DNA from: Gudongella oleilytica
GTDB lineage: Bacteria; Bacillota; Clostridia; Tissierellales; Tissierellaceae
Assembly (NCBI RefSeq): GCF_004101785.1
Contig: NZ_CP035130.1
Coordinates: 682,001 to 746,000 of the forward strand
Direction: 5' to 3'
Length of the DNA: 64,000 bases
Below are positions 1 through 64,000 of this stretch, in pieces (positions within the stretch are counted from its first letter, which is position 1; every line of letters starts with the position of its first letter). Under the pieces are notes generated by a model. The model searched no databases, had not been told where the DNA came from, and worked only from the letters and a program-made list of their open reading frames with translations. The translations under genes and the position numbers were made by a program.

Positions 1-1
1 G

Positions 2-259
2 GCCATAATAAGTTGCTTCGACATAGATAGTGAATTAAGTAAAGCTGTTGAAAATGGAAATTGTGGGATTGCTCTAGAACCCGATAATTCTTTAAAACTT
101 AAGGATGCGATTCTAACTATGTATGAAAATAAAGAATATGCATACCAGTGTGGATTGAATGCTAGGGAGTATGTAACAAAAAATAATTCAAGAAAAATGG
201 CAACTAAGAAATATATAAATGCATTAGAAAAGATAAAGTATAAGATTGGAGAAAAATAA
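2..259 (+). CDS. Glycosyltransferase, C-terminal end (partial)
   Basis: An open frame enters from the left edge and stops at 257-259, one base before the next gene's ATG. It gives the last 85 residues of a protein whose body lies outside the window. The end looks like the tail of a GT-B glycosyltransferase: a stretch around GIALEPDNSLKLKDAI, which in GT4 enzymes follows the sugar-nucleotide site, then a helical tail with NAREYV and a lysine-rich end. The neighbours are polysaccharide genes, which supports the call. Acceptor and donor cannot be read from this fragment. Confidence 0.6.
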   Translation, partial: AIISCFDIDSELSKAVENGNCGIALEPDNSLKLKDAILTMYENKEYAYQCGLNAREYVTKNNSRKMATKKYINALEKIKYKIGEK

Positions 260-260
260 T

Positions 261-1283
261 ATGTTTAAAAATAAAACATTACTGATTACTGGTGGAACAG
301 GCTCTTTTGGAAATGCTGTTATGAAGAGATTCTTACATACAGATGTAAAAGAAATCCGCATTTTTTCTCGTGATGAGAAGAAACAGGATGACATGAGAAA
401 ACTTTATAAGAATGATAAATTAAAGTTCTATATAGGCGACGTTAGAGATTTGGCTAGTGTTAAAAATGCTATGCATGGAGTTGATTATATATTCCATGCA
501 GCTGCACTTAAGCAAGTGCCTTCATGTGAGTTCTTTCCTCTTGAAGCGGTCAAGACGAATGTAATGGGAACAGACAATGTTCTTACTGGAGCAATTGAGA
601 TGGGCATTAAGAAGGTTATCTGTCTGTCTACAGATAAAGCTGCATACCCTATCAATGCAATGGGCATCTCAAAAGCTATGATGGAGAAGGTATTTGTAGC
701 TAAAGCAAAGACCGTTGATCCTGATAGAACACTTATTTGTGGTACTAGATATGGTAATGTGATGGCTTCAAGAGGGTCAGTAATTCCATTGTTTATAAAT
801 CAGATTAAGAATGGACAACCTTTGACCGTTACAGACCCTAATATGACAAGATTCTTGATGAGTTTAGAAGAAGCGGTTGAACTTGTTGTATTTGCATTTG
901 AGAATGCTGAAGCGGGGGATATTATGGTACAAAAAGCTCCTGCATCTACAATTGGAGATTTAGCACAAGCTGTAAAAGAACTATTTAACGCTGAAAACGA
1001 GATAAGAATTATTGGTACTCGCCATGGAGAAAAGTTATACGAAACGCTTTTAACTAAGGAAGAACATATTGGGGCACAAGACATGGGCGGTTTCTATAGG
1101 GTTCCAGCAGATAAACGTGATCTTAACTATGATAAGTACTTTATCGAAGGAAATGAAGAGCTTCAACAAGTAGAAGATTACAACTCTCATAATACAGAAA
1201 GACTCAACGTGGAGCAGATTAAAGAGAAGCTGCTTAAGCTTGATTATATACAGGAAGAGTTACAAAACTGGGAGGGAAGATAA
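261..1283 (+). CDS. CapE/FlaA1-type UDP-GlcNAc 4,6-dehydratase (polysaccharide biosynthesis)
   Basis: A 340-residue extended SDR enzyme. The N-terminus has the Rossmann motif TGGTGSFGNAV, followed by FSRDEKKQ and DVRD as in CapE. The catalytic segment STDKAAYPINAMGISK has Met where most SDRs have Tyr, a hallmark of the FlaA1/CapE inverting dehydratases, and RYGNVMASRGS follows. Known members turn UDP-GlcNAc into a 4-keto-6-deoxy UDP sugar, often with C5 epimerisation. I choose ATG 261, with GGAG at 248-251, over an upstream TTG at 246. It shares the TAATG junction with the next gene, and the CapE, RmlD-like, WecB order points to a UDP-L-sugar such as L-RhaNAc, L-QuiNAc or L-FucNAc. The exact product is inference. 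Confidence 0.88.
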   Translation: MFKNKTLLITGGTGSFGNAVMKRFLHTDVKEIRIFSRDEKKQDDMRKLYKNDKLKFYIGDVRDLASVKNAMHGVDYIFHAAALKQVPSCEFFPLEAVKTNVMGTDNVLTGAIEMGIKKVICLSTDKAAYPINAMGISKAMMEKVFVAKAKTVDPDRTLICGTRYGNVMASRGSVIPLFINQIKNGQPLTVTDPNMTRFLMSLEEAVELVVFAFENAEAGDIMVQKAPASTIGDLAQAVKELFNAENEIRIIGTRHGEKLYETLLTKEEHIGAQDMGGFYRVPADKRDLNYDKYFIEGNEELQQVEDYNSHNTERLNVEQIKEKLLKLDYIQEELQNWEGR

Positions 1284-2137
1284 TGAAGGTCTTAATCCTA
1301 GGTGGAACAGGCATGGCAGGGCATACCATTTCAATCTATTTTAAAGAAGCTGGTCATGATGTAACAGCTTTTAGTAGAAGTAAAGTTGATTACTGCAACA
1401 ATGTAAATGGTGATATCACTGATTTCGAGAATCTAAAGAAGATTATCAATGAAGGTCAATATGACGCAATTATAAATGCCATTGGAATATTAAATCAAGA
1501 CGCAGAAAATCACAAATCAAATGCAGTTTTATTGAATAGTTACTTACCACATTTCCTAAGTGATACGACGAAAGATATGAAGACGAGAGTTATTCATATG
1601 AGTACGGACTGTGTTTTTTCTGGAAGGACTGGTGGTTACTCAGAGACTTCATTCAGAGATGGAGAAACCTTCTACGACAGATCAAAAGCGTTGGGGGAAT
1701 TAGAAAATAATAAGGATTTAACTTTTAGAAATTCAATCATTGGTCCAGATATGAGCGAAAGAGGAATAGGCCTTTTCAATTGGTTCATGAAGCAAGATGA
1801 TCAAATTAATGGTTTCACTAAAGCCATATGGACAGGTGTAACAACATTGACATTGGCAAAAGCAATGGAACAGGCTCTAAAAGAAAATTTAACAGGACTT
1901 TATAATCTGGTTAATAATGAAACTATAAGTAAGTACGAGTTGTTAAAGCTATTTAATAAATATATGAGAGATGGTCAAATTGAGATTCTGCCAAGTGATA
2001 ATCTTTCGCTAGACAAATCTTTAATTAACAATCGGACTGATTTTTCATTTGAAGTACCAAGTTATGAGACTATGGTAGCTGAGATGAAAGAATGGATAGA
2101 TAATCATAAAGATCTCTATGCACACTATTTCAAGTAG
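1283..2137 (+). CDS. RmlD-like SDR reductase (nucleotide-sugar 4-ketoreductase)
   Basis: A 284-residue SDR protein related to dTDP-4-dehydrorhamnose reductase. It has the cofactor motif GGTGMAGH at residues 6-13, the segment MSTDCVFSG, and the active-site YDRSKALGE with the YxxxK pair. Its start overlaps the previous stop (TAATG at 1281-1285) behind GGGAGGGA, so the two are probably translationally coupled. In CapEFG clusters this place is held by CapF, which is longer and has a C-terminal cupin domain. No cupin is present here, so the protein is nearer to the WbvR-like reductases that act on the CapE product. The likely role is C4 reduction before the 2-epimerase. The family is clear; the substrate is not. 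Confidence 0.82.
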   Translation: MKVLILGGTGMAGHTISIYFKEAGHDVTAFSRSKVDYCNNVNGDITDFENLKKIINEGQYDAIINAIGILNQDAENHKSNAVLLNSYLPHFLSDTTKDMKTRVIHMSTDCVFSGRTGGYSETSFRDGETFYDRSKALGELENNKDLTFRNSIIGPDMSERGIGLFNWFMKQDDQINGFTKAIWTGVTTLTLAKAMEQALKENLTGLYNLVNNETISKYELLKLFNKYMRDGQIEILPSDNLSLDKSLINNRTDFSFEVPSYETMVAEMKEWIDNHKDLYAHYFK

Positions 2138-2150
2138 GAGGCAAGTTTAA

Positions 2151-3278
2151 ATGAAGAAATTAAAATTAATGACAATCGTGGGTACTCGCCCTGAAATCAT
2201 AAAGCTTTCTGAAGTGATTAAGAAAAGCGATAAGTACTTTGAACATATATTGGTTCATACAGGTCAGAATTATGACTATGAACTGAACCAAGTGTTTTTT
2301 GAAAATCTAGGAATAAGAGAGCCCAATTTTTATCTTAATGTTGTAGGTGATAATTTAGGCCAAACCATGGGGAATGTATTAGCTAAATCTTATGAAATCA
2401 TGGTGCAAGAACAACCAGATGCTTTACTTGTTCTAGGTGATACCAATTCATGCCTAAGTGTAATTTCTGCCAAGAGGCTTAAGATTCCAATTTTCCATAT
2501 GGAAGCAGGGAATCGATGTTTTGATGAAAACCTTCCAGAAGAGATTAACAGGAGGATTGTTGATCATACAAGTGATGTAAATCTTTGCTATACAGAACAC
2601 GCAAGGAATTATTTGAATTGGGAAGGTGTCCCAAAGGAACGGACTTACGTTGTTGGTTCACCTATGGCTGAAGTATTAAAAGTAAATAAAGAGAAAATCG
2701 ATGGTAGTAAGGTGCTTGAGACATTGGGATTAGAAAAAGGTAAGTATATTCTATTATCAGCTCATCGTGAAGAAAACATCGATAATGAAGATAATTTTAT
2801 GGCCTTAATGAATGCTGTCAATGCTATGGCTGAAAACTATGATCTTCCGGTTATCTACAGTACTCATCCAAGAAGCAAGAAGTTCATAGAGCAAAGAGGA
2901 TTTAAATTTCATTCAAATGTGAGAAGTTTACAGCCATTTGGATTTGCCGACTATAATCATCTTCAGCAGAATTCGTTTTGTGTAGTGTCTGACAGCGGGA
3001 CAATTGCAGAAGAGGCTTCTTATTTTAAGTTTCCAGCAGTGTCTGTGAGAACTAGTACAGAGAGACCAGAAGCCTTGGATAAGGGGAATATGGTCATTGG
3101 GAGCATAACTACTGAACAAGTTCTTCAAGCAGTAGATATGGCAGTTGAAATGAATACTCAAGGAGATATTGGAGAAGACGTTCCGAATTATGTAGATGAG
3201 AATGTAAGTACTAAGGTTGTAAAGTTGATACAGAGTTATACAGGTATAGTAAATAAGATGGTGTGGAGGAAATCATGA
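2151..3278 (+). CDS. wecB: Non-hydrolysing UDP-GlcNAc 2-epimerase family protein
   Basis: A 375-residue member of the WecB/CapG/WbvD family of C2 epimerases with GT-B fold. Recognisable pieces run in order: VGTRPEIIKLSEVI at the N-terminus, HTGQNYDYELNQVFF, LGDTNSCLS, HMEAGNRCFDENLPEEINRR, LSAHREENID, and the C-terminal SDSGTIAEEAS and TSTERPEAL that line the UDP site. AGGAGG at 2136-2141 precedes the ATG. It follows CapE-like and RmlD-like genes, matching the three-enzyme routes to UDP-L-FucNAc or UDP-L-QuiNAc, where the last step is C2 epimerisation. In this setting it more likely acts on a 6-deoxy sugar than makes UDP-ManNAc, but that is inference. Confidence 0.9.
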   Translation: MKKLKLMTIVGTRPEIIKLSEVIKKSDKYFEHILVHTGQNYDYELNQVFFENLGIREPNFYLNVVGDNLGQTMGNVLAKSYEIMVQEQPDALLVLGDTNSCLSVISAKRLKIPIFHMEAGNRCFDENLPEEINRRIVDHTSDVNLCYTEHARNYLNWEGVPKERTYVVGSPMAEVLKVNKEKIDGSKVLETLGLEKGKYILLSAHREENIDNEDNFMALMNAVNAMAENYDLPVIYSTHPRSKKFIEQRGFKFHSNVRSLQPFGFADYNHLQQNSFCVVSDSGTIAEEASYFKFPAVSVRTSTERPEALDKGNMVIGSITTEQVLQAVDMAVEMNTQGDIGEDVPNYVDENVSTKVVKLIQSYTGIVNKMVWRKS

Positions 3279-4264
3279 GAATAATGGTTTTTGATGTTCC
3301 GGCAGAGAGTGGTGGTGCCCTTTCAGTATTATATGAGTTCTATAATGAATTTAAACTTGATCATGAAAATGAATATATTTTTGTATTAAGTTTACCGGAA
3401 CTAGAAGAAACCTCAAATATAAAGGTTCTCAGATTTCCTTGGATTAAAAAGAGCTGGGGTCACAGATTATATTTTGACCATTTTATTGCACCTAAATTAA
3501 TAAAAAGACATAATGTTGACAAGGTATTATCATTACAAAACATTATAATACCACATACGAAAGTTCAGCAAAGTGTTTTCCTACACAATGCAATACCTTT
3601 TTCTGAACACAGGTTTAGTTTTCATGAGAACAGATTTTTATGGGTATATCAGAATTTTATAGGGAGAAACATACTAAAGTCTATTAGAAAAGCAGATAAT
3701 GTTATTGTTCAAACGAAATGGATGGCAGATAAGATTGCTGATGAACTTAATATTCATCATGATAATATTGAAGTGAAACCACCTAGTATAAATACTACAG
3801 TAAAGGATTTTTTTAAAGAAACAAAAGAGAGCCTATCAACTTTTTTTTATCCCGCAAACGGTGCAGTTTTTAAGAATCATAAAGTTATAGTTGAAGCTTG
3901 TTTAAAACTTAAAGAAGAAGGAATAAATGACTATAAAGTTATTTTTACTTTAAAAGGGAATGAAAATGAACATGTAAGAGCTTTATCAAACATTGTAAAG
4001 AAAAACAAACTACCAATAGAATATATTGGTAGATTAGAAAGAAGCAAAGTGTTTGAATTATATACGAAATCAATATTAGTTTTCCCATCTTATTTAGAAA
4101 CAGTTGGACTACCTTTGTTGGAGGCTAGAATGTATGAAACACCAATAGTTGCTTCTGATTGTGCATTTTCAAATGAGATCTTGGATAGATATGAAAAAGT
4201 GAATTATTTTGATCCGTACGATGAGAAAGCCTTAGCGGATATAATGTTGAAATATATAATATAG
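3275..4264 (+). CDS. Glycosyltransferase family 4 protein
   Basis: A 329-residue GT-B glycosyltransferase. The N-terminal half holds the acceptor side (SGGALSVLYEF loop, RKADNVIVQTKWMAD helix). The C-terminal half has the GT4 donor signature with two glutamates, ETVGLPLLEARMYETPIVASD, around residues 270-290. I place the start at ATG 3275, which overlaps the previous TGA as ATGA and has GGAGG at 3266-3270. The gene is AT-rich like the rest of the cluster. Such enzymes add one sugar to the lipid-linked repeat unit at the inner membrane face. The sugar cannot be told from sequence. Confidence 0.82.
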   Translation: MRIMVFDVPAESGGALSVLYEFYNEFKLDHENEYIFVLSLPELEETSNIKVLRFPWIKKSWGHRLYFDHFIAPKLIKRHNVDKVLSLQNIIIPHTKVQQSVFLHNAIPFSEHRFSFHENRFLWVYQNFIGRNILKSIRKADNVIVQTKWMADKIADELNIHHDNIEVKPPSINTTVKDFFKETKESLSTFFYPANGAVFKNHKVIVEACLKLKEEGINDYKVIFTLKGNENEHVRALSNIVKKNKLPIEYIGRLERSKVFELYTKSILVFPSYLETVGLPLLEARMYETPIVASDCAFSNEILDRYEKVNYFDPYDEKALADIMLKYII

Positions 4265-4332
4265 AAGGAAAATTGCTTAATACGGAATCTAAAATAGTAT
4301 AAATAACTTATTTAAAAGTTGGAGGTGGAAAT

Positions 4333-5679
4333 TTGGAGAGAAAAGCAATTAGGAGAGAGCCGTTACAAAATATCTTTCCAATAATCATTGTATTAGCATA
4401 TTTAACAATAACTGTTCTATTATTTGCATTTGGACCTTATAACTATCCAGTAGAAAATAAAGGATTGCTGTACTTGTTCTTGGTCTCTGTAGAAGTTATG
4501 CTTTTATTTGGTTATTATGTTGGAATTAAAAAGAAAGATAATACATTTCCGAAAAATTTAGAAAGAGGTATAAAATTTTTCAAGAGATCAATGCTTATAT
4601 TTTTAATATTTATACCTTTTACCAACTTCTTAAATACAGGTAGTTTTATTTTTAATTTTAATGCAATTAATAATTTGGGTGGTGCTTATACAGAATCGTT
4701 AACATTAAGACAAGGTAGAGGGTTTTCAATTATCATTTCATATTTAAGAATTTTCTTTTCACCTTTTCTAATAGCGTTTATACCTTTAGGGTTATTTTAT
4801 TGGGAAAATTTAAAAAAACGTACGAAAATTTTGTATTTAATTGGAGTATTGGGTGGGTTAGGACTTGATTTGTTCAGAGGAACAAATAAAACTTTAGCTG
4901 ACTACTTAATAATTTTTTTAGTACTATTTTTATATAAATCGGTAAAATCTGCAAGAGTGCGAAAAAAAAGTTTACTAAACCCTTCTCTATATAAGAATGT
5001 TAATATAACATTCTTTAATAAATTATTAAAATTGCTTGTAGTAATATCTATTATGTTTTTATTATTTTTTGTTTACTTTAGTAATAGTGCGCCAAATAGG
5101 TATGGAATCAGGATATATGGTCCTACAGGTCAATATTTTTTAGATGTTAATCATATTTCTTTGTCGTGGATAAAGTCAGGACAGTTAAAGCTAATTGTTG
5201 GGGCATTTATCCATTATTTCACTCAGGGATATTATGCACTGGGACTAGCTATTAGCAAACCGTTTTTACCAACTTTTGGAATCGGTAGTTCAATGGCTAT
5301 ATTAATTAATGTATCGCGGTTATTTAATACAAATTATCTATTCGAGAGAACGTATGTTTATAGAAATTATTTAAATGATGGTTGGGATTGGCACATGCAG
5401 TGGTCTACTTTTTATACTTGGGTAGCATCTGACATATCTTTTATTGGGGTTGTCATCCTAATGTTTTTTATAGGTTATCTACTAGCTAGAACATGGAAAC
5501 GAGCGAAAGATAAGAATGATTATATATCTTTAGTTGTTTTCGTTCAATTGATGTTATTATGCTTTTATCTTCCGGCAAATAACCAATTGTTTCAATCATA
5601 TGAAGGGTTATTTGGAAACATGTTTTGGCTTATGATATGGTTATTAAGTATAAAAAAAATGAAAGAAAAGAGTGCATAA
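4333..5679 (+). CDS. Wzy-like polysaccharide repeat-unit polymerase (multi-pass membrane protein)
   Basis: A 448-residue, strongly hydrophobic protein with about ten to twelve membrane segments and one larger loop near residues 255-310. This layout fits O-antigen or capsule polymerases of the Wzy/EpsG kind, which share little primary sequence. The start is TTG 4333 with a strong GGAGGTGG at 4321-4328. It sits between two glycosyltransferases and before a flippase, where a Wzy is expected. No catalytic motif can be pointed to, so the call rests on topology and context; another polytopic polysaccharide protein is the main alternative. Confidence 0.6.
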   Translation: MERKAIRREPLQNIFPIIIVLAYLTITVLLFAFGPYNYPVENKGLLYLFLVSVEVMLLFGYYVGIKKKDNTFPKNLERGIKFFKRSMLIFLIFIPFTNFLNTGSFIFNFNAINNLGGAYTESLTLRQGRGFSIIISYLRIFFSPFLIAFIPLGLFYWENLKKRTKILYLIGVLGGLGLDLFRGTNKTLADYLIIFLVLFLYKSVKSARVRKKSLLNPSLYKNVNITFFNKLLKLLVVISIMFLLFFVYFSNSAPNRYGIRIYGPTGQYFLDVNHISLSWIKSGQLKLIVGAFIHYFTQGYYALGLAISKPFLPTFGIGSSMAILINVSRLFNTNYLFERTYVYRNYLNDGWDWHMQWSTFYTWVASDISFIGVVILMFFIGYLLARTWKRAKDKNDYISLVVFVQLMLLCFYLPANNQLFQSYEGLFGNMFWLMIWLLSIKKMKEKSA

Positions 5680-5680
5680 T

Positions 5681-6883
5681 ATGAGATTAATATATATTGG
5701 ATTTGCTGTTCCCGAAAATATAGTTCAGAAATCAAAAGCTGTTTCTGTTGCAGGAAACAATATGGAAATTGGAATTTTAAATCACTTGTGTGAGAAATAT
5801 GAGAACCAGATTGATGTTATTTCAATTACTCCTATTGCAAGCTATCCAAGAGAGAAACAAGTCTTACACAGAAAGCAGACATATCAAATAAGTGACTATA
5901 TCAAAACTAATGCTATAGGGTTTATTAATATTCCAATTATAAAACAACTGTCTATAATGTTAACACTTATAATTGAACTTATAAAATTGTTAAAATCTAA
6001 TAAAAAATCAGATAATAAGACTGTTATTATGACATATAATTCCATGTCGTTCTTATCAATACCAGTTTTTCTAATCGACCTCTTGTTTAATATTATAAAA
6101 GTATGTTTAGTCGTTGATATACCAATTACTTTTCAAAAGAAACGACATAAGTACCTTGAAATAGCAAGATATCTCGATAATTTTGTATCATTAAAGGCAT
6201 TTAGAAAATATGATTCAATGGTTACTTTAGTAGAAAAAACTGCAAATGATTTTGCTCCTAACGTTCCATATAAAGTGATAAATTATTGCGTTAGTGATAT
6301 TGCAAAAATCAAATATAAAGATGATGATAAAAGATCAGTGGAAAAAACACAAATTAATATCACATTTACTGGTGCTATTGAAGAATATTATGGAGTACAT
6401 GAAATGATACAATCAGTGTTACACCTACCATCTCATTTCAAACTACAATTATATGGAAAAGGCTCATTAGTTCAAGAAATTATAAATATTCAATCTGATA
6501 GCAAAAGAATAAGATATATGGGATTAGTATCAAACAAGGAAGCTGTGAAAGCTCAACAATTTGCTGATATACTTTTGTTAATTAGAACTGATCCTGAACT
6601 CAATAAGTATGGACTTCCATCGAAGATTATAGAATATTTAGCCAGTGGAACTCCAGTTATATCAAATAGAATTTCAAGCATTCCAAATGATTTGAATCAG
6701 TTTATAAATTATATTGACGATACTAATCCGGTTACAATTGCTAATAAGATTAGCAGCATAACAAATCCTGAAAATTACAATAAAGTTTTGGATAGAGCAA
6801 AGAAAGCTCGTGAACATATTTTGGAAAATTATGTATGGGAGAAACAGGCAGATAAAATATGGAGGCATCTAAATGAGTTGTAA
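5681..6883 (+). CDS. Glycosyltransferase family 4 protein
   Basis: A 400-residue GT-B protein. The C-terminal donor domain contains ITFTGAIEEYYGVHEMIQSV, then LQLYGKGSLVQEI, and the donor-binding KIIEYLASGTPVISN with its conserved Glu. I use ATG 5681, one base after the previous stop, because the upstream GTG at 5672 lies inside the preceding gene; the ribosome site is weak (GAAAGAAAAGAG), so coupling to the gene before is likely. A hydrophobic stretch near residues 125-150 may touch the membrane. Role: probably one of the repeat-unit transferases; donor unknown. Confidence 0.78.
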   Translation: MRLIYIGFAVPENIVQKSKAVSVAGNNMEIGILNHLCEKYENQIDVISITPIASYPREKQVLHRKQTYQISDYIKTNAIGFINIPIIKQLSIMLTLIIELIKLLKSNKKSDNKTVIMTYNSMSFLSIPVFLIDLLFNIIKVCLVVDIPITFQKKRHKYLEIARYLDNFVSLKAFRKYDSMVTLVEKTANDFAPNVPYKVINYCVSDIAKIKYKDDDKRSVEKTQINITFTGAIEEYYGVHEMIQSVLHLPSHFKLQLYGKGSLVQEIINIQSDSKRIRYMGLVSNKEAVKAQQFADILLLIRTDPELNKYGLPSKIIEYLASGTPVISNRISSIPNDLNQFINYIDDTNPVTIANKISSITNPENYNKVLDRAKKAREHILENYVWEKQADKIWRHLNEL

Positions 6884-6919
6884 TACTATTTTTTTCAATA
6901 ATACCAGTGAGGATTTAAT

Positions 6920-8443
6920 ATGAAAAAAACGATATTTTACTTAATATCAGTTACTGTACTATCTAAATTAATTGGATTTGCCCGTGATATTGTATTATCT
7001 TACTTTTATGGAGTATCATATGTAGCTGACGCATACTTAATTTCAACGACAATACCACTTACAATATTTGCTTTCGTTGGAGTCGGAATTGCTACAAGCT
7101 ACATCCCCATGTATAATCAGATACAAAATAAACATGGAGATAATGAGGCAATTAAATTTACTAATAACGTAATCAATTCTGTTCTGATTATTAGTACCAT
7201 AGTAATAATTTTAGTGTTATTATTTACAACTTCTATTGTTAAAATGTTCGCAGCTGGTTTTAATGATGAAACTTTACAGTTAGCTGTTACCTTGACAAGG
7301 ATTAGTGTTGTCGGTATTTATTTTACAGGAATCATATATGTTTTAAAAAGCTTTTTACAAATAAAAGATAAGTTTCTAATAACGGGATTAATTGGAATAC
7401 CTTATAATATTGTAATCATTATTTCAATAATTCTAAGTTTTGACAATAATTATTTTGTACTTGGTTTGGGGAGTGTATTTGCTGTAGCAATACAAGTCAT
7501 TATACTAACTCCCAGTGCGGCAATTAATGGATTGAATTATGAGAGGGTCTTTAATCTAAAAAGTAAAAACTTGAGATTGATGATGAAACAAGCATTTCCT
7601 GCTAGTATAGGTGTTTCGGTAGATCAAATTAATGTTCTTGTGGATAGAACAATAGCTTCAACTTTAGTTGTAGGGGGAATAGCTGCATTAAATTACTCAA
7701 ATAGATTAATATACTTTGTACAAGGACTATTTGTTACAACAATTGCTACAGTTTATTATCCTAAAATTTCATCTATAGTAGCAAAGGGAAAAAGTTCGGA
7801 TTTATTTAGAATTATTGAAGAATCGATGGTTGGAATGATGTTGCTTATTCTACCATCTGCAATAGGATTGATGGTTTTTTCCAAACAGATAATTGAGTTG
7901 CTTTTTGCAAGAGGAGCATTCAGTGTCGAGGGAACAATGTTGACGGAATCAGCGTTATTTTTTTATTCATTTGGTATACTGGGTATTGGCTTGAGAGAAA
8001 TCCTTTCTAGGGTTTTCTATGCTATGCAAGAAACTAAAGTTGCTGTTAAAAATGCAGCTATTGGAATGTGTACTAATATTGCATTAAATATTATTCTATC
8101 AAAATATTTTGGAATAAGTGGACTTGCTTTAGCTACATCAATAGCTGCAACATTTACTACAGTAATGTTAATTGTAAGCCTCAGAAAAAAAATTGGCCCA
8201 TTCGGCATGAAGCAAATCAGCATTTCATTCCTAAAAATCCTATTTGCTTCATTGGTTATGGGCGGATTAGCAAAACTCAGCTTTAATTACTTAACAACTT
8301 CTTTGTCTCAGAATCTTTCGCTTTTAATAGCAATCGGTGTTGGAGCGGTATCATATTTCGTGATTATCTACTTTATGAAGATTGAAGATGTTGACGTAAT
8401 CGTTGGAGCGATTAAGAAGAAGCTTGGAAGAGGAGCTGCATAG
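6920..8443 (+). CDS. murJ: MurJ/MviN-family lipid-linked oligosaccharide flippase
   Basis: A 507-residue polytopic protein with about fourteen predicted membrane helices. The N-terminal block SKLIGFARDIVLSYFYG and the later segments LVVGGIAALNYSNRLIYF and LLFARGAFS are typical of MviN/MurJ. MurJ flips lipid II, but a MATE/MOP-fold relative at the end of a polysaccharide cluster commonly serves as the Wzx-type flippase for the repeat unit; context favours that here. ATG 6920 has GTGAGGA at 6907-6913. It is the last gene of the cluster: after it the sequence breaks into IS debris, so the cluster's original right end may have been lost. Confidence 0.82.
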   Translation: MKKTIFYLISVTVLSKLIGFARDIVLSYFYGVSYVADAYLISTTIPLTIFAFVGVGIATSYIPMYNQIQNKHGDNEAIKFTNNVINSVLIISTIVIILVLLFTTSIVKMFAAGFNDETLQLAVTLTRISVVGIYFTGIIYVLKSFLQIKDKFLITGLIGIPYNIVIIISIILSFDNNYFVLGLGSVFAVAIQVIILTPSAAINGLNYERVFNLKSKNLRLMMKQAFPASIGVSVDQINVLVDRTIASTLVVGGIAALNYSNRLIYFVQGLFVTTIATVYYPKISSIVAKGKSSDLFRIIEESMVGMMLLILPSAIGLMVFSKQIIELLFARGAFSVEGTMLTESALFFYSFGILGIGLREILSRVFYAMQETKVAVKNAAIGMCTNIALNIILSKYFGISGLALATSIAATFTTVMLIVSLRKKIGPFGMKQISISFLKILFASLVMGGLAKLSFNYLTTSLSQNLSLLIAIGVGAVSYFVIIYFMKIEDVDVIVGAIKKKLGRGAA

Positions 8444-8589
8444 AGAGTTTCTCTAAATTTGTTTTCACTTCCGGTATGCGTGATTGAGCACCAACTCCCC
8501 AAGAACCTATTCATCCACATAAGTAAATTTTGGGAATCTTATATGAGGCGTTAGAAGTAATAAGGGTATATACAGGGTGAAGATGTTAG

Positions 8590-8785
8590 ACTGGTTGATT
8601 AGTTTGACATCCCAGACAGAACCGATTACATTGACACCCCAGATAAGTAGTGATGGTAACACCTGAATGCGCTGTGATGGTACACATCCCAGATACATAG
8701 TGATGGAAACTTTTCAGATCGGTAGTGATTACTTTGACACCTGGATGTGCTGTGATAGTAACTTTCCAGATTAGCAGTGAAAGAG
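8590..8785. repeat. Array of imperfect ~25-bp repeats, likely the end of a lost IS21-family element
   Basis: About eight degenerate units of 22-27 bases follow one another, with a shared core of the form GTGATNGTNACACCCCAGAT. Examples start near 8635, 8660, 8685, 8710 and 8740. The spelling AGTGATTACTTTGACACC within it is the kind of multiple repeat found at the ends of IS21-type elements, where IstA binds. No istA or istB gene is present. The units vary too much for a CRISPR array. Confidence 0.45.
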
Positions 8786-8821
8786 AACGGGCATTTTTAG
8801 AGGCAAAGATGTCCGTTTTTT
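8786..8821 (+). terminator. Intrinsic terminator
   Basis: The arms AACGGGCAT (8786-8794) and ATGTCCGTT (8809-8817) pair with one G-U and are followed by a T run. It lies just after the IS21-like repeats and before the small truncated gene. Confidence 0.6.
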
Positions 8822-8875
8822 AAGAAGATGAGTTTACAGAATATTGTATTAATAGTAAATGAAAGGCGTGATTTA

Positions 8876-9073
8876 ATGAATAAGGTATTAGACCTGGATG
8901 ATTATTTTGTACAGAAAGGGATTGAAGAACTTCCTGGCAGCTTAAAAAAAGTCTTGAGCAGAGTTGTAGAAGATATAGCGAGTGGAGCAGCAGAAGGCAG
9001 AGCACCTGATGATCAATGGGAAAGAGCTGGGGATAATCTGAATGTTGTTCCATCTAACCTGAACTTTGCATAA
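8876..9073 (+). CDS. Small protein of unknown function, C-terminus replaced by an IS end
   Basis: The frame gives 65 residues starting MNKVLDLDDYFVQKGIEELP, with an alternative start at 8828. AAAGG lies ten bases upstream of ATG 8876. The last codons and the stop fall inside the terminal inverted repeat of the neighbouring insertion sequence, which begins at 9060, so the native C-terminus was probably longer. Composition is acidic with one helix around GSLKKVLSRVVEDIASG. I do not recognise the family, and it may be a fragment. Confidence 0.35.
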   Translation: MNKVLDLDDYFVQKGIEELPGSLKKVLSRVVEDIASGAAEGRAPDDQWERAGDNLNVVPSNLNFA

Positions 9074-9113
9074 AAGTTACACTAAATACTTTTTGAAGCT
9101 GAAAAACGTTGCC

Positions 9114-9326
9114 TCAGATATCTAAGAATGTCATCAGTTCCTGCAAGCTTTTACCACTTTTTTGAAAAGCCTCCATTACTTGTTTTGCCTCGTGTTCCTT
9201 CTTACGCTTTTGAAGTTCCAACAGTCTGTCGGATAGAGCCTCCTGTTTTTCGTGAAGTTTTGCTAGCTCACTATTTATTTTTGCAATTTCAGTTTCAATC
9301 GAAGTTATCGATTTCGTCCGAGCCAT
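9114..9326 (-). CDS. IS-borne small coiled-coil protein
   Basis: A 70-residue protein. ATG 9326 follows AGGAGG at 9336-9341 on the minus strand, and the gene overlaps the last 32 bases of the transposase, so it is probably coupled to it. Residues 5-50 form a heptad-like coiled coil (IETEIAKINSELAKLHEKQ, then more of the same) followed by EAFQKSGKSLQELMTFL. The same plan, coiled coil plus KSL-x-E-x3-F, occurs in the partner gene of copy B at 13410. It resembles DUF4315-like small helical proteins in shape. A role in transposition, such as a transposase assembly or regulatory factor, is inference. Confidence 0.65.
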   Translation of the reverse strand: MARTKSITSIETEIAKINSELAKLHEKQEALSDRLLELQKRKKEHEAKQVMEAFQKSGKSLQELMTFLDI

Positions 9327-11058
9327 CGTCGTATTCCTCCTCATCCTGGATATCTGTATTTGTAATCAGCGACTGGTTCTTTGACAATAGATTGCCGATT
9401 CCACCTGCAATATCACGAATATTATTCTCGTCCATGCCGAATGAACTGAGAATTACCTTCTGCCGCTTTGTTACAGCGTGATCAAGCCGATAATGGCCTT
9501 TACCCCGCCTAACCATTTCGATTTTTTCCAGTTCGCGAAGCGCTGCAGGCACCGTCATATAATTCGGTTTAGTCTCTAATCGAAGCATCGTTTCCTTCAA
9601 GAGGTTGTAGATTCTGTTACGGACAATCAGTGCAATAAATTCGATAAACAGCTTTGCCGATAATGATTCGGAAGACTGGACTCGGTTGCTTTTTGAGCCA
9701 ATAAACGATTTGTCCGTACTGAACAGTTTTTCAGAGATATCTCGGCCTTTATAATGGATAAGTGCCTGTGATGCAGTCATTTCAGTAGAGGTGATAATGC
9801 AGAAATAACCGCATTGCTCCAACTTTTTCCGTACTACATCCTTTTTTTCTGTATACGAGACAAGCGTATGCTTGCTGTTATAGTGAAGGTCAAAATATTC
9901 ATGATACACGTTCCCGAGTGTGATGTCTTTTCCAATATGCTTTTCCAGATATAATCCAAGTCTTTCAATCAGTTGCTCCAACTGTTCTCTCTCAGCAGCC
10001 TGTTTGGAAGGGTTGAAGTATAAATGGAAATATCTAAGGGCATCATCGTCCTCATACAACTTAGCTAAAACTGTTTTTCCATATACTCTGTATGAACGGA
10101 TAGAACACTCACGATCAGTTTCAAATGTATTTCGGTTCGCTGTTATCAGCTCAGATACGAGGTTTTTACGACCTTTAACCATGATGATGAAGGAGTAACC
10201 ATTATCTTCCATGTATTTTATATTGGCTTTACTGAAATATCCTCTGTCCAGAATAAACCCGACCGATTTATAATTGTACTCTTTCACCTTGTCTACCATA
10301 TACTCAAATTGGGAAACATCGGTTATTGAACCTGGATACTCTTCATAAAATAGCGGAACTCGATTGGTCTTATCAAATGCTAATGCAAGATTGAACACCG
10401 GAAGTCCTTTTTCATCCTTCGCTTTGCCATATTCTATAAGATCGATATCACCGGCTTGGCAGTTCTTGTTTGTTGAATCATACGAGATGTAAATGCATTG
10501 TCTGTGATCACGTTTTTTGTTCCAGTCATTTAGGAAGCCAATAATCTGTTCCCGAGTAACCGATTTAAGGAACCGACTTACTTTTGAATCGCTGTATATC
10601 CTCATTCCTTCTGAAAACAGCGGGTGGTTAAATGCAAAATCAGGATAGTACTGGCCTGCATTTTCTTCATTAACAATCAGATATGCCATTAGATCGAGTA
10701 GTAATCCACAGTCTTTTGGAAACCATGTATTCAGAAGACTCTCTAACTTATATTCTTGGAGAACCTTTTGAATTACCGCATATGAACCAATCTTTAAAGC
10801 GCAGCTACGATAAGACTCCGGCAGTTCTTCTGGAAGGGTAACATCCGGAAAGTAATCCTGAAATTTTTCGTTAGGATACATCAGATCATGATTATCTTCA
10901 TGAATTTTTCCAATGATAGTACGCTGGGGTATGACATACTTCTTTTCAGCATTATATTGTTGGCCGTATTGAAAAAGGACATAAGTTGAATCGCCCTTTT
11001 TCTTGGTGATTATCTTGCCCCTAACCTGAGGGATTTTGACCGTGTAATCGTAGTACAT
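9295..11058 (-). CDS. IS4/IS1634-type DDE transposase (copy A)
   Basis: A 587-residue transposase. The catalytic Asp residues sit in YISYDSTN (about residue 193) and GFILDRGYFS (about 268). The third acid falls in a perfect IS4 signature Y-x2-R-x3-E-x6-K, spelled YKGRDISEKLFSTDK. The ATG has AGGAGG at 11065-11070. Length and spacing match the second transposase at 11691, about half identical by eye, and both carry the same N-terminal layout with a VKIP motif and a GKxxEDxxxMxPNEK motif. The frame is intact, so the element may still be active. Confidence 0.88.
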   Translation of the reverse strand: MYYDYTVKIPQVRGKIITKKKGDSTYVLFQYGQQYNAEKKYVIPQRTIIGKIHEDNHDLMYPNEKFQDYFPDVTLPEELPESYRSCALKIGSYAVIQKVLQEYKLESLLNTWFPKDCGLLLDLMAYLIVNEENAGQYYPDFAFNHPLFSEGMRIYSDSKVSRFLKSVTREQIIGFLNDWNKKRDHRQCIYISYDSTNKNCQAGDIDLIEYGKAKDEKGLPVFNLALAFDKTNRVPLFYEEYPGSITDVSQFEYMVDKVKEYNYKSVGFILDRGYFSKANIKYMEDNGYSFIIMVKGRKNLVSELITANRNTFETDRECSIRSYRVYGKTVLAKLYEDDDALRYFHLYFNPSKQAAEREQLEQLIERLGLYLEKHIGKDITLGNVYHEYFDLHYNSKHTLVSYTEKKDVVRKKLEQCGYFCIITSTEMTASQALIHYKGRDISEKLFSTDKSFIGSKSNRVQSSESLSAKLFIEFIALIVRNRIYNLLKETMLRLETKPNYMTVPAALRELEKIEMVRRGKGHYRLDHAVTKRQKVILSSFGMDENNIRDIAGGIGNLLSKNQSLITNTDIQDEEEYDDGSDEIDNFD

Positions 11059-11069
11059 GAGCAGCCTCC

Positions 11070-11121
11070 TTTAGTGTAACTGTTACACTAAAATTATACT
11101 ACTTTTCCCTACGTTTTGCAA
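11070..11121 (-). promoter_or_regulatory. Copy A transposase promoter with operator palindrome
   Basis: On the minus strand TTGCAA (11121-11116), a 17-base spacer and TATAAT (11098-11093) form a good sigma-A promoter. Directly after the -10 box comes a perfect 23-base palindrome at 11070-11092, with arms TTTAGTGTAAC and GTTACACTAAA around one T, and its last base overlaps the AGGAGG ribosome site. The arm equals the inner part of the element's terminal repeats, so the same protein could bind ends and promoter. Confidence 0.7.
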
Positions 11122-11204
11122 GCGATTTCCATTGATTTTACAGGGGTTTTAAGACTTTTTCACACAGATTTTTACGACTTAGTGTAACCTAGATGCAAAG
11201 TTCA

Positions 11205-11533
11205 CATTTAAGTAGACTCAGGTGGATCTTATGGGTCTGTACGATCTTGCATTCCATGTGATAGTTACTGTGACCAAGGCAAGCTGGATGGCATCGCTAG
11301 TATTGCAATAAACTTGCTGAGGGTTTTAGTGAATAGGCTTCAACCACAGTAAGCGCACAATAATATATGCCTTGTAAAAATTATGGAGATGATCTCAGAT
11401 GCTAACTTCTCAAACTTTATCACACTCAATTGTTTGCTCCCTCTATTTACTGCATTGAAAAACAGCTCAAGCCACTGAAAACAAGCGGATTTTGTTACGA
11501 TTTCACTTGCACCTTAGTTCTGAACTTCCAATC
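11205..11533. other. Spacer between the two insertion sequences, no recognisable gene
   Basis: This stretch lies between the right end of copy A and the left end of copy B. A short plus-strand open run near 11214-11353 might be the tail of a lost gene, but I cannot assign it. Close to the right border a 13-base unit CTGAACTTCCAAT occurs twice in tandem (11520-11545); its second copy belongs to the copy B terminal repeat. Confidence 0.4.
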
Positions 11534-11625
11534 TGAACTTCCAATCTAATTAACTCTCAGGGATTCGAATAGTGTTTTTGATGCTCTGAAAACGTCTGTT
11601 TTTCAACGGGAAAAGCAGATTTTTA

Positions 11626-11680
11626 TTGATTTTCCCAGTGAAATATGGTATTATTATAGAGAGTTAATTAACTCTCTATA
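11626..11680 (+). promoter_or_regulatory. Copy B transposase promoter with operator palindrome
   Basis: TTGATT (11626-11631), 17 bases, TATTAT (11649-11654), then directly a perfect 26-base palindrome at 11655-11680 whose arm is TATAGAGAGTTAA. GGAGG follows at once (11681-11685) and ATG at 11691. The arrangement matches copy A base for base in spacing although the sequence differs. Confidence 0.7.
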
Positions 11681-11690
11681 GGAGGCCAAC

Positions 11691-13397
11691 ATGTACACTG
11701 ATGTGAGAGTAAAAATACCTGATGAAAAAGGAAAAGTAACTAGGAAGAAAATCAGAGGAACCACCTACATTTATTATCAAACAGATCGCATTTATGACCC
11801 GGAAAAAAAGTATAGCATTCCTAAAAGTACACCTATCGGAAAGCTCTGTGAAGATGATCAGACGATGATGATTCCGAACGAGAAATACTTGATTTTTTAT
11901 CCGGAAGCAAAGCTTCCTGAAGAAAAGAAATCCTCCCGCAGAAGTGCTTGCTTAAGAGTTGGTGCACATATGGTTCTGAAAAGAATTGTCGCTGAATATC
12001 ACTTGGATGTTTTGCTTGGAGATCTAATAGGAAAAGACAGTGGCCTTTTTCTGGATCTTGCGATATATACCATCATTACTGAAAATAATGCTGGTCAATA
12101 CTATCCGGATTATGCATACAACCATCCGCTATTTACCAGTAAAATGAGGCTTTACAGCGATTCTAAAGTGTCTGATTTCATAGCTTCAATCAAGAAAGAT
12201 CAAAGCGTTGAATTTCTCAACAGATGGAATGAAAACCGGGATCACAGAGAGAAAATCTACATATCCTATGATTCGACGAACAAAAATTGTCAGGCAGGAG
12301 ATGTGGATTTTGTTGAATTTGGCCATGCCAAGGATGATCAGAACAAACCGATATTGAATTACTCCATAGCATACGACAAGAACAATAGAGAACCGCTATT
12401 TTATGAAATGTATCCCGGAAGCGTAGTAGACGTGTCACAGCTGCAGTACATGCTTGAAAAAACAGAAGGCTATGGCTATCGACACGTTGGATTCATTCTG
12501 GATCGAGGGTATTTCAGTAAAGAAAACATCCGATATATGGACAAATGCGGTTATGACTTCGTCATCATGATGAAAGGAATGAAAAAGTACGCCCATAGTC
12601 TGGTGATGGAGAATAAAGGAACTTTCGAAGAGAGCCGAAAACACAGTATTCGGGACTATAAAGTAAGCGGAAGCACCGTGAAAGGGAAACTGTTCCCTTC
12701 AGATGAGAAAGACAGATATTTTCATATATACTTTAACGAAAGCAAGAGAACAGGCGAACGCGAACAACTGGAAGAAAAAATCGACAGAATGGCCTCATAT
12801 TTAAAATCCCAGGAAGGGAAGATGGGATATGAATGTCCGAGTGCCTTATGCCACTACTTTGAACCCTTTTATCATGGTCAGGGGGATGAAAGAGTCTTTA
12901 TGTTCGCAAGAGAGCGTCAAGATGTGATCGATAGGGAAATCAAGCTGTGCGGATATTTCATAATAATCACATCTGAAAAAATGTCAGCAGAAGAAGCGCT
13001 TGAGCTGTATAAAAGCAGAGATGGTTCTGAGAAACTCTTCCAAGGAGACAAGTCGTATCTGGGCAACAAAAGCTTCAGGGTACATGGAAGTGAATCGGTC
13101 AATAGCAAGATATTCATTGAGTTTGTCGCACTGATCATACGCAACAAGTTTTACACATATCTGAAAGACCAGATGAAGAAAAACAACAAAAGCGAGAATT
13201 ACATGACGGTTCCAGCAGCTCTTAGGGAACTGGAAAAAATAGAGATGATTCGTCAGAGTGATGGTAATTACCGTTTGGATCATGCCGTGACTGCAACACA
13301 AAAGGAAATACTTAAGGCATTTGATCTGACTGAAAGAAACATTCGTGAACAAGCGATAAGCATTAACAGTCAACTAAAAATGATTGAAGGATTGTAA
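11691..13397 (+). CDS. IS4/IS1634-type DDE transposase (copy B)
   Basis: A 568-residue paralogue of the copy A transposase. It has YISYDSTNKNCQAGD and GFILDRGYFSKENIRYM with the two catalytic Asp residues, and a perfect YREK block YKSRDGSEKLFQGDK. The C-terminus keeps NYMTVPAALRELEKIEM, nearly the same in both proteins, followed by RLDHAVTATQKEIL. GGAGG at 11681-11685 fits ATG 11691. The frame is full length. The pair diverges from a shared spacer, and their sequence difference shows they are distinct IS types and not a recent duplication. Confidence 0.88.
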   Translation: MYTDVRVKIPDEKGKVTRKKIRGTTYIYYQTDRIYDPEKKYSIPKSTPIGKLCEDDQTMMIPNEKYLIFYPEAKLPEEKKSSRRSACLRVGAHMVLKRIVAEYHLDVLLGDLIGKDSGLFLDLAIYTIITENNAGQYYPDYAYNHPLFTSKMRLYSDSKVSDFIASIKKDQSVEFLNRWNENRDHREKIYISYDSTNKNCQAGDVDFVEFGHAKDDQNKPILNYSIAYDKNNREPLFYEMYPGSVVDVSQLQYMLEKTEGYGYRHVGFILDRGYFSKENIRYMDKCGYDFVIMMKGMKKYAHSLVMENKGTFEESRKHSIRDYKVSGSTVKGKLFPSDEKDRYFHIYFNESKRTGEREQLEEKIDRMASYLKSQEGKMGYECPSALCHYFEPFYHGQGDERVFMFARERQDVIDREIKLCGYFIIITSEKMSAEEALELYKSRDGSEKLFQGDKSYLGNKSFRVHGSESVNSKIFIEFVALIIRNKFYTYLKDQMKKNNKSENYMTVPAALRELEKIEMIRQSDGNYRLDHAVTATQKEILKAFDLTERNIREQAISINSQLKMIEGL

Positions 13398-13409
13398 GGG
13401 GGCAGGCAG

Positions 13410-13634
13410 ATGGGCAGACGAAGCATATCCATTGACGAAAAAATATCTAAGCAAAAAGAAGTGGTTTCCCAGTTGAAAGATAAGTACGATTCAGCGCTTA
13501 ACGAGTTGAATGTTTTGATGAAAAAGAAACAGGAACTGCAAGGAAAAGAACTCCTAAATGCATTCGTAAACACCAGCAAAAGTCTGGATGAAATTTTGGC
13601 ATTTATGAGTGAAAACGAGGATGAAAAACCCTAA
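13410..13634 (+). CDS. IS-borne small coiled-coil protein (copy B partner)
   Basis: A 74-residue protein starting 12 bases after the transposase stop with GGGGGC ahead of ATG. Residues 8-46 form a coiled coil (SIDEKISKQKEVVSQLKDKY and onward), followed by LLNAFVNTSKSLDEILAFM. This tail lines up with EAFQKSGKSLQELMTFL of the copy A partner, so the pair is homologous despite low identity in the coil. Retention of this partner in two diverged elements argues that it does something for the element. Function unknown. Confidence 0.65.
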   Translation: MGRRSISIDEKISKQKEVVSQLKDKYDSALNELNVLMKKKQELQGKELLNAFVNTSKSLDEILAFMSENEDEKP

Positions 13635-13732
13635 AATAGGGTTTGAGAGTTAATTTTTTCAGGAAGTTAAGGATGATGATCAAGCTACTTGGTGGGTTAT
13701 TTTTTGTGAAATAATTGAGGGAAATAACATCA

Positions 13733-13783
13733 GTACAAAAACGTACAAAAATATTGAATTTGTACTAAGTGTTGTGCTATACT
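13733..13783 (+). promoter_or_regulatory. Promoter with GTACAAA operator-like repeats
   Basis: TTGAAT (13754-13759), an 18-base spacer and TATACT (13778-13783) precede the gene at 13802. Around the -35 box GTACAAA occurs at 13733-13739 and 13743-13749, and its complement TTTGTAC at 13759-13765. An antitoxin-like DNA-binding protein is encoded next, so autoregulation is plausible. Confidence 0.5.
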
Positions 13784-13801
13784 ACAGGTGAGGTGAAAGC
13801 T

Positions 13802-14212
13802 ATGGAAGTGAGTTTAGAGAGTTTAATATCTTACGAAAAACTGAAAACAGATCTGGATGATGTTTTTAAAGTCGTTGAGAAGAATGGTAAGGTAGTCATT
13901 CTAAAAGATAACGAGCCGGTGTATATTCTACTAAAGTATGATCGGAGTGCTGGGCCAATTGAAAAAATACTAGGCCCCTCGATTCCAAAAAGAACCTTAC
14001 AAGAAGCTATGAAAATTGTACTTAAGGAAGTGGAAGGCAGAAAGATGCATGCTGCAGAGCTTTCAGATGAAATATACAGAAGGAAGTTGTACCTGAAGAA
14101 AGATGGGACTCAGGCGATGTACAATCAGATCCGAGCAAGATGTGGACATTACCCTGAAATGTTTGAAGCTTTACCTGGAAATATTATTCAGTTGAAGGAG
14201 GGTGTTGAGTAA
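13802..14212 (+). CDS. Phd/YefM-like plus HARE-HTH domain protein
   Basis: A 136-residue protein with two parts. Residues 1-45 (ISYEKLKTDLDDVFKVVEKN, then VVILKDNEPVYIL) look like the DNA-binding fold of Phd/YefM antitoxins. Residues 60-130 match a HARE-HTH winged helix (TLQEAMKIVLKEVEGRKMHA, SDEIYRRKLY, QIRARCGHYPEMFEALPG). ATG 13802 has GAGGTGA upstream and is preferred over an upstream start at 13769. The stop overlaps the next start by one base, so the pair is coupled. Likely a regulator or antitoxin that controls its own promoter; the toxin would be the next gene, which is unproven. Confidence 0.7.
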   Translation: MEVSLESLISYEKLKTDLDDVFKVVEKNGKVVILKDNEPVYILLKYDRSAGPIEKILGPSIPKRTLQEAMKIVLKEVEGRKMHAAELSDEIYRRKLYLKKDGTQAMYNQIRARCGHYPEMFEALPGNIIQLKEGVE

Positions 14213-14541
14213 TGGATTTTGAAAAGCTATGGCATCAGATTCTTTTAACAGCAACTGAAGCTGCTTTTGATGTAGCGACAGTTCCTCAGAATAATAGAAC
14301 ACCACTGTGGTTTAATGTTTATACAAAAGAAGCACATTTGTACGTTGATAACACATCAGATAATAGCCCATCTGTTCGGCTAAGTGGAGCCAGAAGAATC
14401 ACTAAAGAAGATTTTCTAAATGTAGCTGGATACTATGAACGGTGGAAAAATGGAGAAACTCACCTACGTCAGGAAGTAAGAGAGCAATCAAGAAATACCG
14501 CTTATATTTTTGGATTGATATCTCAATTCTCAAAAGCATGA
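14212..14541 (+). CDS. Hypothetical protein paired with the Phd/HARE-HTH gene
   Basis: A 109-residue protein beginning MDFEKLWHQILLTATEAAFD. It is translated from TAATG coupling with the gene before. The middle has a beta-rich part (LWFNVYTKEAHLYVDNTS) and then a helical block with ITKEDFLNVAGYYERW. There is no membrane segment and no catalytic motif that I can name. The constant pairing with an antitoxin-like partner makes a toxin or a co-regulator possible; this is inference only. Confidence 0.6.
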   Translation: MDFEKLWHQILLTATEAAFDVATVPQNNRTPLWFNVYTKEAHLYVDNTSDNSPSVRLSGARRITKEDFLNVAGYYERWKNGETHLRQEVREQSRNTAYIFGLISQFSKA

Positions 14542-14608
14542 TTATTATTTGATTGAATGGATAAACTAAATTATGGCGCCATGCTTTGGCGTAAACGAGG
14601 TGTTGTAA

Positions 14609-16018
14609 GTGAAGATAGAAAGTTTGAAGAAAATAATCAGTAGTGGTGAAAGCATCACTGTAGAATTCAAAGAGAGTAAAAAGAAGTTAAATAAGGATGT
14701 GTATGATTCGGTATGCGCATTTTTGAATCGCCACGGTGGACATCTATTTCTTGGGGTGAAGGATAACGGTGATATTGTAGGCGTCGATAAAGAAGCTGTG
14801 GATCAGCTGAAGAAAGATTTTGTTACATCACTTAATAATCCACAAACTCTTAATCCCGCTTTTTACTTGGCGGTAGAAGATGTTGAAGTAGATGGGAAGA
14901 CGATCCTGTATATTAACGTACCGGAGAGTTCTCAGGTACATCGTTGTAAGGGGAAAATATTTGATCGAAATGAAGATGGAGATTTTGACATTACCAATAA
15001 TACAAATCTAGTGTCTGGATTGTACATGAGAAAACAAAGTACATATACAGAAAACAGAATTTTTCCCTATGCTGACATGGATGAGCTGGAAGACGAATTG
15101 TTCACAAGAGTTAGAAAAACGGTTGGAAACTTAAAACCCGGTCACCCATGGGTTTCGATGGATAACATCGAGCTGTTGAAAAGTGCAGGAATGTATTTGA
15201 AGGATCAGAGCACAGGTGAGCAAGGTATTACCCTTGCAGGTATCTTGATTTTTGGTAGTGAACTGATGATACAAACAGCGCTTCCACACTATAGGACAGA
15301 TGCAATTTTAAGAAGAGAGAATCTTGACCGATATGATGATCGGGATGACATTAGAGTGAATCTTCTAAGAAGCTATGAAAGATTAATGCAGTTTATTGCC
15401 AAGCATCTCAATGACAAATTCTATCTCGAAGGTGATCAGCGTGTGAGCTTGAGAGATAAGATTTTCAGAGAAGCAATATCAAATTTACTGATTCATAGGG
15501 AGTTTTCCAATCCATTTCCTGCGAAGCTGGTCGTGGAGAAGGACAGAGTCTATATCGAAAATGGAAATAAGCCTCACGGAAATGGAATGATTGACCCTGA
15601 GGACTTCTCACCTTATCCCAAGAATCCGAAGATTGCAAAGTTCTTTAAAGAGATTGGATGGGTTGATGAACTCGGATCAGGGGTTAGGAACATTTATAAA
15701 TACAACAAGATCTACTCGGGTGCTGATCCTGAATTCATTGAGGGAGATGTGTTTAAGACAATTATTCCATTGACCCCGCAAGATACCCCGCAAGATACCC
15801 CGCAAGATTCCCCGCAAGAAGATAAGAGAATTACGATGATTCTAGAATTTTGTAATGAACCAAAAAGTAGACAAGAAATTCAAGATTTGCTCGGGATGAA
15901 AGATAGAGAACACTTCAGGAAAACAATACTAAATCCAATGATTAAAGGGGGACTTCTGAAGTTGACATTACCAGATTCTCCAACCAGCAAAAATCAAAAA
16001 TACTATTCAGACAGATAA
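14609..16018 (+). CDS. AlbA_2/Schlafen-like domain ATP-binding protein (RecG-like transcriptional regulator)
   Basis: A 469-residue protein starting at GTG 14609 with GAGG at 14597-14600. Residues 12-130 form the AlbA_2/divergent AAA-4 domain: SGESITVEFKESKKKLN, FLNRHGGHLFLGVKDNGDIV. A helical middle and an ATPase-like part follow (FREAISNLLIHREFS, GSGVRNIYKYN). Residues 390-404 are a low-complexity TPQDTPQDTPQDSPQ linker, encoded by a 12-base tandem repeat at 15776-15819. The tail is a winged helix (ITMILEFCNEPKSRQEIQDL). Such proteins are usually annotated as RNA- or DNA-binding regulators and are common in mobile islands. Its tail resembles the tail of the recombinase downstream. Confidence 0.8.
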   Translation: MKIESLKKIISSGESITVEFKESKKKLNKDVYDSVCAFLNRHGGHLFLGVKDNGDIVGVDKEAVDQLKKDFVTSLNNPQTLNPAFYLAVEDVEVDGKTILYINVPESSQVHRCKGKIFDRNEDGDFDITNNTNLVSGLYMRKQSTYTENRIFPYADMDELEDELFTRVRKTVGNLKPGHPWVSMDNIELLKSAGMYLKDQSTGEQGITLAGILIFGSELMIQTALPHYRTDAILRRENLDRYDDRDDIRVNLLRSYERLMQFIAKHLNDKFYLEGDQRVSLRDKIFREAISNLLIHREFSNPFPAKLVVEKDRVYIENGNKPHGNGMIDPEDFSPYPKNPKIAKFFKEIGWVDELGSGVRNIYKYNKIYSGADPEFIEGDVFKTIIPLTPQDTPQDTPQDSPQEDKRITMILEFCNEPKSRQEIQDLLGMKDREHFRKTILNPMIKGGLLKLTLPDSPTSKNQKYYSDR

Positions 16019-16025
16019 GAGGATT

Positions 16026-16053
16026 GCTCATCACATAGTGGTGGGCTTTTTTT
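16026..16053 (+). terminator. Intrinsic terminator
   Basis: GCTCATCAC (16026-16034) pairs with GTGGTGGGC (16038-16046) with G-U pairs, followed by seven T. A near copy lies at 16552-16579 and a related hairpin at 26141-26177. Confidence 0.7.
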
Positions 16054-16676
16054 ATTCATCCAACTTATCAAATAAACCACCAAGAAGGCATCTAGGATCG
16101 GTAAAGTCCCAAACTTAGACTGAATATTGGTGGGTTATTAACTTTTTTAAAGCAAAAATGACTAAATCGCTTTTGCGGCTAATTTCAGGGAATTAGCCCT
16201 TGGGTGGAACTACGGGTCATAAAATCAATAAAAATTCGTTACAGGGCAAACTGAAGCGTCGTTTTTTTAGTGACCCTTCAAAATTTCGTCTCTTGGGGCA
16301 GATTATCATTTAGAATGAGAGCCGCGTAAATAAGTACATAAATAATAGAAGAAACTCGTTTTATCGTTTTATTAGAATTGAAAAGCAACGATCTGCCAGT
16401 TAAGTATAGTATAGTTCAGGCGTGGACTTTTCGTGGTTTTGCATTACATAATGAGACGTCGTATATTCGACTCAGCATATTTCAGATGAACCAAGATTAA
16501 TCCAGATAATTTTAAATCGCTCTGAGAGCGTATATATAGATCAAGTTTACAGCTCATCACAATGTGGTGGGCTTTTTTTGCGTTATAGACTTCAAATTTC
16601 TTGAATTACTGGTTAAAAACAGAGTATTTCTTGACATTTTTCTGTGTATTGGGTTTCCTTTTTATCCTTTTAGATT
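16054..16676. other. Non-coding gap with two hairpins and no gene
   Basis: No convincing frame is present. A weak terminator-like hairpin has arms AACCACCAA (16075-16083) and TTGGTGGGTT (16127-16136). A small stem CGCTC/GAGCG is at 16519-16531. A second copy of the GCTCATCAC-GTGGTGGGC terminator with a T run is at 16552-16579. The two terminator copies bracket about 500 bases whose content I cannot assign; the end abuts the broken 5' end of a recombinase gene, so this looks like a deletion or insertion junction. Confidence 0.5.
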
Positions 16677-16784
16677 CGAGGCGAGAAAGAGAATATTGAT
16701 ACTTCAGGAGAATACAATAAATTCCTCTTAAGCACTTATGCTGCGCTTGCACAGGAGGAAATAGAAACTATTTCAAACTCTACG
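16677..16784 (+). pseudogene. 5'-truncated catalytic domain of a serine recombinase
   Basis: In the frame of the following gene, codons right after a TAG at 16674-16676 spell EKENIDTSGEYNKFLLSTYA and AQEEIETISNSTMWGYE. This is the end of a serine-recombinase catalytic domain; compare FEKENIHTKDEKSELMISIF in the second recombinase downstream. The upstream part, with the catalytic serine, is missing. Confidence 0.7.
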
Positions 16785-19700
16785 ATGTGGGGTTATGAGA
16801 AAAGGTTTCTAAAGGGTATCCCAAAGTTCAACCGCTTATATGGATACAAAGTCATCCATGCAGGGGATGATTCCCAATTGGTTATTCTTGAAGATGAAGC
16901 AAAAATCGTAAGAATGATGTATGAAGAGTACCTTCAAGGAAAGACTTTCACGGACATCGCCAGGGCACTAACAGAAGCCGGGGTTAAAACAGCCAAAGGG
17001 AAGGATGTCTGGATAGGCGGTATGATAAAGCATATTTTATCCAACGTCACCTACACAGGGAACAAGCTGACACGTGAGCTGAAAAGAGATTTATTTACGA
17101 ACAAGGTTAATAGTGGTGAACGGGATCAGGTGTTTATTGGGAACACTCATGAACCGATCATTAGCAATGATATTTTCAATCTTGTTCAAAAGAAGCTTGA
17201 GGCCAATACGAAGGAAAGAAAGCCCAGTGAGAAGCGAGAGAAAAACCACATGTCAGGTCGCCTAATTTGCGGAAGATGTGGATACAGTTTTACCATAATT
17301 CACAATAGAGCTTCTCATCACTTTAAGTGTAGCCCAAAAATCATGGGGGTCTGTGATTCTGAACTTTATCGGGATGCGGATATTCGAGAAATGATGCTTA
17401 GAGCAATGTATAAAAAATATGACTTCACCGATGAAGATGTAGTACTTAAGCTGCTGAAAGAACTACAGGTCATCAATCAAAATGATCACTTTGAGTTTCA
17501 TAGGCTTAAGTTTATCACTGAAATTGAAATCGTAAAAAGGCAGCAGGCCATTTCAGATAGATATTCAGCTATTAGCATAGAAAAGATGGAAGAAGAATAC
17601 CGCACCTTTGAAAGCAAGATTGCGAAAATTGAGGATAACAGGTACATCAGAATCGATGCAGTGGAGTGGTTAAAGAAAAACAAGACGCTGGATTCGTTTA
17701 TCGCTAAGGTCACCACTAAAATATTGCGAGCTTGGGTTTCAGATATGACTGCTTATACACGAGATGATTTTTTAGTGCAGTGGATTGACGGAACTCATAC
17801 TGAGATTGGAAACTGCAAGCATTATCTTGTGAAGGATAGAAATAAAAAGAGTCAAAAAACCAGAGATAACAAGAGTCTCAAGACAAAATTCGAACTCACC
17901 GATATTAGTGAAATTAACGAAGGCCAAGGAGAACTTGACCTTTTAAACAATAAAGAAGTTTTGAAACAAGAAGATTATAATCGACCAGAAAATAAATCTA
18001 CGGGAAAGGAGGAGCTTGAGTTGAACTTAAACAGTAATGCAGAAATTATCAAAATTGAGCCTTGGCAAAGGGACTATATTATGAAGAATCTGCACAAAAG
18101 CCTTAGCGCCAACATGATTATGCAGAATGCTTCAGTCCACACGGCAAGCATTAACAAACCTAGACTTAAGACAGCTGCTTACTGCAGAATCTCAACAGAT
18201 TCAGAAGAACAAAAGGTAAGCTTGAAAACCCAAGTAGCCTATTACACTTACCTGATTCTAAAGGATCCCAAATATGAATATGCAGGCATCTATGCCGATG
18301 AAGGTATATCAGGGCGTTCTATGAAAAACCGTACAGAATTTCTCAAACTACTCGAAGAATGTAAAGCCGGGAATGTGGACTTGATCTTAACCAAGTCAAT
18401 TTCACGCTTTAGTAGAAACGCATTAGATTGTCTGGAACAGATCAGGATGCTGAAGTCGCTGCCAAGTCCAGTTTATGTGTATTTTGAGAAAGAGAATATT
18501 CATACAAAAGATGAGAAGAGTGAGCTGATGATTTCTATTTTTGGAAGTATTGCTCAGGAAGAGAGCGTAAACATGGGAGAAGCCATGGCTTGGGGAAAAC
18601 GGAGATATGCTGAACGAGGGATAGTAAACCCCAGTGTTGCACCTTATGGCTTTAGAACGGTCAGAAAAGGTGAATGGGAGGTGGTTGAAGAAGAAGCTAC
18701 GATCATAAGAAGAATTTATCGGATGCTCCTAAGGGGAAAGAGTATTCATGAAATTACAAAGGAACTCTCCATGGAGAAGAAGAAGGGCCCTGGTGGCAAT
18801 GAACAGTGGCATCTTCAAACCATTAGAAATATCTTGAGAAATGAAATCTATAGGGGTAACTACCTTTATCAAAAGGCTTATATCAAGGACACGATCGAGA
18901 AGAAGGTGGTAATGAATCGAGGAGAACTGCCACAGTATCTCATAGAGAATCATCATAAAGCCATTGTCGATAATGAGACCTGGGAGAAGGTGCAGAAGGT
19001 ACTAGATGCTAGAAGAGAAAAATATGAGAATAAAAAGTCCATAGCTTATCCGGAAGATAAAATGAAAAACGCTTCTCTTGAAAACATTTATACCTGTGGA
19101 GAATGTGGAAGTAAAATAGGCCATAGAAGAAGCATCCAGAGCTCTAATGAGATTCATTCCTGGATCTGCACAAAAGCCGCCAAGTCTTTCTTGGTGGACT
19201 CGTGTAAGTCCACAAGCGTATATCAGAAGCACCTGGAGCTGCATTTTATGAAGACTCTTCTCGATATTAAAAAGCATCGTTCTTTCAAAGATGAGGTGCT
19301 CATCTATATACGAACCCAAGAAGTAGATGAAAAGGAAGAGTGGAGAATCAAAGGTATTGATAAACGAATCAAAGATCTTAACAGAGAGCTTTATAATGCG
19401 GTAGACCAGGAGCTTAATAAGAAAGGTCAGGACTCCAAGAAAGTTGATGAGCTCACAGAAAAACTGGTTGATCTTCAAGAGGAATTAAAGGTGTTCAGGG
19501 ACCGAAAGGCAAAGGTTGAGGATCTTAAAGCGGAGCTTGAATGGTTCCTAAAGAAGCTGGAAACCATTGATGATGCTCGAGTAAAAAGAAATGAAGGAAT
19601 AGGCCACGGTGAAGAGATATACTTTAGAGAAGATATTTTTGAAAGAGTAGTAAAGAGTGCACAGCTTTATAGCGATGGAAGGATCGTCTACGAACTAAGC

Positions 19701-20009
19701 CTCGGGATCCAGTGGACCATTGACTTTAAATACAGCGCATTTCAGAAGCTTCTTATAAAGTGGAAAGATAAACAAAGGTCAGAAGAAAAAGAGGCTTATC
19801 TCGAGGGACCGGAAGTTAAAGAACTGCTGGAATTTTGCCAGGAACCTAAGAGCTATTCTGAATTACATGCCTTTATGTGCGAGAGAAAAGAAGTTTCCTA
19901 CAGTTATTTCAGGAAACTGGTGATAAGACCTTTGATGAAGAAAGGAAAGTTGAAGTTCACCATACCAGAAGATGGTATGAATAGGCATCAGCGATACACG
20001 TCAATTTAA
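16785..20009 (+). CDS. Two large serine recombinases in one frame; first one lacks its catalytic domain
   Basis: One frame of 1074 codons. Residues 1-370 are the recombinase domain, zinc ribbon (CGRCG, then CSPKIMGVC) and coiled coil of a large serine recombinase whose catalytic part is lost upstream. From about residue 413 a second, complete one follows: catalytic domain with AYCRISTDSEEQ (nucleophile Ser), YADEGISGRSMKNRTEF and TKSISRFSRN, a recombinase domain, a zinc ribbon (CGECG, then CTKAAKSFLVDSC), coiled coil and a terminal winged helix (LLEFCQEPKSYSELHAFM). TTG 18021 behind AAGGAGGAG is in the same frame, so a 662-residue recombinase is probably made on its own. Such enzymes integrate or excise islands. 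Whether the fused product exists is open. Confidence 0.75.
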   Translation: MWGYEKRFLKGIPKFNRLYGYKVIHAGDDSQLVILEDEAKIVRMMYEEYLQGKTFTDIARALTEAGVKTAKGKDVWIGGMIKHILSNVTYTGNKLTRELKRDLFTNKVNSGERDQVFIGNTHEPIISNDIFNLVQKKLEANTKERKPSEKREKNHMSGRLICGRCGYSFTIIHNRASHHFKCSPKIMGVCDSELYRDADIREMMLRAMYKKYDFTDEDVVLKLLKELQVINQNDHFEFHRLKFITEIEIVKRQQAISDRYSAISIEKMEEEYRTFESKIAKIEDNRYIRIDAVEWLKKNKTLDSFIAKVTTKILRAWVSDMTAYTRDDFLVQWIDGTHTEIGNCKHYLVKDRNKKSQKTRDNKSLKTKFELTDISEINEGQGELDLLNNKEVLKQEDYNRPENKSTGKEELELNLNSNAEIIKIEPWQRDYIMKNLHKSLSANMIMQNASVHTASINKPRLKTAAYCRISTDSEEQKVSLKTQVAYYTYLILKDPKYEYAGIYADEGISGRSMKNRTEFLKLLEECKAGNVDLILTKSISRFSRNALDCLEQIRMLKSLPSPVYVYFEKENIHTKDEKSELMISIFGSIAQEESVNMGEAMAWGKRRYAERGIVNPSVAPYGFRTVRKGEWEVVEEEATIIRRIYRMLLRGKSIHEITKELSMEKKKGPGGNEQWHLQTIRNILRNEIYRGNYLYQKAYIKDTIEKKVVMNRGELPQYLIENHHKAIVDNETWEKVQKVLDARREKYENKKSIAYPEDKMKNASLENIYTCGECGSKIGHRRSIQSSNEIHSWICTKAAKSFLVDSCKSTSVYQKHLELHFMKTLLDIKKHRSFKDEVLIYIRTQEVDEKEEWRIKGIDKRIKDLNRELYNAVDQELNKKGQDSKKVDELTEKLVDLQEELKVFRDRKAKVEDLKAELEWFLKKLETIDDARVKRNEGIGHGEEIYFREDIFERVVKSAQLYSDGRIVYELSLGIQWTIDFKYSAFQKLLIKWKDKQRSEEKEAYLEGPEVKELLEFCQEPKSYSELHAFMCERKEVSYSYFRKLVIRPLMKKGKLKFTIPEDGMNRHQRYTSI
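18005..18023 (+). promoter_or_regulatory. Internal ribosome site and TTG start of the intact recombinase
   Basis: AAAGGAGGAG at 18005-18014 followed by TTG at 18021-18023. The start lies 412 codons inside the long frame, in frame, and just ahead of the second catalytic domain. This marks the true start of the functional recombinase. Confidence 0.65.
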
Positions 20010-20023
20010 TAGACTAAATGAAT

Positions 20024-20071
20024 CAACCAAGAAGCCTTTACTAAAGGAGGTTTTCTTGGTTGTTTTATTTT
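20024..20071 (+). terminator. Intrinsic terminator after the recombinase
   Basis: CAACCAAGAA (20024-20033) pairs with TTCTTGGTTG (20053-20062); a T-rich tract follows. Confidence 0.75.
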
Positions 20072-20189
20072 GGCATTTAAGAAGGTGCTGGAAAATGACA
20101 AAAACTAAGGTTGAAGTGACGAATATCGAGTATAAAATAACAAAATCAGAATAAAAATAATAAAAATGGGTATTAAAATAACAAATACA

Positions 20190-20219
20190 TTGACAAAGTG
20201 AACGCTGAGAGGTTAGAAT
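20190..20219 (+). promoter_or_regulatory. Sigma-A promoter of the ATPase-protease pair
   Basis: TTGACA (20190-20195), 18 bases, TAGAAT (20214-20219). A ribosome site CTGGAGGAATGAG leads to ATG 20243. Confidence 0.65.
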
Positions 20220-20242
20220 ATATATGTCTGGAGGAATGAGAT

Positions 20243-21337
20243 ATGTACACAGAGATTGTGAAAATTATAGAAGGCGGAATGATTGGTGATAAAGAGAAAG
20301 TATATAATTATGCCCAGGTTCTAGCAGAAAACCTAGAAAAATCTGGCGATGCTTCTCTAGCCAAGAAAATACGATCTCTATTAGTGAATAAGAAAACGAG
20401 AATGGCCTCCTTAGATGATTTTTCCACTAAACCGGTGGATTCTGAAAGCCGTATGGATATGGTGGATATCTTCATACCAGATAAATCATTTGAGGTACCG
20501 ATATTGAAGCCTTACATTCATGAAGAGATCGATGAGTTTATTAATAGCTATGGGCAACGGGATGAGATTTTACGAGCTGGAATTGAGATGGTGAGCTCTC
20601 TGTTATTGTATGGGCCACCCGGATGCGGAAAAACAACGGTAGCTAGATTTATCGCATATAAGACAGGGCTACCACTGGTGACCGTAAGACTTGACGGTCT
20701 GGTCTCATCTCTACTTGGGAGCACTGCAAAGAACATTAGAAAAATATTTGACTATGCGTCGAAAGGGGACTGTATCCTGTTCCTTGATGAGTTTGATGTC
20801 GTAGCAAAGCTTAGAGATGACAAGCACGAATTGGGAGAGCTTAAAAGGGTTGTGAACAGTTTGCTTCAAAACATTGATGATTTTAGTCAAAACAGTATTC
20901 TAATTGCAGCTACTAATCATCATGAACTATTAGACCCGGCGGTATGGAGAAGGTTCTCTAAGATCATCACACTAGAGAAACCCAACAGAGATGAGATCAT
21001 GCAGCTAATCAAGCTGCATACAAAAAACCAAAATAGTAATGTGATGGAGAATGAAAAGAAACTGGAAATGCTGGCAGCTGCTTTCGATGGAATTAGTCAT
21101 GCAGATGTTAAAACAGTAGTGAACAACGCGATAAAGAAATCCATTATAAACAAAAAGGAAACGACTCACAATTGGGATATGCTGCAGGAAGTGTATTTAT
21201 ACAGAAACCATAAGATTATCAGCGAGAATGACTTCATTAAATACCTTTTGCAATATGGGGTAACGCAAAAGGAGATAAGCGATAATTATGATTTTTCGAT
21301 TAGGAAGGTGAGAGATGTAGCTAACTCTCCGGAGTAA
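20243..21337 (+). CDS. AAA-family ATPase, IetA-like (defence or plasmid-incompatibility pair)
   Basis: A 364-residue AAA+ protein. After a helical N-terminus, the core has Walker A GPPGCGKTT (residues 123-131), Walker B CILFLDEFD (about 177-185), sensor-1 AATNHHELLD and an arginine pair AVWRRF. The C-terminus carries a small helix-turn-helix-like end (GVTQKEISDNYDFSIRKVRD). It lies 20 bases before a subtilisin-like protease in one transcription unit. An AAA ATPase followed by an S8 protease is the IetA-IetS arrangement, first described for plasmid incompatibility and later reported as an anti-phage system. Expected role: ATP-driven sensing or control of the protease. The assignment rests on family and gene order. 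Confidence 0.82.
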   Translation: MYTEIVKIIEGGMIGDKEKVYNYAQVLAENLEKSGDASLAKKIRSLLVNKKTRMASLDDFSTKPVDSESRMDMVDIFIPDKSFEVPILKPYIHEEIDEFINSYGQRDEILRAGIEMVSSLLLYGPPGCGKTTVARFIAYKTGLPLVTVRLDGLVSSLLGSTAKNIRKIFDYASKGDCILFLDEFDVVAKLRDDKHELGELKRVVNSLLQNIDDFSQNSILIAATNHHELLDPAVWRRFSKIITLEKPNRDEIMQLIKLHTKNQNSNVMENEKKLEMLAAAFDGISHADVKTVVNNAIKKSIINKKETTHNWDMLQEVYLYRNHKIISENDFIKYLLQYGVTQKEISDNYDFSIRKVRDVANSPE

Positions 21338-21357
21338 AAGAAGGGGCGGTGTAAAAA

Positions 21358-23715
21358 ATGGCTGATGAAAGATTACCTATTAAGTTCTTTGCTAAAAGAG
21401 ATGTAGACAATATGCGCGTGGAAGCTGGCGGCGGAGGAGATCCACCGAAGTTCGTATTAAGTCCAGAAGAACTAGAGATTAAGTCGAGAGTTTTTGTTGA
21501 TACATTTCAGGAGTTTAGGACAGAAGTGCTGAAAAAGGAAAGAGAAAATTCTTTAATTCCCGTTGTTTTCAAAACGAAAATTATTGATGATGCAGCAGCA
21601 AAAACCCATCGACGAGAGGTAAGCAACCTGTTTAGGACTGGCACAGATAATAACGTTTTGGGGCTAGCTGATGAAGACGAACTGATCATCAAAGTAGATG
21701 ATTCTCGTGAAGTAGATAAAATTCTTGAGCGTTTGAAGAATACTCAGCGCTATGCCCACGCTTTATCTGCTATTGACAGCATATCTGATTTTGAACCGAT
21801 GATCGATAAGAGCGAAAGTGCTGAGCCTGTTGACTATAAAGTTAAACTTATTGATTTCCAAAACTACGAGCAAAATACAGCCATTAGAAACTACTTTGAA
21901 AGAACAATAAAGCAAATGGGACACGAAGTAATCAGGACCAACTATACATCAAGTCATATAGTCTACAATGTAAAAGGTGTTAACCTTGATGAGTTTATGA
22001 CACTAAATAAAAATGAAATCTTTGAAGCTATATTTTCCATCGAACCTATGCCAAAGTATGCAGTTGCGCTTGATATGGAAGAAGATGATGCAACGATTAA
22101 TATTTCAAGGCCTAAAGAAGGAAAGAAGTATGCAACGGTAGGCATCTTGGATAACGGAATAGCAGGCATACCTCATCTAGAACCATGGCTTGCAGAAGAA
22201 AGCTACACTGCATATCCAGAACCTTATGTAAAAAGGGATCATGGAACCTTTGTTTCTGGAGTCGTTGTCTATGGTGATCACTTGGAAGGTGAGAATTGGG
22301 TAGGAACTGAAGGCGTTAAAGTGCTGGATGCATGTGTTTATCCTGATACTGATAAGGAAGGCATCGAAGAAGATGAGCTAATTCGAAATATACAAGAGGC
22401 TGTAAAAGCCCATCACAGAGATGTGAAAGTGTGGAATCTGTCAATCAGCGTTATCAACGAAGTGGATGAATATAGTTTCTCCGATTTTGCTGTTGCGCTG
22501 GATGCGCTGCAGGATCAGTATGGAGTATTAATCTGTAAGTCTGCGGGAAACTGCAAAAATTTTAAGACAGGCCATCCAAAAGGAAAGATTCATCAAGGTG
22601 CTGATAGTGTAAGGTCAATGGTGGTAGGATCTATAGCACATAAAAAATCCGCACTCGATTTAGCTGATGTTGATAATCCATCCCCATTTACAAGAATTGG
22701 TCGTGGGCCATCCTACATCATTAAGCCAGAAGTAGTACATTATGGCGGAAATGCTGGAGTAGATGCTTCAGGGAGGATGGTGACAACGGGGGTTAAATCA
22801 TTCGGATTGGATGGCGCTATCCGTCAATCGGTAGGGACAAGCTTTTCCACACCTCGTATTGCAGCGCTAGCAGCCGGTTTGCATCAGGAAATGGAAGAGG
22901 AGTTTGATCCGTTATTAATCAAGGCGCTGATGGTTCACTCTGCGAGTTATTCAGAGAATCTAAGTGTTCCAGTAACTGAAAGAGTAAATCAGGTGGGATT
23001 TGGGAAACCACAGCCCGTAAGAGAAATCTTATATAATTCACCTCATGAAGTAACCTTGATCCTACGAGATGAAATTGCAAAGGGTGAGTACATTGATATG
23101 ATGGACTTCCCGATGCCTGATTGTCTTGTGGATGGTGATTACTTCACAGGACAAATCATTGTAACCTTGGTGTACAACCCTATTCTTGACTCAACACAGA
23201 GAGCAGAGTATTGCCAGTCTAATGTGGATATCAAAATGGGTACCTATGATGCGAAGAAGGACAGGGACACATCGAAAAGAAATATCCTTAATCCAGTAGG
23301 ACGAGATGGTTCTCAGAATGTACTTCTTGAAGATTATTACAGCAAGAAGAAAATGAGAAGCAATACGGATGAATTTGCTCTCAAAGAAAGATTGCTGATT
23401 AAATACGGGGATAAGTATTATCCTGTTAAGAAGTATGCAGTTGACTTATCTGAGATGACTGATGGCAATCAACTCAAGTACTTAACGAAGGACAAGAACT
23501 GGTATCTGTACATAAAGGGACTTTACAGAGAACACATCGAAGTTAAGTCTCAAATGGAAGGTACAGTGCCAAGCCAAGAGTTCTGCCTCATTGTAACAAT
23601 CAAGGATCCGACTGGGACAAAGCCTGTATATAATGAAGCAAACCAAAAGCTAAATGAATATAACTTCTGGCACAACAACATCAAGCTCCAAACAGATGTT
23701 ACAATTCGCAACTAG
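21358..23715 (+). CDS. Subtilisin-like S8 serine protease, IetS-like
   Basis: A 785-residue cytosolic-looking protein without a signal peptide. The catalytic triad is visible: Asp in VGILDNGIAG (about residue 264), His in RDHGTFVSG (about 295) and Ser in GTSFSTPRIAALAAG (about 495). An N-terminal region of about 250 residues precedes the protease domain and a beta-rich C-terminal part of about 230 residues follows. GGGGCGGTG leads to ATG 21358. Coupled to the AAA ATPase upstream and closed by a terminator at 23742, the two make a self-contained operon. By analogy with IetAS, cleavage of a cell or phage target upon infection is expected; the target is unknown. Confidence 0.85.
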   Translation: MADERLPIKFFAKRDVDNMRVEAGGGGDPPKFVLSPEELEIKSRVFVDTFQEFRTEVLKKERENSLIPVVFKTKIIDDAAAKTHRREVSNLFRTGTDNNVLGLADEDELIIKVDDSREVDKILERLKNTQRYAHALSAIDSISDFEPMIDKSESAEPVDYKVKLIDFQNYEQNTAIRNYFERTIKQMGHEVIRTNYTSSHIVYNVKGVNLDEFMTLNKNEIFEAIFSIEPMPKYAVALDMEEDDATINISRPKEGKKYATVGILDNGIAGIPHLEPWLAEESYTAYPEPYVKRDHGTFVSGVVVYGDHLEGENWVGTEGVKVLDACVYPDTDKEGIEEDELIRNIQEAVKAHHRDVKVWNLSISVINEVDEYSFSDFAVALDALQDQYGVLICKSAGNCKNFKTGHPKGKIHQGADSVRSMVVGSIAHKKSALDLADVDNPSPFTRIGRGPSYIIKPEVVHYGGNAGVDASGRMVTTGVKSFGLDGAIRQSVGTSFSTPRIAALAAGLHQEMEEEFDPLLIKALMVHSASYSENLSVPVTERVNQVGFGKPQPVREILYNSPHEVTLILRDEIAKGEYIDMMDFPMPDCLVDGDYFTGQIIVTLVYNPILDSTQRAEYCQSNVDIKMGTYDAKKDRDTSKRNILNPVGRDGSQNVLLEDYYSKKKMRSNTDEFALKERLLIKYGDKYYPVKKYAVDLSEMTDGNQLKYLTKDKNWYLYIKGLYREHIEVKSQMEGTVPSQEFCLIVTIKDPTGTKPVYNEANQKLNEYNFWHNNIKLQTDVTIRN

Positions 23716-23741
23716 TATAAGATGTAGCACATAGAAAAACG

Positions 23742-23795
23742 ACCCCACTGAGTAGGCAGATTGAAGTTATCCAGCTACTTGGTGGGGTGTTTTTA
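23742..23795 (+). terminator. Intrinsic terminator
   Basis: ACCCCAC (23742-23748) pairs with GTGGGGT (23782-23788), with AGTA/TACT inside, then TGTTTTT. The spelling CTACTTGGTGGG is shared with terminators near 13685 and 35970. Confidence 0.7.
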
Positions 23796-23833
23796 GATGA
23801 AACAAATGGGATTGACTAAAGCGGAGGGTCTAT

Positions 23834-24445
23834 ATGGACAAAATGAGTATTTTAAATAGTTATATTGAGAAGTGTGATGAGAATATTGAGCAGAAGGATC
23901 AATCTAAAGCAGAAATGCTTATGGATGAAGTGATTGGCGTTTTCGAAGCAGAGATTCCGGATATTAAGTCCCAGCTAACAATGTATGGTTGGGGTGCGCC
24001 TTCTGTTAATTATTTCAAAGACTTAGCGGTGATAAAGGCTATTCTAACAAATTATCGAGCGAATTTAAAACGTGAGGATGACATTAGAGGCGCTGAGTTG
24101 GAAATGCTCAGACTAAAACAGTCTATTTTAAATTTAAATATCAATAACACAAATAATAATGAAGCATTATCGACAGCTAAGGCAAGTGCGGCAGTTAATG
24201 TGACGATAAAACAAACCTTAGAAAGTATTAACAATTTTCCTGAAGATGTCCTTTCAAAAGAAGAAAAAGAAAGTTTAGAGGAAAAAGTAGCTTCTCTTGA
24301 ACTTTTGACTAAAAGCGGGGATAAGGAAAAGGCATCTAAAAAATTGGGATCCATTCTTAAATATGTGGCAGATAAAGGTATTGAAGTGGGAATTGCACTT
24401 CTTCCATACCTTGGGGAAATCTCGAAATTGTTACAAGGGAGCTAG
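23834..24445 (+). CDS. Helical hypothetical protein downstream of the IetAS-like pair
   Basis: A 203-residue, largely helical and acidic protein. GCGGAGGG lies ahead of ATG 23834; the ATG at 23843 is an alternative. Residues 1-80 form one helical unit with LMDEVIGVFEAEIPDIKSQL. A hinge with NNTNNNEAL follows, then a second unit with SKEEKESLEEKVASLE and a hydrophobic end VGIALLPYLGEISKLL that could insert into or sit on a membrane. I do not recognise the family. Its position between a defence pair and a nuclease makes a defence role possible, without proof. Confidence 0.6.
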   Translation: MDKMSILNSYIEKCDENIEQKDQSKAEMLMDEVIGVFEAEIPDIKSQLTMYGWGAPSVNYFKDLAVIKAILTNYRANLKREDDIRGAELEMLRLKQSILNLNINNTNNNEALSTAKASAAVNVTIKQTLESINNFPEDVLSKEEKESLEEKVASLELLTKSGDKEKASKKLGSILKYVADKGIEVGIALLPYLGEISKLLQGS

Positions 24446-24519
24446 AGTGAATAAACTTTACCTTAGGGAAGTTTCTGTAGGATTTTGCAAGTAAATCGAG
24501 TGTAGAGTGGGGTGATGGG

Positions 24520-25956
24520 TTGGCGTATTCATTTAAATTACCATATGGATTAAGAAAAGAAGGGGAAGTCGATAGGCTTTTACATATTTCTGAAATACTA
24601 CCACATGAATCTGGTTTGAGGTGTAATTGTGTTTGTCCAAATTGTGGAGAAAGACTTCAAGCAAGGCTGCCCAAAACTAAAGAAGATTTTACACCTCGGT
24701 TTGCTCATCACAATGCAGATACCTGTGATTATGCTACTGAGACTGCTTTACATATGAAAGCCAAGGAAATAATTGAGAGAGAAAAAAGAATGATTATTCC
24801 TAGAGTAATAGCTTGTTATCATAATCTATCTAAAGAAGTATCTGCTGAACGTGAAGTATCTTTTGACCGTGTTGCGTTAGAACGCCGTGTAGGGAATATT
24901 ATTCCGGATATACTCGCCTATAAAGAAGAGCGTCCTTTAATGATAGAAATAACCATAACTCATGGAATTGATGATGAAAAATTTGAGAAGATTGAAAATT
25001 TAGGAATTTCCACTTTGGAAATTGATCTATCTGATATGGATACAGACTTTGATCCGGAATTTTTGAGAAATCAAATTATCGATAGTACAGAGAACAAATA
25101 CTGGGTTTATAACGCAGTAGAAGAAAAGGAAAAAGAAAGCTTAAAAAAAGAGTACTTACTGATACTCAAAAAGGAAGAAGAAGCCCAGAAGAAAGCAGAA
25201 GAAAAAAGAAAACGGCTTGAAAAATTCCATGAAGAAAAGCGACAGGGCAAAGCCGAGAGAATTAAGAAACTGCTCGATAGTAATTATCAAGAAGAATTGA
25301 GACAAACGTGGGAAAAGGGATTATCATCAGATCCAATCTGGATTAAAGCTTCAAAAGGAATGAACATCTCTTTACATAAAGTTCCTGAGTATATAAATGT
25401 AGAAATTCCTGGAGAGGTTGTTTTTGGATGTGATCGCAGAGTTTGGCAAGCATACATTTTTTATCGTTACGTCAATAATAAGGTGAAACTATTCAGGGAC
25501 AAGACCTACCCTATATCAGTGAAGAGGATTCAGGAAAATGTAAAAGAAGAATTTAAAGGGAGACTAATTTATGATTTAGTATATATGAAAGATGTAGCTG
25601 GTTATAACGATGTACCTGACTTAACTCAAGTGATTTATGATTATTTGAAGAAATTACAAGAATACGGATATCTATTGGAATTGGAAGCGGGCCATATATT
25701 CTATTCCAAGTTTATTGTTCTTGATCCTGATAGCGTGTATGAAATGAGATTTATACCTTTAGAAATGCCTGAGTACAAAAAGATTGAGAATCTAATGAAG
25801 AATTCGGAATGGGATGAATGTAGAGAATTGATAAAAGAGCTATTACTGAAATACAGCCAAAAGGATCATCCTAAGTATTTTGATGCACTTGCTCATTTAT
25901 TTGATTGTGTGATAGCAAGAAGCAGTGGGGCAATTCTTCTTGAACGGGATTTTTAG
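24520..25956 (+). CDS. CoiA-like competence/nuclease family protein
   Basis: A 478-residue protein starting at TTG 24520 with GTGGGGTGA ahead. The N-terminus has a zinc-finger-like set CNCVCPNCGE with FAHHNADTCDYATETALHMK, as in CoiA. A nuclease-like core follows: NIIPDILAYKEERPLMIEIT (about residues 126-145), with the D-x(n)-E-x-T pattern of PD-(D/E)xK enzymes; the usual Lys is replaced by Thr. A long charged coiled coil covers residues 205-250, then an alpha/beta C-terminal part with no known match to me. CoiA acts in transformation; in an island this may be a DNA-processing or defence nuclease. Confidence 0.7.
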   Translation: MAYSFKLPYGLRKEGEVDRLLHISEILPHESGLRCNCVCPNCGERLQARLPKTKEDFTPRFAHHNADTCDYATETALHMKAKEIIEREKRMIIPRVIACYHNLSKEVSAEREVSFDRVALERRVGNIIPDILAYKEERPLMIEITITHGIDDEKFEKIENLGISTLEIDLSDMDTDFDPEFLRNQIIDSTENKYWVYNAVEEKEKESLKKEYLLILKKEEEAQKKAEEKRKRLEKFHEEKRQGKAERIKKLLDSNYQEELRQTWEKGLSSDPIWIKASKGMNISLHKVPEYINVEIPGEVVFGCDRRVWQAYIFYRYVNNKVKLFRDKTYPISVKRIQENVKEEFKGRLIYDLVYMKDVAGYNDVPDLTQVIYDYLKKLQEYGYLLELEAGHIFYSKFIVLDPDSVYEMRFIPLEMPEYKKIENLMKNSEWDECRELIKELLLKYSQKDHPKYFDALAHLFDCVIARSSGAILLERDF

Positions 25957-26140
25957 GATAGATTTATCCAGAAAAGCTACTTAGAAATAGTTTAACTGAA
26001 GAAGATTTCACTCGAGTGTACTTTGGGAGAAGGTTTTTATTTTAATAAATAACAAAAAAATGACCGCTAATTTCTATCGAAACAGGGTCAAAATATTAGG
26101 GTTTATAGCTAATAATTTCATAGAATTTACCTGAATTTTG

Positions 26141-26177
26141 GAGCTCATCTCTTAGCCGAGGTGGGCTCTTATTTTTA
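26141..26177 (+). terminator. Intrinsic terminator
   Basis: GAGCTCATCTC (26141-26151) pairs with GAGGTGGGCTC (26158-26168), followed by TTATTTTT. It resembles the hairpins at 16026 and 16552. Confidence 0.7.
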
Positions 26178-26228
26178 TGCAATCACTTCTATTCATTGAA
26201 TAATTAACGAGCAAAGTCAACCCTGAAT

Positions 26229-26558
26229 ATGCTCAATAAAGGCCATATTTCAAAAACAACTCGATATTTTGCATATATTTTTATCCATCTCGTATCAAGG
26301 CGTTCAAAAGGTAAGTACAGATTAAAGATTTGGAATTCTGGTCAAGCTACTGCGTATCATGTTGATTACGATGTCCCAGGAGATCTAAGGAATATTGTTA
26401 TGCGGGACAAAGTTCCTTATGAGATACTTGAAGCTGGAAAGAGCTTTGAAGAACATATTGTTTATTCTATGGGAACGCCGTCAAAACTTACTGTGAAAAC
26501 GATGTGGGAAGATGCAGATGGAGAGCAATATGAGAAAGAGCAAATCGTCTCATTTTAG
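26229..26558 (+). pseudogene. 3' fragment of an uncharacterised beta-sandwich protein
   Basis: The frame has 109 codons but no ribosome site, and its first 30 residues look like read-through of non-coding sequence. From KGKYRLKIWNSGQATAYHVD on it resembles the extracellular-like beta domain found at the C-terminus of small uncharacterised membrane proteins. The expected N-terminal membrane segment is missing, so I read it as a remnant. An intact small protein cannot be excluded. Confidence 0.4.
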
Positions 26559-26591
26559 TAGAACCTATGAGTATTGAAAGGGGATGGCAAA

Positions 26592-26888
26592 TTGAAGTAT
26601 TCAGAACTTGCAGTAAAGAAAATGCTTAAAGCCGGGGATTTGAGTCTTGAAGAACAGATCAAGTTTAACATCTTGAACTTCATCAGAACGATCCACCTTA
26701 ATGAACTGGACTTCATAGAATCATCCTTCGGATCAGAATTCTTTGGTGAGCTGCCCATGACCTTTCAGAAAAAACCTGGCCAGGTGATGGGACTGATCAC
26801 AGCGACTATCAATGGTGAGGTACGGAAGTATGTATTTAACGATAAAGGATATGAGCCATTGAATGATCTTCTTCAGTTACTGGAATAG
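26592..26888 (+). CDS. Hypothetical protein
   Basis: A 98-residue protein. TTG 26592 follows AAAGGGG at 26577-26583, a better start than TTG 26574, which lies before the ribosome site. Sequence: LSLEEQIKFNILNFIRTIHL, then LDFIESSFGSEFFGELPMTF, then a short beta part ending GYEPLNDLLQLLE. No domain recognised. It is the last gene of the accessory segment before the arginine operon. Confidence 0.5.
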   Translation: MKYSELAVKKMLKAGDLSLEEQIKFNILNFIRTIHLNELDFIESSFGSEFFGELPMTFQKKPGQVMGLITATINGEVRKYVFNDKGYEPLNDLLQLLE

Positions 26889-26992
26889 TACCCTTAACTT
26901 CCCGTGATACTTCTGTTTGTGGTAATCTATTTCGCTGTCAAAAGGCATCGAAGTGGTCAGCTTTTATTATGTCATTTACATAAAAATTAATC

Positions 26993-27022
26993 TTGACATG
27001 AGAAGCATTTATTTTATATAAT
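26993..27022 (+). promoter_or_regulatory. Sigma-A promoter of the arginine T-box operon
   Basis: TTGACA (26993-26998), 18-base spacer, TATAAT (27017-27022), placed about 30 bases before the start of the T-box stem I. Confidence 0.75.
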
Positions 27023-27044
27023 CTACCACAATATATTAATACTT

Positions 27045-27276
27045 TATGTCGATGAATTGGAGAAGTACCAATAAATAGCTTGGTATAGAGAGTCGGGGAT
27101 GGTGGAAGCCTGATACTAAAGCCTTATGGGAAAAGAGCCAATGAGAATTCCTTTGAAACAGCAGTAGGAGGAACGTTAGCCTGCGTTAAGGTGTTGAGTG
27201 GACATGTATATGTCAATTTGAGTGGTACCACGGTGATCCCGTCTCTTAGTTTTTAAAGAGATCGGGATTTTTTTAT
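27045..27276 (+). promoter_or_regulatory. T-box riboswitch, arginine-specific (AGA specifier)
   Basis: The leader has all T-box parts. In stem I the lower helix is ATTGG (27056-27060) with CCAAT (27138-27142). Its internal loop has AGAAGTA on the 5' side and GAAAAGAG on the 3' side; the codon before the last purine is AGA (27134-27136), arginine. A GGATGGTGGAAGCC segment sits near 27097-27110. The antiterminator motif is GAGTGGTACCACGG (27220-27233). The competing terminator has GATCCCGTCTCTTA pairing with AGAGATCGGGAT, then seven T ending near 27276. Uncharged tRNA-Arg should allow read-through into argH-argG. Confidence 0.9.
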
Positions 27277-27306
27277 TGTATATAACTACTAAAAGAGGTG
27301 ATAATT

Positions 27307-28680
27307 GTGAAGCTATGGGGTGGACGTTTTGAAAATCAGACTGAAAAAGCAGCCTTTGATTTCCAATCCTCAATTCACGTGGATAGGCGGTTATACAGGG
27401 AGGATATTCTTGGAAGCATTGCCCATGCCAAAACACTGAACAGGTGCGGGGTGCTTACAGAGGATGAAACATCGAAGGTAGAAAAGGCTTTGAATGAGCT
27501 TTTGCAGGATATTGAGGATGGCAAAGTACAGATCGGGATGGACCATGAGGACATACATACCTTCGTTGAAAGCACATTGACTGAAAGGATCGGAGACCTT
27601 GGAAAGAAGATCCATACTGGAAGAAGCAGGAATGACCAGGTTGCAACGGACTTCAGGCTGTACCTTGGCAGGGAGGTTGACAATATAGTTGCTCTTCTTA
27701 AAAAACTTGAGGAGACCTTACTCAAATTAGCTGAAAGTAACCTCGACACCATAATCTCAGGTTACACTCATATGCAAAAGGCTCAGCCGCTGACACTTGG
27801 CCACTACTTTATGGCGTATTTTGAAATGTTCAGGCGTGACATCGAAAGGCTCATGGATGCAAAGAAGAGGATCATGATAATGCCATTGGGTTCTGGTGCT
27901 TTAGCGGGAACTACCTTTGACCTTGACAGAGAGTATACCTGCAGTCTCCTTGGATTCAACGACATAACCTACAACAGCCTGGACGGAGTAAGCGACAGGG
28001 ACTTTACAATAGAGCTGGTATCAGGTCTTTCCATAATAATGATGCACCTAAGCCGGTTTTGCGAGGAACTGATACTTTGGTCTACAAGCGAGTTCTCATA
28101 TGTTGAGATGGATGACGGTTACAGCACAGGGAGCAGTATAATGCCTCAGAAGAAGAATCCTGACATGGCCGAGCTTATAAGGGGCAAAACTGGAAGGGTA
28201 TACGGATCGAACATGACTCTTCTCACCATGATGAAGTCACTGCCGCTGGCATATAATAAAGACATGCAGGAGGACAAGGAGGCAGTGTTTGATGCTATAG
28301 ATACCGTGAAGGCTTGCTTGGAGGTGTTTGATGGAATGATAAGGACGATGAGGTTTAACAGGGACAGGATGTATGAGGCATCTGAGGATGGTTACACGAA
28401 TGCCACAGATCTTGCGGACTACCTTGTCAGGAAAGGGGTACCCTTCAGGGAGACTCATGAGATATCAGGTCAAATCGTCCAATACGGGATAAAGGAGAAA
28501 AAGAAGCTGTCTGAGCTTACTTTGGATGAGCTTAAGGGGTTCAGCGAGCTTATAGATGAGGACATATACGGGGAGATTTCTGTTGAGACGTGTGTTAGTA
28601 AAAGGAACCTTATTGGAGGACCTTCTAGGGAGGCAGTAATGAAGTCTACCCAGAGGGGAAAGGATTTCTTAAAGAAATAG
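27307..28680 (+). CDS. argH: Argininosuccinate lyase
   Basis: A 457-residue enzyme of the fumarase/aspartase superfamily that splits argininosuccinate into arginine and fumarate. The start MKLWGGRFENQTEKA is the family's usual N-terminus; GTG 27307 with AGAGGTG at 27294-27300 fits. Family blocks: DHEDIHTFVESTLTE, KIHTGRSRNDQVATDFRLYL, YTHMQKAQPLTLGHYFMAYF and the catalytic-loop signature GSSIMPQKKNPDMAELIRGK. It is under the arginine T-box and 18 bases before argG. Confidence 0.96.
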   Translation: MKLWGGRFENQTEKAAFDFQSSIHVDRRLYREDILGSIAHAKTLNRCGVLTEDETSKVEKALNELLQDIEDGKVQIGMDHEDIHTFVESTLTERIGDLGKKIHTGRSRNDQVATDFRLYLGREVDNIVALLKKLEETLLKLAESNLDTIISGYTHMQKAQPLTLGHYFMAYFEMFRRDIERLMDAKKRIMIMPLGSGALAGTTFDLDREYTCSLLGFNDITYNSLDGVSDRDFTIELVSGLSIIMMHLSRFCEELILWSTSEFSYVEMDDGYSTGSSIMPQKKNPDMAELIRGKTGRVYGSNMTLLTMMKSLPLAYNKDMQEDKEAVFDAIDTVKACLEVFDGMIRTMRFNRDRMYEASEDGYTNATDLADYLVRKGVPFRETHEISGQIVQYGIKEKKKLSELTLDELKGFSELIDEDIYGEISVETCVSKRNLIGGPSREAVMKSTQRGKDFLKK

Positions 28681-28698
28681 ATGGGAGAGTGCTGAAAT

Positions 28699-29868
28699 AT
28701 GGATAAAGTGGTACTGGCCTTTTCAGGAGGACTTGATACATCGTTTTGTGTTTTGTATCTTAAGGAGAAGGGCTATGATGTGGTAACAGCAGTAGTAAAC
28801 ACCGGAGGCTTCAGTGAGGGGAAGCTCAAGGAAATAGAGGAGAAATCAAAGCTTCTCGGCAGTATCAAGCATTACACAGTCGATGCAACAGAGGGGATAT
28901 ATGAAAAGATCATGCAGTACCTCATAAAGCTCAACGGTCTTTACGAGGACGAGTATCCGCTGATGTGCGCTGACAGATATATCATAGCTGAGGAGATATT
29001 AAAAATTGCCAAGCTGGAGGGAACTGACATCGTCGCTCACGGATCGACGGCTGTTGGTAACGACCAGGTCAGATTTGAGGCATCGCTTACGACCCTTAGT
29101 CCAAATGGAAAGATCATAGCGCCCATAAAGGAGCTTAACATCACAAGGGCAAAAGAGATCGAGTATCTTGAGGAAAAAGGCTTTAAGGTAGACAAGGGGC
29201 TTAAGAAGTACTCGATAAATGAGAATATCTTTGGAATAACAGTTTCAGGTACAGAGATAGACCAGAACAAGGAACCTGACGAGTTTGCATATACTCTTAC
29301 AAGAAGAGATGAATCAAAGACTGAAGAGTATCTGAAGATAGAGTTTGAGAAGGGGCTTCCTGTAAAGCTAAATGATGAGGAAATCAAGGGAATTGAGCTT
29401 ATATCAAAGCTTAACGAGATGCTTGGATCCTATGGATACGGGAGCAAGATATATGTCGGTGACTGCATAATTGGGATAAAGGGAAGAATAATGTTTGAAT
29501 CTCCAGCACTTCTTGCGATCATTGAGGCACACAAAAAGCTTGAGCAGATCGTCCTTACCAAGAGACAGATAATGTTTGGCAAGCAGGCTTCGACCCAGTG
29601 GTCAGATCTTGTTTACGGAGGACTTTATTACGAGCCGCTTGTAAAGAACATCGAGGCTTATACGGACTCAGTGCAGGAGAAGGTAAACGGCACAGTCATT
29701 ATTAAGGTCCAGCCTTACAGCATACAGGTTGTGGAGCTTAGCTCGCCTAATTCACTGGTCAATGCCAACATTGCCATGTATGCACAGGAATCAAAATGGA
29801 GCGGAACTGAAGCAAATGGATTTATAAAGCTTTATTCGATGCAGCAAAGACTTGCAAATATTAAATAG
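28699..29868 (+). CDS. argG: Argininosuccinate synthase
   Basis: A 389-residue enzyme that joins citrulline and aspartate with ATP. The N-type ATP pyrophosphatase loop AFSGGLDTS is at residues 7-15. HGSTAVGNDQVRFE, a variant of the usual HGCTGKGNDQVRFE, binds the substrates. GRIMFESPALLAIIEAHKKL lies in the C-terminal multimerisation part. The ATG follows GGGAGAGTG. It sits between argH and a GNAT gene whose AGGAGG overlaps its stop codon, so the four genes form one operon behind the T-box. Confidence 0.95.
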   Translation: MDKVVLAFSGGLDTSFCVLYLKEKGYDVVTAVVNTGGFSEGKLKEIEEKSKLLGSIKHYTVDATEGIYEKIMQYLIKLNGLYEDEYPLMCADRYIIAEEILKIAKLEGTDIVAHGSTAVGNDQVRFEASLTTLSPNGKIIAPIKELNITRAKEIEYLEEKGFKVDKGLKKYSINENIFGITVSGTEIDQNKEPDEFAYTLTRRDESKTEEYLKIEFEKGLPVKLNDEEIKGIELISKLNEMLGSYGYGSKIYVGDCIIGIKGRIMFESPALLAIIEAHKKLEQIVLTKRQIMFGKQASTQWSDLVYGGLYYEPLVKNIEAYTDSVQEKVNGTVIIKVQPYSIQVVELSSPNSLVNANIAMYAQESKWSGTEANGFIKLYSMQQRLANIK

Positions 29869-29877
29869 GAGGAATAA

Positions 29878-30693
29878 ATGATGATCGAATTGTTAAAGAA
29901 ATATGAAAAGCTTAACCTTGAAGTTTTTATTGTTGTAAACAGACTGCACTGGAATAAATATAAAGAGCTTATGAAGGATTTCCCTTTTAAGACAAAATTC
30001 ATCGACCCGGCAATTACTGAAGGGTATGATTTTACCTATGAAATGGTCCAGCTGAATGAAAAGGCATATGGAGTGGGAATGGCTGCACCGGACTGGGCTT
30101 TTGCTAACTTTGGAACTATCGGTGCAGGACTTACTGCAGGATTTATGATAGATGGAATACCTGTTGCAAAGCTTTGCCTGGTTGGAAATGTTTCTGATCC
30201 AAAGGTGGCTCATGAGTGGACCCTGCTGGTCGATCCAGCCCATGAGGGTGAGGGGCTGGGATCTTTGACCTTCGCACTTGCTATGCACTTTGTTCAGGAT
30301 AAGGATTATCTGACATTCATAATCCAGACTGACAATGCAAGCTCATATATCTACCTGAAGAATATATATCCTTTGAATATCCTGTCATACGGATTTGTTC
30401 ACACCCGTAAGAACAGCATGCTCATAAAGACTAAGGTACCTAAGGAGAATGTATTCGAAACTATATTGGGTAATACTCCTGCAAAATATGAGCTTAGTGA
30501 CTATCCGATGGCAAAGGATGACCTGGAGAGTCTGGGAGATACCTTCTGGATCCCGCAAAACAATGCCAAGGTGTACAGAATGATCAACGATGAGATCAAG
30601 AACGGCAAGAAATATATCATAAAGGGCAAGAATTTTGAGAACAACATATCATATTTCCTTATATCCGAGATAGCAGCAGATCAGGAAGTATAA
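29878..30693 (+). CDS. GNAT-family acyltransferase in the arginine operon
   Basis: A 271-residue protein. The central part has the acetyl-CoA loop EGEGLGSLTFA (about residues 122-132) preceded by EWTLLVDPAHEG, typical of GNAT motif A. The N-terminal 75 residues are extra. Either ATG 29878 or ATG 29881 can start; AGGAGG at 29867-29872 serves both. Lying between argG and an M20 deacylase, it may make or handle N-acetyl (or other acyl) amino-acid intermediates of arginine synthesis, as in bacteria that use acetylated citrulline or glutamate. It is not a classical ArgA or ArgJ by sequence. Substrate unknown. Confidence 0.72.
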   Translation: MMIELLKKYEKLNLEVFIVVNRLHWNKYKELMKDFPFKTKFIDPAITEGYDFTYEMVQLNEKAYGVGMAAPDWAFANFGTIGAGLTAGFMIDGIPVAKLCLVGNVSDPKVAHEWTLLVDPAHEGEGLGSLTFALAMHFVQDKDYLTFIIQTDNASSYIYLKNIYPLNILSYGFVHTRKNSMLIKTKVPKENVFETILGNTPAKYELSDYPMAKDDLESLGDTFWIPQNNAKVYRMINDEIKNGKKYIIKGKNFENNISYFLISEIAADQEV

Positions 30694-30716
30694 TAATAAG
30701 AGAGCAGGAGGACCAG

Positions 30717-31670
30717 ATGAAATTGTTGTCTGACCTGATTGGAATAAACACATACGAAGGTAACTATACTGAAATGATCGACTATCTGGTCAAAAGACTT
30801 GAAGCGATTGACGATTGTAAGGTCCATATCCAAAGGATCAGCGAGAACAAGACCAATGTGATTGGCATTTTCGGCAAGCCGGAGATAGTTCTGAACTGTC
30901 ATATGGATACGGTGAAGCCTTCCAATGCATGGAGTCAGGACCCATTGAGCATGTATGAGAAGGATGGCAGGATCTATGGACTTGGATCCTGTGACACAAA
31001 AGGGAATATCTATATGGTTCTAAAGGCGATAGAGAGGGCTAAACCAGAGGACCTTATGGTATTATTCTCAGTTGATGAGGAGTCAGGTGTAAAGACAGGG
31101 GTAAAATATTTCCTTGAATCGGAACTTGTCAATGGGATCAAGCGGGCTGTTGTATTTGAACCTACAGAGCTTAAGCTTGTGAACAAGCACAGGGGCTATT
31201 ACTCCTTTACTCTGGAGGATGTAGCAGAGTCAGCCCATTCCTCAACGAAAGCCAAGGGAGCGATCATTAAAGCAGCTCACAACGTTATCAGGCTTGATGA
31301 GCTTGGTTTCAATGTCGGGATAATCGAAGGGGGGACCGCAGGAAATGTGGTCTCCCAAAGATGTACCTACAGGGCATCCATACGGACCTTTGAATCTCTT
31401 GAAAGCATTCTGGATATAATTAAGTCTAACTGTGTTGATACAAGGATAGAAAACAGATTCAATGGACCGCCCCTCATAAATGGAGACCCTAAGTTCGATG
31501 GTGAATTTCATGAGGTGGATTTTTGGACTGAGGGGAGCCTTTTTCAGGAGGCTGGAATAAACACAGTGGTATTTGGAGCTGGAAGCATCAGGCAGGCTCA
31601 CTCAGAGGATGAGTTCGTTGAAAAATGGCAGCTGGAAAAAGGAATCGAATTGATCAAAGAGATTATTTAA
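30717..31670 (+). CDS. M20-family metallodeacylase (ArgE/LysK-like)
   Basis: A 317-residue M20 peptidase-fold enzyme with the dinuclear metal ligands in place: LNCHMDTV (His), GLGSCDTKGN (Asp), VDEESG (Glu-Glu), FEPTEL and the C-terminal AHSEDEFV (His). The inserted dimerisation domain lies between about residues 155 and 255. AGCAGGAGGACC leads to the ATG. It is shorter than classical ArgE (about 380) and nearer in size to LysK-type deacetylases. In this operon it most likely removes the acyl group from an acetylated arginine precursor such as acetylornithine or acetylcitrulline. No terminator is seen before the 95-bp repeat that follows. Confidence 0.82.
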   Translation: MKLLSDLIGINTYEGNYTEMIDYLVKRLEAIDDCKVHIQRISENKTNVIGIFGKPEIVLNCHMDTVKPSNAWSQDPLSMYEKDGRIYGLGSCDTKGNIYMVLKAIERAKPEDLMVLFSVDEESGVKTGVKYFLESELVNGIKRAVVFEPTELKLVNKHRGYYSFTLEDVAESAHSSTKAKGAIIKAAHNVIRLDELGFNVGIIEGGTAGNVVSQRCTYRASIRTFESLESILDIIKSNCVDTRIENRFNGPPLINGDPKFDGEFHEVDFWTEGSLFQEAGINTVVFGAGSIRQAHSEDEFVEKWQLEKGIELIKEII

Positions 31671-31689
31671 GACAAGAGGGACGATCTTA

Positions 31690-31784
31690 TGACCTAACAG
31701 AATTTTTGATTTCGTCGCAGGTCATATGCAGCGAAGTCCAAATCTTTGATTTGGTGAACGCAGCTTCCTTCTTGTCCCGAATTG
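31690..31784 (+). repeat. 95-bp dispersed repeat with two stem-loops, copy 1
   Basis: Same strand as copy 2 at 37347-37441; 93 of 95 bases agree. It has TGACCT (31690-31695) pairing with AGGTCA (31719-31724), then CCAAATC-TTT-GATTTGG (31738-31754), a perfect stem. No frame is conserved. The IS1634-type element starts four bases after its end. Confidence 0.85.
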
Positions 31785-31826
31785 GACCCTGAGTTTTGGA
31801 GTTAAGTAACGAATATGACAATTCAT

Positions 31827-31875
31827 GATCCCTGAAGTCAGTTCATTTGAGCTGATTTCAGGGATCTTTATTGTT
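31827..31875 (+). terminator. Hairpin/terminator inside the left end of the IS
   Basis: GATCCCTGAA at 31827-31836 and TTCAGGGATC at 31857-31866 frame a stem that includes TCAG/CTGA, followed by TTTATTGTT. It probably guards the transposase against read-through from outside. Confidence 0.6.
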
Positions 31876-31958
31876 CATGAATAAATATTTATTATGTCCT
31901 GTTATGTACGGTTATAATGTGATATACTATAGCTGAGATTATCCTATGGAGGTGGAGT

Positions 31959-33530
31959 ATGTACGTAGCAATTACAGGATCAGGAAAGTACCGGGTGATC
32001 CAATTCCGGGAAGATACACGAATACCGGGAACCACCAAGAAGAAAACCCATGTGATCCAGACTTTGGGTAACTATGAGCGCATGTTGGCAGAGGACCCAG
32101 AGATCATCGAAAAGCTGAAGGCGGAAGCCAAACGGATGACTGCGGAGAAGAAGTTGTCTGCAACCCCGGTGACTCTGGAAGTGTCTTCCGAAGAGATTCT
32201 GGATGCCTCCGATGTCACCTCCTCTTATTACTTCGGACATGCGTTGGTTCTTCAACTATGGGATCAGCTGAAGCTGGATAGCTTCTTTGTGGAGCGGTCA
32301 GGAAAACGTGATGCACAGAAGGTCATCGAAGCCATATTCTACCTCCTGCTGCACCGTTGTGGAGATCCGAGCAGTGTCTTGGCTTGTGCCAAGGACCAGA
32401 CCTATTATGCAGGTTTGGAGGAGATGAAACTGGACCGGATGTATGATGTGCTCGATGTCCTGGACTCCTGTAAAGACGATCTGATCGCCCATCTCTGCAG
32501 GTTTTTCGAGAAGAACACGAACCGTGACAACGGTCGGGCGTACTACGATGTCACGACCTATTCCTTTGAAAGCACCAGATGGGGCGAATTGCGGATGTTC
32601 GGTTTTCCGAAGGAACACAAGAATAATGAAGTCCAGATGGTCATGGGGTTGCTCATCGACAATAACGGGATTCCTGTTACCTATGAACTCTTCCAGGGAA
32701 ACACCATGGACCAGAACACACTCATTCAATCGGTGAATCGGTTGAAATCCCTATACAAAATGGAGAAGATCACCATCGTAGCCGACCGGGGACTGAATGG
32801 AGGTGCAAATCTGGAGTATCTCTATACCCATGGACATGACTTCGTGATCAGCTATACCCTGAAAAGATCCTCACAGGAATTCAAAGAACTGGTCTGGGAG
32901 GAGTCCGGATGGAAGGACACACTGGATAAGACCACCGGGGAACTGGTTTCCCGAGAGAAGGTAGTCAGTCAGCAGCTGAAGGCTTCCATCAAGCGTGGCA
33001 TGAACCAGTTTCTGGAAATGGAGCTGGAGACCGAAAACTGGACCTTGAGCGAAGAGAAGATCCGCGAAGCAGAGCGCTATGATGGATACTACGCCGTTAT
33101 CACGAACAATCTGGACCTTTCTACACAGGAGGTCTATGACATCTATCGAGGACTGTGGAAGATTGAGGAAAGCTTCCGGGTCTTGAAGACCGATTTGAAG
33201 GCACGGCCGGTATATGTCCATACCGATGGACATATCAGAGGGCATTTCACCCTCTGCTTCCTGGCCTTGAGTATGTTGCGCTATGCCCAGCATCTTCTGG
33301 TGCAAAACGGTGAGCAGGATGCTTCAGCCGCAAAACTCATGGAAGCCATCCATGACCCCATTGCACTTGTGCAAGGTGAATTCCCGAATTTGATTGTCAC
33401 ACCGACCCGCGTAAATGCAACCTACCTGACCCTGGGCAGAATCCTTGGGATGAAGCCGCTGAGAAAGAACATGACCCTTACGCAGTTTCGCAGCTCGACA
33501 AAACTGGATCTGACGAAGAATCTGAAATAA
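31959..33530 (+). CDS. IS1634-family DDE transposase
   Basis: A 523-residue transposase. Catalytic Asp residues lie in YYDVTTYSFES (about 192) and VADRGLNGGANL (about 276); the acidic third residue lies in YRGLWKIEESFRVLKTDL (about 405), where the IS1634 insert with a long beta part precedes it. GGAGGTGGAGT stands just ahead of the ATG. The frame is full length and the inverted repeats are exact, so the copy could be active. Its base composition and codon use (CGG, GGA, CTG) differ from its AT-rich neighbours, which fits recent arrival. Confidence 0.92.
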   Translation: MYVAITGSGKYRVIQFREDTRIPGTTKKKTHVIQTLGNYERMLAEDPEIIEKLKAEAKRMTAEKKLSATPVTLEVSSEEILDASDVTSSYYFGHALVLQLWDQLKLDSFFVERSGKRDAQKVIEAIFYLLLHRCGDPSSVLACAKDQTYYAGLEEMKLDRMYDVLDVLDSCKDDLIAHLCRFFEKNTNRDNGRAYYDVTTYSFESTRWGELRMFGFPKEHKNNEVQMVMGLLIDNNGIPVTYELFQGNTMDQNTLIQSVNRLKSLYKMEKITIVADRGLNGGANLEYLYTHGHDFVISYTLKRSSQEFKELVWEESGWKDTLDKTTGELVSREKVVSQQLKASIKRGMNQFLEMELETENWTLSEEKIREAERYDGYYAVITNNLDLSTQEVYDIYRGLWKIEESFRVLKTDLKARPVYVHTDGHIRGHFTLCFLALSMLRYAQHLLVQNGEQDASAAKLMEAIHDPIALVQGEFPNLIVTPTRVNATYLTLGRILGMKPLRKNMTLTQFRSSTKLDLTKNLK

Positions 33531-33546
33531 TCGGACAAAAAAATCA

Positions 33547-33590
33547 CCCTTGATCTGACTTGAAACAAGTCAGATCAAGGGTTCTCTTCT
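33547..33590 (+). terminator. Strong hairpin after the IS1634 transposase
   Basis: CCCTTGATCTGACTTG (33547-33562) and CAAGTCAGATCAAGGG (33566-33581) form a perfect 16-bp stem with loop AAA, followed by TTCTCTTCTTTT. Confidence 0.7.
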
Positions 33591-33614
33591 TTTGAACTCC
33601 AAAACTCAGGACTT

Positions 33615-33845
33615 ATGGATATGCGAAGTTTAGAGCATCAAGCGAATGTAAAAGAATGGCGCGAGTTGATTGCAGAATGCAGAAACAGTGGGAAATCGGT
33701 AAGGGGTTGGTGTGAGGAGAACTCAGTAAGCCCAAGTAAATATTACTACTGGCTAAGAGCAATAAGAAACGAGTCCCTTATACTTGCAGGGAAAAGTCTG
33801 GCTGTTCACAAAAACTTCATTAACATAATCTTTAATCATCAATAA
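33615..33845 (+). pseudogene. IS66 TnpA-like accessory protein, truncated remnant
   Basis: The 76-codon frame begins with NVKEWRELIAECRNSGKSVR, WCEENSVSPSKYYYWLRAIR, the helix-turn-helix part of IS66 TnpA. The protein then changes into an unrelated tail (VHKNFINIIFNHQ), and tnpB and tnpC are absent. It is a 5' remnant of an IS66 element cut right behind the IS1634 copy. Confidence 0.65.
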
Positions 33846-33971
33846 TATAAATGTACCTGTTTATATCCTACAATAATTTATAGACTAATTTTTTATAAAT
33901 TGGATAGTATAATAATCAAATGTTACTTTAAATTTCATTTTATCAATTTTATTTTGATTTATAATTAAAAT

Positions 33972-34000
33972 TTGACATTTGGTGTAATTTATAGTATCAT
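33972..34000 (+). promoter_or_regulatory. Sigma-A promoter of the XRE-ImmA-PIN genes
   Basis: TTGACA (33972-33977), 17 bases, TATCAT (33995-34000), followed by AAAGGAGG ahead of ATG 34047. Confidence 0.65.
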
Positions 34001-34046
34001 TTAATAAACAAAGGGCATACGTATAGTATTGAAAGGAGGCCCAGCT

Positions 34047-34415
34047 ATGAAAAAATTATCTACTTCTAAACTTGCCAAAACTGTAAAAACAAAAAGAGAT
34101 GAAAAAGAATTGACACTTGTACAATTAAGTGAACTTACAGGCATAAATAGGGTAATGCTTGGTCGTATTGAAAAAGAGGATTTTATTCCTTCTATTACTC
34201 AATTCGAAGTTTTATCTAATACACTAGAATTTGATATCACAGATTTGTTTATAGAAGAAAACCAATATGAAAACTCTTTTGTGGCTATGCGCAGTGAAGC
34301 TTTAAGCGATAGTGAAAAAGAAGGTGTTGAAAAACTTTTTTCAATGATGCTATCTCTTAGACAACAAATCAATTTAAGGAGCAAGTTTGAAAATGAGTCA
34401 TTCAGTCGTTCTTAG
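34047..34415 (+). CDS. XRE-family transcriptional regulator (antitoxin-like)
   Basis: A 122-residue protein with an N-terminal Cro/C1-type helix-turn-helix: LAKTVKTKRDEKELTLVQLS, LTGINRVMLGRIEKEDFIPS, residues 6-60. The C-terminal half is helical and charged. I use ATG 34047, preceded by AAAGGAGG. The gene overlaps the ImmA-type protease gene by 23 bases. In XRE-ImmA pairs the protease cleaves the repressor upon stress; here it likely represses the three-gene operon. Confidence 0.82.
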   Translation: MKKLSTSKLAKTVKTKRDEKELTLVQLSELTGINRVMLGRIEKEDFIPSITQFEVLSNTLEFDITDLFIEENQYENSFVAMRSEALSDSEKEGVEKLFSMMLSLRQQINLRSKFENESFSRS

Positions 34416-35277
34416 TGAAATACAAATTGAGGAAATCCGCAAACTTGCTGAAAGAACACGTCAAAGTTTAGGGTTTGTAGGAGACACTCCTATTGCTAAC
34501 GATATATTTACAATTCTTGATAATGAGGGAATTTTATTATTAGAATACCCTATTAAATCAGAGGGTGAAAAGCCAGCTTTTTCTGCTGCTCTTATGTATT
34601 CAAAAGAAGGCAATAAGGAACTTGCTTTTATTGGTTTAAATACTGCTGATTATTTTGATAAACAAATCTTTGCTATTGCTCATGAGTTATATCATTATTA
34701 CACTAAAACTGGCTCTCATCTAAGCCGTCCTTCTGAAGAAGAAAATGACTTAATTGAAAAAACAGCTAACCGATTCGCTGCAGAGTTCTTATTACCAGAA
34801 AGCAATATAAAGAGCATTGTTCTTAAAGAGTTTAAAATTTCATCTCTTGAGAAAAAGCAAACAAAAACATTGCTACGCTTCATTGCAAGATTACAGTGCA
34901 CTTGGTGGCTTCCATACCGCTCGCTTGTCAAAAGACTAAAAGAAATTAATGCTATATCTGATGACCAATATTATAAATTATTTGCAATTGATGAACGAGA
35001 TATGGCTGGTGAATATGGCCGCATGGGTAGAGCAATTAATGAAGAAGTATTTTTAAAGCTAAATAAGGCAACAAACAACATTGGTACTTCTCCTAAAGAT
35101 ATAGAAATCATTATTCGTAACTTTGAAGATGAGCTTATAGATGAGGATAAATTTACTAATACATTAGCTCTCTTTAATAAAAACCCCGATGACTTTGGTT
35201 ATGAATTTGAAGTATCAGATGAAGATATAGAAGAATTTGAAGAATTCTTTAATGGGGAGGTTGGAGATGAAAGTTGA
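34393..35277 (+). CDS. ImmA/IrrE-type metalloprotease
   Basis: A protein of about 294 residues with the zinc motif HELYH in IFAIAHELYHYYTK (about residues 94-107) and a downstream Glu-rich helix (EKTANRFAAEFLLPE) that supplies the third ligand, as in COG2856 (DUF955). AAGGAG at 34376-34381 could serve TTG 34387 or ATG 34393; I list the ATG. The C-terminus is acidic. It overlaps its neighbours on both sides, so the XRE, protease and PIN-like genes are coupled. Expected role: cleavage of the XRE repressor. Confidence 0.82.
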   Translation: MSHSVVLSEIQIEEIRKLAERTRQSLGFVGDTPIANDIFTILDNEGILLLEYPIKSEGEKPAFSAALMYSKEGNKELAFIGLNTADYFDKQIFAIAHELYHYYTKTGSHLSRPSEEENDLIEKTANRFAAEFLLPESNIKSIVLKEFKISSLEKKQTKTLLRFIARLQCTWWLPYRSLVKRLKEINAISDDQYYKLFAIDERDMAGEYGRMGRAINEEVFLKLNKATNNIGTSPKDIEIIIRNFEDELIDEDKFTNTLALFNKNPDDFGYEFEVSDEDIEEFEEFFNGEVGDES

Positions 35278-35962
35278 TTTAACCTCCTCAAACCCAGCAT
35301 TAGAAAGCATCTTCAGTAATCCTAATCAGATTATAACTTTAGATGCTAATTTTCTTATTCCGCCAGACAGAAGCAAATATGCTAAAGTTAGCTTTGACTT
35401 TGATGTGTTTAAACGAATTTGGATAGAACCTATATTAGAAGCCTTTCCTAACTTAGCAATTCATGAAGCGGTATATGATGAATTCAAGTCTACATCATTA
35501 AAACTCTATGTAGATACAAATATTAATGCTAATCCTACTAAGTTGATAGTTCATAAGGATTCTTCATTGACTATGGAAGAGCAGATACTTAGGAATTCAA
35601 TAGAGGGAAAAACATATCCTTTAACAAAATATGACCCAATGCTTGATAATAAAGATGATCGTGGTGAAGTTAAATCGCTGTCATATATTGCTGTAAAGGG
35701 ACTACCTTATTTTGCCGCACATGATTCAAATGCTATTCAGCTAATAGAAAAGGCTGAAACATGGAGAACTGGTTTAGATAATGTACAAGCTATTAAAATG
35801 TATGAACTTATTTTTTATCTTTATAAAACGAACAACAGTAATAATAAGTCCCTTAAAATGTTGTACAAGTATCAATATTATTTAACCAAGCAAGAAAAGA
35901 ATATAAATCCGGAATGGGGAAAATTCATTGAAGCAATGGTTTCCTTATATCCTGTGGTTTAA
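35267..35962 (+). CDS. PIN-like domain protein, third gene of the XRE-ImmA module
   Basis: A 231-residue protein. ATG 35267 with GGGGAGG at 35254-35260 overlaps the protease gene by 11 bases. PIN-like acidic residues are visible: Asp in IITLDANFLIPP (about residue 26), Glu in IHEAVYDEF, Asp and Glu in DDRGEVKSL, and Asp in FAAHDSNAI. The order fits a PIN RNase fold of the larger kind that accompanies XRE and ImmA genes. A toxin RNase role is likely but inferred. A hairpin terminator follows directly. Confidence 0.68.
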   Translation: MKVDLTSSNPALESIFSNPNQIITLDANFLIPPDRSKYAKVSFDFDVFKRIWIEPILEAFPNLAIHEAVYDEFKSTSLKLYVDTNINANPTKLIVHKDSSLTMEEQILRNSIEGKTYPLTKYDPMLDNKDDRGEVKSLSYIAVKGLPYFAAHDSNAIQLIEKAETWRTGLDNVQAIKMYELIFYLYKTNNSNNKSLKMLYKYQYYLTKQEKNINPEWGKFIEAMVSLYPVV

Positions 35963-35964
35963 TA

Positions 35965-36020
35965 AAAAAACCCACCAAGTAGCTTGATAATTGCTATCTG
36001 CTTACTTAGTGGGTTTTATA
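35965..36020 (+). terminator. Intrinsic terminator after the PIN gene
   Basis: AAACCCACCAAGTAGC pairs with GCTTACTTAGTGGGTTTT across a loop near 35985-35998. It can also end the minus-strand recombinase remnant. The spelling is shared with the hairpins at 23742 and near 13685. Confidence 0.7.
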
Positions 36021-36021
36021 T

Positions 36022-37225
36022 TTATTTAGCTTTTTTCTTATGATTTACCCAAATGGTGCATGTAATTCCACATTTAAAATGTACTTCCACCCTATGATTG
36101 TTGAAAAGTATTCCTTTTTTGTAAATGACATAATAAAAGTTGACCACTTCACATCCTTTTTCAACTGTTTTTCTAAAAATATCTTCCCTGAAGTCTTCAT
36201 CTTCAACTTCATCAATGTATTTAAGGAGTTCATCAAGATGGTTCTTAATGTAAATAGTATCCTGATTATTTTCATTTAATCTTTCAAATTCTATCTTTAG
36301 AATTTCCTGTTCGTACATTAAATGTTGCATCGTAGCCTCATAAATCGGGTCATTTCTTGAAGGTGCTCTGCCAGCCATTTCGCTGATTCTATCAGTTATT
36401 TTTTCAATCTGGAGTGTAAGTTCTTCAAGCCTTGCTTCTTCAGCTTCAGATAATGAATATTCATCTATAATATTTTGTGCTTCCTGTACTATAACGTCTT
36501 TCTTCTTGCTTTAATCCAATTAGTAGCTTCATAAACTCTTTTTCTAAATCTTCTTCCCAGATATATTTTGAACTACAGCCTTTGTACTCTTTATCAAGCC
36601 TTGCAGCCGACCTGCACTGCCATACAGTAAAAAAGGACTTTTTCTCTGTTCTTAGTATGGGTAGTTAGTCTTCTTCTTGTTACCGGTCTTTGGCATTCTC
36701 CGCAGAAAAGCATATTCGAAAATGTTGCAATTCCGATATATCGCATGCTGTACTTCCCATCTGGGTCACGTAGCATTTTACTTCTTCTTTTAAGCTCCTG
36801 TTGCACTGCATTCCAATCCTCTTCTGATATAATTGCTGGATGGTTATTTTTAACTAGGAATTTTGGCTGATGGTCTCTGTTTCGAACTCGCTTGTGTGTT
36901 AAAAAATCTAAAGTTACTGTTTTTTGAGCAAGGCAATCACACCCATGTACTTTTCATTCGTTAGAATTTTATAAACTGCATCACAAGTCCATGTAACATT
37001 CCCTCTGGCAGTTAATTCTTCATCTTCTGTTAATCCTTTCGCTATTGAGGGAGTACCCTTCCCGTTTAAGAATTCTTCAAAGATTCTTCTTACCACTTTA
37101 GCTTGCTCTTCATCTATTATTATGTTTCCATCCTTATCTGTGTCGTAGCCTAAAAAGTAAGTTGTAGGCATGTGGACTATACCTTGCTGAAATCTTTTTT
37201 GTACTCCCCACTTGGTGTTCGCCCC
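36022..37225 (-). pseudogene. Decayed large serine recombinase
   Basis: Three minus-strand pieces in different frames together resemble one recombinase. The first is 37225-36914, with KWGVQKRFQQG and IDEEQAKVVRRIFEEFLNG. The second is 36806-36594, a zinc ribbon with FCGECQRPVTRRR. The third is 36378-36022, the C-terminal coiled coil and beta end. The N-terminal catalytic domain is missing and at least two frame breaks are present. It is a dead relic of an earlier integration event. Confidence 0.75.
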
Positions 37226-37346
37226 GAGTAGCAAAGGATAAGCAAGAAAATACGAAAAGGATAAGCATAAAGACATAAAAAAATAACCCACCTCAGTTAT
37301 GAGATGAGCTACATTTTTTGTTTTAGAACAAGTTTCTTCCTATTTG

Positions 37347-37441
37347 TGACCTAACAGAATTTTTGATTTCGTCGCAGGTCATATGCAGCGAAGTCCAAAT
37401 CTTTGATTTGGTGAACGCAGCTTCCTTATTGTCCGGAATTG
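37347..37441 (+). repeat. 95-bp dispersed repeat with two stem-loops, copy 2
   Basis: Direct copy of 31690-31784 with two mismatches. Same stems: TGACCT/AGGTCA and CCAAATC-TTT-GATTTGG. The two copies bracket the mobile patch between the arginine operon and the hydrolase gene. Confidence 0.85.
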
Positions 37442-37453
37442 AACTAAATATGA

Positions 37454-37498
37454 GAAAACAGCCCATCAGATTTCTATGATCCAGTGGGCTGTTTCTTT
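37454..37498 (-). terminator. Terminator of the alpha/beta hydrolase gene
   Basis: AACAGCCCA and TGGGCTGTT form a stem right after the minus-strand stop at 37500, with a T run on the minus strand. Confidence 0.65.
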
Positions 37499-37499
37499 A

Positions 37500-38312
37500 T
37501 TAAACTCTGGCAGCCAGATCTGCAATGACTTGAGTAGCTTTGTCTGGATTTTCTATTACCAGTAGATGGGTACAATTTTTGAACGGCTCAAGCTTAGAAT
37601 CCGGAATTTTTTTATTTAAGTATTCCGCAGTTTCCCTGGAGTACAATGTACTTTTTTCGCCATAAGCTATTACAGTTGGAACAGTAATGTTGCCCAATAT
37701 ATCTCTGTAATCGTTATATGCCATGGCATGCCACATTGCATACATTACATGGGGAGTGTTTTTCAACGTCTCTGCCATTGCACCTTTTACCATGTTCTCA
37801 TCTAAGTAAGGAGCTACTTTCCTTAAGAATGGATCGGCAAAATCGGCAAAATCGTTGCACATAATAGTCATGTCATCAAGTGCATCCTGCAAGAAATATT
37901 TTCCATGCCATAGCCCCATATTCCAGTTTTCATCATTCAATAACTTTGGCGTCATATCGAATAATACTATTCCAGACAATTTTTCAACGCCATATTTCTT
38001 TACATAGTTAAATGTTGTCGAAACCCCCATTGACCATCCAACAAGTGTTATATTTTGGAGATCCAGGTGTTCCATCAACTCTCTTAAATCTTGGGCAAAT
38101 CTGTCAAGAGTAAGCCCTTTCTCTGTCCTATCGGATTGGCCGTGTCCTCTGAGGTCATAAGAAACAACCTTGTATTGCTTGCTTAGTTCCTGAATTTGTG
38201 GAGCAAATCCTACATTATTTTGCGACCAACCGTGAACCAGAACTATTGGTTTTCCTTCTCCTTGGACATCATAATAAAGCTCTACATTATCACTCGTTTT
38301 GAACCTTGCCAT
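37500..38312 (-). CDS. Alpha/beta-fold hydrolase
   Basis: A 270-residue serine hydrolase of the non-haem haloperoxidase/esterase kind. The oxyanion region is VLVHGWSQNNVGF (residues 25-37). The nucleophile is in LVGWSMGVS (Ser about 94). The acid probably lies near IAYGEKSTLYS and the His in CTHLLVIENPDK. AAAAGGAGGT lies on the minus strand just ahead of ATG 38312. It is a single-gene unit with its own terminator. The substrate cannot be told. Confidence 0.87.
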   Translation of the reverse strand: MARFKTSDNVELYYDVQGEGKPIVLVHGWSQNNVGFAPQIQELSKQYKVVSYDLRGHGQSDRTEKGLTLDRFAQDLRELMEHLDLQNITLVGWSMGVSTTFNYVKKYGVEKLSGIVLFDMTPKLLNDENWNMGLWHGKYFLQDALDDMTIMCNDFADFADPFLRKVAPYLDENMVKGAMAETLKNTPHVMYAMWHAMAYNDYRDILGNITVPTVIAYGEKSTLYSRETAEYLNKKIPDSKLEPFKNCTHLLVIENPDKATQVIADLAARV

Positions 38313-38589
38313 TTTTGACCTCCTTTTGGTTTAAAGTAATGCTATCTAATATTATTATAGACCTAATTGAAAATATTTACAAATATGTAATGTTTATGGG
38401 ATAGAATATGACATAATCAAACACTATAGTGGGTAATATTTTCTCCAGGTGGTACAATTTGTATGGTAATCGGATTCTTTTTCTTTTATCACAATTTATC
38501 TCATTAAATTATTTAGTATTCTTCAATAAAAAGACTAAGAAATATATTGATAAATTAAAGGGATATTCTATTGAGGGGAGGGCTAAGAA

Positions 38590-38889
38590 ATGAGCTATGA
38601 TAGTATAATAAAGTGTCTTGATGAAGCAGTTAGAATAAGTAGAGGTGAGCTTAAAGGAAGAAGACATAAAATCATAATTAGACCGGTTTCTAATTTTGAT
38701 AAGGAAGAAATCAAAACACTAAGGGGAAAATTGAACCTTACCCAGATAAATTTTGCACAATTATTAGGAGTATCTAAGAAGACGATAGAAGCTTGGGAAA
38801 ATGGCAAGAATACTCTCCCAGGACCAGCAAGAAGGATTTTTGAGCTGCTTGAAGAAAATCCCAATTTTGTGACCTATTCATTTTGGTAA
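38590..38889 (+). CDS. Helix-turn-helix regulator, HigA/NadS-type antitoxin-like
   Basis: A 99-residue protein. The C-terminal XRE fold reads IKTLRGKLNLTQINFAQLLG, VSKKTIEAWENGKNTLPGPA, typical of HigA-type antitoxins, with EAWE and GP at the usual sites. GGGGAGGGC precedes ATG 38590. No toxin (HigB-like) gene is found on either side; upstream is 277 bases without a gene, downstream an IS1380-type element, which may have displaced it. An orphan regulator is also possible. Confidence 0.72.
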   Translation: MSYDSIIKCLDEAVRISRGELKGRRHKIIIRPVSNFDKEEIKTLRGKLNLTQINFAQLLGVSKKTIEAWENGKNTLPGPARRIFELLEENPNFVTYSFW

Positions 38890-39041
38890 CTCGAAAATAT
38901 TTATAATTAACCCTTAAATCTCCCATAACACAACACATTGAGGCAGATTGATTATTACGATATAATAATACCTAGATTCTACGTGTGAGACATCGAAATA
39001 GCCCTTAAAGCAAGCTGTAATAATGATTAAGCCAAAACCGA

Positions 39042-39064
39042 TCTTTCACCCATTGGGTGAAAGA
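39042..39064 (+). promoter_or_regulatory. Perfect palindrome in the IS1380-type leader
   Basis: TCTTTCACCCA-T-TGGGTGAAAGA, 23 bases, about 90 bases ahead of the transposase ATG. It may be an operator or an mRNA hairpin. The rest of the 38890-39155 gap has no gene. Confidence 0.5.
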
Positions 39065-39155
39065 AAACAATAGCAGAAAGATACTATTTATATGTTTTTT
39101 GCCTTGCTCATTGGGTAAGAATATAGCAATAGAAACGCTGCGAAGGAGATGGCCT

Positions 39156-40418
39156 ATGATTAATAAAATTGATTTTAATGCTAAGAATCTAACCTCAAAT
39201 GCAGGACTTTTCCTTCTGCTAGAGAATGTAAAAAACAATGCCATTTTTGAGATGATTGAAAATAATCTCATCTTTGAGAGTGACTCTGTAAACAAAATCA
39301 AAATGAATCATATTAAGACCATGCTCTGTGGACATTTTATAGGTATAGATAAGCTAGAACGTTTGAAGCTCTTAAAAACCGATCCGCTCGTTCGTGAATT
39401 CGATATTTCTGTAAAAGAACCTGAAACAGTATCAAGGTTCTTGGGGAAATTCAACTTTAAGACAACACAAATGTTCAGAGAAATCAACTTCAAAGTATTC
39501 AAAAAACTACTGTCTAAAAGCAAACTGACATCCATCACTATTGATATTGATAGCAGTGTTATAAACGTAGAAGGCCATCAAGAAGGCGCTACCAAAGGAT
39601 ACAATCCTAAAAAGCTAGGCAACAGGTGCTACAATATCCAGTTTGCATTTTGCGACGAATTGAAAGCATTCGTCACTGGGTTTTTTAGAAGTGGCAATAC
39701 TTACACTGCAAATGGTGCTGCTGAACTGATTAAAGAAATCGTAGCTACCCTGAAAAAAGACGACTTAGAAATTTTATTTCGAATGGATAGTGGTTACTTT
39801 GATGAAGAAATCATTGAAACAATCGAGTCTCTTGGATGCAAATACTTAATCAAAGCAAAAGCTTATTCAACACTTACATCTCAGGTGGCGGATTTATCCA
39901 TTCCATTCGTTAAGGGTACAGAAGGTAGAGAAACTACAGAATTGTTTACGAAGTTAGATAAGTGGGAGAAAAAAAGAAGATTTGTAGTATCTCGCGTACT
40001 AAAACCAGAAAAAGAGAGAGCGCAATTATCACTTTTAGAAGGCTATGAGTACGAGTATTTTTTCTTTGTGACAAATACAAAATTGCTGTCAGAAGCGGTG
40101 GTTATCTCATATGAAAAGCGTGGGAACGCTGAAAATTATATCAAAGAAGCTAAATACGACATGGCAGTGGGTCAACTTCTGCTAAAATCATTTTGGGCAA
40201 ATGAAGCAGTCTTTCAAATGATGATGTTATCATACAATCTGTTTCTGTTATTTAAGTTTGACTACCTTGCCGTGTCTGAATACAGACAGCAAATCAAAAC
40301 ATTCCGTCTGAAATACGTGTTTCTTGCTGCCAAAATTATTAAAACGGCTAGGTCTGTCATTATGAAACTGTCTGAAAAATTTCCTTATAAGGAAGTGTAT
40401 GAAAAATGTTTATGTTGA
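39156..40418 (+). CDS. IS1380-family DDE transposase
   Basis: A 420-residue transposase. DDE-group-1 features: IDIDSSVINVEGHQEGATKG (first Asp, about residue 132), FRMDSGYFDEEII (second Asp, about 210) and KRGNAENYIKEAKYDM (Glu, about 330). I use ATG 39156 behind AAGGAG at 39143-39148 and reject an upstream start at 39057. The frame is complete. Terminal repeats could not be fixed by eye, so the element's borders stay open (within about 38960-40560). Confidence 0.85.
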   Translation: MINKIDFNAKNLTSNAGLFLLLENVKNNAIFEMIENNLIFESDSVNKIKMNHIKTMLCGHFIGIDKLERLKLLKTDPLVREFDISVKEPETVSRFLGKFNFKTTQMFREINFKVFKKLLSKSKLTSITIDIDSSVINVEGHQEGATKGYNPKKLGNRCYNIQFAFCDELKAFVTGFFRSGNTYTANGAAELIKEIVATLKKDDLEILFRMDSGYFDEEIIETIESLGCKYLIKAKAYSTLTSQVADLSIPFVKGTEGRETTELFTKLDKWEKKRRFVVSRVLKPEKERAQLSLLEGYEYEYFFFVTNTKLLSEAVVISYEKRGNAENYIKEAKYDMAVGQLLLKSFWANEAVFQMMMLSYNLFLLFKFDYLAVSEYRQQIKTFRLKYVFLAAKIIKTARSVIMKLSEKFPYKEVYEKCLC

Positions 40419-40660
40419 GTTTTGAAAAGAATGTCCTTAATATTTCAGGTCTAATGTTGCTTCAATAAGGGGCTTATTAAGCGCTTTCAAAATCAAGTGC
40501 TATAAGAGTATTAGAAATGATTTTGTTGAAAGGGGGTGCATGAAATGTTAAAATGTAGAAGCAACTACTTGAATTCTTCGTAGGTTCATCGGAAATATCG
40601 ATGTTTAATGGTTTTCGTAAAGCGACGTAGAATTTAGGTATCAGTGAAGGAGGCTTCAAA
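40419..40660. other. Leader or spacer between IS1380 element and alcohol dehydrogenase
   Basis: No gene over 20 codons. It contains the inverted pair GTTGCTTC (near 40457) and GAAGCAAC (near 40559), and an imperfect pair CTTTCAAAATCA / TGATTTTGTTGAAAG inside. A start-like GAAAGGGGGTGCATGAAATG occurs at about 40527-40546 but its frames end after 3 and 12 codons. It may be a structured leader or the IS right end. Confidence 0.35.
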
Positions 40661-41722
40661 ATGAAAGGTTTTGCAATGAAGAGAATCGGTGAAGTTGGTT
40701 GGGTTGAGAAAGATGCTCCAAAATGCGGGCCCTTGGATGCCATTTGCCGTCCAATTGCATTGGCTCCTTGCACATCTGATATACACACTGTATATGAAGG
40801 TGCACTTGGGGAGAGGGAAGACATGATACTTGGGCACGAAGCTGTTGGAGAGATAGTTGAAGTTGGTGAGTTGGTCAATGACTTTAAAGTTGGTGATAAG
40901 GTCTTAGTACCGGCAATCACTCCTGATTGGGGGGCGCTGGAATCCCAAAGAGGATTTGCCATGCACTCAGGGGGAATGCTTTCAGGATGGAAATTCTCAA
41001 ATTTCAAAGATGGAGTTTTTGGAGAACTATTCCACGTTAACGAAGCAGATGCAAACCTGGCCCTATTGCCAGAAGGTATGGACCCAGCAACGGGAACAAT
41101 GCTTAGTGATATGGTTCCAACAGGTTTTCATGGTGCAGAGATGGCTGAAGTAACTTATGGAGAAGATGTATTGGTAGTTGGAATTGGTCCTGTGGGATTG
41201 ATGGCGGTTGCAGGATCTGCTTTGAAGGGGGCAGCTAGAATATTAGCTGTGGGCACAAGACCTAACTGCATTGAAGTTGCAAAAGAGTACGGTGCCACAG
41301 ACATAATCAGCTACAAGGAAGGTCCAATAGAAGAGCAGGTTATGTCACTTACAAGGGGTAAGGGTGTTGACAAGGTTATTCTTGCAGGAGGAGGCTTGGA
41401 AACATTCAAAACCGGTGTAAAAGTCATAAAACCTGGAGGTATAATCTCAAACATAAATTACCTGGGTAGTGGTGAGAATATTGAAATACCAAGAGTTGAA
41501 TGGGGAGTTGGTATGGGCCACATTAAAATAGTGGGTGGATTGATGCCAGCAGGTAGAATGAGAACTGAAAGACTAGCTAACTTGATCATGGCTGGCCGTT
41601 TGGATCCATCAAAACTGCTTACCCACAGATTTGAGGGCATGGAGAGTTTGGATAAAGCCTTAGATCTTATGCATAGGAAGCCAGCTGACTTGATCAAGCC
41701 AGTTATTACTATCAAGTATTAA
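40661..41722 (+). CDS. adh: NADP-dependent secondary alcohol dehydrogenase (zinc type)
   Basis: A 353-residue medium-chain dehydrogenase that matches Thermoanaerobacter/Clostridium secondary ADHs residue by residue. Catalytic zinc ligands Cys37 (PCTSD), His59 and Glu60 (GHEAVGE) and Asp150 (LSDMVPTG) fall at the classical numbers. GIGPVGL binds the cofactor; Gly198, Arg200 and Tyr218 give NADP(H) preference. GAAGGAGGC lies ahead of ATG 40661. It interconverts secondary alcohols and ketones, such as 2-propanol and acetone, in fermentation. It is a single gene closed by a REP-like hairpin. Confidence 0.93.
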   Translation: MKGFAMKRIGEVGWVEKDAPKCGPLDAICRPIALAPCTSDIHTVYEGALGEREDMILGHEAVGEIVEVGELVNDFKVGDKVLVPAITPDWGALESQRGFAMHSGGMLSGWKFSNFKDGVFGELFHVNEADANLALLPEGMDPATGTMLSDMVPTGFHGAEMAEVTYGEDVLVVGIGPVGLMAVAGSALKGAARILAVGTRPNCIEVAKEYGATDIISYKEGPIEEQVMSLTRGKGVDKVILAGGGLETFKTGVKVIKPGGIISNINYLGSGENIEIPRVEWGVGMGHIKIVGGLMPAGRMRTERLANLIMAGRLDPSKLLTHRFEGMESLDKALDLMHRKPADLIKPVITIKY

Positions 41723-41727
41723 ACAAG

Positions 41728-41770
41728 CGGGGACGGTTCTTTTTGTTTAAAACAAAAAGAACCGTCCCCG
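41728..41770. repeat. REP-like palindrome of the GGGGACGGTTCTTTTTG class, copy 1
   Basis: Perfect palindrome with 21-bp arms around one base: CGGGGACGGTTCTTTTTG, TTT, A, AAA and the complement. It lies six bases after the adh stop and can act as a two-way terminator. A longer relative is at 62513-62592. This word is a known dispersed hairpin in Clostridia and some other bacteria. Confidence 0.8.
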
Positions 41771-41789
41771 ACGTTTTGGGTATTTTCAT

Positions 41790-41866
41790 TTACTTCATAT
41801 CTTCAATTGAATTGTTGGCCACGACCATTCCAAAACCTACTGCTCCCTGTATTCCAAAATAATTAA
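41790..41866 (-). pseudogene. 3' scrap of a membrane-type protein
   Basis: On the minus strand codons read NYFGIQGAVGFGMVVANNSI, then EDMK and stop. It looks like the last 24 residues of a lost gene, with no upstream part in any frame. Confidence 0.3.
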
Positions 41867-42023
41867 TAACGATGTTATTGATGAAATAGAAAGTCATGTA
41901 GACGAAAATGATAGGAACAGCAGGAAGCTATACTCTAGAAAGATCTGTAAAGAAATTGATAGAATGAATAATATAATTAAAGAAAAGTTGAGTATAGTAA
42001 GAAAATTTGAAAATAAAATTTAG
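41865..42023 (+). pseudogene. 3' scrap of an unknown helical protein
   Basis: An open run without a start reads NNDVIDEIESHVDENDRNSR, then a helical lysine-rich end up to TAG 42021-42023. It is head-on with the minus-strand scrap, so a deletion junction lies near 41865. Confidence 0.3.
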
Positions 42024-42114
42024 ACTGTTGTATTATTCTATATTAGCCATATATTATATTAGGTATATGCCTAGTAACTGCCTAGTATAATCCCACATTT
42101 GACAGTTAAAAATC

Positions 42115-42161
42115 AAAAAAAGCTTAGAACATGTTGTAATAACAACGTTCTAAGCTTTTTC
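42115..42161 (+). terminator. Intrinsic terminator
   Basis: AAAAAGCTTAGAAC pairs with GTTCTAAGCTTTTT across an inner TGTTGT/ACAAC pair; T-rich on both strands. Confidence 0.7.
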
Positions 42162-42192
42162 ATATTACTCGAAAAGTGCGTACCTTTTTTAG

Positions 42193-42315
42193 CATAAAGT
42201 AAAGACCGAGAAAAGCTATGAGGAAGTTTTGGATACCTTAAAGGTAAAACTTAAGGAAAGAGGCTTTGGAGTCTTGTGGGAACTGGATAATAATTATATG
42301 AGGTATTTGATTTGA
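42193..42315 (+). pseudogene. DUF302-family fragment
   Basis: Without a start codon the frame reads KVKTEKSYEEVLDTLKVKLK, ERGFGVLWELD and soon stops. This is the first half of a DUF302 domain; the second half is absent. Confidence 0.45.
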
Positions 42316-42449
42316 ACGAATTATTCAGTAGAGATAAAGCGGACCTTTTCAATATTATATCGAGTTATGTACCATTAAAATTGATTGGAGAAAGACAGAT
42401 TAAGTTTATTAAATACCTTGGAGAGGATCTGGGTTATGATTGGGAATAA
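42312..42449 (+). CDS. Possible 45-residue protein
   Basis: TTG 42312 opens a short frame, LNELFSRDKADLFNIISSYV, PLKLIGERQIKFIKYLGEDL, ending YDWE. It overlaps the DUF302 scrap and, by 14 bases, the next gene, which hints at coupling. No clear ribosome site. It may be a fragment. Confidence 0.3.
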   Translation: MNELFSRDKADLFNIISSYVPLKLIGERQIKFIKYLGEDLGYDWE

Positions 42450-42711
42450 ATTTTTATATGATCTATATAAAATAAATGACTTGGACACAAGTTTGAACCA
42501 GCTTATGGAGTCATTAAAATCAAAGGATGAAAACTTCATTGATAGCTTAAATACTCCTGTTGATTCAGAGGTTTGTGATGAGGATGAAATCATATATTTG
42601 ACTAAAGCATCAGCATTAATTGACTACTATAGTTTTCAGGAGGTAATAAAGCGTGGAAATAACAATCAGAAAAGTAAAGCCGGAGGATCTGGACGTTATT
42701 CCGGAGTATAG
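42436..42711 (+). CDS. Hypothetical protein
   Basis: A 91-residue protein starting at ATG 42436 with GGAGAGG at 42420-42426. Sequence is helical and acidic: FLYDLYKINDLDTSLNQLME, then SLNTPVDSEVCDEDEIIYLT. The last 20 residues (KRGNNNQKSKAGGSG) overlap the next gene and look like read-through, so the native end may be lost. Family not recognised. Confidence 0.4.
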   Translation: MIGNKFLYDLYKINDLDTSLNQLMESLKSKDENFIDSLNTPVDSEVCDEDEIIYLTKASALIDYYSFQEVIKRGNNNQKSKAGGSGRYSGV

Positions 42712-42910
42712 AAATCAAGGTGTAGCAGCAAAGCTTATGAAGCATCTGACAGACGCTTCTTTGAAAAACGGACGCAAGGGACTCATCCTCACCTGCAAGG
42801 AGCATTTGATCCATTACTACTCCAAGGTTGGGTTTGTAAACTTGGGTGTATCTGATTCTACTCATGGAGGGGCAGTTTGGTATGATATGATACTGGAAAT
42901 ACAAAAATGA
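42653..42910 (+). pseudogene. GNAT acetyltransferase with internal deletion
   Basis: GTG 42653 has AGGAGGT at 42638-42644. The frame starts as a GNAT (MEITIRKVKPEDLDV) and jumps straight to motif A (PEYRNQGVAAKLMKHL), then goes on to the usual end (HYYSKVGFVNLG, WYDMILEI). About 60-70 residues that normally make strands 2 to 4 are missing without a frame change. At 85 residues it can hardly fold as an enzyme. Confidence 0.6.
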
Positions 42911-43749
42911 AAAAGCATATTAAGTTTCCGATCTACTCCCTCACAGTTCTAATTTTGATTTTTGTTACCATAGCTATTATGCCTTCTATACGAAGCCATA
43001 TCATCATGGGAGCAGCATCATGGAAGGAATCATTTAATGTTGTCGGCAAGAATGACGGATTGAGCATTCAATTTGCTGATCCTGGTAGTGCCCGAGCTGA
43101 GGGTCTAAGCTGGTTTCCCCGCATGCTCCTATTCAATGCTACTGGGGTCCCACTTTCCGATCTATATATTTCCGAAGAGGGGACTGCAGATATTTCCATT
43201 TACTACACCTTTGGAGATTTTGTCCAAGGCAGATCTACGATATATGACATTGATTCCCCGTATAGCAGTGCTTTTTATGGAGCTTATACTATAAGGTTAA
43301 AGCCTGTGGAAGGCTCCGTTGACCTCAGCTTGATGGAACTCATTGAGTCTGTTACTATGTACGATTACACGAACCTTATACTTTCCCAGCTTGGATTGAA
43401 CAGTGAGGATCTGTATTTTGAGGCAGAAACAGATAGTATAAGTAATTATATTAACGCATTTGGATCAGATGGATGGGTGAAGATCGACGCAAAAATTAAA
43501 ACTCGAGCAATGGCTCACAAAGCGAATGGATTTAAGCAGCATTACCTTCAATTTGGTAAGCCAAAAACTTATAAAGAAGATTTTGATTTCCCTCCTATGA
43601 CCTTATTTGGAAGGACCTATGCTAAGTGCTTCAAAGAAAAGGATATCTATGTTATTTTTTACATTCAGGCAGCTGATGAGGGTTTGGTAAATAGTACGGA
43701 CAGATATCTTTTATCTCAAAGTAAAGTTAGTATAGAAGATCAGAAATAG
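42907..43749 (+). CDS. Membrane-anchored extracytoplasmic protein of unknown function
   Basis: A 280-residue protein whose ATG overlaps the previous TGA (ATGA). Residues 7-26 (FPIYSLTVLILIFVTIAIMP) form one membrane anchor; the remainder is polar, with no further hydrophobic run, and should lie outside the cell. It contains GLSIQFADPGSARAEGLSWF and IYYTFGDFVQGRSTIYDIDS. No domain recognised. A terminator begins at its stop codon. Confidence 0.65.
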   Translation: MKKHIKFPIYSLTVLILIFVTIAIMPSIRSHIIMGAASWKESFNVVGKNDGLSIQFADPGSARAEGLSWFPRMLLFNATGVPLSDLYISEEGTADISIYYTFGDFVQGRSTIYDIDSPYSSAFYGAYTIRLKPVEGSVDLSLMELIESVTMYDYTNLILSQLGLNSEDLYFEAETDSISNYINAFGSDGWVKIDAKIKTRAMAHKANGFKQHYLQFGKPKTYKEDFDFPPMTLFGRTYAKCFKEKDIYVIFYIQAADEGLVNSTDRYLLSQSKVSIEDQK

Positions 43750-43795
43750 CCCTGCAAATTTTGCACCATGCAAATATTGCAGGGCTATTTTTGTT
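43747..43795 (+). terminator. Intrinsic terminator
   Basis: TAGCCCTGCAA, starting at the stop codon, pairs with TTGCAGGGCTA (about 43777-43787), followed by TTTTTG. Confidence 0.75.
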
Positions 43796-43867
43796 GCTTT
43801 TTTGCAATCTACTATCGCTAAAAAAAAGAATCGCTACAAAATAGACATTTTATTTTATCGAAAATAC

Positions 43868-43884
43868 TTGGCTCGAAAATTGCA
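43868..43884 (+). promoter_or_regulatory. Sigma-54 (-24/-12) promoter of the gltS-ftcD operon
   Basis: TTGGCTCGAAAATTGCA matches the consensus TTGGCACGNNNNTTGCW at all but one position, with GG and GC elements correctly spaced. It lies about 120 bases ahead of gltS. A direct repeat ATCGCTA near 43813-43836 might be part of an upstream activator site. An NtrC-type activator is encoded 5 kb downstream. Confidence 0.8.
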
Positions 43885-44002
43885 TATATGTATTGTGAAT
43901 AAGTGTATTGAAAATTGACCATAGAAGGGAGTGTAAGGGGAAAGCGTTAGCAATAAACTGGAATTATTTGCAACATACTTTCAAATACTAAAGGAGGATA
44001 TT

Positions 44003-45241
44003 ATGAAATTCGAATTGGTTGAAGGTCTAATGTCAATTAGTCTTGACTCAGCAGTTACTCTGGCACTCGCCGCGGCATTATTACTTATTGGTTTTTTCGT
44101 AAAAGGTAAGGTCAAAATTCTTGATAAATACTGTATTCCTGCACCTGTAATCGGCGGCTTCATATTCATGTTCGTTACCTGGTTAGGTCATCTTTCGGGA
44201 TCGTTCGCATTTTCTTTTGAAAATATATTTCAAAGCGCGTTCATGCTTGCATTCTTTACAACAGTAGGGCTTGGGGCAAGCTACAAGCTCCTTGTCAAGG
44301 GTGGTAAATTACTTATAGTATACTGGCTTGTTGCCGGCGTGATCTCAATTATCCAGAATACATTGGGAATTGCTGTAGCAAAGGTAATTGGGCTTGAAGC
44401 ACCATATGCACTTCTTGCCAGTGCAATATCAATGATAGGCGGACACGGAGCAGCACTTTCCTACGGTACGACATTTGCAGAAATGGGCTATGAGGTTGCA
44501 CCACTCGTTGGAGCAGCAGCGGCAACCTTTGGTTTGATATCTGCAGTTCTTATTGGCGGACCTCTTGGAAGAAGACTTATCGTAAAGTACGACCTGAAGC
44601 CGGAAGAGGATTCAACCTTTGATACTTCTGTTACTGACATCAACGTTAGTACTGGCCATAAGCTAAGCTCACTTGATATAATAAAGAATGTATCAGCGAT
44701 ACTTATTTGTATGGCTTTTGGTACAATAATAGCCGGATGGATCAGCAAGATAATCAACATGGGCTTCCCAACATATGTTGGAGCGATGTTTGTAGCAGTT
44801 ATTCTTAGAAACGTAAACGAAAAGTTTCACCTTTACAAGTTTGATTTTGCACTTGTTGATGAAATTGGTAATGTAATGCTTAATCTTTACCTTTCACTTG
44901 CGCTTATGACTTTGAAGCTTTGGGAGCTCTCGGGTCTTATCGGTGGAGTACTGATAGTGCTCTTCGTACAAGTTGTCGTTCTTTCACTTCTTGGCTATTT
45001 CGTAGTCTTCAGAATACTTGGGAAGAACTACGATGCAGCAGTTATGGTTGCAGGTCTTGCAGGTCATGGACTTGGAGCGACTCCATCAGCTATAGTTAAT
45101 ATGACAGCAGTAAATGAGAAGTACGGTATGAGCAGAAAGGCTATGATGATAGTTCCAATAGTTGGAGCCTTTCTTGTAGACATTATCTATCAGCCACAGA
45201 CTATTTGGTTTATAAAGACGTTTGTTGAAAGCTTGGTATAG
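44003..45241 (+). CDS. gltS: Sodium/glutamate symporter
   Basis: A 412-residue membrane protein with about ten to twelve helices. Family marks: YCIPAPVIGGFIFMFVTWL near the N-terminus, the hairpin ASAISMIGGHGAALSYGTTF (about residues 140-158) and its inverted counterpart MVAGLAGHGLGATPSAIVNM (about 348-367). GltS carries glutamate with sodium. AGGAGG at 43992-43997 is just ahead of ATG 44003. It is the first gene of the sigma-54 operon with ftcD, a cyclodeaminase-type gene and hutD. Confidence 0.92.
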   Translation: MKFELVEGLMSISLDSAVTLALAAALLLIGFFVKGKVKILDKYCIPAPVIGGFIFMFVTWLGHLSGSFAFSFENIFQSAFMLAFFTTVGLGASYKLLVKGGKLLIVYWLVAGVISIIQNTLGIAVAKVIGLEAPYALLASAISMIGGHGAALSYGTTFAEMGYEVAPLVGAAAATFGLISAVLIGGPLGRRLIVKYDLKPEEDSTFDTSVTDINVSTGHKLSSLDIIKNVSAILICMAFGTIIAGWISKIINMGFPTYVGAMFVAVILRNVNEKFHLYKFDFALVDEIGNVMLNLYLSLALMTLKLWELSGLIGGVLIVLFVQVVVLSLLGYFVVFRILGKNYDAAVMVAGLAGHGLGATPSAIVNMTAVNEKYGMSRKAMMIVPIVGAFLVDIIYQPQTIWFIKTFVESLV

Positions 45242-45259
45242 TATTAGAAGGAGGTTAAT

Positions 45260-46159
45260 ATGAAGAAATTAATGGAATGTGTTCCAAATTTCAGCGAGGG
45301 AAGAAATCTGGAGGTAGTAGAAAATATAGTTGATGAAGCAAGAAAGATAGATGGCATAACTATACTTGACTACTCTTCAGACAAGGACCACAACAGAACA
45401 GTTTTAACTATGATCGGCGCACCCGACAAAATCAAGGAAGCAGCCATCAACACAGCTAAAAAGGCTGCAGAGCTTATCGATATGACCAAGCACGAGGGAG
45501 CACACCCAAGGATGGGAGCGACGGATGTTGTTCCGTTTACTCCCGTATCGAACGTAACAATCGCTGAGTGCATTGAGATTGCGAAGGAAGTAGCAGCTGA
45601 GATTGGAAGCTGGGGGATACCCGTATACCTGTATGAGGATGCTTGCACTAAAGAAGACAGAAGAAACCTTGCATCAGTGAGAAAGGGTCAATACGAAGGG
45701 TTCTTTGAGAAGATAAAGGACGAGGAATGGAAGCCGGACTTTGGCCCGCAGGAGATGAATGCAAAGAGCGGAGCAACTGCAGTTGGTGCCAGAGTACCTC
45801 TTGTGGCCTTCAACGTCAACCTCGATACTCCAAACGTTGAAATCGCTGATAAAATAGCTAAGAAGGTAAGACATCTTGGCGGCGGTTTGAGATACGTCAA
45901 GGCAATTGGACTTAAGCTTGAGGAGAGAAACCAGACTCAAGTATCAATGAACCTTGTAAACTATGAAAAGTCAGCAGTATATCAGGCGTTCGAAATGGTT
46001 AAGATGGAAGCCAGAAGATACGGTGTCAACGTAGTTGGAAGCGAGGTGATTGGAACTATTCCTATGAAGTCGCTGATTGATGTAGCAGAGTACTATCTTC
46101 AAATTGAAAACTTCAGTATCGAGCAAATACTTGAGAAGAGACTTCTTGACGAGCAATAA
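45260..46159 (+). CDS. ftcD: Glutamate formimidoyltransferase
   Basis: A 299-residue enzyme, the length of the single-domain form. It moves the formimino group from N-formimino-L-glutamate to tetrahydrofolate. Conserved blocks: ECVPNFSEGRNLEVVENI, DKDHNRTVLTMIGAP, HEGAHPRMGATDVVPFTPV (with the catalytic His) and GARVPLVAFNVNLDT. AGGAGG precedes ATG 45260. It lies between gltS and the cyclodeaminase gene, so the two folate steps that mammals fuse into one protein are separate genes here. Confidence 0.95.
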   Translation: MKKLMECVPNFSEGRNLEVVENIVDEARKIDGITILDYSSDKDHNRTVLTMIGAPDKIKEAAINTAKKAAELIDMTKHEGAHPRMGATDVVPFTPVSNVTIAECIEIAKEVAAEIGSWGIPVYLYEDACTKEDRRNLASVRKGQYEGFFEKIKDEEWKPDFGPQEMNAKSGATAVGARVPLVAFNVNLDTPNVEIADKIAKKVRHLGGGLRYVKAIGLKLEERNQTQVSMNLVNYEKSAVYQAFEMVKMEARRYGVNVVGSEVIGTIPMKSLIDVAEYYLQIENFSIEQILEKRLLDEQ

Positions 46160-46176
46160 AGAATAATGGGATACCC

Positions 46177-46205
46177 CATAGGGCTTGCCTGATGCGGGCC
46201 CTATG
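46177..46205 (+). other. Intercistronic hairpin
   Basis: CATAGGGC (46177-46184) pairs with GCCCTATG (46198-46205) between ftcD and the cyclodeaminase gene. There is no T run, so mRNA processing or stability is more likely than termination. Confidence 0.45.
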
Positions 46206-46233
46206 TCTTAAGAAATCAGGAGGAGAATGGAAT

Positions 46234-46797
46234 ATGGATTACAAGGGTATAATGGAGCTTATACTCGATACAGATGATGTAACAGTCGGGGGAGGAAGTG
46301 CATCAGCGCTGTCCGGAGCCCTGGCTTGCGGTCTTATCGGAATGGTATGCAAGCTATCCACAAAGAAGGATTACGGATTGTCTGCAGAGGCTCAGCTTGA
46401 GTATGCAAAGGAGCTTGAGGATATAAGAGAAAAGCTTCTTCAAGGGATCGTCACCGATGCAAATGCGTATGGTGTGATCATTGATGCCTACAAGCTTCCA
46501 AAGGAGACTGACGAAGAAAAGGAAATAAGGAAGAAGGCGATCGCTGATGCTGGAATTGTTGGAGCATCAGCACCAATGGAGAATGCAAAGCTTTGCAGAA
46601 GGGTTTATGATATCGGCAAGGAGCTTGACGGGAAAACAAATCCAAATTGTCAATCTGACCTTGTTATCGGATTCGAGCTTGCGAAGATCGGGACTAACGG
46701 CTGTCTGATGAATATTGAGGCCAATCTTCCTCTGGTAAAGGACGAAGTTAAGATAGCCGAGTTCAATAAAGCTCTGGTTGAGCTGAGGATAGACTAG
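46234..46797 (+). CDS. fchA: Formimidoyltetrahydrofolate cyclodeaminase/methenyl-THF cyclohydrolase (FtcD-C/FchA family)
   Basis: A 187-residue helical protein of the cyclodeaminase/cyclohydrolase family. The N-terminus VGGGSASALSGALACGLIGM is the family signature (usually TPGGGSVAA...). The central part KAIADAGIVGASAPMENAKL and the late NGCLMNIEANLPL also fit. ATG 46234 follows AGGAGGAG; an upstream start at 46192 is rejected. It would turn formimino-THF into methenyl-THF plus ammonia, or hydrolyse methenyl-THF; the link to ftcD favours the first. Confidence 0.88.
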   Translation: MDYKGIMELILDTDDVTVGGGSASALSGALACGLIGMVCKLSTKKDYGLSAEAQLEYAKELEDIREKLLQGIVTDANAYGVIIDAYKLPKETDEEKEIRKKAIADAGIVGASAPMENAKLCRRVYDIGKELDGKTNPNCQSDLVIGFELAKIGTNGCLMNIEANLPLVKDEVKIAEFNKALVELRID

Positions 46798-46832
46798 TTA
46801 AGGTTCCTTCGAGTAAAAGGAAGGTGGGTCAT

Positions 46833-47408
46833 ATGAAGGCTAAAATAATAAAAAGGGAAGATTTCATTACCGCCAAATGGGCAGGTGGTGAAACCACTCA
46901 ACTTGCCATATACCCTGAGAATGCAGTATTCGCAGACAGGGATTTTTTATGGAGGATATCCTCTGCAACCTTTACGGCAACAGAGTCGACTTTTTCCGAT
47001 TTTACAGGGTATCAGAGGTATATTCTGCCATTAAAGGGCGAGCTTTCTATATATCACAATGGCCTGTATGACAGACACTTAAAGCCATATGAAGTGGAGT
47101 ACTTTGACGGAGCCTGGACAACGAGATCCACTAACTCTCCTGACTGCAGAGACTTTAATTTTATAGTAAAAAGCGGAAGCCTGGCCAGACTTCAGGTACT
47201 TCTGGAGGGAGAGGAATATTTTGTAAGGGAGTCTGCAATTGCAGCATTTTTCTCCATGGATGATTTTGAGATCGAGCATATTAGCTATGAAGAAAGAATA
47301 GGCATTGAAGGATTCTCTCTATATGTCCTTGAGACGGATAGTGAAGAGTGGATAAGGATATTTAATGCAGAGTCACCGGTTATAGTTGCTGAGTATATTT
47401 TGAAATGA
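46833..47408 (+). CDS. hutD: HutD-family protein
   Basis: A 191-residue cupin-like protein. Family marks are WAGGETTQLAIYPENAVF, FLWRISSATF, FSDFTGYQRYILPLKGE and the DCRDFNFIVK segment. HutD is conserved in histidine-utilisation operons and is thought to limit the pathway, perhaps by binding formylglutamate or a related ligand; this is not settled. ATG 46833 behind AAGGTGGG is used, not the GTG at 46824. It ends the operon, closed by a terminator at 47414. Confidence 0.88.
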   Translation: MKAKIIKREDFITAKWAGGETTQLAIYPENAVFADRDFLWRISSATFTATESTFSDFTGYQRYILPLKGELSIYHNGLYDRHLKPYEVEYFDGAWTTRSTNSPDCRDFNFIVKSGSLARLQVLLEGEEYFVRESAIAAFFSMDDFEIEHISYEERIGIEGFSLYVLETDSEEWIRIFNAESPVIVAEYILK

Positions 47409-47413
47409 CAAGA

Positions 47414-47446
47414 ATGCCTCCATTGGTTTGATGGAGGCATCTTTGA
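47414..47446 (+). terminator. Intrinsic terminator of the gltS-hutD operon
   Basis: ATGCCTCCAT and ATGGAGGCAT form a 10-bp stem with loop TGGTTTG; a short T-rich tail follows. Confidence 0.75.
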
Positions 47447-47531
47447 TATGTAACAAGCTTTTTCTGGAGTTAAGTTTATCCTCATGGTAATATATAGCTA
47501 TTGATCCACTAGTATTGGAAGGCTGGGAAGA

Positions 47532-49112
47532 ATGATAAAGAGAACACTTGCTTTGACATTAATACTTATATTGCTAATTACCCATGCTGCCTATGGCTAT
47601 GGAGATATTGAGACCTATCGGGTAGCCGGGGACATACAGTTTCCACCTTATGAGTTTCTGGATGTGGACGGAGTCTACAAGGGCTTTAATGTAGACATTC
47701 TTAAGGCTATAAGCCTTGTCACCGGGATGGAGTTTCAGTTTATGCCCATGAAATGGGAGGATGCATTTCATTCAATCGATAGAGGGCAGGCTGATATCAT
47801 CCAGGGTATGAAGGAATCGGATGAAAGAAGGGAGAGGTTTAGCTTTACCGACTCTTTGTTGATGAATTCACAGTCAATTTTTGTCATGGATTCTAATTAC
47901 TCCATAAGCAATAATTCGGATCTCGTTGGGAAGACGGTCTCTATCCAGAAGGAGGACGTAGTATATTTAGAGTTAAGCAGAATAAAAGACATAAAGATAA
48001 TTCAGCATGACACTATGGAGGAAGCAGTTGCTGCATTAGTTGACCAACAGGTGGATGCCATGGTAGGGAACACTCTTACAGTCAGTTATATCTGTAATGA
48101 GAGAGGTTGGATCGATCAGGTCAAGATAGTAGGCGAGACACTAAACGAACAAAGGTACTCCATGGCTGTCTCTAAAGAAAATCCTGTACTATTGAGAAAG
48201 CTAAATGAAGGCTTAGACGAGATCCAGTCCAATGGTATGTATGATGCCATCCATAGAAAGTGGTTTGGCACTCCCATAAGAAACACAGGTGAAGAGACAG
48301 AGCTTCAGATAAAAATACTATTGCTTTCTATCTTTGCTCTCATGATGCTGGTTTTTGTAGTACAGCTTATCAACAGAAGGCTAAAGAAGATCATAGATGA
48401 AAAGACTCAAGAGGAAAAGGCTCTTATCAACGAGCTGAGAAACTATGACAAGCTTCAGTTTATGGACAGGATAATATCCTCCCTTGCGCATGAGATCAGA
48501 AATCCGCTGACGTCTGTAAAGATATACACAACCCAGATGAAGGACAAGCTTGATAATAAGGAATTTATGATAGCTGCCTCTGAGGACATACCTGAGGAAA
48601 TAGACAGGATAGATGCTCTCATTTCAGAATTCATGGAGTTTACATCTCCCCGCAAGCCTCAGAAGAAGCTGCTTAACCTGAAAAATGAGCTTGAGAATGC
48701 GATCAAGTTTATCAAACTTCAGGTTAGGGATATCAATATTGTTATAGATGTTCCTGAGGATTTGTTTATTGAGTTTGATCTGGGACATTTTAAACAAATA
48801 GTAATAAATATCCTTCTAAATTCGAGGGATGCGTTGGCTGATACTGAAGATCCAACCATCATAATAAGAGGGTATCCGGAAGGGAAGATAGTTAATATTG
48901 AGTTCATAGATAATGGCTCCGGAATGAAGGAGGATCAACTCGATTATATATTTGAGCCTTTCTACACGACAAAGGAAAATGGCAACGGCGTTGGCATGTT
49001 TATCGTCAAAAAGCTGATCGAGGAGAACGGAGGGAGCATCCAGGCCAAACCTAATGGAGCAAGCAAGGGATTTGGGGTATATCTCAAGGTCATGAGGGGT
49101 GTTAGCATATGA
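47532..49112 (+). CDS. Sensor histidine kinase with extracellular amino-acid-binding (SBP_bac_3) domain
   Basis: A 526-residue kinase. A signal or anchor segment covers residues 5-23. Residues 30-245 form a periplasmic-binding-protein type 3 domain (GDIQFPPYEFLDVDG, GFNVDILKAI, RGQADIIQGM, ERRERFSFTD), as in amino-acid binders. A membrane helix follows at about 258-276, then HisKA with SSLAHEIRNPLTSVKIY (phospho-His about 320) and HATPase (NILLNSRDAL, DNGSGM, TTKENGNGVGMFIVKKL). Its stop overlaps the next start (ATGA). It most likely senses an outside amino acid such as glutamate or histidine and phosphorylates the NtrC-like partner. Confidence 0.92.
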   Translation: MIKRTLALTLILILLITHAAYGYGDIETYRVAGDIQFPPYEFLDVDGVYKGFNVDILKAISLVTGMEFQFMPMKWEDAFHSIDRGQADIIQGMKESDERRERFSFTDSLLMNSQSIFVMDSNYSISNNSDLVGKTVSIQKEDVVYLELSRIKDIKIIQHDTMEEAVAALVDQQVDAMVGNTLTVSYICNERGWIDQVKIVGETLNEQRYSMAVSKENPVLLRKLNEGLDEIQSNGMYDAIHRKWFGTPIRNTGEETELQIKILLLSIFALMMLVFVVQLINRRLKKIIDEKTQEEKALINELRNYDKLQFMDRIISSLAHEIRNPLTSVKIYTTQMKDKLDNKEFMIAASEDIPEEIDRIDALISEFMEFTSPRKPQKKLLNLKNELENAIKFIKLQVRDINIVIDVPEDLFIEFDLGHFKQIVINILLNSRDALADTEDPTIIIRGYPEGKIVNIEFIDNGSGMKEDQLDYIFEPFYTTKENGNGVGMFIVKKLIEENGGSIQAKPNGASKGFGVYLKVMRGVSI

Positions 49113-50452
49113 AAACAAAGATTCTTATTATCGATGATGAAGCAAAAATACTCAGGGCTCTTAAATTTCTGCTTGAGGATGAGTACCAGGTATTTACAAG
49201 TGACAACATGACTGATGGAAAAAGGATATTTATTGAGGAGAAAATAAATCTTGTGCTTCTTGATTTAAGATTATCAGAGGGAAGCGGTTTAAATCTTATG
49301 GAAGAGCTCCTTTCCATAGATCCAAGTGCTGTAATTATAATCATGACGGCATATTCGACAATAGATAATTCGATCAGGGCAATAAAGGCAGGAGCATACT
49401 ACTTTATAACCAAGCCGATAGATAATGAACAGCTATTGATATTACTGAGTACTGCATCTGAGAAGCTGGATCTTAAGAAAGAGCTTGATCAGCTTCAGGG
49501 TCATTTGAGGAAGACGCTGATTGGGGAATCAAAGTCTATCCTTGGTATAAGGAAAGTAGTTGATAAGATAAAGGATACTGATGCAACTGTCCTTATAACC
49601 GGGGAAAGTGGAACCGGTAAGGAGCTGATAGCTCAAACCATCCACACCAGCAGCAACAGGGCTAAGAAACCATTTATTGCAATAAATTGTGCGGCAATGC
49701 CAAGTGAACTCCTGGAAAGTGAGCTCTTTGGATATAAGAAGGGGTCCTTTACAGGTGCTTTCAAGGAGAATATCGGGCTTATCAGAAAGGCCGACAAAGG
49801 AACGCTTTTTCTTGATGAGATAGGCGAAATGGATGGAAGGCTGCAGTCAAAGATCCTGAGATTTCTTCAGGAGAAGGAAGTTAGGCAGATCGGAGATGAA
49901 AAAAACTTCCCCGTAGATGTCAGGGTCATTTGCTCCACAAACAGAGATATTAAGGAGCAAATCAGGTTAGGAAACTTCAGGGAAGATCTATATTACAGAA
50001 TAAACGTCATAAATATCGTAGCTCCTCCCCTTAGGGACAGGGTTGAGGATCTGCAGCTTCTGGTCCCACATTTTATCCACAAATACAGGATAGCCTACAG
50101 CAAAGATGTCGATGGTGTGACAGAAGAAGCAATGAAACAGTTGAAAAGCTACAGCTTTCCGGGAAATGTAAGAGAGCTTGAAAATATAATCCAAAGGGCT
50201 GTACTGTTGAGTGGAGAGGACCAGATTGGTGTGGATGCACTCAATCTTAACAATCCTACGCTTATTAGAGGGGATCATGATTCCAGCGAAAAGCACATAA
50301 AGATTTATGAGGGTGAATCACTTAAGGACATAGAAAAGAAAGTTATCAGGTTTGCACTTGAGAATAACAGGCAAAACAGAAGGTGGACTGCAGAGAGCCT
50401 TGGGATAAGTGAAAGGTCATTGCGGTACAAGATCAAGGAATATGATCTATAA
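49109..50452 (+). CDS. NtrC-family sigma-54-dependent response regulator
   Basis: A 447-residue three-domain regulator. Receiver: DDEAKI near residues 8-13, phospho-Asp in LVLLDLRLSEG (about 52), Thr and Lys at IMTAYS and ITKPID. AAA+ domain: Walker A GESGTGKELIAQ (about 165-176), then KKGSFTGAFKE, where the sigma-54-contact loop is GSFTGA instead of GAFTGA, and Walker B GTLFLDEIGEMD. The C-terminus is a Fis-type helix-turn-helix (RRWTAESLGISERSLRYKIK). It should activate the sigma-54 promoter at 43868 upstream of gltS. Confidence 0.94.
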   Translation: MKTKILIIDDEAKILRALKFLLEDEYQVFTSDNMTDGKRIFIEEKINLVLLDLRLSEGSGLNLMEELLSIDPSAVIIIMTAYSTIDNSIRAIKAGAYYFITKPIDNEQLLILLSTASEKLDLKKELDQLQGHLRKTLIGESKSILGIRKVVDKIKDTDATVLITGESGTGKELIAQTIHTSSNRAKKPFIAINCAAMPSELLESELFGYKKGSFTGAFKENIGLIRKADKGTLFLDEIGEMDGRLQSKILRFLQEKEVRQIGDEKNFPVDVRVICSTNRDIKEQIRLGNFREDLYYRINVINIVAPPLRDRVEDLQLLVPHFIHKYRIAYSKDVDGVTEEAMKQLKSYSFPGNVRELENIIQRAVLLSGEDQIGVDALNLNNPTLIRGDHDSSEKHIKIYEGESLKDIEKKVIRFALENNRQNRRWTAESLGISERSLRYKIKEYDL

Positions 50453-50467
50453 ATCATTTTACAAGAA

Positions 50468-50497
50468 GATGCCCCGGGGAACCAGGGCATCCTTCAG
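50468..50497 (+). terminator. Probable terminator of the two-component operon
   Basis: GATGCCC (50468-50474) pairs with GGGCATC (50485-50491) right after the regulator gene. The following T run is short. Confidence 0.5.
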
Positions 50498-50636
50498 GTT
50501 TAAAACTTGCCTGTTCCGGATCTTCTGATCCTCCTAAAATTGGTTGCTTCAAAGATTCACTGACTAATATCTATGGGATATAAAGAAAAAGCTGACGGCA
50601 TTATCAAATAAAGCCGTTATTGTTTTGTATCAATCA

Positions 50637-50665
50637 AGGACATAGAGCCATAGTTTTGCTATAAT
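50637..50665 (+). promoter_or_regulatory. Extended -10 promoter of galE
   Basis: TGCTATAAT at 50657-50665 is an extended -10 box; the -35 region is weak. A like element, TGCTATAAT at 52703-52711, precedes the zinc-finger-like gene at 52765. Confidence 0.55.
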
Positions 50666-50713
50666 CTAAGCATAAGAGCGGTTTACGAAAGCGATATGTG
50701 AGGAGGACTGATC

Positions 50714-51709
50714 ATGAAGGTGCTTGTAACGGGAGGTCTTGGATTTATCGGAAGCCATACGGTTGTCCAACTCGCCAAAAGAGGCCACAAGGTTGTGATA
50801 GTGGACAACCTTTCAAATTCAAGAGAGGATGTACTGACAAGGATCGAAGAGATAACTGGCATAAAGTCAAAGCTTTTCATAGAAGATGCAACGGATGAGG
50901 CTTCGATGAGAAGAATTTTTGAGGCAAGTTCATTTGATGGAGTGATCCACTTCGCAGGATTGAAGGCTGTGGGTGAGAGTATAAAAAAGCCAATAGAGTA
51001 TTATTACAATAATCTTGTTAGCACTATGGTACTAAGCAAGCTTTGCATTGAGTTTGGCGTGGAGAAATTTGTATTCAGCTCTTCGGCAACAGTATATGGC
51101 AACCAACCATCTCCTTTGTCAGAGATCATGGACCTTAAGGAGCGAACAAATCCCTATGGGGAAACAAAGGCCATAAGCGAGAGGATCCTGACAGATGCTG
51201 CAAAAGTAAATTTAGGGTTTTCTGTATGCCTCCTACGGTATTTCAATCCAATTGGCGCTCACGAAAGCGGACTGTTAGGGGAGGATCCAAGGGGGATACC
51301 CAATAACCTGATGCCATTCATTACCAGGGTGGCAAATAGGGATATTGAAAAACTGACAATATTTGGTGATGATTACGATACTGAGGATGGAACTTGTGTA
51401 AGGGACTACATTCATGTAGTTGATATTGCAGAAGGACATATTGCAGCAATTGAGAATATGGGGAAAGGTGTCAGTGTATATAACCTTGGAACGGGTAAGG
51501 GAACATCTGTACTTGAGTTGATTGAGACCTTCAAAAAAGTGAACGGGGTAGATGTACCATTTGTGATCGGGGAAAGAAGACCTGGGGACATTGCCGTTTG
51601 CTATGCGGATCCTTCCAAGGCTTATAAGGAACTCGGGTGGAAAGCCAATAAGAGCCTCGAGGACATGGTAAGGGACGCCTGGAGATTTGAAGTAAACAAT
51701 AATCAATAG
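50714..51709 (+). CDS. galE: UDP-glucose 4-epimerase
   Basis: A 331-residue extended SDR. NAD motif GGLGFIGSHTVV at residues 7-18, VDNLSNSREDV, the segment FSSSATVYGN and active-site NPYGETKAISERI (YxxxK), RYFNPIGAHESGLLGEDP and RDYIHVVDIAEGHIAAI. It interconverts UDP-glucose and UDP-galactose and thus feeds surface polysaccharides. GTGAGGAGG precedes ATG 50714. With galU at 53124 it supplies nucleotide sugars. Confidence 0.95.
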   Translation: MKVLVTGGLGFIGSHTVVQLAKRGHKVVIVDNLSNSREDVLTRIEEITGIKSKLFIEDATDEASMRRIFEASSFDGVIHFAGLKAVGESIKKPIEYYYNNLVSTMVLSKLCIEFGVEKFVFSSSATVYGNQPSPLSEIMDLKERTNPYGETKAISERILTDAAKVNLGFSVCLLRYFNPIGAHESGLLGEDPRGIPNNLMPFITRVANRDIEKLTIFGDDYDTEDGTCVRDYIHVVDIAEGHIAAIENMGKGVSVYNLGTGKGTSVLELIETFKKVNGVDVPFVIGERRPGDIAVCYADPSKAYKELGWKANKSLEDMVRDAWRFEVNNNQ

Positions 51710-51732
51710 GTTTTTAAGGGGGAAGTAAGCTT

Positions 51733-52302
51733 ATGATAAACATAATTGTATTTGTCGGGCCAAGCGGTTCCGGTAAGACAACTCTAAGAAATCAGCTCAG
51801 CATGGAGAAGATAATTACATACACAAGCAGAGCTCCAAGAGAAGGTGAAGTGGATGGAGTGCACTATCATTTTTCATCAGGAGATGAAATCCTAAGAATG
51901 CATGAGGAGGGTGAGCTGCTTGAGTATACACAGTATCATGGATATTTTTATGCAACCAGCTTAAGAGCAATATCCCGGGTGATCGATATGAATGGCACTG
52001 CTTCAATAATTGTTGACAAGAATGGAGCTAAGAAGCTAAAGGATAGATATGGAGACAAGGTTCTTGTAATTGGTATCACTGCTCCTGCGATCGAATGCGT
52101 CAGGAGGATGAGAGAAAGGAACGAACCTGAGATAGAGAGGCGTCTGGCATCCTATGAGATGGAGGTAAAATTAACTAACAGATATTGTGATGTTATAATA
52201 AACAACTCGGAAGCCAACTGGGAAAGGTCGAAGCTGCTTGTTCAGGCTATGGAAAAGGGACTTGAAGCTATGGGCTGCATGAGTGAAGGGAATATCTGTT
52301 AG
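51733..52302 (+). CDS. Guanylate kinase-like P-loop protein
   Basis: A 189-residue kinase-fold protein. P-loop FVGPSGSGKTTLRNQL at residues 5-20, then ITYTSRAPREGEVDGVHYHF, which is the GMP-binding signature of guanylate kinases, and GELLEYTQYHGYFYATS. The N-terminus is shorter and the lid region more divergent than in typical Gmk (about 205 residues), so it may be a paralogue with a special role. GGGGGAAG leads to ATG 51733; it lies 23 bases after galE. Confidence 0.8.
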   Translation: MINIIVFVGPSGSGKTTLRNQLSMEKIITYTSRAPREGEVDGVHYHFSSGDEILRMHEEGELLEYTQYHGYFYATSLRAISRVIDMNGTASIIVDKNGAKKLKDRYGDKVLVIGITAPAIECVRRMRERNEPEIERRLASYEMEVKLTNRYCDVIINNSEANWERSKLLVQAMEKGLEAMGCMSEGNIC

Positions 52303-52389
52303 GACCAATTTCTTTTTTTAACTTAAATTTTAGGTGGGAAACTTTAATTGACTACATAGTAATTGGGCATGGAAGAGAGAGGTGCATGG

Positions 52390-52638
52390 ATGAAAAAGCT
52401 TGGTAGCGAAGTTAAATATTGCATATTATGCAAGGAAGTCCACGAGGTCGACATAGTTGAAAGCATCGACTGTGTTGAATACAAGGGTGAAGAGATCATG
52501 TTCAATGCAATCTATGAATATTGCAGGAAATCGCACAGATACATGGAAAATTCTGATATGGTAAGGAAAAACAGGATTTCCAAGGAGAAGGCTTTAGAGA
52601 GGAAACATCAGCTTGAGCTGCCAAGAGATAAAGGATAG
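52390..52638 (+). CDS. Small YgiT/MqsA-type zinc-finger-like protein (paralogue 1)
   Basis: An 82-residue protein. CILCKEVHEVDIVESIDCVE, YKGEEIMFNAIYEYC match the N-terminal zinc-finger unit of MqsA/YgiT-type proteins, with a CxxC near residues 11-14; a helical end with NRISKEKALERKHQ follows but no helix-turn-helix domain. ATG 52390 is chosen because GAGAGGTG is seven bases upstream. The next gene but one, at 52765, is a clear homologue. Function unknown; possibly a shortened regulator or metal-binding protein. Confidence 0.65.
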   Translation: MKKLGSEVKYCILCKEVHEVDIVESIDCVEYKGEEIMFNAIYEYCRKSHRYMENSDMVRKNRISKEKALERKHQLELPRDKG

Positions 52639-52764
52639 GATTTGACAAATCAAAAAAAACAAACATCAAATATCCAAATATTGTGACACAACAGCTATAT
52701 TTTGCTATAATGCTTTATAGGGGCAAATGCAATTATCCTATCTGCGAAAGGACGTGATGCTGCT

Positions 52765-52998
52765 GTGCGAAGGGTCGAAGGGAAGAAGTTTTGCTACCTG
52801 TGTATGCAGGAGCATGAGGTTGAAATAGTTGAGATCATGGAATGCGGAGAATACAAGGGGGAAGAGATCCATTACCCCGCAAGCTACGAATATTGTCCTG
52901 TCGCAAATGAATATCTGGAAACGGAAAGCTTGCTTAGGTCAAACAGATCTTCAATGAAGGAAGCTTACCACAGATCTGCTGTAATAAATGCATCGTAA
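52765..52998 (+). CDS. Small YgiT/MqsA-type zinc-finger-like protein (paralogue 2)
   Basis: A 77-residue protein starting at GTG 52765 behind AAAGGA. CYLCMQEHEVEIVEIMECGE, YKGEEIHYPASYEYC is close to the paralogue at 52390, and a short helix with NRSSMKEAY ends it. It has its own extended -10 promoter (52703-52711), so the two are expressed apart. The order CxxC, HEVEIVE, YKGE, YEYC is kept in both. No DNA-binding domain is present. Confidence 0.65.
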   Translation: MRRVEGKKFCYLCMQEHEVEIVEIMECGEYKGEEIHYPASYEYCPVANEYLETESLLRSNRSSMKEAYHRSAVINAS

Positions 52999-53123
52999 GG
53001 TATAGCCATAGGTCAATGAACCTGTGGTTTTTGTTTTTCAGGCTTTCAACTGAATGATAAATGTTGTAAGATAAATGACAGATAAGAAAGGAGCTTTGCT
53101 TCTTTGAAACAGGAGGTAGTCAA

Positions 53124-53987
53124 ATGAGGGTCAGAAAGGCAGTAATCCCGGCAGCAGGCTTGGGAACAAGGTTTTTACCGGCGACAAAAGCTCAGCCAAA
53201 GGAGATGCTTCCCATTGTCGATAAGCCGACGCTTCAGTACATAATTGAGGAAGCCGTTGATTCAGGGATAGAGGAAATACTAATAATCACAGGCAGAAAT
53301 AAATCTTCGATCGAGAACCACTTCGATAAATCCGTAGAGCTGGAGCTGGAACTGGAAAGATCAAACAAGCGGGAGCTTTTGGAGGAGATAAGAAGGATAT
53401 CCGATATGGCTAATATCCACTACATAAGACAGAAGGAGCCCAGAGGTCTAGGCCATGCGATCCACTGTGCAAAAAGCTTTATAGCAGACGAGCCATTTGC
53501 AGTACTTCTGGGGGATGATATCGTATACAGTGAGAAGCCATGCTTGAAGCAGATGATAGAGGTCTATGACAAATACAAGACCACGATCCTTGGAGTACAG
53601 CAGGTCTCAGATGATGATGTATCAAAGTACGGCATAATTGACGGGAAGTATATTGAGGATAAGATATACAAGGTAAAGGATCTGGTTGAGAAGCCGGCAA
53701 GGGAGTTGGCTACATCCAATATTGCTATCCTTGGAAGATATATAATAAATCCGGCTGTCTTTGAATGCATCGAAATGACAAAGCCCGGGAAAAATGGAGA
53801 GATCCAACTGACTGACGCATTGAAGCTCCTTGTTGAAAGAGAGGCTATGTATGCCTATATATTCCAGGGGAAGAGATATGACGTTGGCAATAAATTAGGG
53901 TTTCTTGAGGCTACAGTGGAGTATGCTCTCAGAAGAGAGGACATAGGAGAGGAATTCAGGAGCTACTTGAAAGGAATAATTGATTAG
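53124..53987 (+). CDS. galU: UTP-glucose-1-phosphate uridylyltransferase
   Basis: A 287-residue nucleotidyltransferase making UDP-glucose. N-terminal KAVIPAAGLGTRFLPATKAQ with KEMLPIVDKPTLQYIIEEAV, then LGHAIHCAKSFI, VLLGDDIV (metal Asp), VEKPARELATSNIAILGRYI and GKNGEIQLTDAL, GKRYDVGNKLGFL near the end. AGGAGGT lies upstream of ATG 53124. It supports galE and surface glycan or glycolipid synthesis. Its terminator is next to a group II intron. Confidence 0.96.
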   Translation: MRVRKAVIPAAGLGTRFLPATKAQPKEMLPIVDKPTLQYIIEEAVDSGIEEILIITGRNKSSIENHFDKSVELELELERSNKRELLEEIRRISDMANIHYIRQKEPRGLGHAIHCAKSFIADEPFAVLLGDDIVYSEKPCLKQMIEVYDKYKTTILGVQQVSDDDVSKYGIIDGKYIEDKIYKVKDLVEKPARELATSNIAILGRYIINPAVFECIEMTKPGKNGEIQLTDALKLLVEREAMYAYIFQGKRYDVGNKLGFLEATVEYALRREDIGEEFRSYLKGIID

Positions 53988-53992
53988 TACGA

Positions 53993-54020
53993 GGGATGTC
54001 TGGAAAGGCATCCCTTATTT
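53993..54020 (+). terminator. galU terminator, used as group II intron target
   Basis: GGGATG (53993-53998) pairs with CATCCC (54009-54014), followed by TTATTT. The intron begins at about 54022, directly behind. Confidence 0.6.
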
Positions 54021-54021
54021 G

Positions 54022-55832
54022 GTACGACGGGCATGCCTTCTGTCTGTGGTGAAAGTCCACAAGGGGCGTAGTTGCCGACGAACCCTATAGCGACTTGCAA
54101 GGTTCACATCGTGAGGTGTGGGCGAGAGGAAGCAATAGCGAAATCGTAGCCTGACGGACAGAAACCTGATACCAAGGCTTGCATGGAGGATAAGCTGGCC
54201 AAAAGCAGTGAAGTCCAAAAGGCAATCGTAACCCATGCAGGTAGATCAGGCAGGTAGACGAGGAAAGACAGAGGACTTATCCCGTGAGGTCTCATGGGCG
54301 GCTAAAACCGTAGTAATAACGAACCATGAGAAGTCAGCAGAGGTCATAGTACTTGGAAACAAGGAAGGACTGAACAATTCAAAGTCAAATGGACTTACGG
54401 ATGTAAATGCATAGGCCTGACGAGAATCTCAGTAGCGAAGACGTAACGGAGCGAAGGGTTCACAGGAGGTAAGGTTGATATGCATGAAAGCAAAACAGGA
54501 AAAGGAGACAAATCATGTCACAACTAATGGAACAGATATTATCAAGAGAGAATATGCTGCTTGCATACAAGAAGGTAAAAGCCAACAAAGGAGCAGGAGG
54601 CATAGACAACATAAGTGTAGACGAAATTGATGAATATCTGAAAGGAAACTGGGAAGACATCAAGGAACGTATTCGTAACAGAAAGTACAAACCTCAGCCG
54701 GTGCTAAGAGTTGAAATACCAAAGCCAAATGGTGGAGTAAGAAAACTTGGTATACCCACAGTGATGGACAGAATCATAGAACAGGCAATAGTGCAGGTAA
54801 TCACACCCATAGTGGAGCCACATTTCAGCGAATACAGCTATGGTTTCAGGCCGGGTAGACGAGCACAACAGGCAGTCATCAAACTATTGGAATATCTGAA
54901 TGACGGATATATCTACATAGTGGATATTGACCTTGAGAAGTTCTTTGATAATGTACCACAAGACAAGCTGATGACCCTTGTAGGCAAAATCATACAAGAC
55001 CCTGACACAGAATCACTCATAGCTAAATATCTAAAGGCAGGAGTGATGGACAAAGGAAAATATGAAGAAACCAACGAGGGGACCCCGCAGGGAGGAAACC
55101 TCTCCCCAATACTCAGTAACATCATGCTCAATGAGCTTGACAAAGAGCTTGAAGCAAGAGGACTTAATTTTGTTAGATATGCAGATGACTGTGTAATAGC
55201 AGTAGGAAGTAGTGCAGCTTCCAACAGAGTTATGAACACCATAACAAAATGGATAGAGAGAAAACTCGGATTAAAAGTCAACGCAGAAAAGACAAGAACC
55301 ACAGAACCAACAAAGCTAAAATATTTAGGATTTGGTTTTGTGAAGATGGATGGTAAATGGGAGGCAAGGCCTCATCGGGACTCCATAGTTAAATTCAAGA
55401 GAAAACTCAAGCAGCTCACAAAACGCTCATGGTCAATCAGCATGGACGATAGAATAAAGAGACTCAATTGGGTAATCAGAGGCTGGATAAACTACTTTCG
55501 AATAGGTAAAATGAAGACTAATATGATACGAATAGATGGACACTTGCGTACAAGAATCCGTATCGTGATATGGAAGCAGTGGAAAACCAGTCAGAAGAGA
55601 ATGTGGGGCTTAAGAAAACTCGGTGCTCCGGAATGGATGGTAAGACAGTCGGTAGGGTTTAACAACCATTACCAGGCAGTGGCTAAAACCACAGGTTTAC
55701 GTAAAATATCAAAAGAAATCCTCGCAAAGCGAGGTCTCATTAGTTGTTTGGATTATTATTTGAATTGAACCGCCGTATGCCGAACGGCACGTACGGTGGT
55801 GTGAGAGGGGAATTAATTTTCCCCTACTCGAT
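54022..55832 (+). mobile_element. Group II intron with encoded reverse transcriptase
   Basis: The 5' end GTACGACGGGCATGCC near 54022 opens about 490 bases of structured RNA (domain I-III), the maturase gene lies in domain IV, and the 3' end has domain V (ACCGCCGTATGCCGAACGGC, then ACGTACGGTGGT, 55770-55801). A domain VI-like hairpin GGGGAA/TTCCCC follows at 55807-55824. The element ends near CTCGAT at 55832. Insertion right behind a terminator hairpin and an ORF of about 417 residues without an endonuclease domain point to the group IIC (class C) type. Exact ends are estimated. Confidence 0.85.
54515..55768 (+). CDS. ltrA: Group II intron reverse transcriptase/maturase
   Basis: A 417-residue protein. 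RT blocks: KANKGAGGIDNISVDEI, IPTVMDRIIEQAIVQVI, YSYGFRPGRRAQQAVIKL, VDIDLEKFFDNVPQDKLM, GTPQGGNLSPILSNIMLNEL and the catalytic FVRYADDCVI (YADD). The maturase (X) domain follows with LNWVIRGWINYFRIG. There is no C-terminal HNH endonuclease domain. AAGGAGAC lies ahead of ATG 54515. It helps the intron splice and reverse-transcribes it at new sites. Confidence 0.95.
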   Translation: MSQLMEQILSRENMLLAYKKVKANKGAGGIDNISVDEIDEYLKGNWEDIKERIRNRKYKPQPVLRVEIPKPNGGVRKLGIPTVMDRIIEQAIVQVITPIVEPHFSEYSYGFRPGRRAQQAVIKLLEYLNDGYIYIVDIDLEKFFDNVPQDKLMTLVGKIIQDPDTESLIAKYLKAGVMDKGKYEETNEGTPQGGNLSPILSNIMLNELDKELEARGLNFVRYADDCVIAVGSSAASNRVMNTITKWIERKLGLKVNAEKTRTTEPTKLKYLGFGFVKMDGKWEARPHRDSIVKFKRKLKQLTKRSWSISMDDRIKRLNWVIRGWINYFRIGKMKTNMIRIDGHLRTRIRIVIWKQWKTSQKRMWGLRKLGAPEWMVRQSVGFNNHYQAVAKTTGLRKISKEILAKRGLISCLDYYLN

Positions 55833-55910
55833 CAAATATTTGAAGAAACTTACTAATATTGAGGTATAATCTATATCAATAGGAATGTATATGAGTTAAG
55901 AGGTGCGATT

Positions 55911-57077
55911 ATGGGAAACATCTATGATTATTTAGATTGGAGAGGTGACCTCTCCTTTAAACAGGATGACTTCAATGAAGTGGACAACCTTGTCTTGTCT
56001 GTACTTTGTTATAACGATTTTAGCGGCATCGTCCCAGCAGCCGGAGAGAGCGGGCATATACTCCTGAAGGATGCGGCATTGAGATTTAAGGAAACTAAAA
56101 CGACTGAACACCTTAAAGACCTTCCATTTTTGAAGGATACCCCCGTATTTCTGGAGAGAGCTGCAGCAACAAAAAGGTTTGGAGAACTGAAGCTTTCAGG
56201 ATATGTGGACCAGATCGACATTGAAAGGGCAAAGCAGTTTTCTGCAATGGTATTTACAATATTTGACGACCTTCACTTCATTGCCTTTAGAGGAACTGAT
56301 GACTCAATTGCAGGCTGGAAGGAGGATCTGCAGATGAGCTTCAAAGATGAGGTCCATTCACAAAGGGAGGCAGTAAAGTACACTAAATGGGTGATGGAAA
56401 ACTACTCAGGCGAGTTTTATCTTGGAGGTCATTCAAAGGGTGGAAATCTTGCGGTATATGCTTCGGCAAATATGGAGGGAGCCTACAGGGAGAGTATAGT
56501 CGAGATATACAATAATGATGGTCCCGGATTTCAACCTAAGGTTGTTAAAGCGCCGGGATATCAGGCTATAATCGAGAAGATCGTGACATTCCTTCCAGAG
56601 TCATCAATTATCGGAATGCTTCTTGAACATGGTGAGGAATACTATGTCGTAAAGAGCAGCGGTCTTGCAATGTATCAGCATAATCCATTTCTTTGGGAGA
56701 TCATGGGCAATGAGTTTATTTACAAATCGGGGCTAAGCAAGGAAGGTATAAATATAAACAAAGCAGTAAGGTCATGGCTTACAAAGCTCTCCAATGAAGA
56801 CAGGGAGAGATTTGTAAATACATTGTTTGATATTCTTCAGGGAACAGGTGCAAAGAGCCTGAGCGATTTGAACAATGAGAAAATCAATGCTGCCGATGCA
56901 ATGATAAAGGCTCTTAAAACCTTGGATAAGGAGACCCAAAGGCAGCTTAGATCGACAATCGATCTTCTGATTGCCGAGAGTCATAAGACGATATTAAAAT
57001 CTATTACTAACGATATAACCAATATAATTAAATTTGGCAGAAAAAAGATACAGAGGAAAGGAATTCAGGATCAATAA
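55911..57077 (+). CDS. DUF2974 (Mbeg1-like) alpha/beta hydrolase
   Basis: A 388-residue protein of the DUF2974 lipase-like family. It begins with GNIYDYLDWRGDLSFKQDDF, a family hallmark, then FIAFRGTDDSIAGWKEDL and the nucleophile elbow LGGHSKGGNLAVYAS (Ser about 179). The C-terminal 100 residues are helical. AGAGGTGCG precedes ATG 55911. It starts a run of five close genes ending at 61223. The natural substrate is unknown. Confidence 0.85.
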   Translation: MGNIYDYLDWRGDLSFKQDDFNEVDNLVLSVLCYNDFSGIVPAAGESGHILLKDAALRFKETKTTEHLKDLPFLKDTPVFLERAAATKRFGELKLSGYVDQIDIERAKQFSAMVFTIFDDLHFIAFRGTDDSIAGWKEDLQMSFKDEVHSQREAVKYTKWVMENYSGEFYLGGHSKGGNLAVYASANMEGAYRESIVEIYNNDGPGFQPKVVKAPGYQAIIEKIVTFLPESSIIGMLLEHGEEYYVVKSSGLAMYQHNPFLWEIMGNEFIYKSGLSKEGININKAVRSWLTKLSNEDRERFVNTLFDILQGTGAKSLSDLNNEKINAADAMIKALKTLDKETQRQLRSTIDLLIAESHKTILKSITNDITNIIKFGRKKIQRKGIQDQ

Positions 57078-57096
57078 TTTCTGAAAGGGGAATTTT

Positions 57097-58389
57097 ATGC
57101 TTATAAAGAACACTTGCCTTGTAAATGAAAGCTTTCAGGTTGAAAGAGGAAAGTATATCCTGATTGAAAATGACAGGATCAGTTATATTGGCGATAAACA
57201 TCCGGAAGGATATTTTGGCGAGACTTACAATGGGGAGAATAAAGTGGTACTTCCTGGATTTTTCAACAATCATTGCCATGTGCCCATGACGCTGTTAAGA
57301 GGCTATGGTGAAGGTCTTCCGCTTCACAGATGGCTTGCAGAAAAAATGTTTCCTTTTGAGGCAAAGCTTACTGGTGAGGACATTTATTGGGGCAGCCTTC
57401 TGGGGATAGCAGAGATGATAAAGAGTGGAGTCGTATCCTTCACGGATATGTACTTTGAGATAGAGATGATGGCTCAGGCAGTATCTGAAAGCGGTATAAA
57501 AGTCAATCTGTCCCATGGACTTTCTTATAACTCAAAAAAGCCATCGATATTTGAATTGCAAGGCTACAAGGATACTGAGAGGTTGCTGGACATTGCTTCC
57601 CGGGATAAGACAGGGAGACTTAAGATAGATATAGGGCTGCACGCAGAGTACACATCAAGAGAAAGTCTCGTTCGGGAGGTTGCTCATTATGCCAGAGAGA
57701 GAAACCTGATCGTTCATACTCACCTATCCGAGACACAGGGGGAGCATGATAACTGCAAGCTAAAGTATGGTAAGACTCCTGCTGAGTATTTTGCTGAATG
57801 TGGTTTATTCGATCAGCCAACTACAGCTGCCCATTGTGTGTGGGTAGAGGACAGCGATATTGAGATCATAAAATCCAAGGGAGTTGTACCTGTACATTGC
57901 CCATCCAGCAACATGAAGCTTGGAAGCGGATTTGCTCCAATAAAGCAGATGATAGAAGCAGGGATACCCGTTACTATAGGTACTGATGGGGCTTCCTCAA
58001 ATAACAATCTGAACATGGTCGAGGAGATATATCTTGCAGCAATGATAAACAAGGGCTCAACCCAGGATCCTGAGTTTATGTATCCTGCTCAGCTTTTAAA
58101 GCTTGCCACAATAAATGGTGCCCGGGCTCAAGACAGAGAGGATTGCGGATCCATCAAGGTCGGCAACAAGGCTGATTTAGTTATTTTCGATATGGATAAG
58201 CCACATCTTCAGCCTGTTTTTGACGAGTTGGCCAATATTTTGTATTCGGGACAATCAGATGACATCTGTATGACCATGATAGACGGTCAAATCGTATATA
58301 AGGATGGGGAGTTTAAAACGATAGATATCGAGAAGGTCATGCACAAAGCAGTTGGGATCAAGGAAAGGATACTTTCAGAACTTGTTTAG
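57097..58389 (+). CDS. mtaD: 5-methylthioadenosine/S-adenosylhomocysteine deaminase-type amidohydrolase
   Basis: A 430-residue metal-dependent amidohydrolase. Metal ligands: HCHVPMTLLRG (the HxH at about residues 58-60), THLSETQGEH with AAHCVWVEDS, and TDGASSNNNLNMVEE (Asp about 294, with SSNN typical of MTA/SAH deaminases). The frame also keeps GLHAEYTS. It would deaminate methylthioadenosine or S-adenosylhomocysteine to the inosine form. AAAGGGG is ahead of ATG 57097. The next gene resembles methylthioribose-1-phosphate isomerase, which supports a methylthio salvage role. Confidence 0.85.
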   Translation: MLIKNTCLVNESFQVERGKYILIENDRISYIGDKHPEGYFGETYNGENKVVLPGFFNNHCHVPMTLLRGYGEGLPLHRWLAEKMFPFEAKLTGEDIYWGSLLGIAEMIKSGVVSFTDMYFEIEMMAQAVSESGIKVNLSHGLSYNSKKPSIFELQGYKDTERLLDIASRDKTGRLKIDIGLHAEYTSRESLVREVAHYARERNLIVHTHLSETQGEHDNCKLKYGKTPAEYFAECGLFDQPTTAAHCVWVEDSDIEIIKSKGVVPVHCPSSNMKLGSGFAPIKQMIEAGIPVTIGTDGASSNNNLNMVEEIYLAAMINKGSTQDPEFMYPAQLLKLATINGARAQDREDCGSIKVGNKADLVIFDMDKPHLQPVFDELANILYSGQSDDICMTMIDGQIVYKDGEFKTIDIEKVMHKAVGIKERILSELV

Positions 58390-58401
58390 GGAGGCTATAT
58401 T

Positions 58402-59454
58402 GTGAAAAGATTTGACGATGATCTGGCCTTTATGCTCAGATATGAAAATGTTGCATGGTATGAGAATGGTAAGGTCAGGATTTTGGATAGAAGGATGTAC
58501 CCGACAAAGATTGAATTTGTGACCTGCAGCACACACCAGGAGGTAGCTCAGGCGATCGCTGATATGGTTACGCAGAGTGCCGGACCTTATACGGCAGCCG
58601 GGATGGGTATGGCTTTGGCAGCTTTTGAGTGCAGGGATCTTGGTAGGAAGGAAATGTTGGATTACCTTGAGAAGGCAGCATACACCCTGTCTCATGCCAG
58701 ACCTACCACGGCAAATAGAATGGTTCTTACCACCAATGGATGTCTCGAGGCTGCAAGAAAGGCTATGGACGAAGGAAGACCGGTCGATGAAGCAATATTT
58801 ATGAGAACGATCGATTCTCTCAACAGGAGATATTCAACCATCGAGGTGGTAGCTGAGCACCTGGTTACCATGTTTCCGGATAAGGGAACTATAATGACTC
58901 AGTGCTTTGGAGAGACCATTGTAGGGATGATGCTTAGGGTAGCAAGGAAAAGAGAAAAGGATATTAAGCTATTTGTCCCGGAAACCAGGCCATATTTTCA
59001 GGGGGCGAGGCTTACCGCCAGCGTAGCTTGTGATATGGGATTCGATACTACTGTAATTACTGACAACATGCCTGCTTTTGTTATGAAGAGGAACAAGATA
59101 GATCTTTTCACATCAGCGGCTGATGTTATATGCATGGATGGTCATGTGGTAAATAAAATTGGGACTTATCAGATAGCAATATCTGCAAAATATCATGGAG
59201 TACCATATTTTGTCACAGGAATACCTGATAAAGCTCATCAAACCATTGATTCTGTAACTATTGAGGAAAGAGATCCACAATTGGTGCTTGAAGCCAGAGG
59301 CGTTAAAAATACTTTGGAAGGCGTAAAAGGCTACTATCCATCCTTTGATATCACTCCTCCACACCTGGTTAGCGGGGTGGTCACGGATAAAGGAATATTC
59401 ATACCATATGATCTTAACAGATACTATGATACTGAGGTTAAAGAATACTATTAA
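58402..59454 (+). CDS. mtnA: Methylthioribose-1-phosphate isomerase-like protein (eIF2B-alpha family)
   Basis: A 350-residue protein of the MtnA/eIF2B fold. Compared with MtnA it keeps ARPTTANRM, the catalytic Cys in IMTQCFGE, ETRPYFQGARLTASV, VITDNMPAFVM and the catalytic Asp in AADVICMDGHVVNKIGTYQI. The start is GTG 58402 with GGGAGGC upstream. The family aldose-ketose isomerases convert MTR-1-P to MTRu-1-P; some members act on other ribose-1-phosphates. The gap of 12 bases to the deaminase gene indicates one operon. Confidence 0.82.
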   Translation: MKRFDDDLAFMLRYENVAWYENGKVRILDRRMYPTKIEFVTCSTHQEVAQAIADMVTQSAGPYTAAGMGMALAAFECRDLGRKEMLDYLEKAAYTLSHARPTTANRMVLTTNGCLEAARKAMDEGRPVDEAIFMRTIDSLNRRYSTIEVVAEHLVTMFPDKGTIMTQCFGETIVGMMLRVARKREKDIKLFVPETRPYFQGARLTASVACDMGFDTTVITDNMPAFVMKRNKIDLFTSAADVICMDGHVVNKIGTYQIAISAKYHGVPYFVTGIPDKAHQTIDSVTIEERDPQLVLEARGVKNTLEGVKGYYPSFDITPPHLVSGVVTDKGIFIPYDLNRYYDTEVKEYY

Positions 59455-59474
59455 ATTTTGAGGAGGGGTAATCA

Positions 59475-60692
59475 ATGAGTAAAATTGACCTGAATGACGT
59501 GATGTTTGAAACCATGGTGATCCATGCCGGTCAGGAGCCTGACAAGGGAACAGGTGCTTTGTCGACCCCGATTTTTCAAACCTCAACCTTCTGCTTTGAG
59601 ACTGTAGAGGAAGGAGCTGCAAAGTTCAGTAAGGAGATACCCGGGTATGTCTATTCAAGAGGAGGAAACCCGACTAATCGAGCCCTGGAGCTTAAATGTG
59701 CCGCTCTTGAAGGCGGAGAGGACTGCGTTGCAACTGCATCGGGAATGGGAGCGATAGGTGCTGTTCTATTGGGTCTTGTCAAAACGGGCGACCACATAGT
59801 TTGTGGAGACACAATATACGGAGGGACCTCAGTGGTAATGAGGACCAATATGCCGGATTTAGGGATCGACGTTACCTTTGTAGATACTACGAAGCCTGAG
59901 GAAGTTGAAAAGGCCATAAATGAAAAGACCAAGGTCATATACTTCGAAACCGTCACTAATCCGACTCTTAAGCTTGCAGATATCGAAGAGATAGCTAAAA
60001 TTGCTAAGAAACATGGAGTAAAGCTGGTCGTGGACAATACATTCTCGCCACCTCCTATCCTTTCCCCACTTAAGCTGGGTGCAGATTTTGTTATTCACAG
60101 TGTAACTAAATACATAAATGGACATGGCGATGTCATCGGCGGCGTTATCATTGGACCAAAGGATGACATAGCAGTAATCAGGGGGAATTATGTCACAAAG
60201 ATATGTGGTACTCCTCCAAGTCCCTTCAACTCCTATCTGGTCATGAGGGGCATGAAAACCCTGCCGATCAGGGTGAGAGAGCACTGTAAGAATGCGATGG
60301 AAATGGCTGAATATCTTGAAAAAAGTGAGTATGTAAAAACGGTATACTACCCAGGCTTGAAATCCCACCCACAGCATGAACTGGCTAAGAAGATGTTGAA
60401 TGGTATGTATACAGGTATGATAGCATTTGAGCTTAAGGATGATGTTAAAGGCCTGAGTGCTTTTGAAGCAGGAAAGAAATTCCTGAACAATCTAAAGATT
60501 GCCTCGATAGCAGTAAGCCTGGGAGATCCGGACACCTTGATCGAACACCCGGCAAGCATGACACACGCCAGCGTTCCACCGGAGAGCAGACTTGAGGTAG
60601 GCATAACTGACGGATTGATAAGATTATCTGTTGGTCTTGAGAATGTAAAAGACCTCATAAAGGACTTTGAGCAAAGCTTCGCGAAGCTATGA
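59475..60692 (+). CDS. megL: PLP-dependent methionine gamma-lyase/trans-sulfuration enzyme
   Basis: A 405-residue Cys/Met-metabolism PLP enzyme. Blocks: PIFQTSTFCFET, YSRGGNPTNRALE, ATASGMGAI, and the PLP lysine in SVTKYINGHGDVIGG (about residue 209). The end SLGDPDTLIEHPASMTHASV, LIRLSVGLENVKDLI is typical. It is most like methionine gamma-lyases, which split methionine into methanethiol, ammonia and 2-oxobutyrate. The Cys that Pseudomonas MGL has near the active site is not seen (IYGGTSVV), so cystathionine gamma-lyase or a sulfhydrylase stays possible. Confidence 0.85.
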   Translation: MSKIDLNDVMFETMVIHAGQEPDKGTGALSTPIFQTSTFCFETVEEGAAKFSKEIPGYVYSRGGNPTNRALELKCAALEGGEDCVATASGMGAIGAVLLGLVKTGDHIVCGDTIYGGTSVVMRTNMPDLGIDVTFVDTTKPEEVEKAINEKTKVIYFETVTNPTLKLADIEEIAKIAKKHGVKLVVDNTFSPPPILSPLKLGADFVIHSVTKYINGHGDVIGGVIIGPKDDIAVIRGNYVTKICGTPPSPFNSYLVMRGMKTLPIRVREHCKNAMEMAEYLEKSEYVKTVYYPGLKSHPQHELAKKMLNGMYTGMIAFELKDDVKGLSAFEAGKKFLNNLKIASIAVSLGDPDTLIEHPASMTHASVPPESRLEVGITDGLIRLSVGLENVKDLIKDFEQSFAKL

Positions 60693-60725
60693 TTTTGGCA
60701 TAGATGATTACCAGGAGGCAGAGAC

Positions 60726-61223
60726 ATGAGAGAACATTTTTTTGTGGATGCGGAAGAGGTGTTGAATGATATACAAGATGGCCGGGCTTTCCTTGTTGCC
60801 AGGAAGGATGACAAGGTCAATGTAATGCAGATAGGATGGGGATTTTTAGGTTTTATGTGGAATCATTCCCATATGATGGTCGCCGTTAGGCCGACAAGGT
60901 ATACCTATGAGTTATTGAAGGATGCAGATGAATTTGTCGTAAGTATCCCCCATAAAGGGAAAATGAAGGAAGAGCTTAGGATCTGCGGCACAAAATCTGG
61001 CAGGGACATCGATAAAATCAATGAATGCGGTTTTAAGATGATCGAAGGCTCAAAGGTGTCTGTACCCCATATTGGCGACTGCAAAATAAGCTATGAGTGC
61101 AAGGTTGATTATAAGGCTCAACTGGATCCTGAAAAGCTTGCTCCCTCGATCAATAGAGGAAGCTATCCTCAGGGCGATCACCATTTGATCCTGATGGGAA
61201 GGATCGTGGAAATTCATAAATAA
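60726..61223 (+). CDS. Flavin reductase-like FMN-binding protein
   Basis: A 165-residue split-barrel flavoprotein. The FMN part is GRAFLVARKDDKVNVMQIGW, VRPTRYTYELLKDADEFVVS and IPHKGKMKEELRICGTKSGR. The end HHLILMGRIVEIHK is usual in the flavin reductase family. AGGAGGC is ahead of ATG 60726. It closes the salvage run, 33 bases behind the lyase gene. It may support a redox step on a sulfur compound, but the partner is unknown. Confidence 0.83.
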   Translation: MREHFFVDAEEVLNDIQDGRAFLVARKDDKVNVMQIGWGFLGFMWNHSHMMVAVRPTRYTYELLKDADEFVVSIPHKGKMKEELRICGTKSGRDIDKINECGFKMIEGSKVSVPHIGDCKISYECKVDYKAQLDPEKLAPSINRGSYPQGDHHLILMGRIVEIHK

Positions 61224-61228
61224 AAAGG

Positions 61229-61257
61229 TTGACACAAGCTCCAGGATGGATTAGAAT
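61229..61257 (+). promoter_or_regulatory. Sigma-A promoter of the serine T-box unit
   Basis: TTGACA (61229-61234), 17-base spacer, TAGAAT (61252-61257). Confidence 0.75.
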
Positions 61258-61289
61258 ATCAGTAATATATTTAATGCAGTAAAGCGAGA

Positions 61290-61533
61290 CAAGAGAATAG
61301 TTTTGCGAAAATGGAGATCGTAACCGCAAGTAAGGATAAAGAGAGCCAATGTTTGGTGCGAATTGGTGAATGAAAACGGCGAATCCACTCCTGAGCAGAC
61401 AGGGAAGACCTGTCCGGTCGTAGCGCCGTTACACGCGAAAAGTTCATTCGAAGTCTGGATGATGAATTAAGGTGGCACCGCGCGAGTATACTCCCGCCCT
61501 TGACAATGATATGTCATGGGCAGGAGTTTTTTT
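61290..61533 (+). promoter_or_regulatory. T-box riboswitch, serine-specific (TCC specifier)
   Basis: Stem I has GGAG (near 61312) pairing with CTCC (61388-61391). The 3' side of the specifier loop reads CGAATCCA, with TCC (serine) at 61384-61386. GAGAGCC and GGTGCGAATTGG mark the upper stem. The T-box motif is AAGGTGGCACCGCG (61469-61482). The terminator pairs ACTCCCGCCC with GGGCAGGAGT and has seven T. It should sense uncharged tRNA-Ser and control the serA-like gene. Confidence 0.92.
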
Positions 61534-61564
61534 ATTCTCAAAAATTCTAATAGGAGGGGTCAAA

Positions 61565-62503
61565 ATGAAGGTACTGGTAACTGAAAAAATCGACGGAAGA
61601 GGCATCGAATTGATGAGAAAAAGAGGTTTGCAGGTTGATGAGAAACTGAATCTCGAAAGAAAAGAGCTGTTGGATATCATCGGGAATTATGATGCACTTA
61701 TAGTAAGGAGCGCAACAAAGGTGGATAGAGAGCTTCTTGATTCAGCTTCGAAAATGAAGGTAGTTGGTAGAGCAGGAAACGGTATGGACAATATCGATGT
61801 GAAGTATGCAGTTGAGAGGAAGATAGAGTGTATCAATGCTCCTGATTCAAATTCGATAGCAGCTGCTGAGCACACAATTGCTCTGCTTCTTGCTGTCTGC
61901 AGAAACTTGCCCAAAGGAGACAGCACTCTCAGGGATGGTCTGTGGGAGAGAAGCAGATTGATGGGAGTTGAGCTTTACGATAAAACCGTTGGGATAGTAG
62001 GACTTGGAAGGATCGGGAAAATGGTTGCGGCAAGACTTCAGGCATTTGGGATGAGAACTGTGGCATATGATCCCTTTATACCTGAGTTGGATATGGCAAG
62101 GTTGAATGTGAAAAAGGTAGACACAATAGATGAGCTTATGAAAATATGTGATTTTATCACAGTGCATATGCCAAAGACTAAGGATACCATTGGACTTATA
62201 GGTGAGGAAGAGCTCAAGCTTGCGAAAAAGGATCTTAGGATAATCAACTGCGCAAGAGGTGGTTTGGTAGATGAGAATGCTCTTTATACAGCTCTTGTGG
62301 AAGGCAGGATAGCTGGGGCCGGCATTGATGTGTTTGTCGAGGAGCCTTGTACTGGCAATCCCTTGCTTACGCTTGACAATGTCGTAGCTACTCCACATCT
62401 TGGGGCAAGCACCAGGGAGGCTCAAGTGAAGGCAGGCATAATGACAGCAGAAAAAATAGCGGCGATCCTCCTGGGAGAGGAAGAAATGACAGGAACAAGA
62501 TAA
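61565..62503 (+). CDS. serA: D-3-phosphoglycerate dehydrogenase-type 2-hydroxyacid dehydrogenase
   Basis: A 312-residue D-isomer-specific dehydrogenase. NAD motif VGIVGLGRIGKMVAARLQAF (about residues 140-159). Catalytic Arg in NCARGGLVDENAL, Glu in DVFVEEPCTGNP and His in ATPHLGASTREAQ. It is the short form without ACT or ASB domains. ATG 61565 with GGAGGGG upstream is used. A serine T-box in front supports serA: oxidation of 3-phosphoglycerate, first step of serine synthesis. Confidence 0.92.
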   Translation: MKVLVTEKIDGRGIELMRKRGLQVDEKLNLERKELLDIIGNYDALIVRSATKVDRELLDSASKMKVVGRAGNGMDNIDVKYAVERKIECINAPDSNSIAAAEHTIALLLAVCRNLPKGDSTLRDGLWERSRLMGVELYDKTVGIVGLGRIGKMVAARLQAFGMRTVAYDPFIPELDMARLNVKKVDTIDELMKICDFITVHMPKTKDTIGLIGEEELKLAKKDLRIINCARGGLVDENALYTALVEGRIAGAGIDVFVEEPCTGNPLLTLDNVVATPHLGASTREAQVKAGIMTAEKIAAILLGEEEMTGTR

Positions 62504-62512
62504 GGACACTGG

Positions 62513-62592
62513 GCCACCGGGGACGGTTCTTTTTGGCTGGAGTTTTCTAAAATAATAAACAATTCCTGCCAAAAAGGACCGTCCCCGGTGGC
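62513..62592. repeat. REP-like palindrome of the GGGGACGGTTCTTTTTG class, copy 2
   Basis: GCCACCGGGGACGGTTCTTT at 62513 and on, with the complement ending at 62592, forms a 25-bp stem with one mismatch and a loop of about 30 bases. It lies between converging genes and can end transcription from both sides. It shares the core with 41728-41770. Confidence 0.8.
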
Positions 62593-64000
62593 TTATTTTA
62601 GTCTTCTGTAGAGGGTTCTTAGGCTGATACCCAGTTCTTCAGCGGTTTTGATCTTCCCATTCATATCCCAGCCATTTTTATCCAATGCAGATATGATTAT
62701 CGATGACTCGCTTTTGGATAGCTTAGAACGAAGATCTGACTCTAATTCGCAGTTACTGAATATGCGTGCCGGCAGACTTGTCAGATTTATTCTGGAGGTC
62801 TCCTCCATATTCATAGCATATTCTATTGAATTCTCAAGCTCCCTGACATTCCCTGGCCAGGAGTAGTCCATCATAGCCTCTAAAGCCAGATCATCGATTC
62901 CCAACAATCTTTTTGAAAGCTTTGAGTTCATAGCCTTGATAAAATGGTCGATCAGAATGGGGATGTCTGATTTCCTTTCTCTAAGCGGCGGAAGATGGAT
63001 CGGGACCACATTTAATCTGTAGAACAGATCCTCCCTGAATTTGCCTTCGCTCATCAATAGCTCAAGATCCTGGTTCGTTGCTGCTATTATTCTCACATTC
63101 AACGGGATGTTTGTAATGCTGCCCAGTCTTTGTATAACTCCATCCTGCAGGAATCTCAAGAGCTTAGCCTGGGAATGATGAGGAAGCTCGCCTATCTCAT
63201 CAAGAAAGACTGTCCCATTATTTGCCAATTCAAGTATTCCTGGCTTACCTCTTTTCCTGGCTCCTGTAAATGCTCCCTCCTCGTAACCGAATAGCTCAGA
63301 TTCAAAAAGGCTCTCGGGAATATTTGCGCAATTGACCGGAATAAACGGCTTATTGCTGCGGTTGCTGGTAAAGTGGATCGCTTTTGCTGCTATTTCCTTG
63401 CCGGTACCTGATTCGCCTGTTATAAGGACCGATGAAGGCGACGAGGATATTTTATCTATTATCCTTTTAACCTCCATAAGCTTAGGATCCCGGGTGATTA
63501 TTCTATCAAGATAGCTTGCTGAAGGAGACCTTTTCAGGGCTTCGCCATCCCGTTTATCAAACCGCAGTACATAGCCCTCGATTCCATTTTCAGTTGATAG
63601 CGGAGTAGAGAATACCTCCCCGCTGAATCCTTCAAAGACCAAGCTTTTGCTGGAGGGGTATGACGATCCGAAGATCCAGCCTGAAAACTCCTGTGGAAAT
63701 ATCATTCCAAGACTTTGGGTGTAGAGGTCGCAATACGAGAGAAGCTCCTGTGTGCCGTCATCCCAGTGGAGCAGATATCCATTTCTGTCAATGACCATGT
63801 AATTCATTCCTGATTCCCTGATCAGATGCTCAATTGCCTTGCTTAGGATCCCTGGAGTACTTCTTGCAACTTCATTGTGTGCATACATGGAGATGAGGTT
63901 TGACATATAACCCAGTATCTCCATATATTTATGTAAATTTTCCTCGATCAGGGCATGCCCCTCTTGAGTGAAGGAAGTCATGCTGACAACCCCGATGGGC
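62593..64000 (-). CDS. Sigma-54-dependent transcriptional activator with PAS domain (5' end outside window)
   Basis: The minus-strand frame runs from its stop at 62593-62595 off the right edge. An ATG at 63981 exists, but codons before it (IGVVS) continue the protein, so the true start is beyond the window. In order: end of a sensory domain, a PAS-like part (MNYMVIDRNGYLLHWDDGTQ), AAA+ with Walker A GESGTGKEIAAKA, GAFTGA in EEGAFTGARKRG and Walker B GTVFLDEIGELP, and a Fis-type HTH (KTAEELGISLRTLYRRLK). It likely activates a catabolic operon in response to a small ligand; targets are probably upstream, outside the window. Confidence 0.9.
   Translation of the reverse strand, partial: PIGVVSMTSFTQEGHALIEENLHKYMEILGYMSNLISMYAHNEVARSTPGILSKAIEHLIRESGMNYMVIDRNGYLLHWDDGTQELLSYCDLYTQSLGMIFPQEFSGWIFGSSYPSSKSLVFEGFSGEVFSTPLSTENGIEGYVLRFDKRDGEALKRSPSASYLDRIITRDPKLMEVKRIIDKISSSPSSVLITGESGTGKEIAAKAIHFTSNRSNKPFIPVNCANIPESLFESELFGYEEGAFTGARKRGKPGILELANNGTVFLDEIGELPHHSQAKLLRFLQDGVIQRLGSITNIPLNVRIIAATNQDLELLMSEGKFREDLFYRLNVVPIHLPPLRERKSDIPILIDHFIKAMNSKLSKRLLGIDDLALEAMMDYSWPGNVRELENSIEYAMNMEETSRINLTSLPARIFSNCELESDLRSKLSKSESSIIISALDKNGWDMNGKIKTAEELGISLRTLYRRLK

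Follow-up and report, generated by a model that had tools for sequence, protein, structure and literature searches.

Two insertion sequences lie side by side in the window, a 64,000-nucleotide stretch of the Gudongella oleilytica genome, and each carries, in front of its transposase gene, a perfect palindrome made from a word that recurs in its own terminal inverted repeats (TIRs). What is such a palindrome for, and why does it follow the ends of the element? We think it probable, at roughly three chances in four, that it is a dimeric operator for autorepression of the transposase, built from the site by which the transposase binds the element ends; binding, dimerization and repression are inferred from comparison of sequences. 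The operator of the transposase–ORF2 operon would thus be a pair of inverted half-sites, each a copy of the one by which the transposase binds the ends. In a terminal repeat, an outer half (TGTNAACTTCC) lies on the cleavage side and the inner half-site, about 10 bases long, follows 7–8 bases inward; the promoter would carry two half-sites head to head over the transcription start, with the outer half absent. Because the half-sites are paired without the outer half, the operator would be expected to bind a transposase dimer without being cleaved, and accumulating transposase would occupy the promoter and so stop its own synthesis. Since the N-terminal beta-hairpin of one protein would read all three sites, any change of specificity would have to be matched at both ends and in the operator.

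Both elements are two-gene members of the IS1634 family (transposase plus ORF2), neighbors in one genome with different words. Element A occupies positions 9058–11206 on the minus strand (2149 bp). It begins with the left terminal repeat (TIR-L) TGTGAACTTTGCATCTAGGTTACACTAA (11179–11206, minus), followed by a predicted promoter with a −35 box TTGCAA (11116–11121) and a −10 box TATAAT (11093–11098, minus) at a spacing of 17, and by the putative operator, a perfect 23-base palindrome (TTTAGTGTAACTGTTACACTAAA, 11070–11092, unstranded) that abuts both the −10 box and AGGAGG. The transposase gene (9295–11058, minus; 587 amino acids; IS1634-family model NF033559 at 259 bits, cut-off 100) is overlapped at its 3′ end by ORF2 (9114–9326, minus), whose 70-residue product, starting MARTKS, is a DUF4315-like coiled coil. 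The right terminal repeat (TIR-R) CCTGAACTTTGCATAAAAGTTACACTAAA (9058–9086, plus) is made up of the outer part CCTGAACTTTG and the inner half-site GTTACACTAA. Element B (11532–13672, plus, 2141 bp) has a TIR-L TCTGAACTTCCAATCTAATTAACTCTCA (11532–11559, plus; outer TCTGAACTTCC, inner half-site TTAACTCTCA), a predicted promoter (11626–11654, plus) with −35 TTGATT (11626–11631), a 17-bp spacer and −10 TATTAT (11649–11654), and a putative operator, a perfect 26-base palindrome (TATAGAGAGTTAATTAACTCTCTATA, 11655–11680, unstranded), between TATTAT and AGGAGG (11680–11685). Its IS1634-family transposase of 568 amino acids (11691–13397, plus) has a predicted N-terminal beta domain at residues 1–63, within which residues 19, 21 and 28 are the candidate readers discussed below; ORF2, a 74-residue coiled-coil-like protein (13410–13634, plus), and TIR-R CCTTAACTTCCTGAAAAAATTAACTCTCAA (13643–13672, minus, read from 13672 to 13643) complete the element. 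The −10 boxes of A and B are sigma-70-like, the dyad lies about 23 bases ahead of the ATG in both, and the palindrome sits inside the left repeat by 86 bp in A and 95 bp in B. In each element one half of the palindrome, which lies between the −10 box and the Shine–Dalgarno sequence, is identical to the inner half of both TIRs. The first-pass annotation had described a palindrome of the inner TIR word in the same place in A and B, and the coordinates confirm it; the outer TGAACTT that it took to be common to both ends is TTAACTT at the right end of B.

The ends of element B are known exactly, because two of its three copies in the genome are flanked by 5-bp target duplications (ATTCT and ATATG) directly outside the outer 11 bases. 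The copy in the window has no target duplication and is preceded by an additional, partial left end of 13 bases (11519–11531). Its left border was placed at 11532, since 11519–11531 is an extra partial copy and the other two genomic copies start with the same sequence as that found at 11532. The 119 bases before it (11400–11518) come from a third IS1634 element, truncated to its left end, and are identical to an intact copy elsewhere in the genome (L002); they stop where the extra end of B starts. Upstream of element A, at 8600–8770, are degenerate repeats of about 27 bases (CCCAGATAAGTAGTGATGGTAAC).

About 100 relatives were collected. A profile search of genome contigs yielded 80 loci, mostly from Lachnospiraceae and other Bacillota, with some spirochaetes and one methanogen bin, and further relatives were added from viral contigs, from class and family searches and from a plasmid search, which gave one relative; the phage collection searched gave none. 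After removal of duplicates, the outer motif and the likeness of one end to the other served to locate both TIRs in about 58 elements, without use of the promoter sequence, and the ends were checked against the exact 5-bp target repeats present in many relatives. Representatives were chosen at less than 75% identity, 30 for a first test and 38 for a later one. The great majority of loci have a −10 box, a palindrome and a Shine–Dalgarno sequence ahead of the transposase start, and the words vary between clades (GTTACACTAA, TTAACTCTC, TTACGCCTAA, TGTGACTAAA, TAGTCCCT, TTATTACTCAA, GTTCCACTCAA, TACCCACTAAA, TTAACCCTC and more). Promoter palindromes with at least 9 of 11 matches occur in 53% of 93 relatives, as against 2.3% of shuffles. 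A chance palindrome was rejected, because palindromes in the relatives are far above shuffles and because the core of the B palindrome, GAGTTAATTAACTC, is found in the 2.36-Mb genome only within the three copies of B, even when one mismatch is allowed. A conserved host operator was likewise rejected: elements sharing a genome have different words, each in keeping with the ends of the element that carries it.

The coupling between ends and promoter is strong. The TIR half-site was found at 9 or more of 10 bases in the element's own promoter region in 32 of the 38 representatives; with operators permuted between elements, a mean of 4.3 and a maximum of 13 of 38 matched (20,000 permutations). The same threshold was reached by 9% of foreign TIR–promoter pairs and by none of 266 stretches taken from elsewhere in these elements. 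Among the 30 representatives of the first test, TIRs scored 10.5 (left) and 10.7 (right) against their own promoter and 7.0 and 7.2 against the promoters of other elements, and none of 20,000 permutations reached the own-promoter score. By column, in a table whose registers were fitted to the TIR–operator match, agreement exceeded permutation at half-site positions 1, 3, 4, 5, 6, 9 and 10; positions 7–8 (CT) hardly vary, and position 2 carries no information. The result held with registers fixed without the match, agreement being 7.7 of 10 versus 5.7 and the maximum of 2000 permutations 6.3. Equality of the words is thus a strong rule with exceptions. The palindrome does not always equal the inner TIR half, as had been proposed: six of the 38 representatives (L025, L042, L066, L072, L082 and L141) match poorly, at 6–7 of 10, and in the spirochaete group of L025 and L026 the operator word TTGTTACTC and the TIR word TTCCCACTC are truly different. 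In some elements (L051, L041 and L052) the left terminal repeat matches nearly the whole operator, beyond one half-site (e.g. GTGAGAAGTATCACTCAA in L051).

Shared ancestry alone does not account for this coupling. In disjoint sister pairs, eight of nine TIR changes were accompanied by an operator change at the same column, compared with 38 of 202 columns without a TIR change (p = 2e-5), and the new base appeared in the operator in the expected direction in six of the nine, a figure that fell to zero of nine with operators swapped. On the transposase tree, with registers set independently of the TIR–operator match, 22–30 TIR and arm changes fell on the same branch, versus about 10 for mismatched columns, and 15–24 were to the same base, versus 2–3; a binary test of half-site column 9 drew on only four independent changes, too few to be useful. 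A clear case is given by L041 and L073, in which both ends and both arms read ACTAAA, and their sister L058, which has ACTCA in all four. Such co-evolution of palindrome and ends across the group is what would be expected if one protein reads both sites. It could be argued that the palindrome is instead the remnant of a right end once joined to a left end, devoid of any regulatory role and similar to the TIRs through common descent or gene conversion. In elements with unlike ends, each arm does tend to resemble the opposite end, left arm with right end and right arm with left (19 elements versus 4, p = 0.003; about 12 versus 2 clades), but this orientation bias rests on about 14 clades, and a relic would hardly keep a nearly constant position relative to the −10 box and start codon over clades about 50% identical in protein, retain the TIR match in one arm while the other decays, or change its word in step with transposase residues. 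We regard it as highly improbable. For a functional operator, the arm polarity would fit derivation from, or mimicry of, joined ends minus their outer halves, and is suggestive only.

Is the site read as DNA or as RNA? IS10 and IS50 are protected against read-through by an inverted repeat at the transposase start that is complete only in read-through RNA, and a hairpin next to the ribosome site could similarly block read-through translation here. As in IS10/IS50, the inverted repeat lies at the transposase start and is whole only in read-through RNA, which folds more strongly than RNA from the element's own promoter (median −21.6 versus −6.8 kcal/mol, over a longer stretch), and the palindrome ends beside the Shine–Dalgarno sequence. 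Unlike in IS10/IS50, however, the word is that of the ends and co-evolves with them, a match that a hairpin leaves unexplained, and the ribosome site adjoins the stem but lies outside it. In 18 elements one arm matches a TIR at 9 bases or more of 10, whereas the arms match each other at only 4–7 of 10, and arm mismatches are not enriched in G–U (20% versus 17% expected). The palindrome centers contain 0–1 unpaired bases and hence no loop, and an Rfam search gave no match. The dyad lies 11–14 bases past the −10 box in most elements (median 13), so the predicted start site falls inside the left arm. Arm decay, absence of a G–U bias, absence of a loop and the position of the start site favor a protein–DNA site over an RNA hairpin, and the mRNA hairpin suggested by the first-pass annotation is not supported as the main role and appears improbable, though the palindrome may have a secondary effect on read-through RNA.

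A DNA operator needs a reader. On a tree built without the transposase N-terminus, changes in the word are best matched by changes at transposase residue 28 (z 4.2, experiment-wide P 0.0125); residue 19 comes third, residue 18 fourth and residue 21 ninth among 359 columns, and the top three columns within residues 1–45 exceed all 2000 permutations. In the AlphaFold model, residues 16–21 and 24–36 form the two strands of a beta-hairpin in the N-terminal domain (pLDDT about 80–90), and residues 19, 21 and 28 would lie on one face, as deduced from the strand register of a hairpin with a two-residue turn rather than from coordinates. K19/I21/Y28 goes with TTAACTCTC and K19/K21/L28 with GTTACACTAA (L024 has Q28), R19/Y28 goes with G at position 5 (in L065 at one end only), and E28 or D28 is often found with CC at positions 3–4. 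That these three residues are the readers is a hypothesis, as they were picked from the same data. The catalytic part resembles the Tn5 transposase (Z 14.3, rmsd 5.9 over 300 residues), and the N-terminal domain precedes the aligned part; compared with the PDB, this domain gave no E below 0.1 (best Z 3.2) and no match to a known DNA-binding fold. A sequence search against solved structures gave no match. A more specific proposal, which we put forward tentatively and hold to be somewhat doubtful, is that the N-terminal beta domain is the DNA reader with a usable residue-to-base code (residues 19, 21 and 28 against half-site bases 1–6) that would govern recognition of the ends and repression of the promoter alike; the operator would then imitate a right end joined to a left end but could not be cleaved.

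Alternatively, the repressor that binds palindrome and ends might be the small protein encoded by ORF2, acting by itself or together with the transposase. In nearly all relatives whose sequence extends past the transposase gene, ORF2 does follow it. Yet the ORF2 protein appears to be a DUF4315-like coiled coil without a recognizable DNA-binding motif, and none of its columns co-changed with the word above chance (maximum z 2.4, P 0.29); an all-pairs comparison of protein columns that took no account of phylogeny was too noisy to tell the two proteins apart. We consider it unlikely that ORF2 reads the word, while it may still serve as a co-repressor that does not read bases. DUF4315 is not mentioned in the open-access literature searched. 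The earlier suggestion that the transposase or its small partner represses itself through a site co-evolving with the ends therefore holds group-wide for the co-evolution; residue co-variation speaks for the transposase as reader and gives no signal above chance for the partner. In nine relatives ORF2 is followed, before the right end, by a third small gene: another copy of ORF2 in L081 and L091, a shared unrelated gene in L069, L084 and L142, and other genes in L146, L150, L038 and L051.

What the computation shows is how the sites are arranged, that the words of ends and operator are coupled, that this coupling is independent of phylogeny, and that it is linked to residues of the transposase. 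Palindromic self-operators such as those of LexA or toxin–antitoxin systems place a dimeric site over the promoter for negative autoregulation; here, unlike there, the same half-site is also the recombination site at both element ends. IS1634 elements, which are related to IS4, have direct repeats of 5–6 bp, a size of 1500–2000 bp and ends of the form C-----YT (PMC2266710). A and B resemble this family in their NF033559 scores (259 and 247 bits), Tn5-like catalytic core and 5-bp target duplication, but they are larger (about 2.14 kb) and differ in having ORF2, an N-terminal beta domain ahead of the Tn5-like part and the promoter palindrome. Read from one base in, the sequence agrees with CTGAACTT at B's left end and A's right end, and A's left end has G there. 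Twenty-nine other IS1634 elements from a sample of the phylum showed no excess of palindromes (6.8 versus 6.6 of 11 matches in shuffles), so the design belongs to one subgroup of the family. In IS1, InsA shares the DNA-binding domain of the transposase, binds both ends and represses the transposase promoter (PMC12428005). The autorepression proposed here, by an element-encoded protein acting at ends and promoter, would be alike, as judged from co-evolution of sites and residues alone; in IS1, however, the promoter partly overlaps the left end, whereas A and B have a separate palindrome 86–95 bases inside the left repeat. Autorepression of transposons is thus known, and what appears new is a separate palindromic site that co-evolves with the ends in IS1634 elements, of which we found no report in the open-access literature searched.

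To our knowledge, self-limitation of simple transposons has been worked out in detail in only a few cases. One protein apparently reading three sites, together with many natural changes of word, makes self-limitation and its co-evolution with the ends directly testable, and the table of residues and words is a starting point for predicting element ends from the protein. Different words would insulate coexisting elements such as the adjacent A and B, as needed against cross-repression and cross-mobilization. An Erysipelotrichaceae bin also contains near-identical copies of both B and the L002 element, and a near-identical B is found in a viral contig as well (L049, L053 and L094), which suggests recent transfer.
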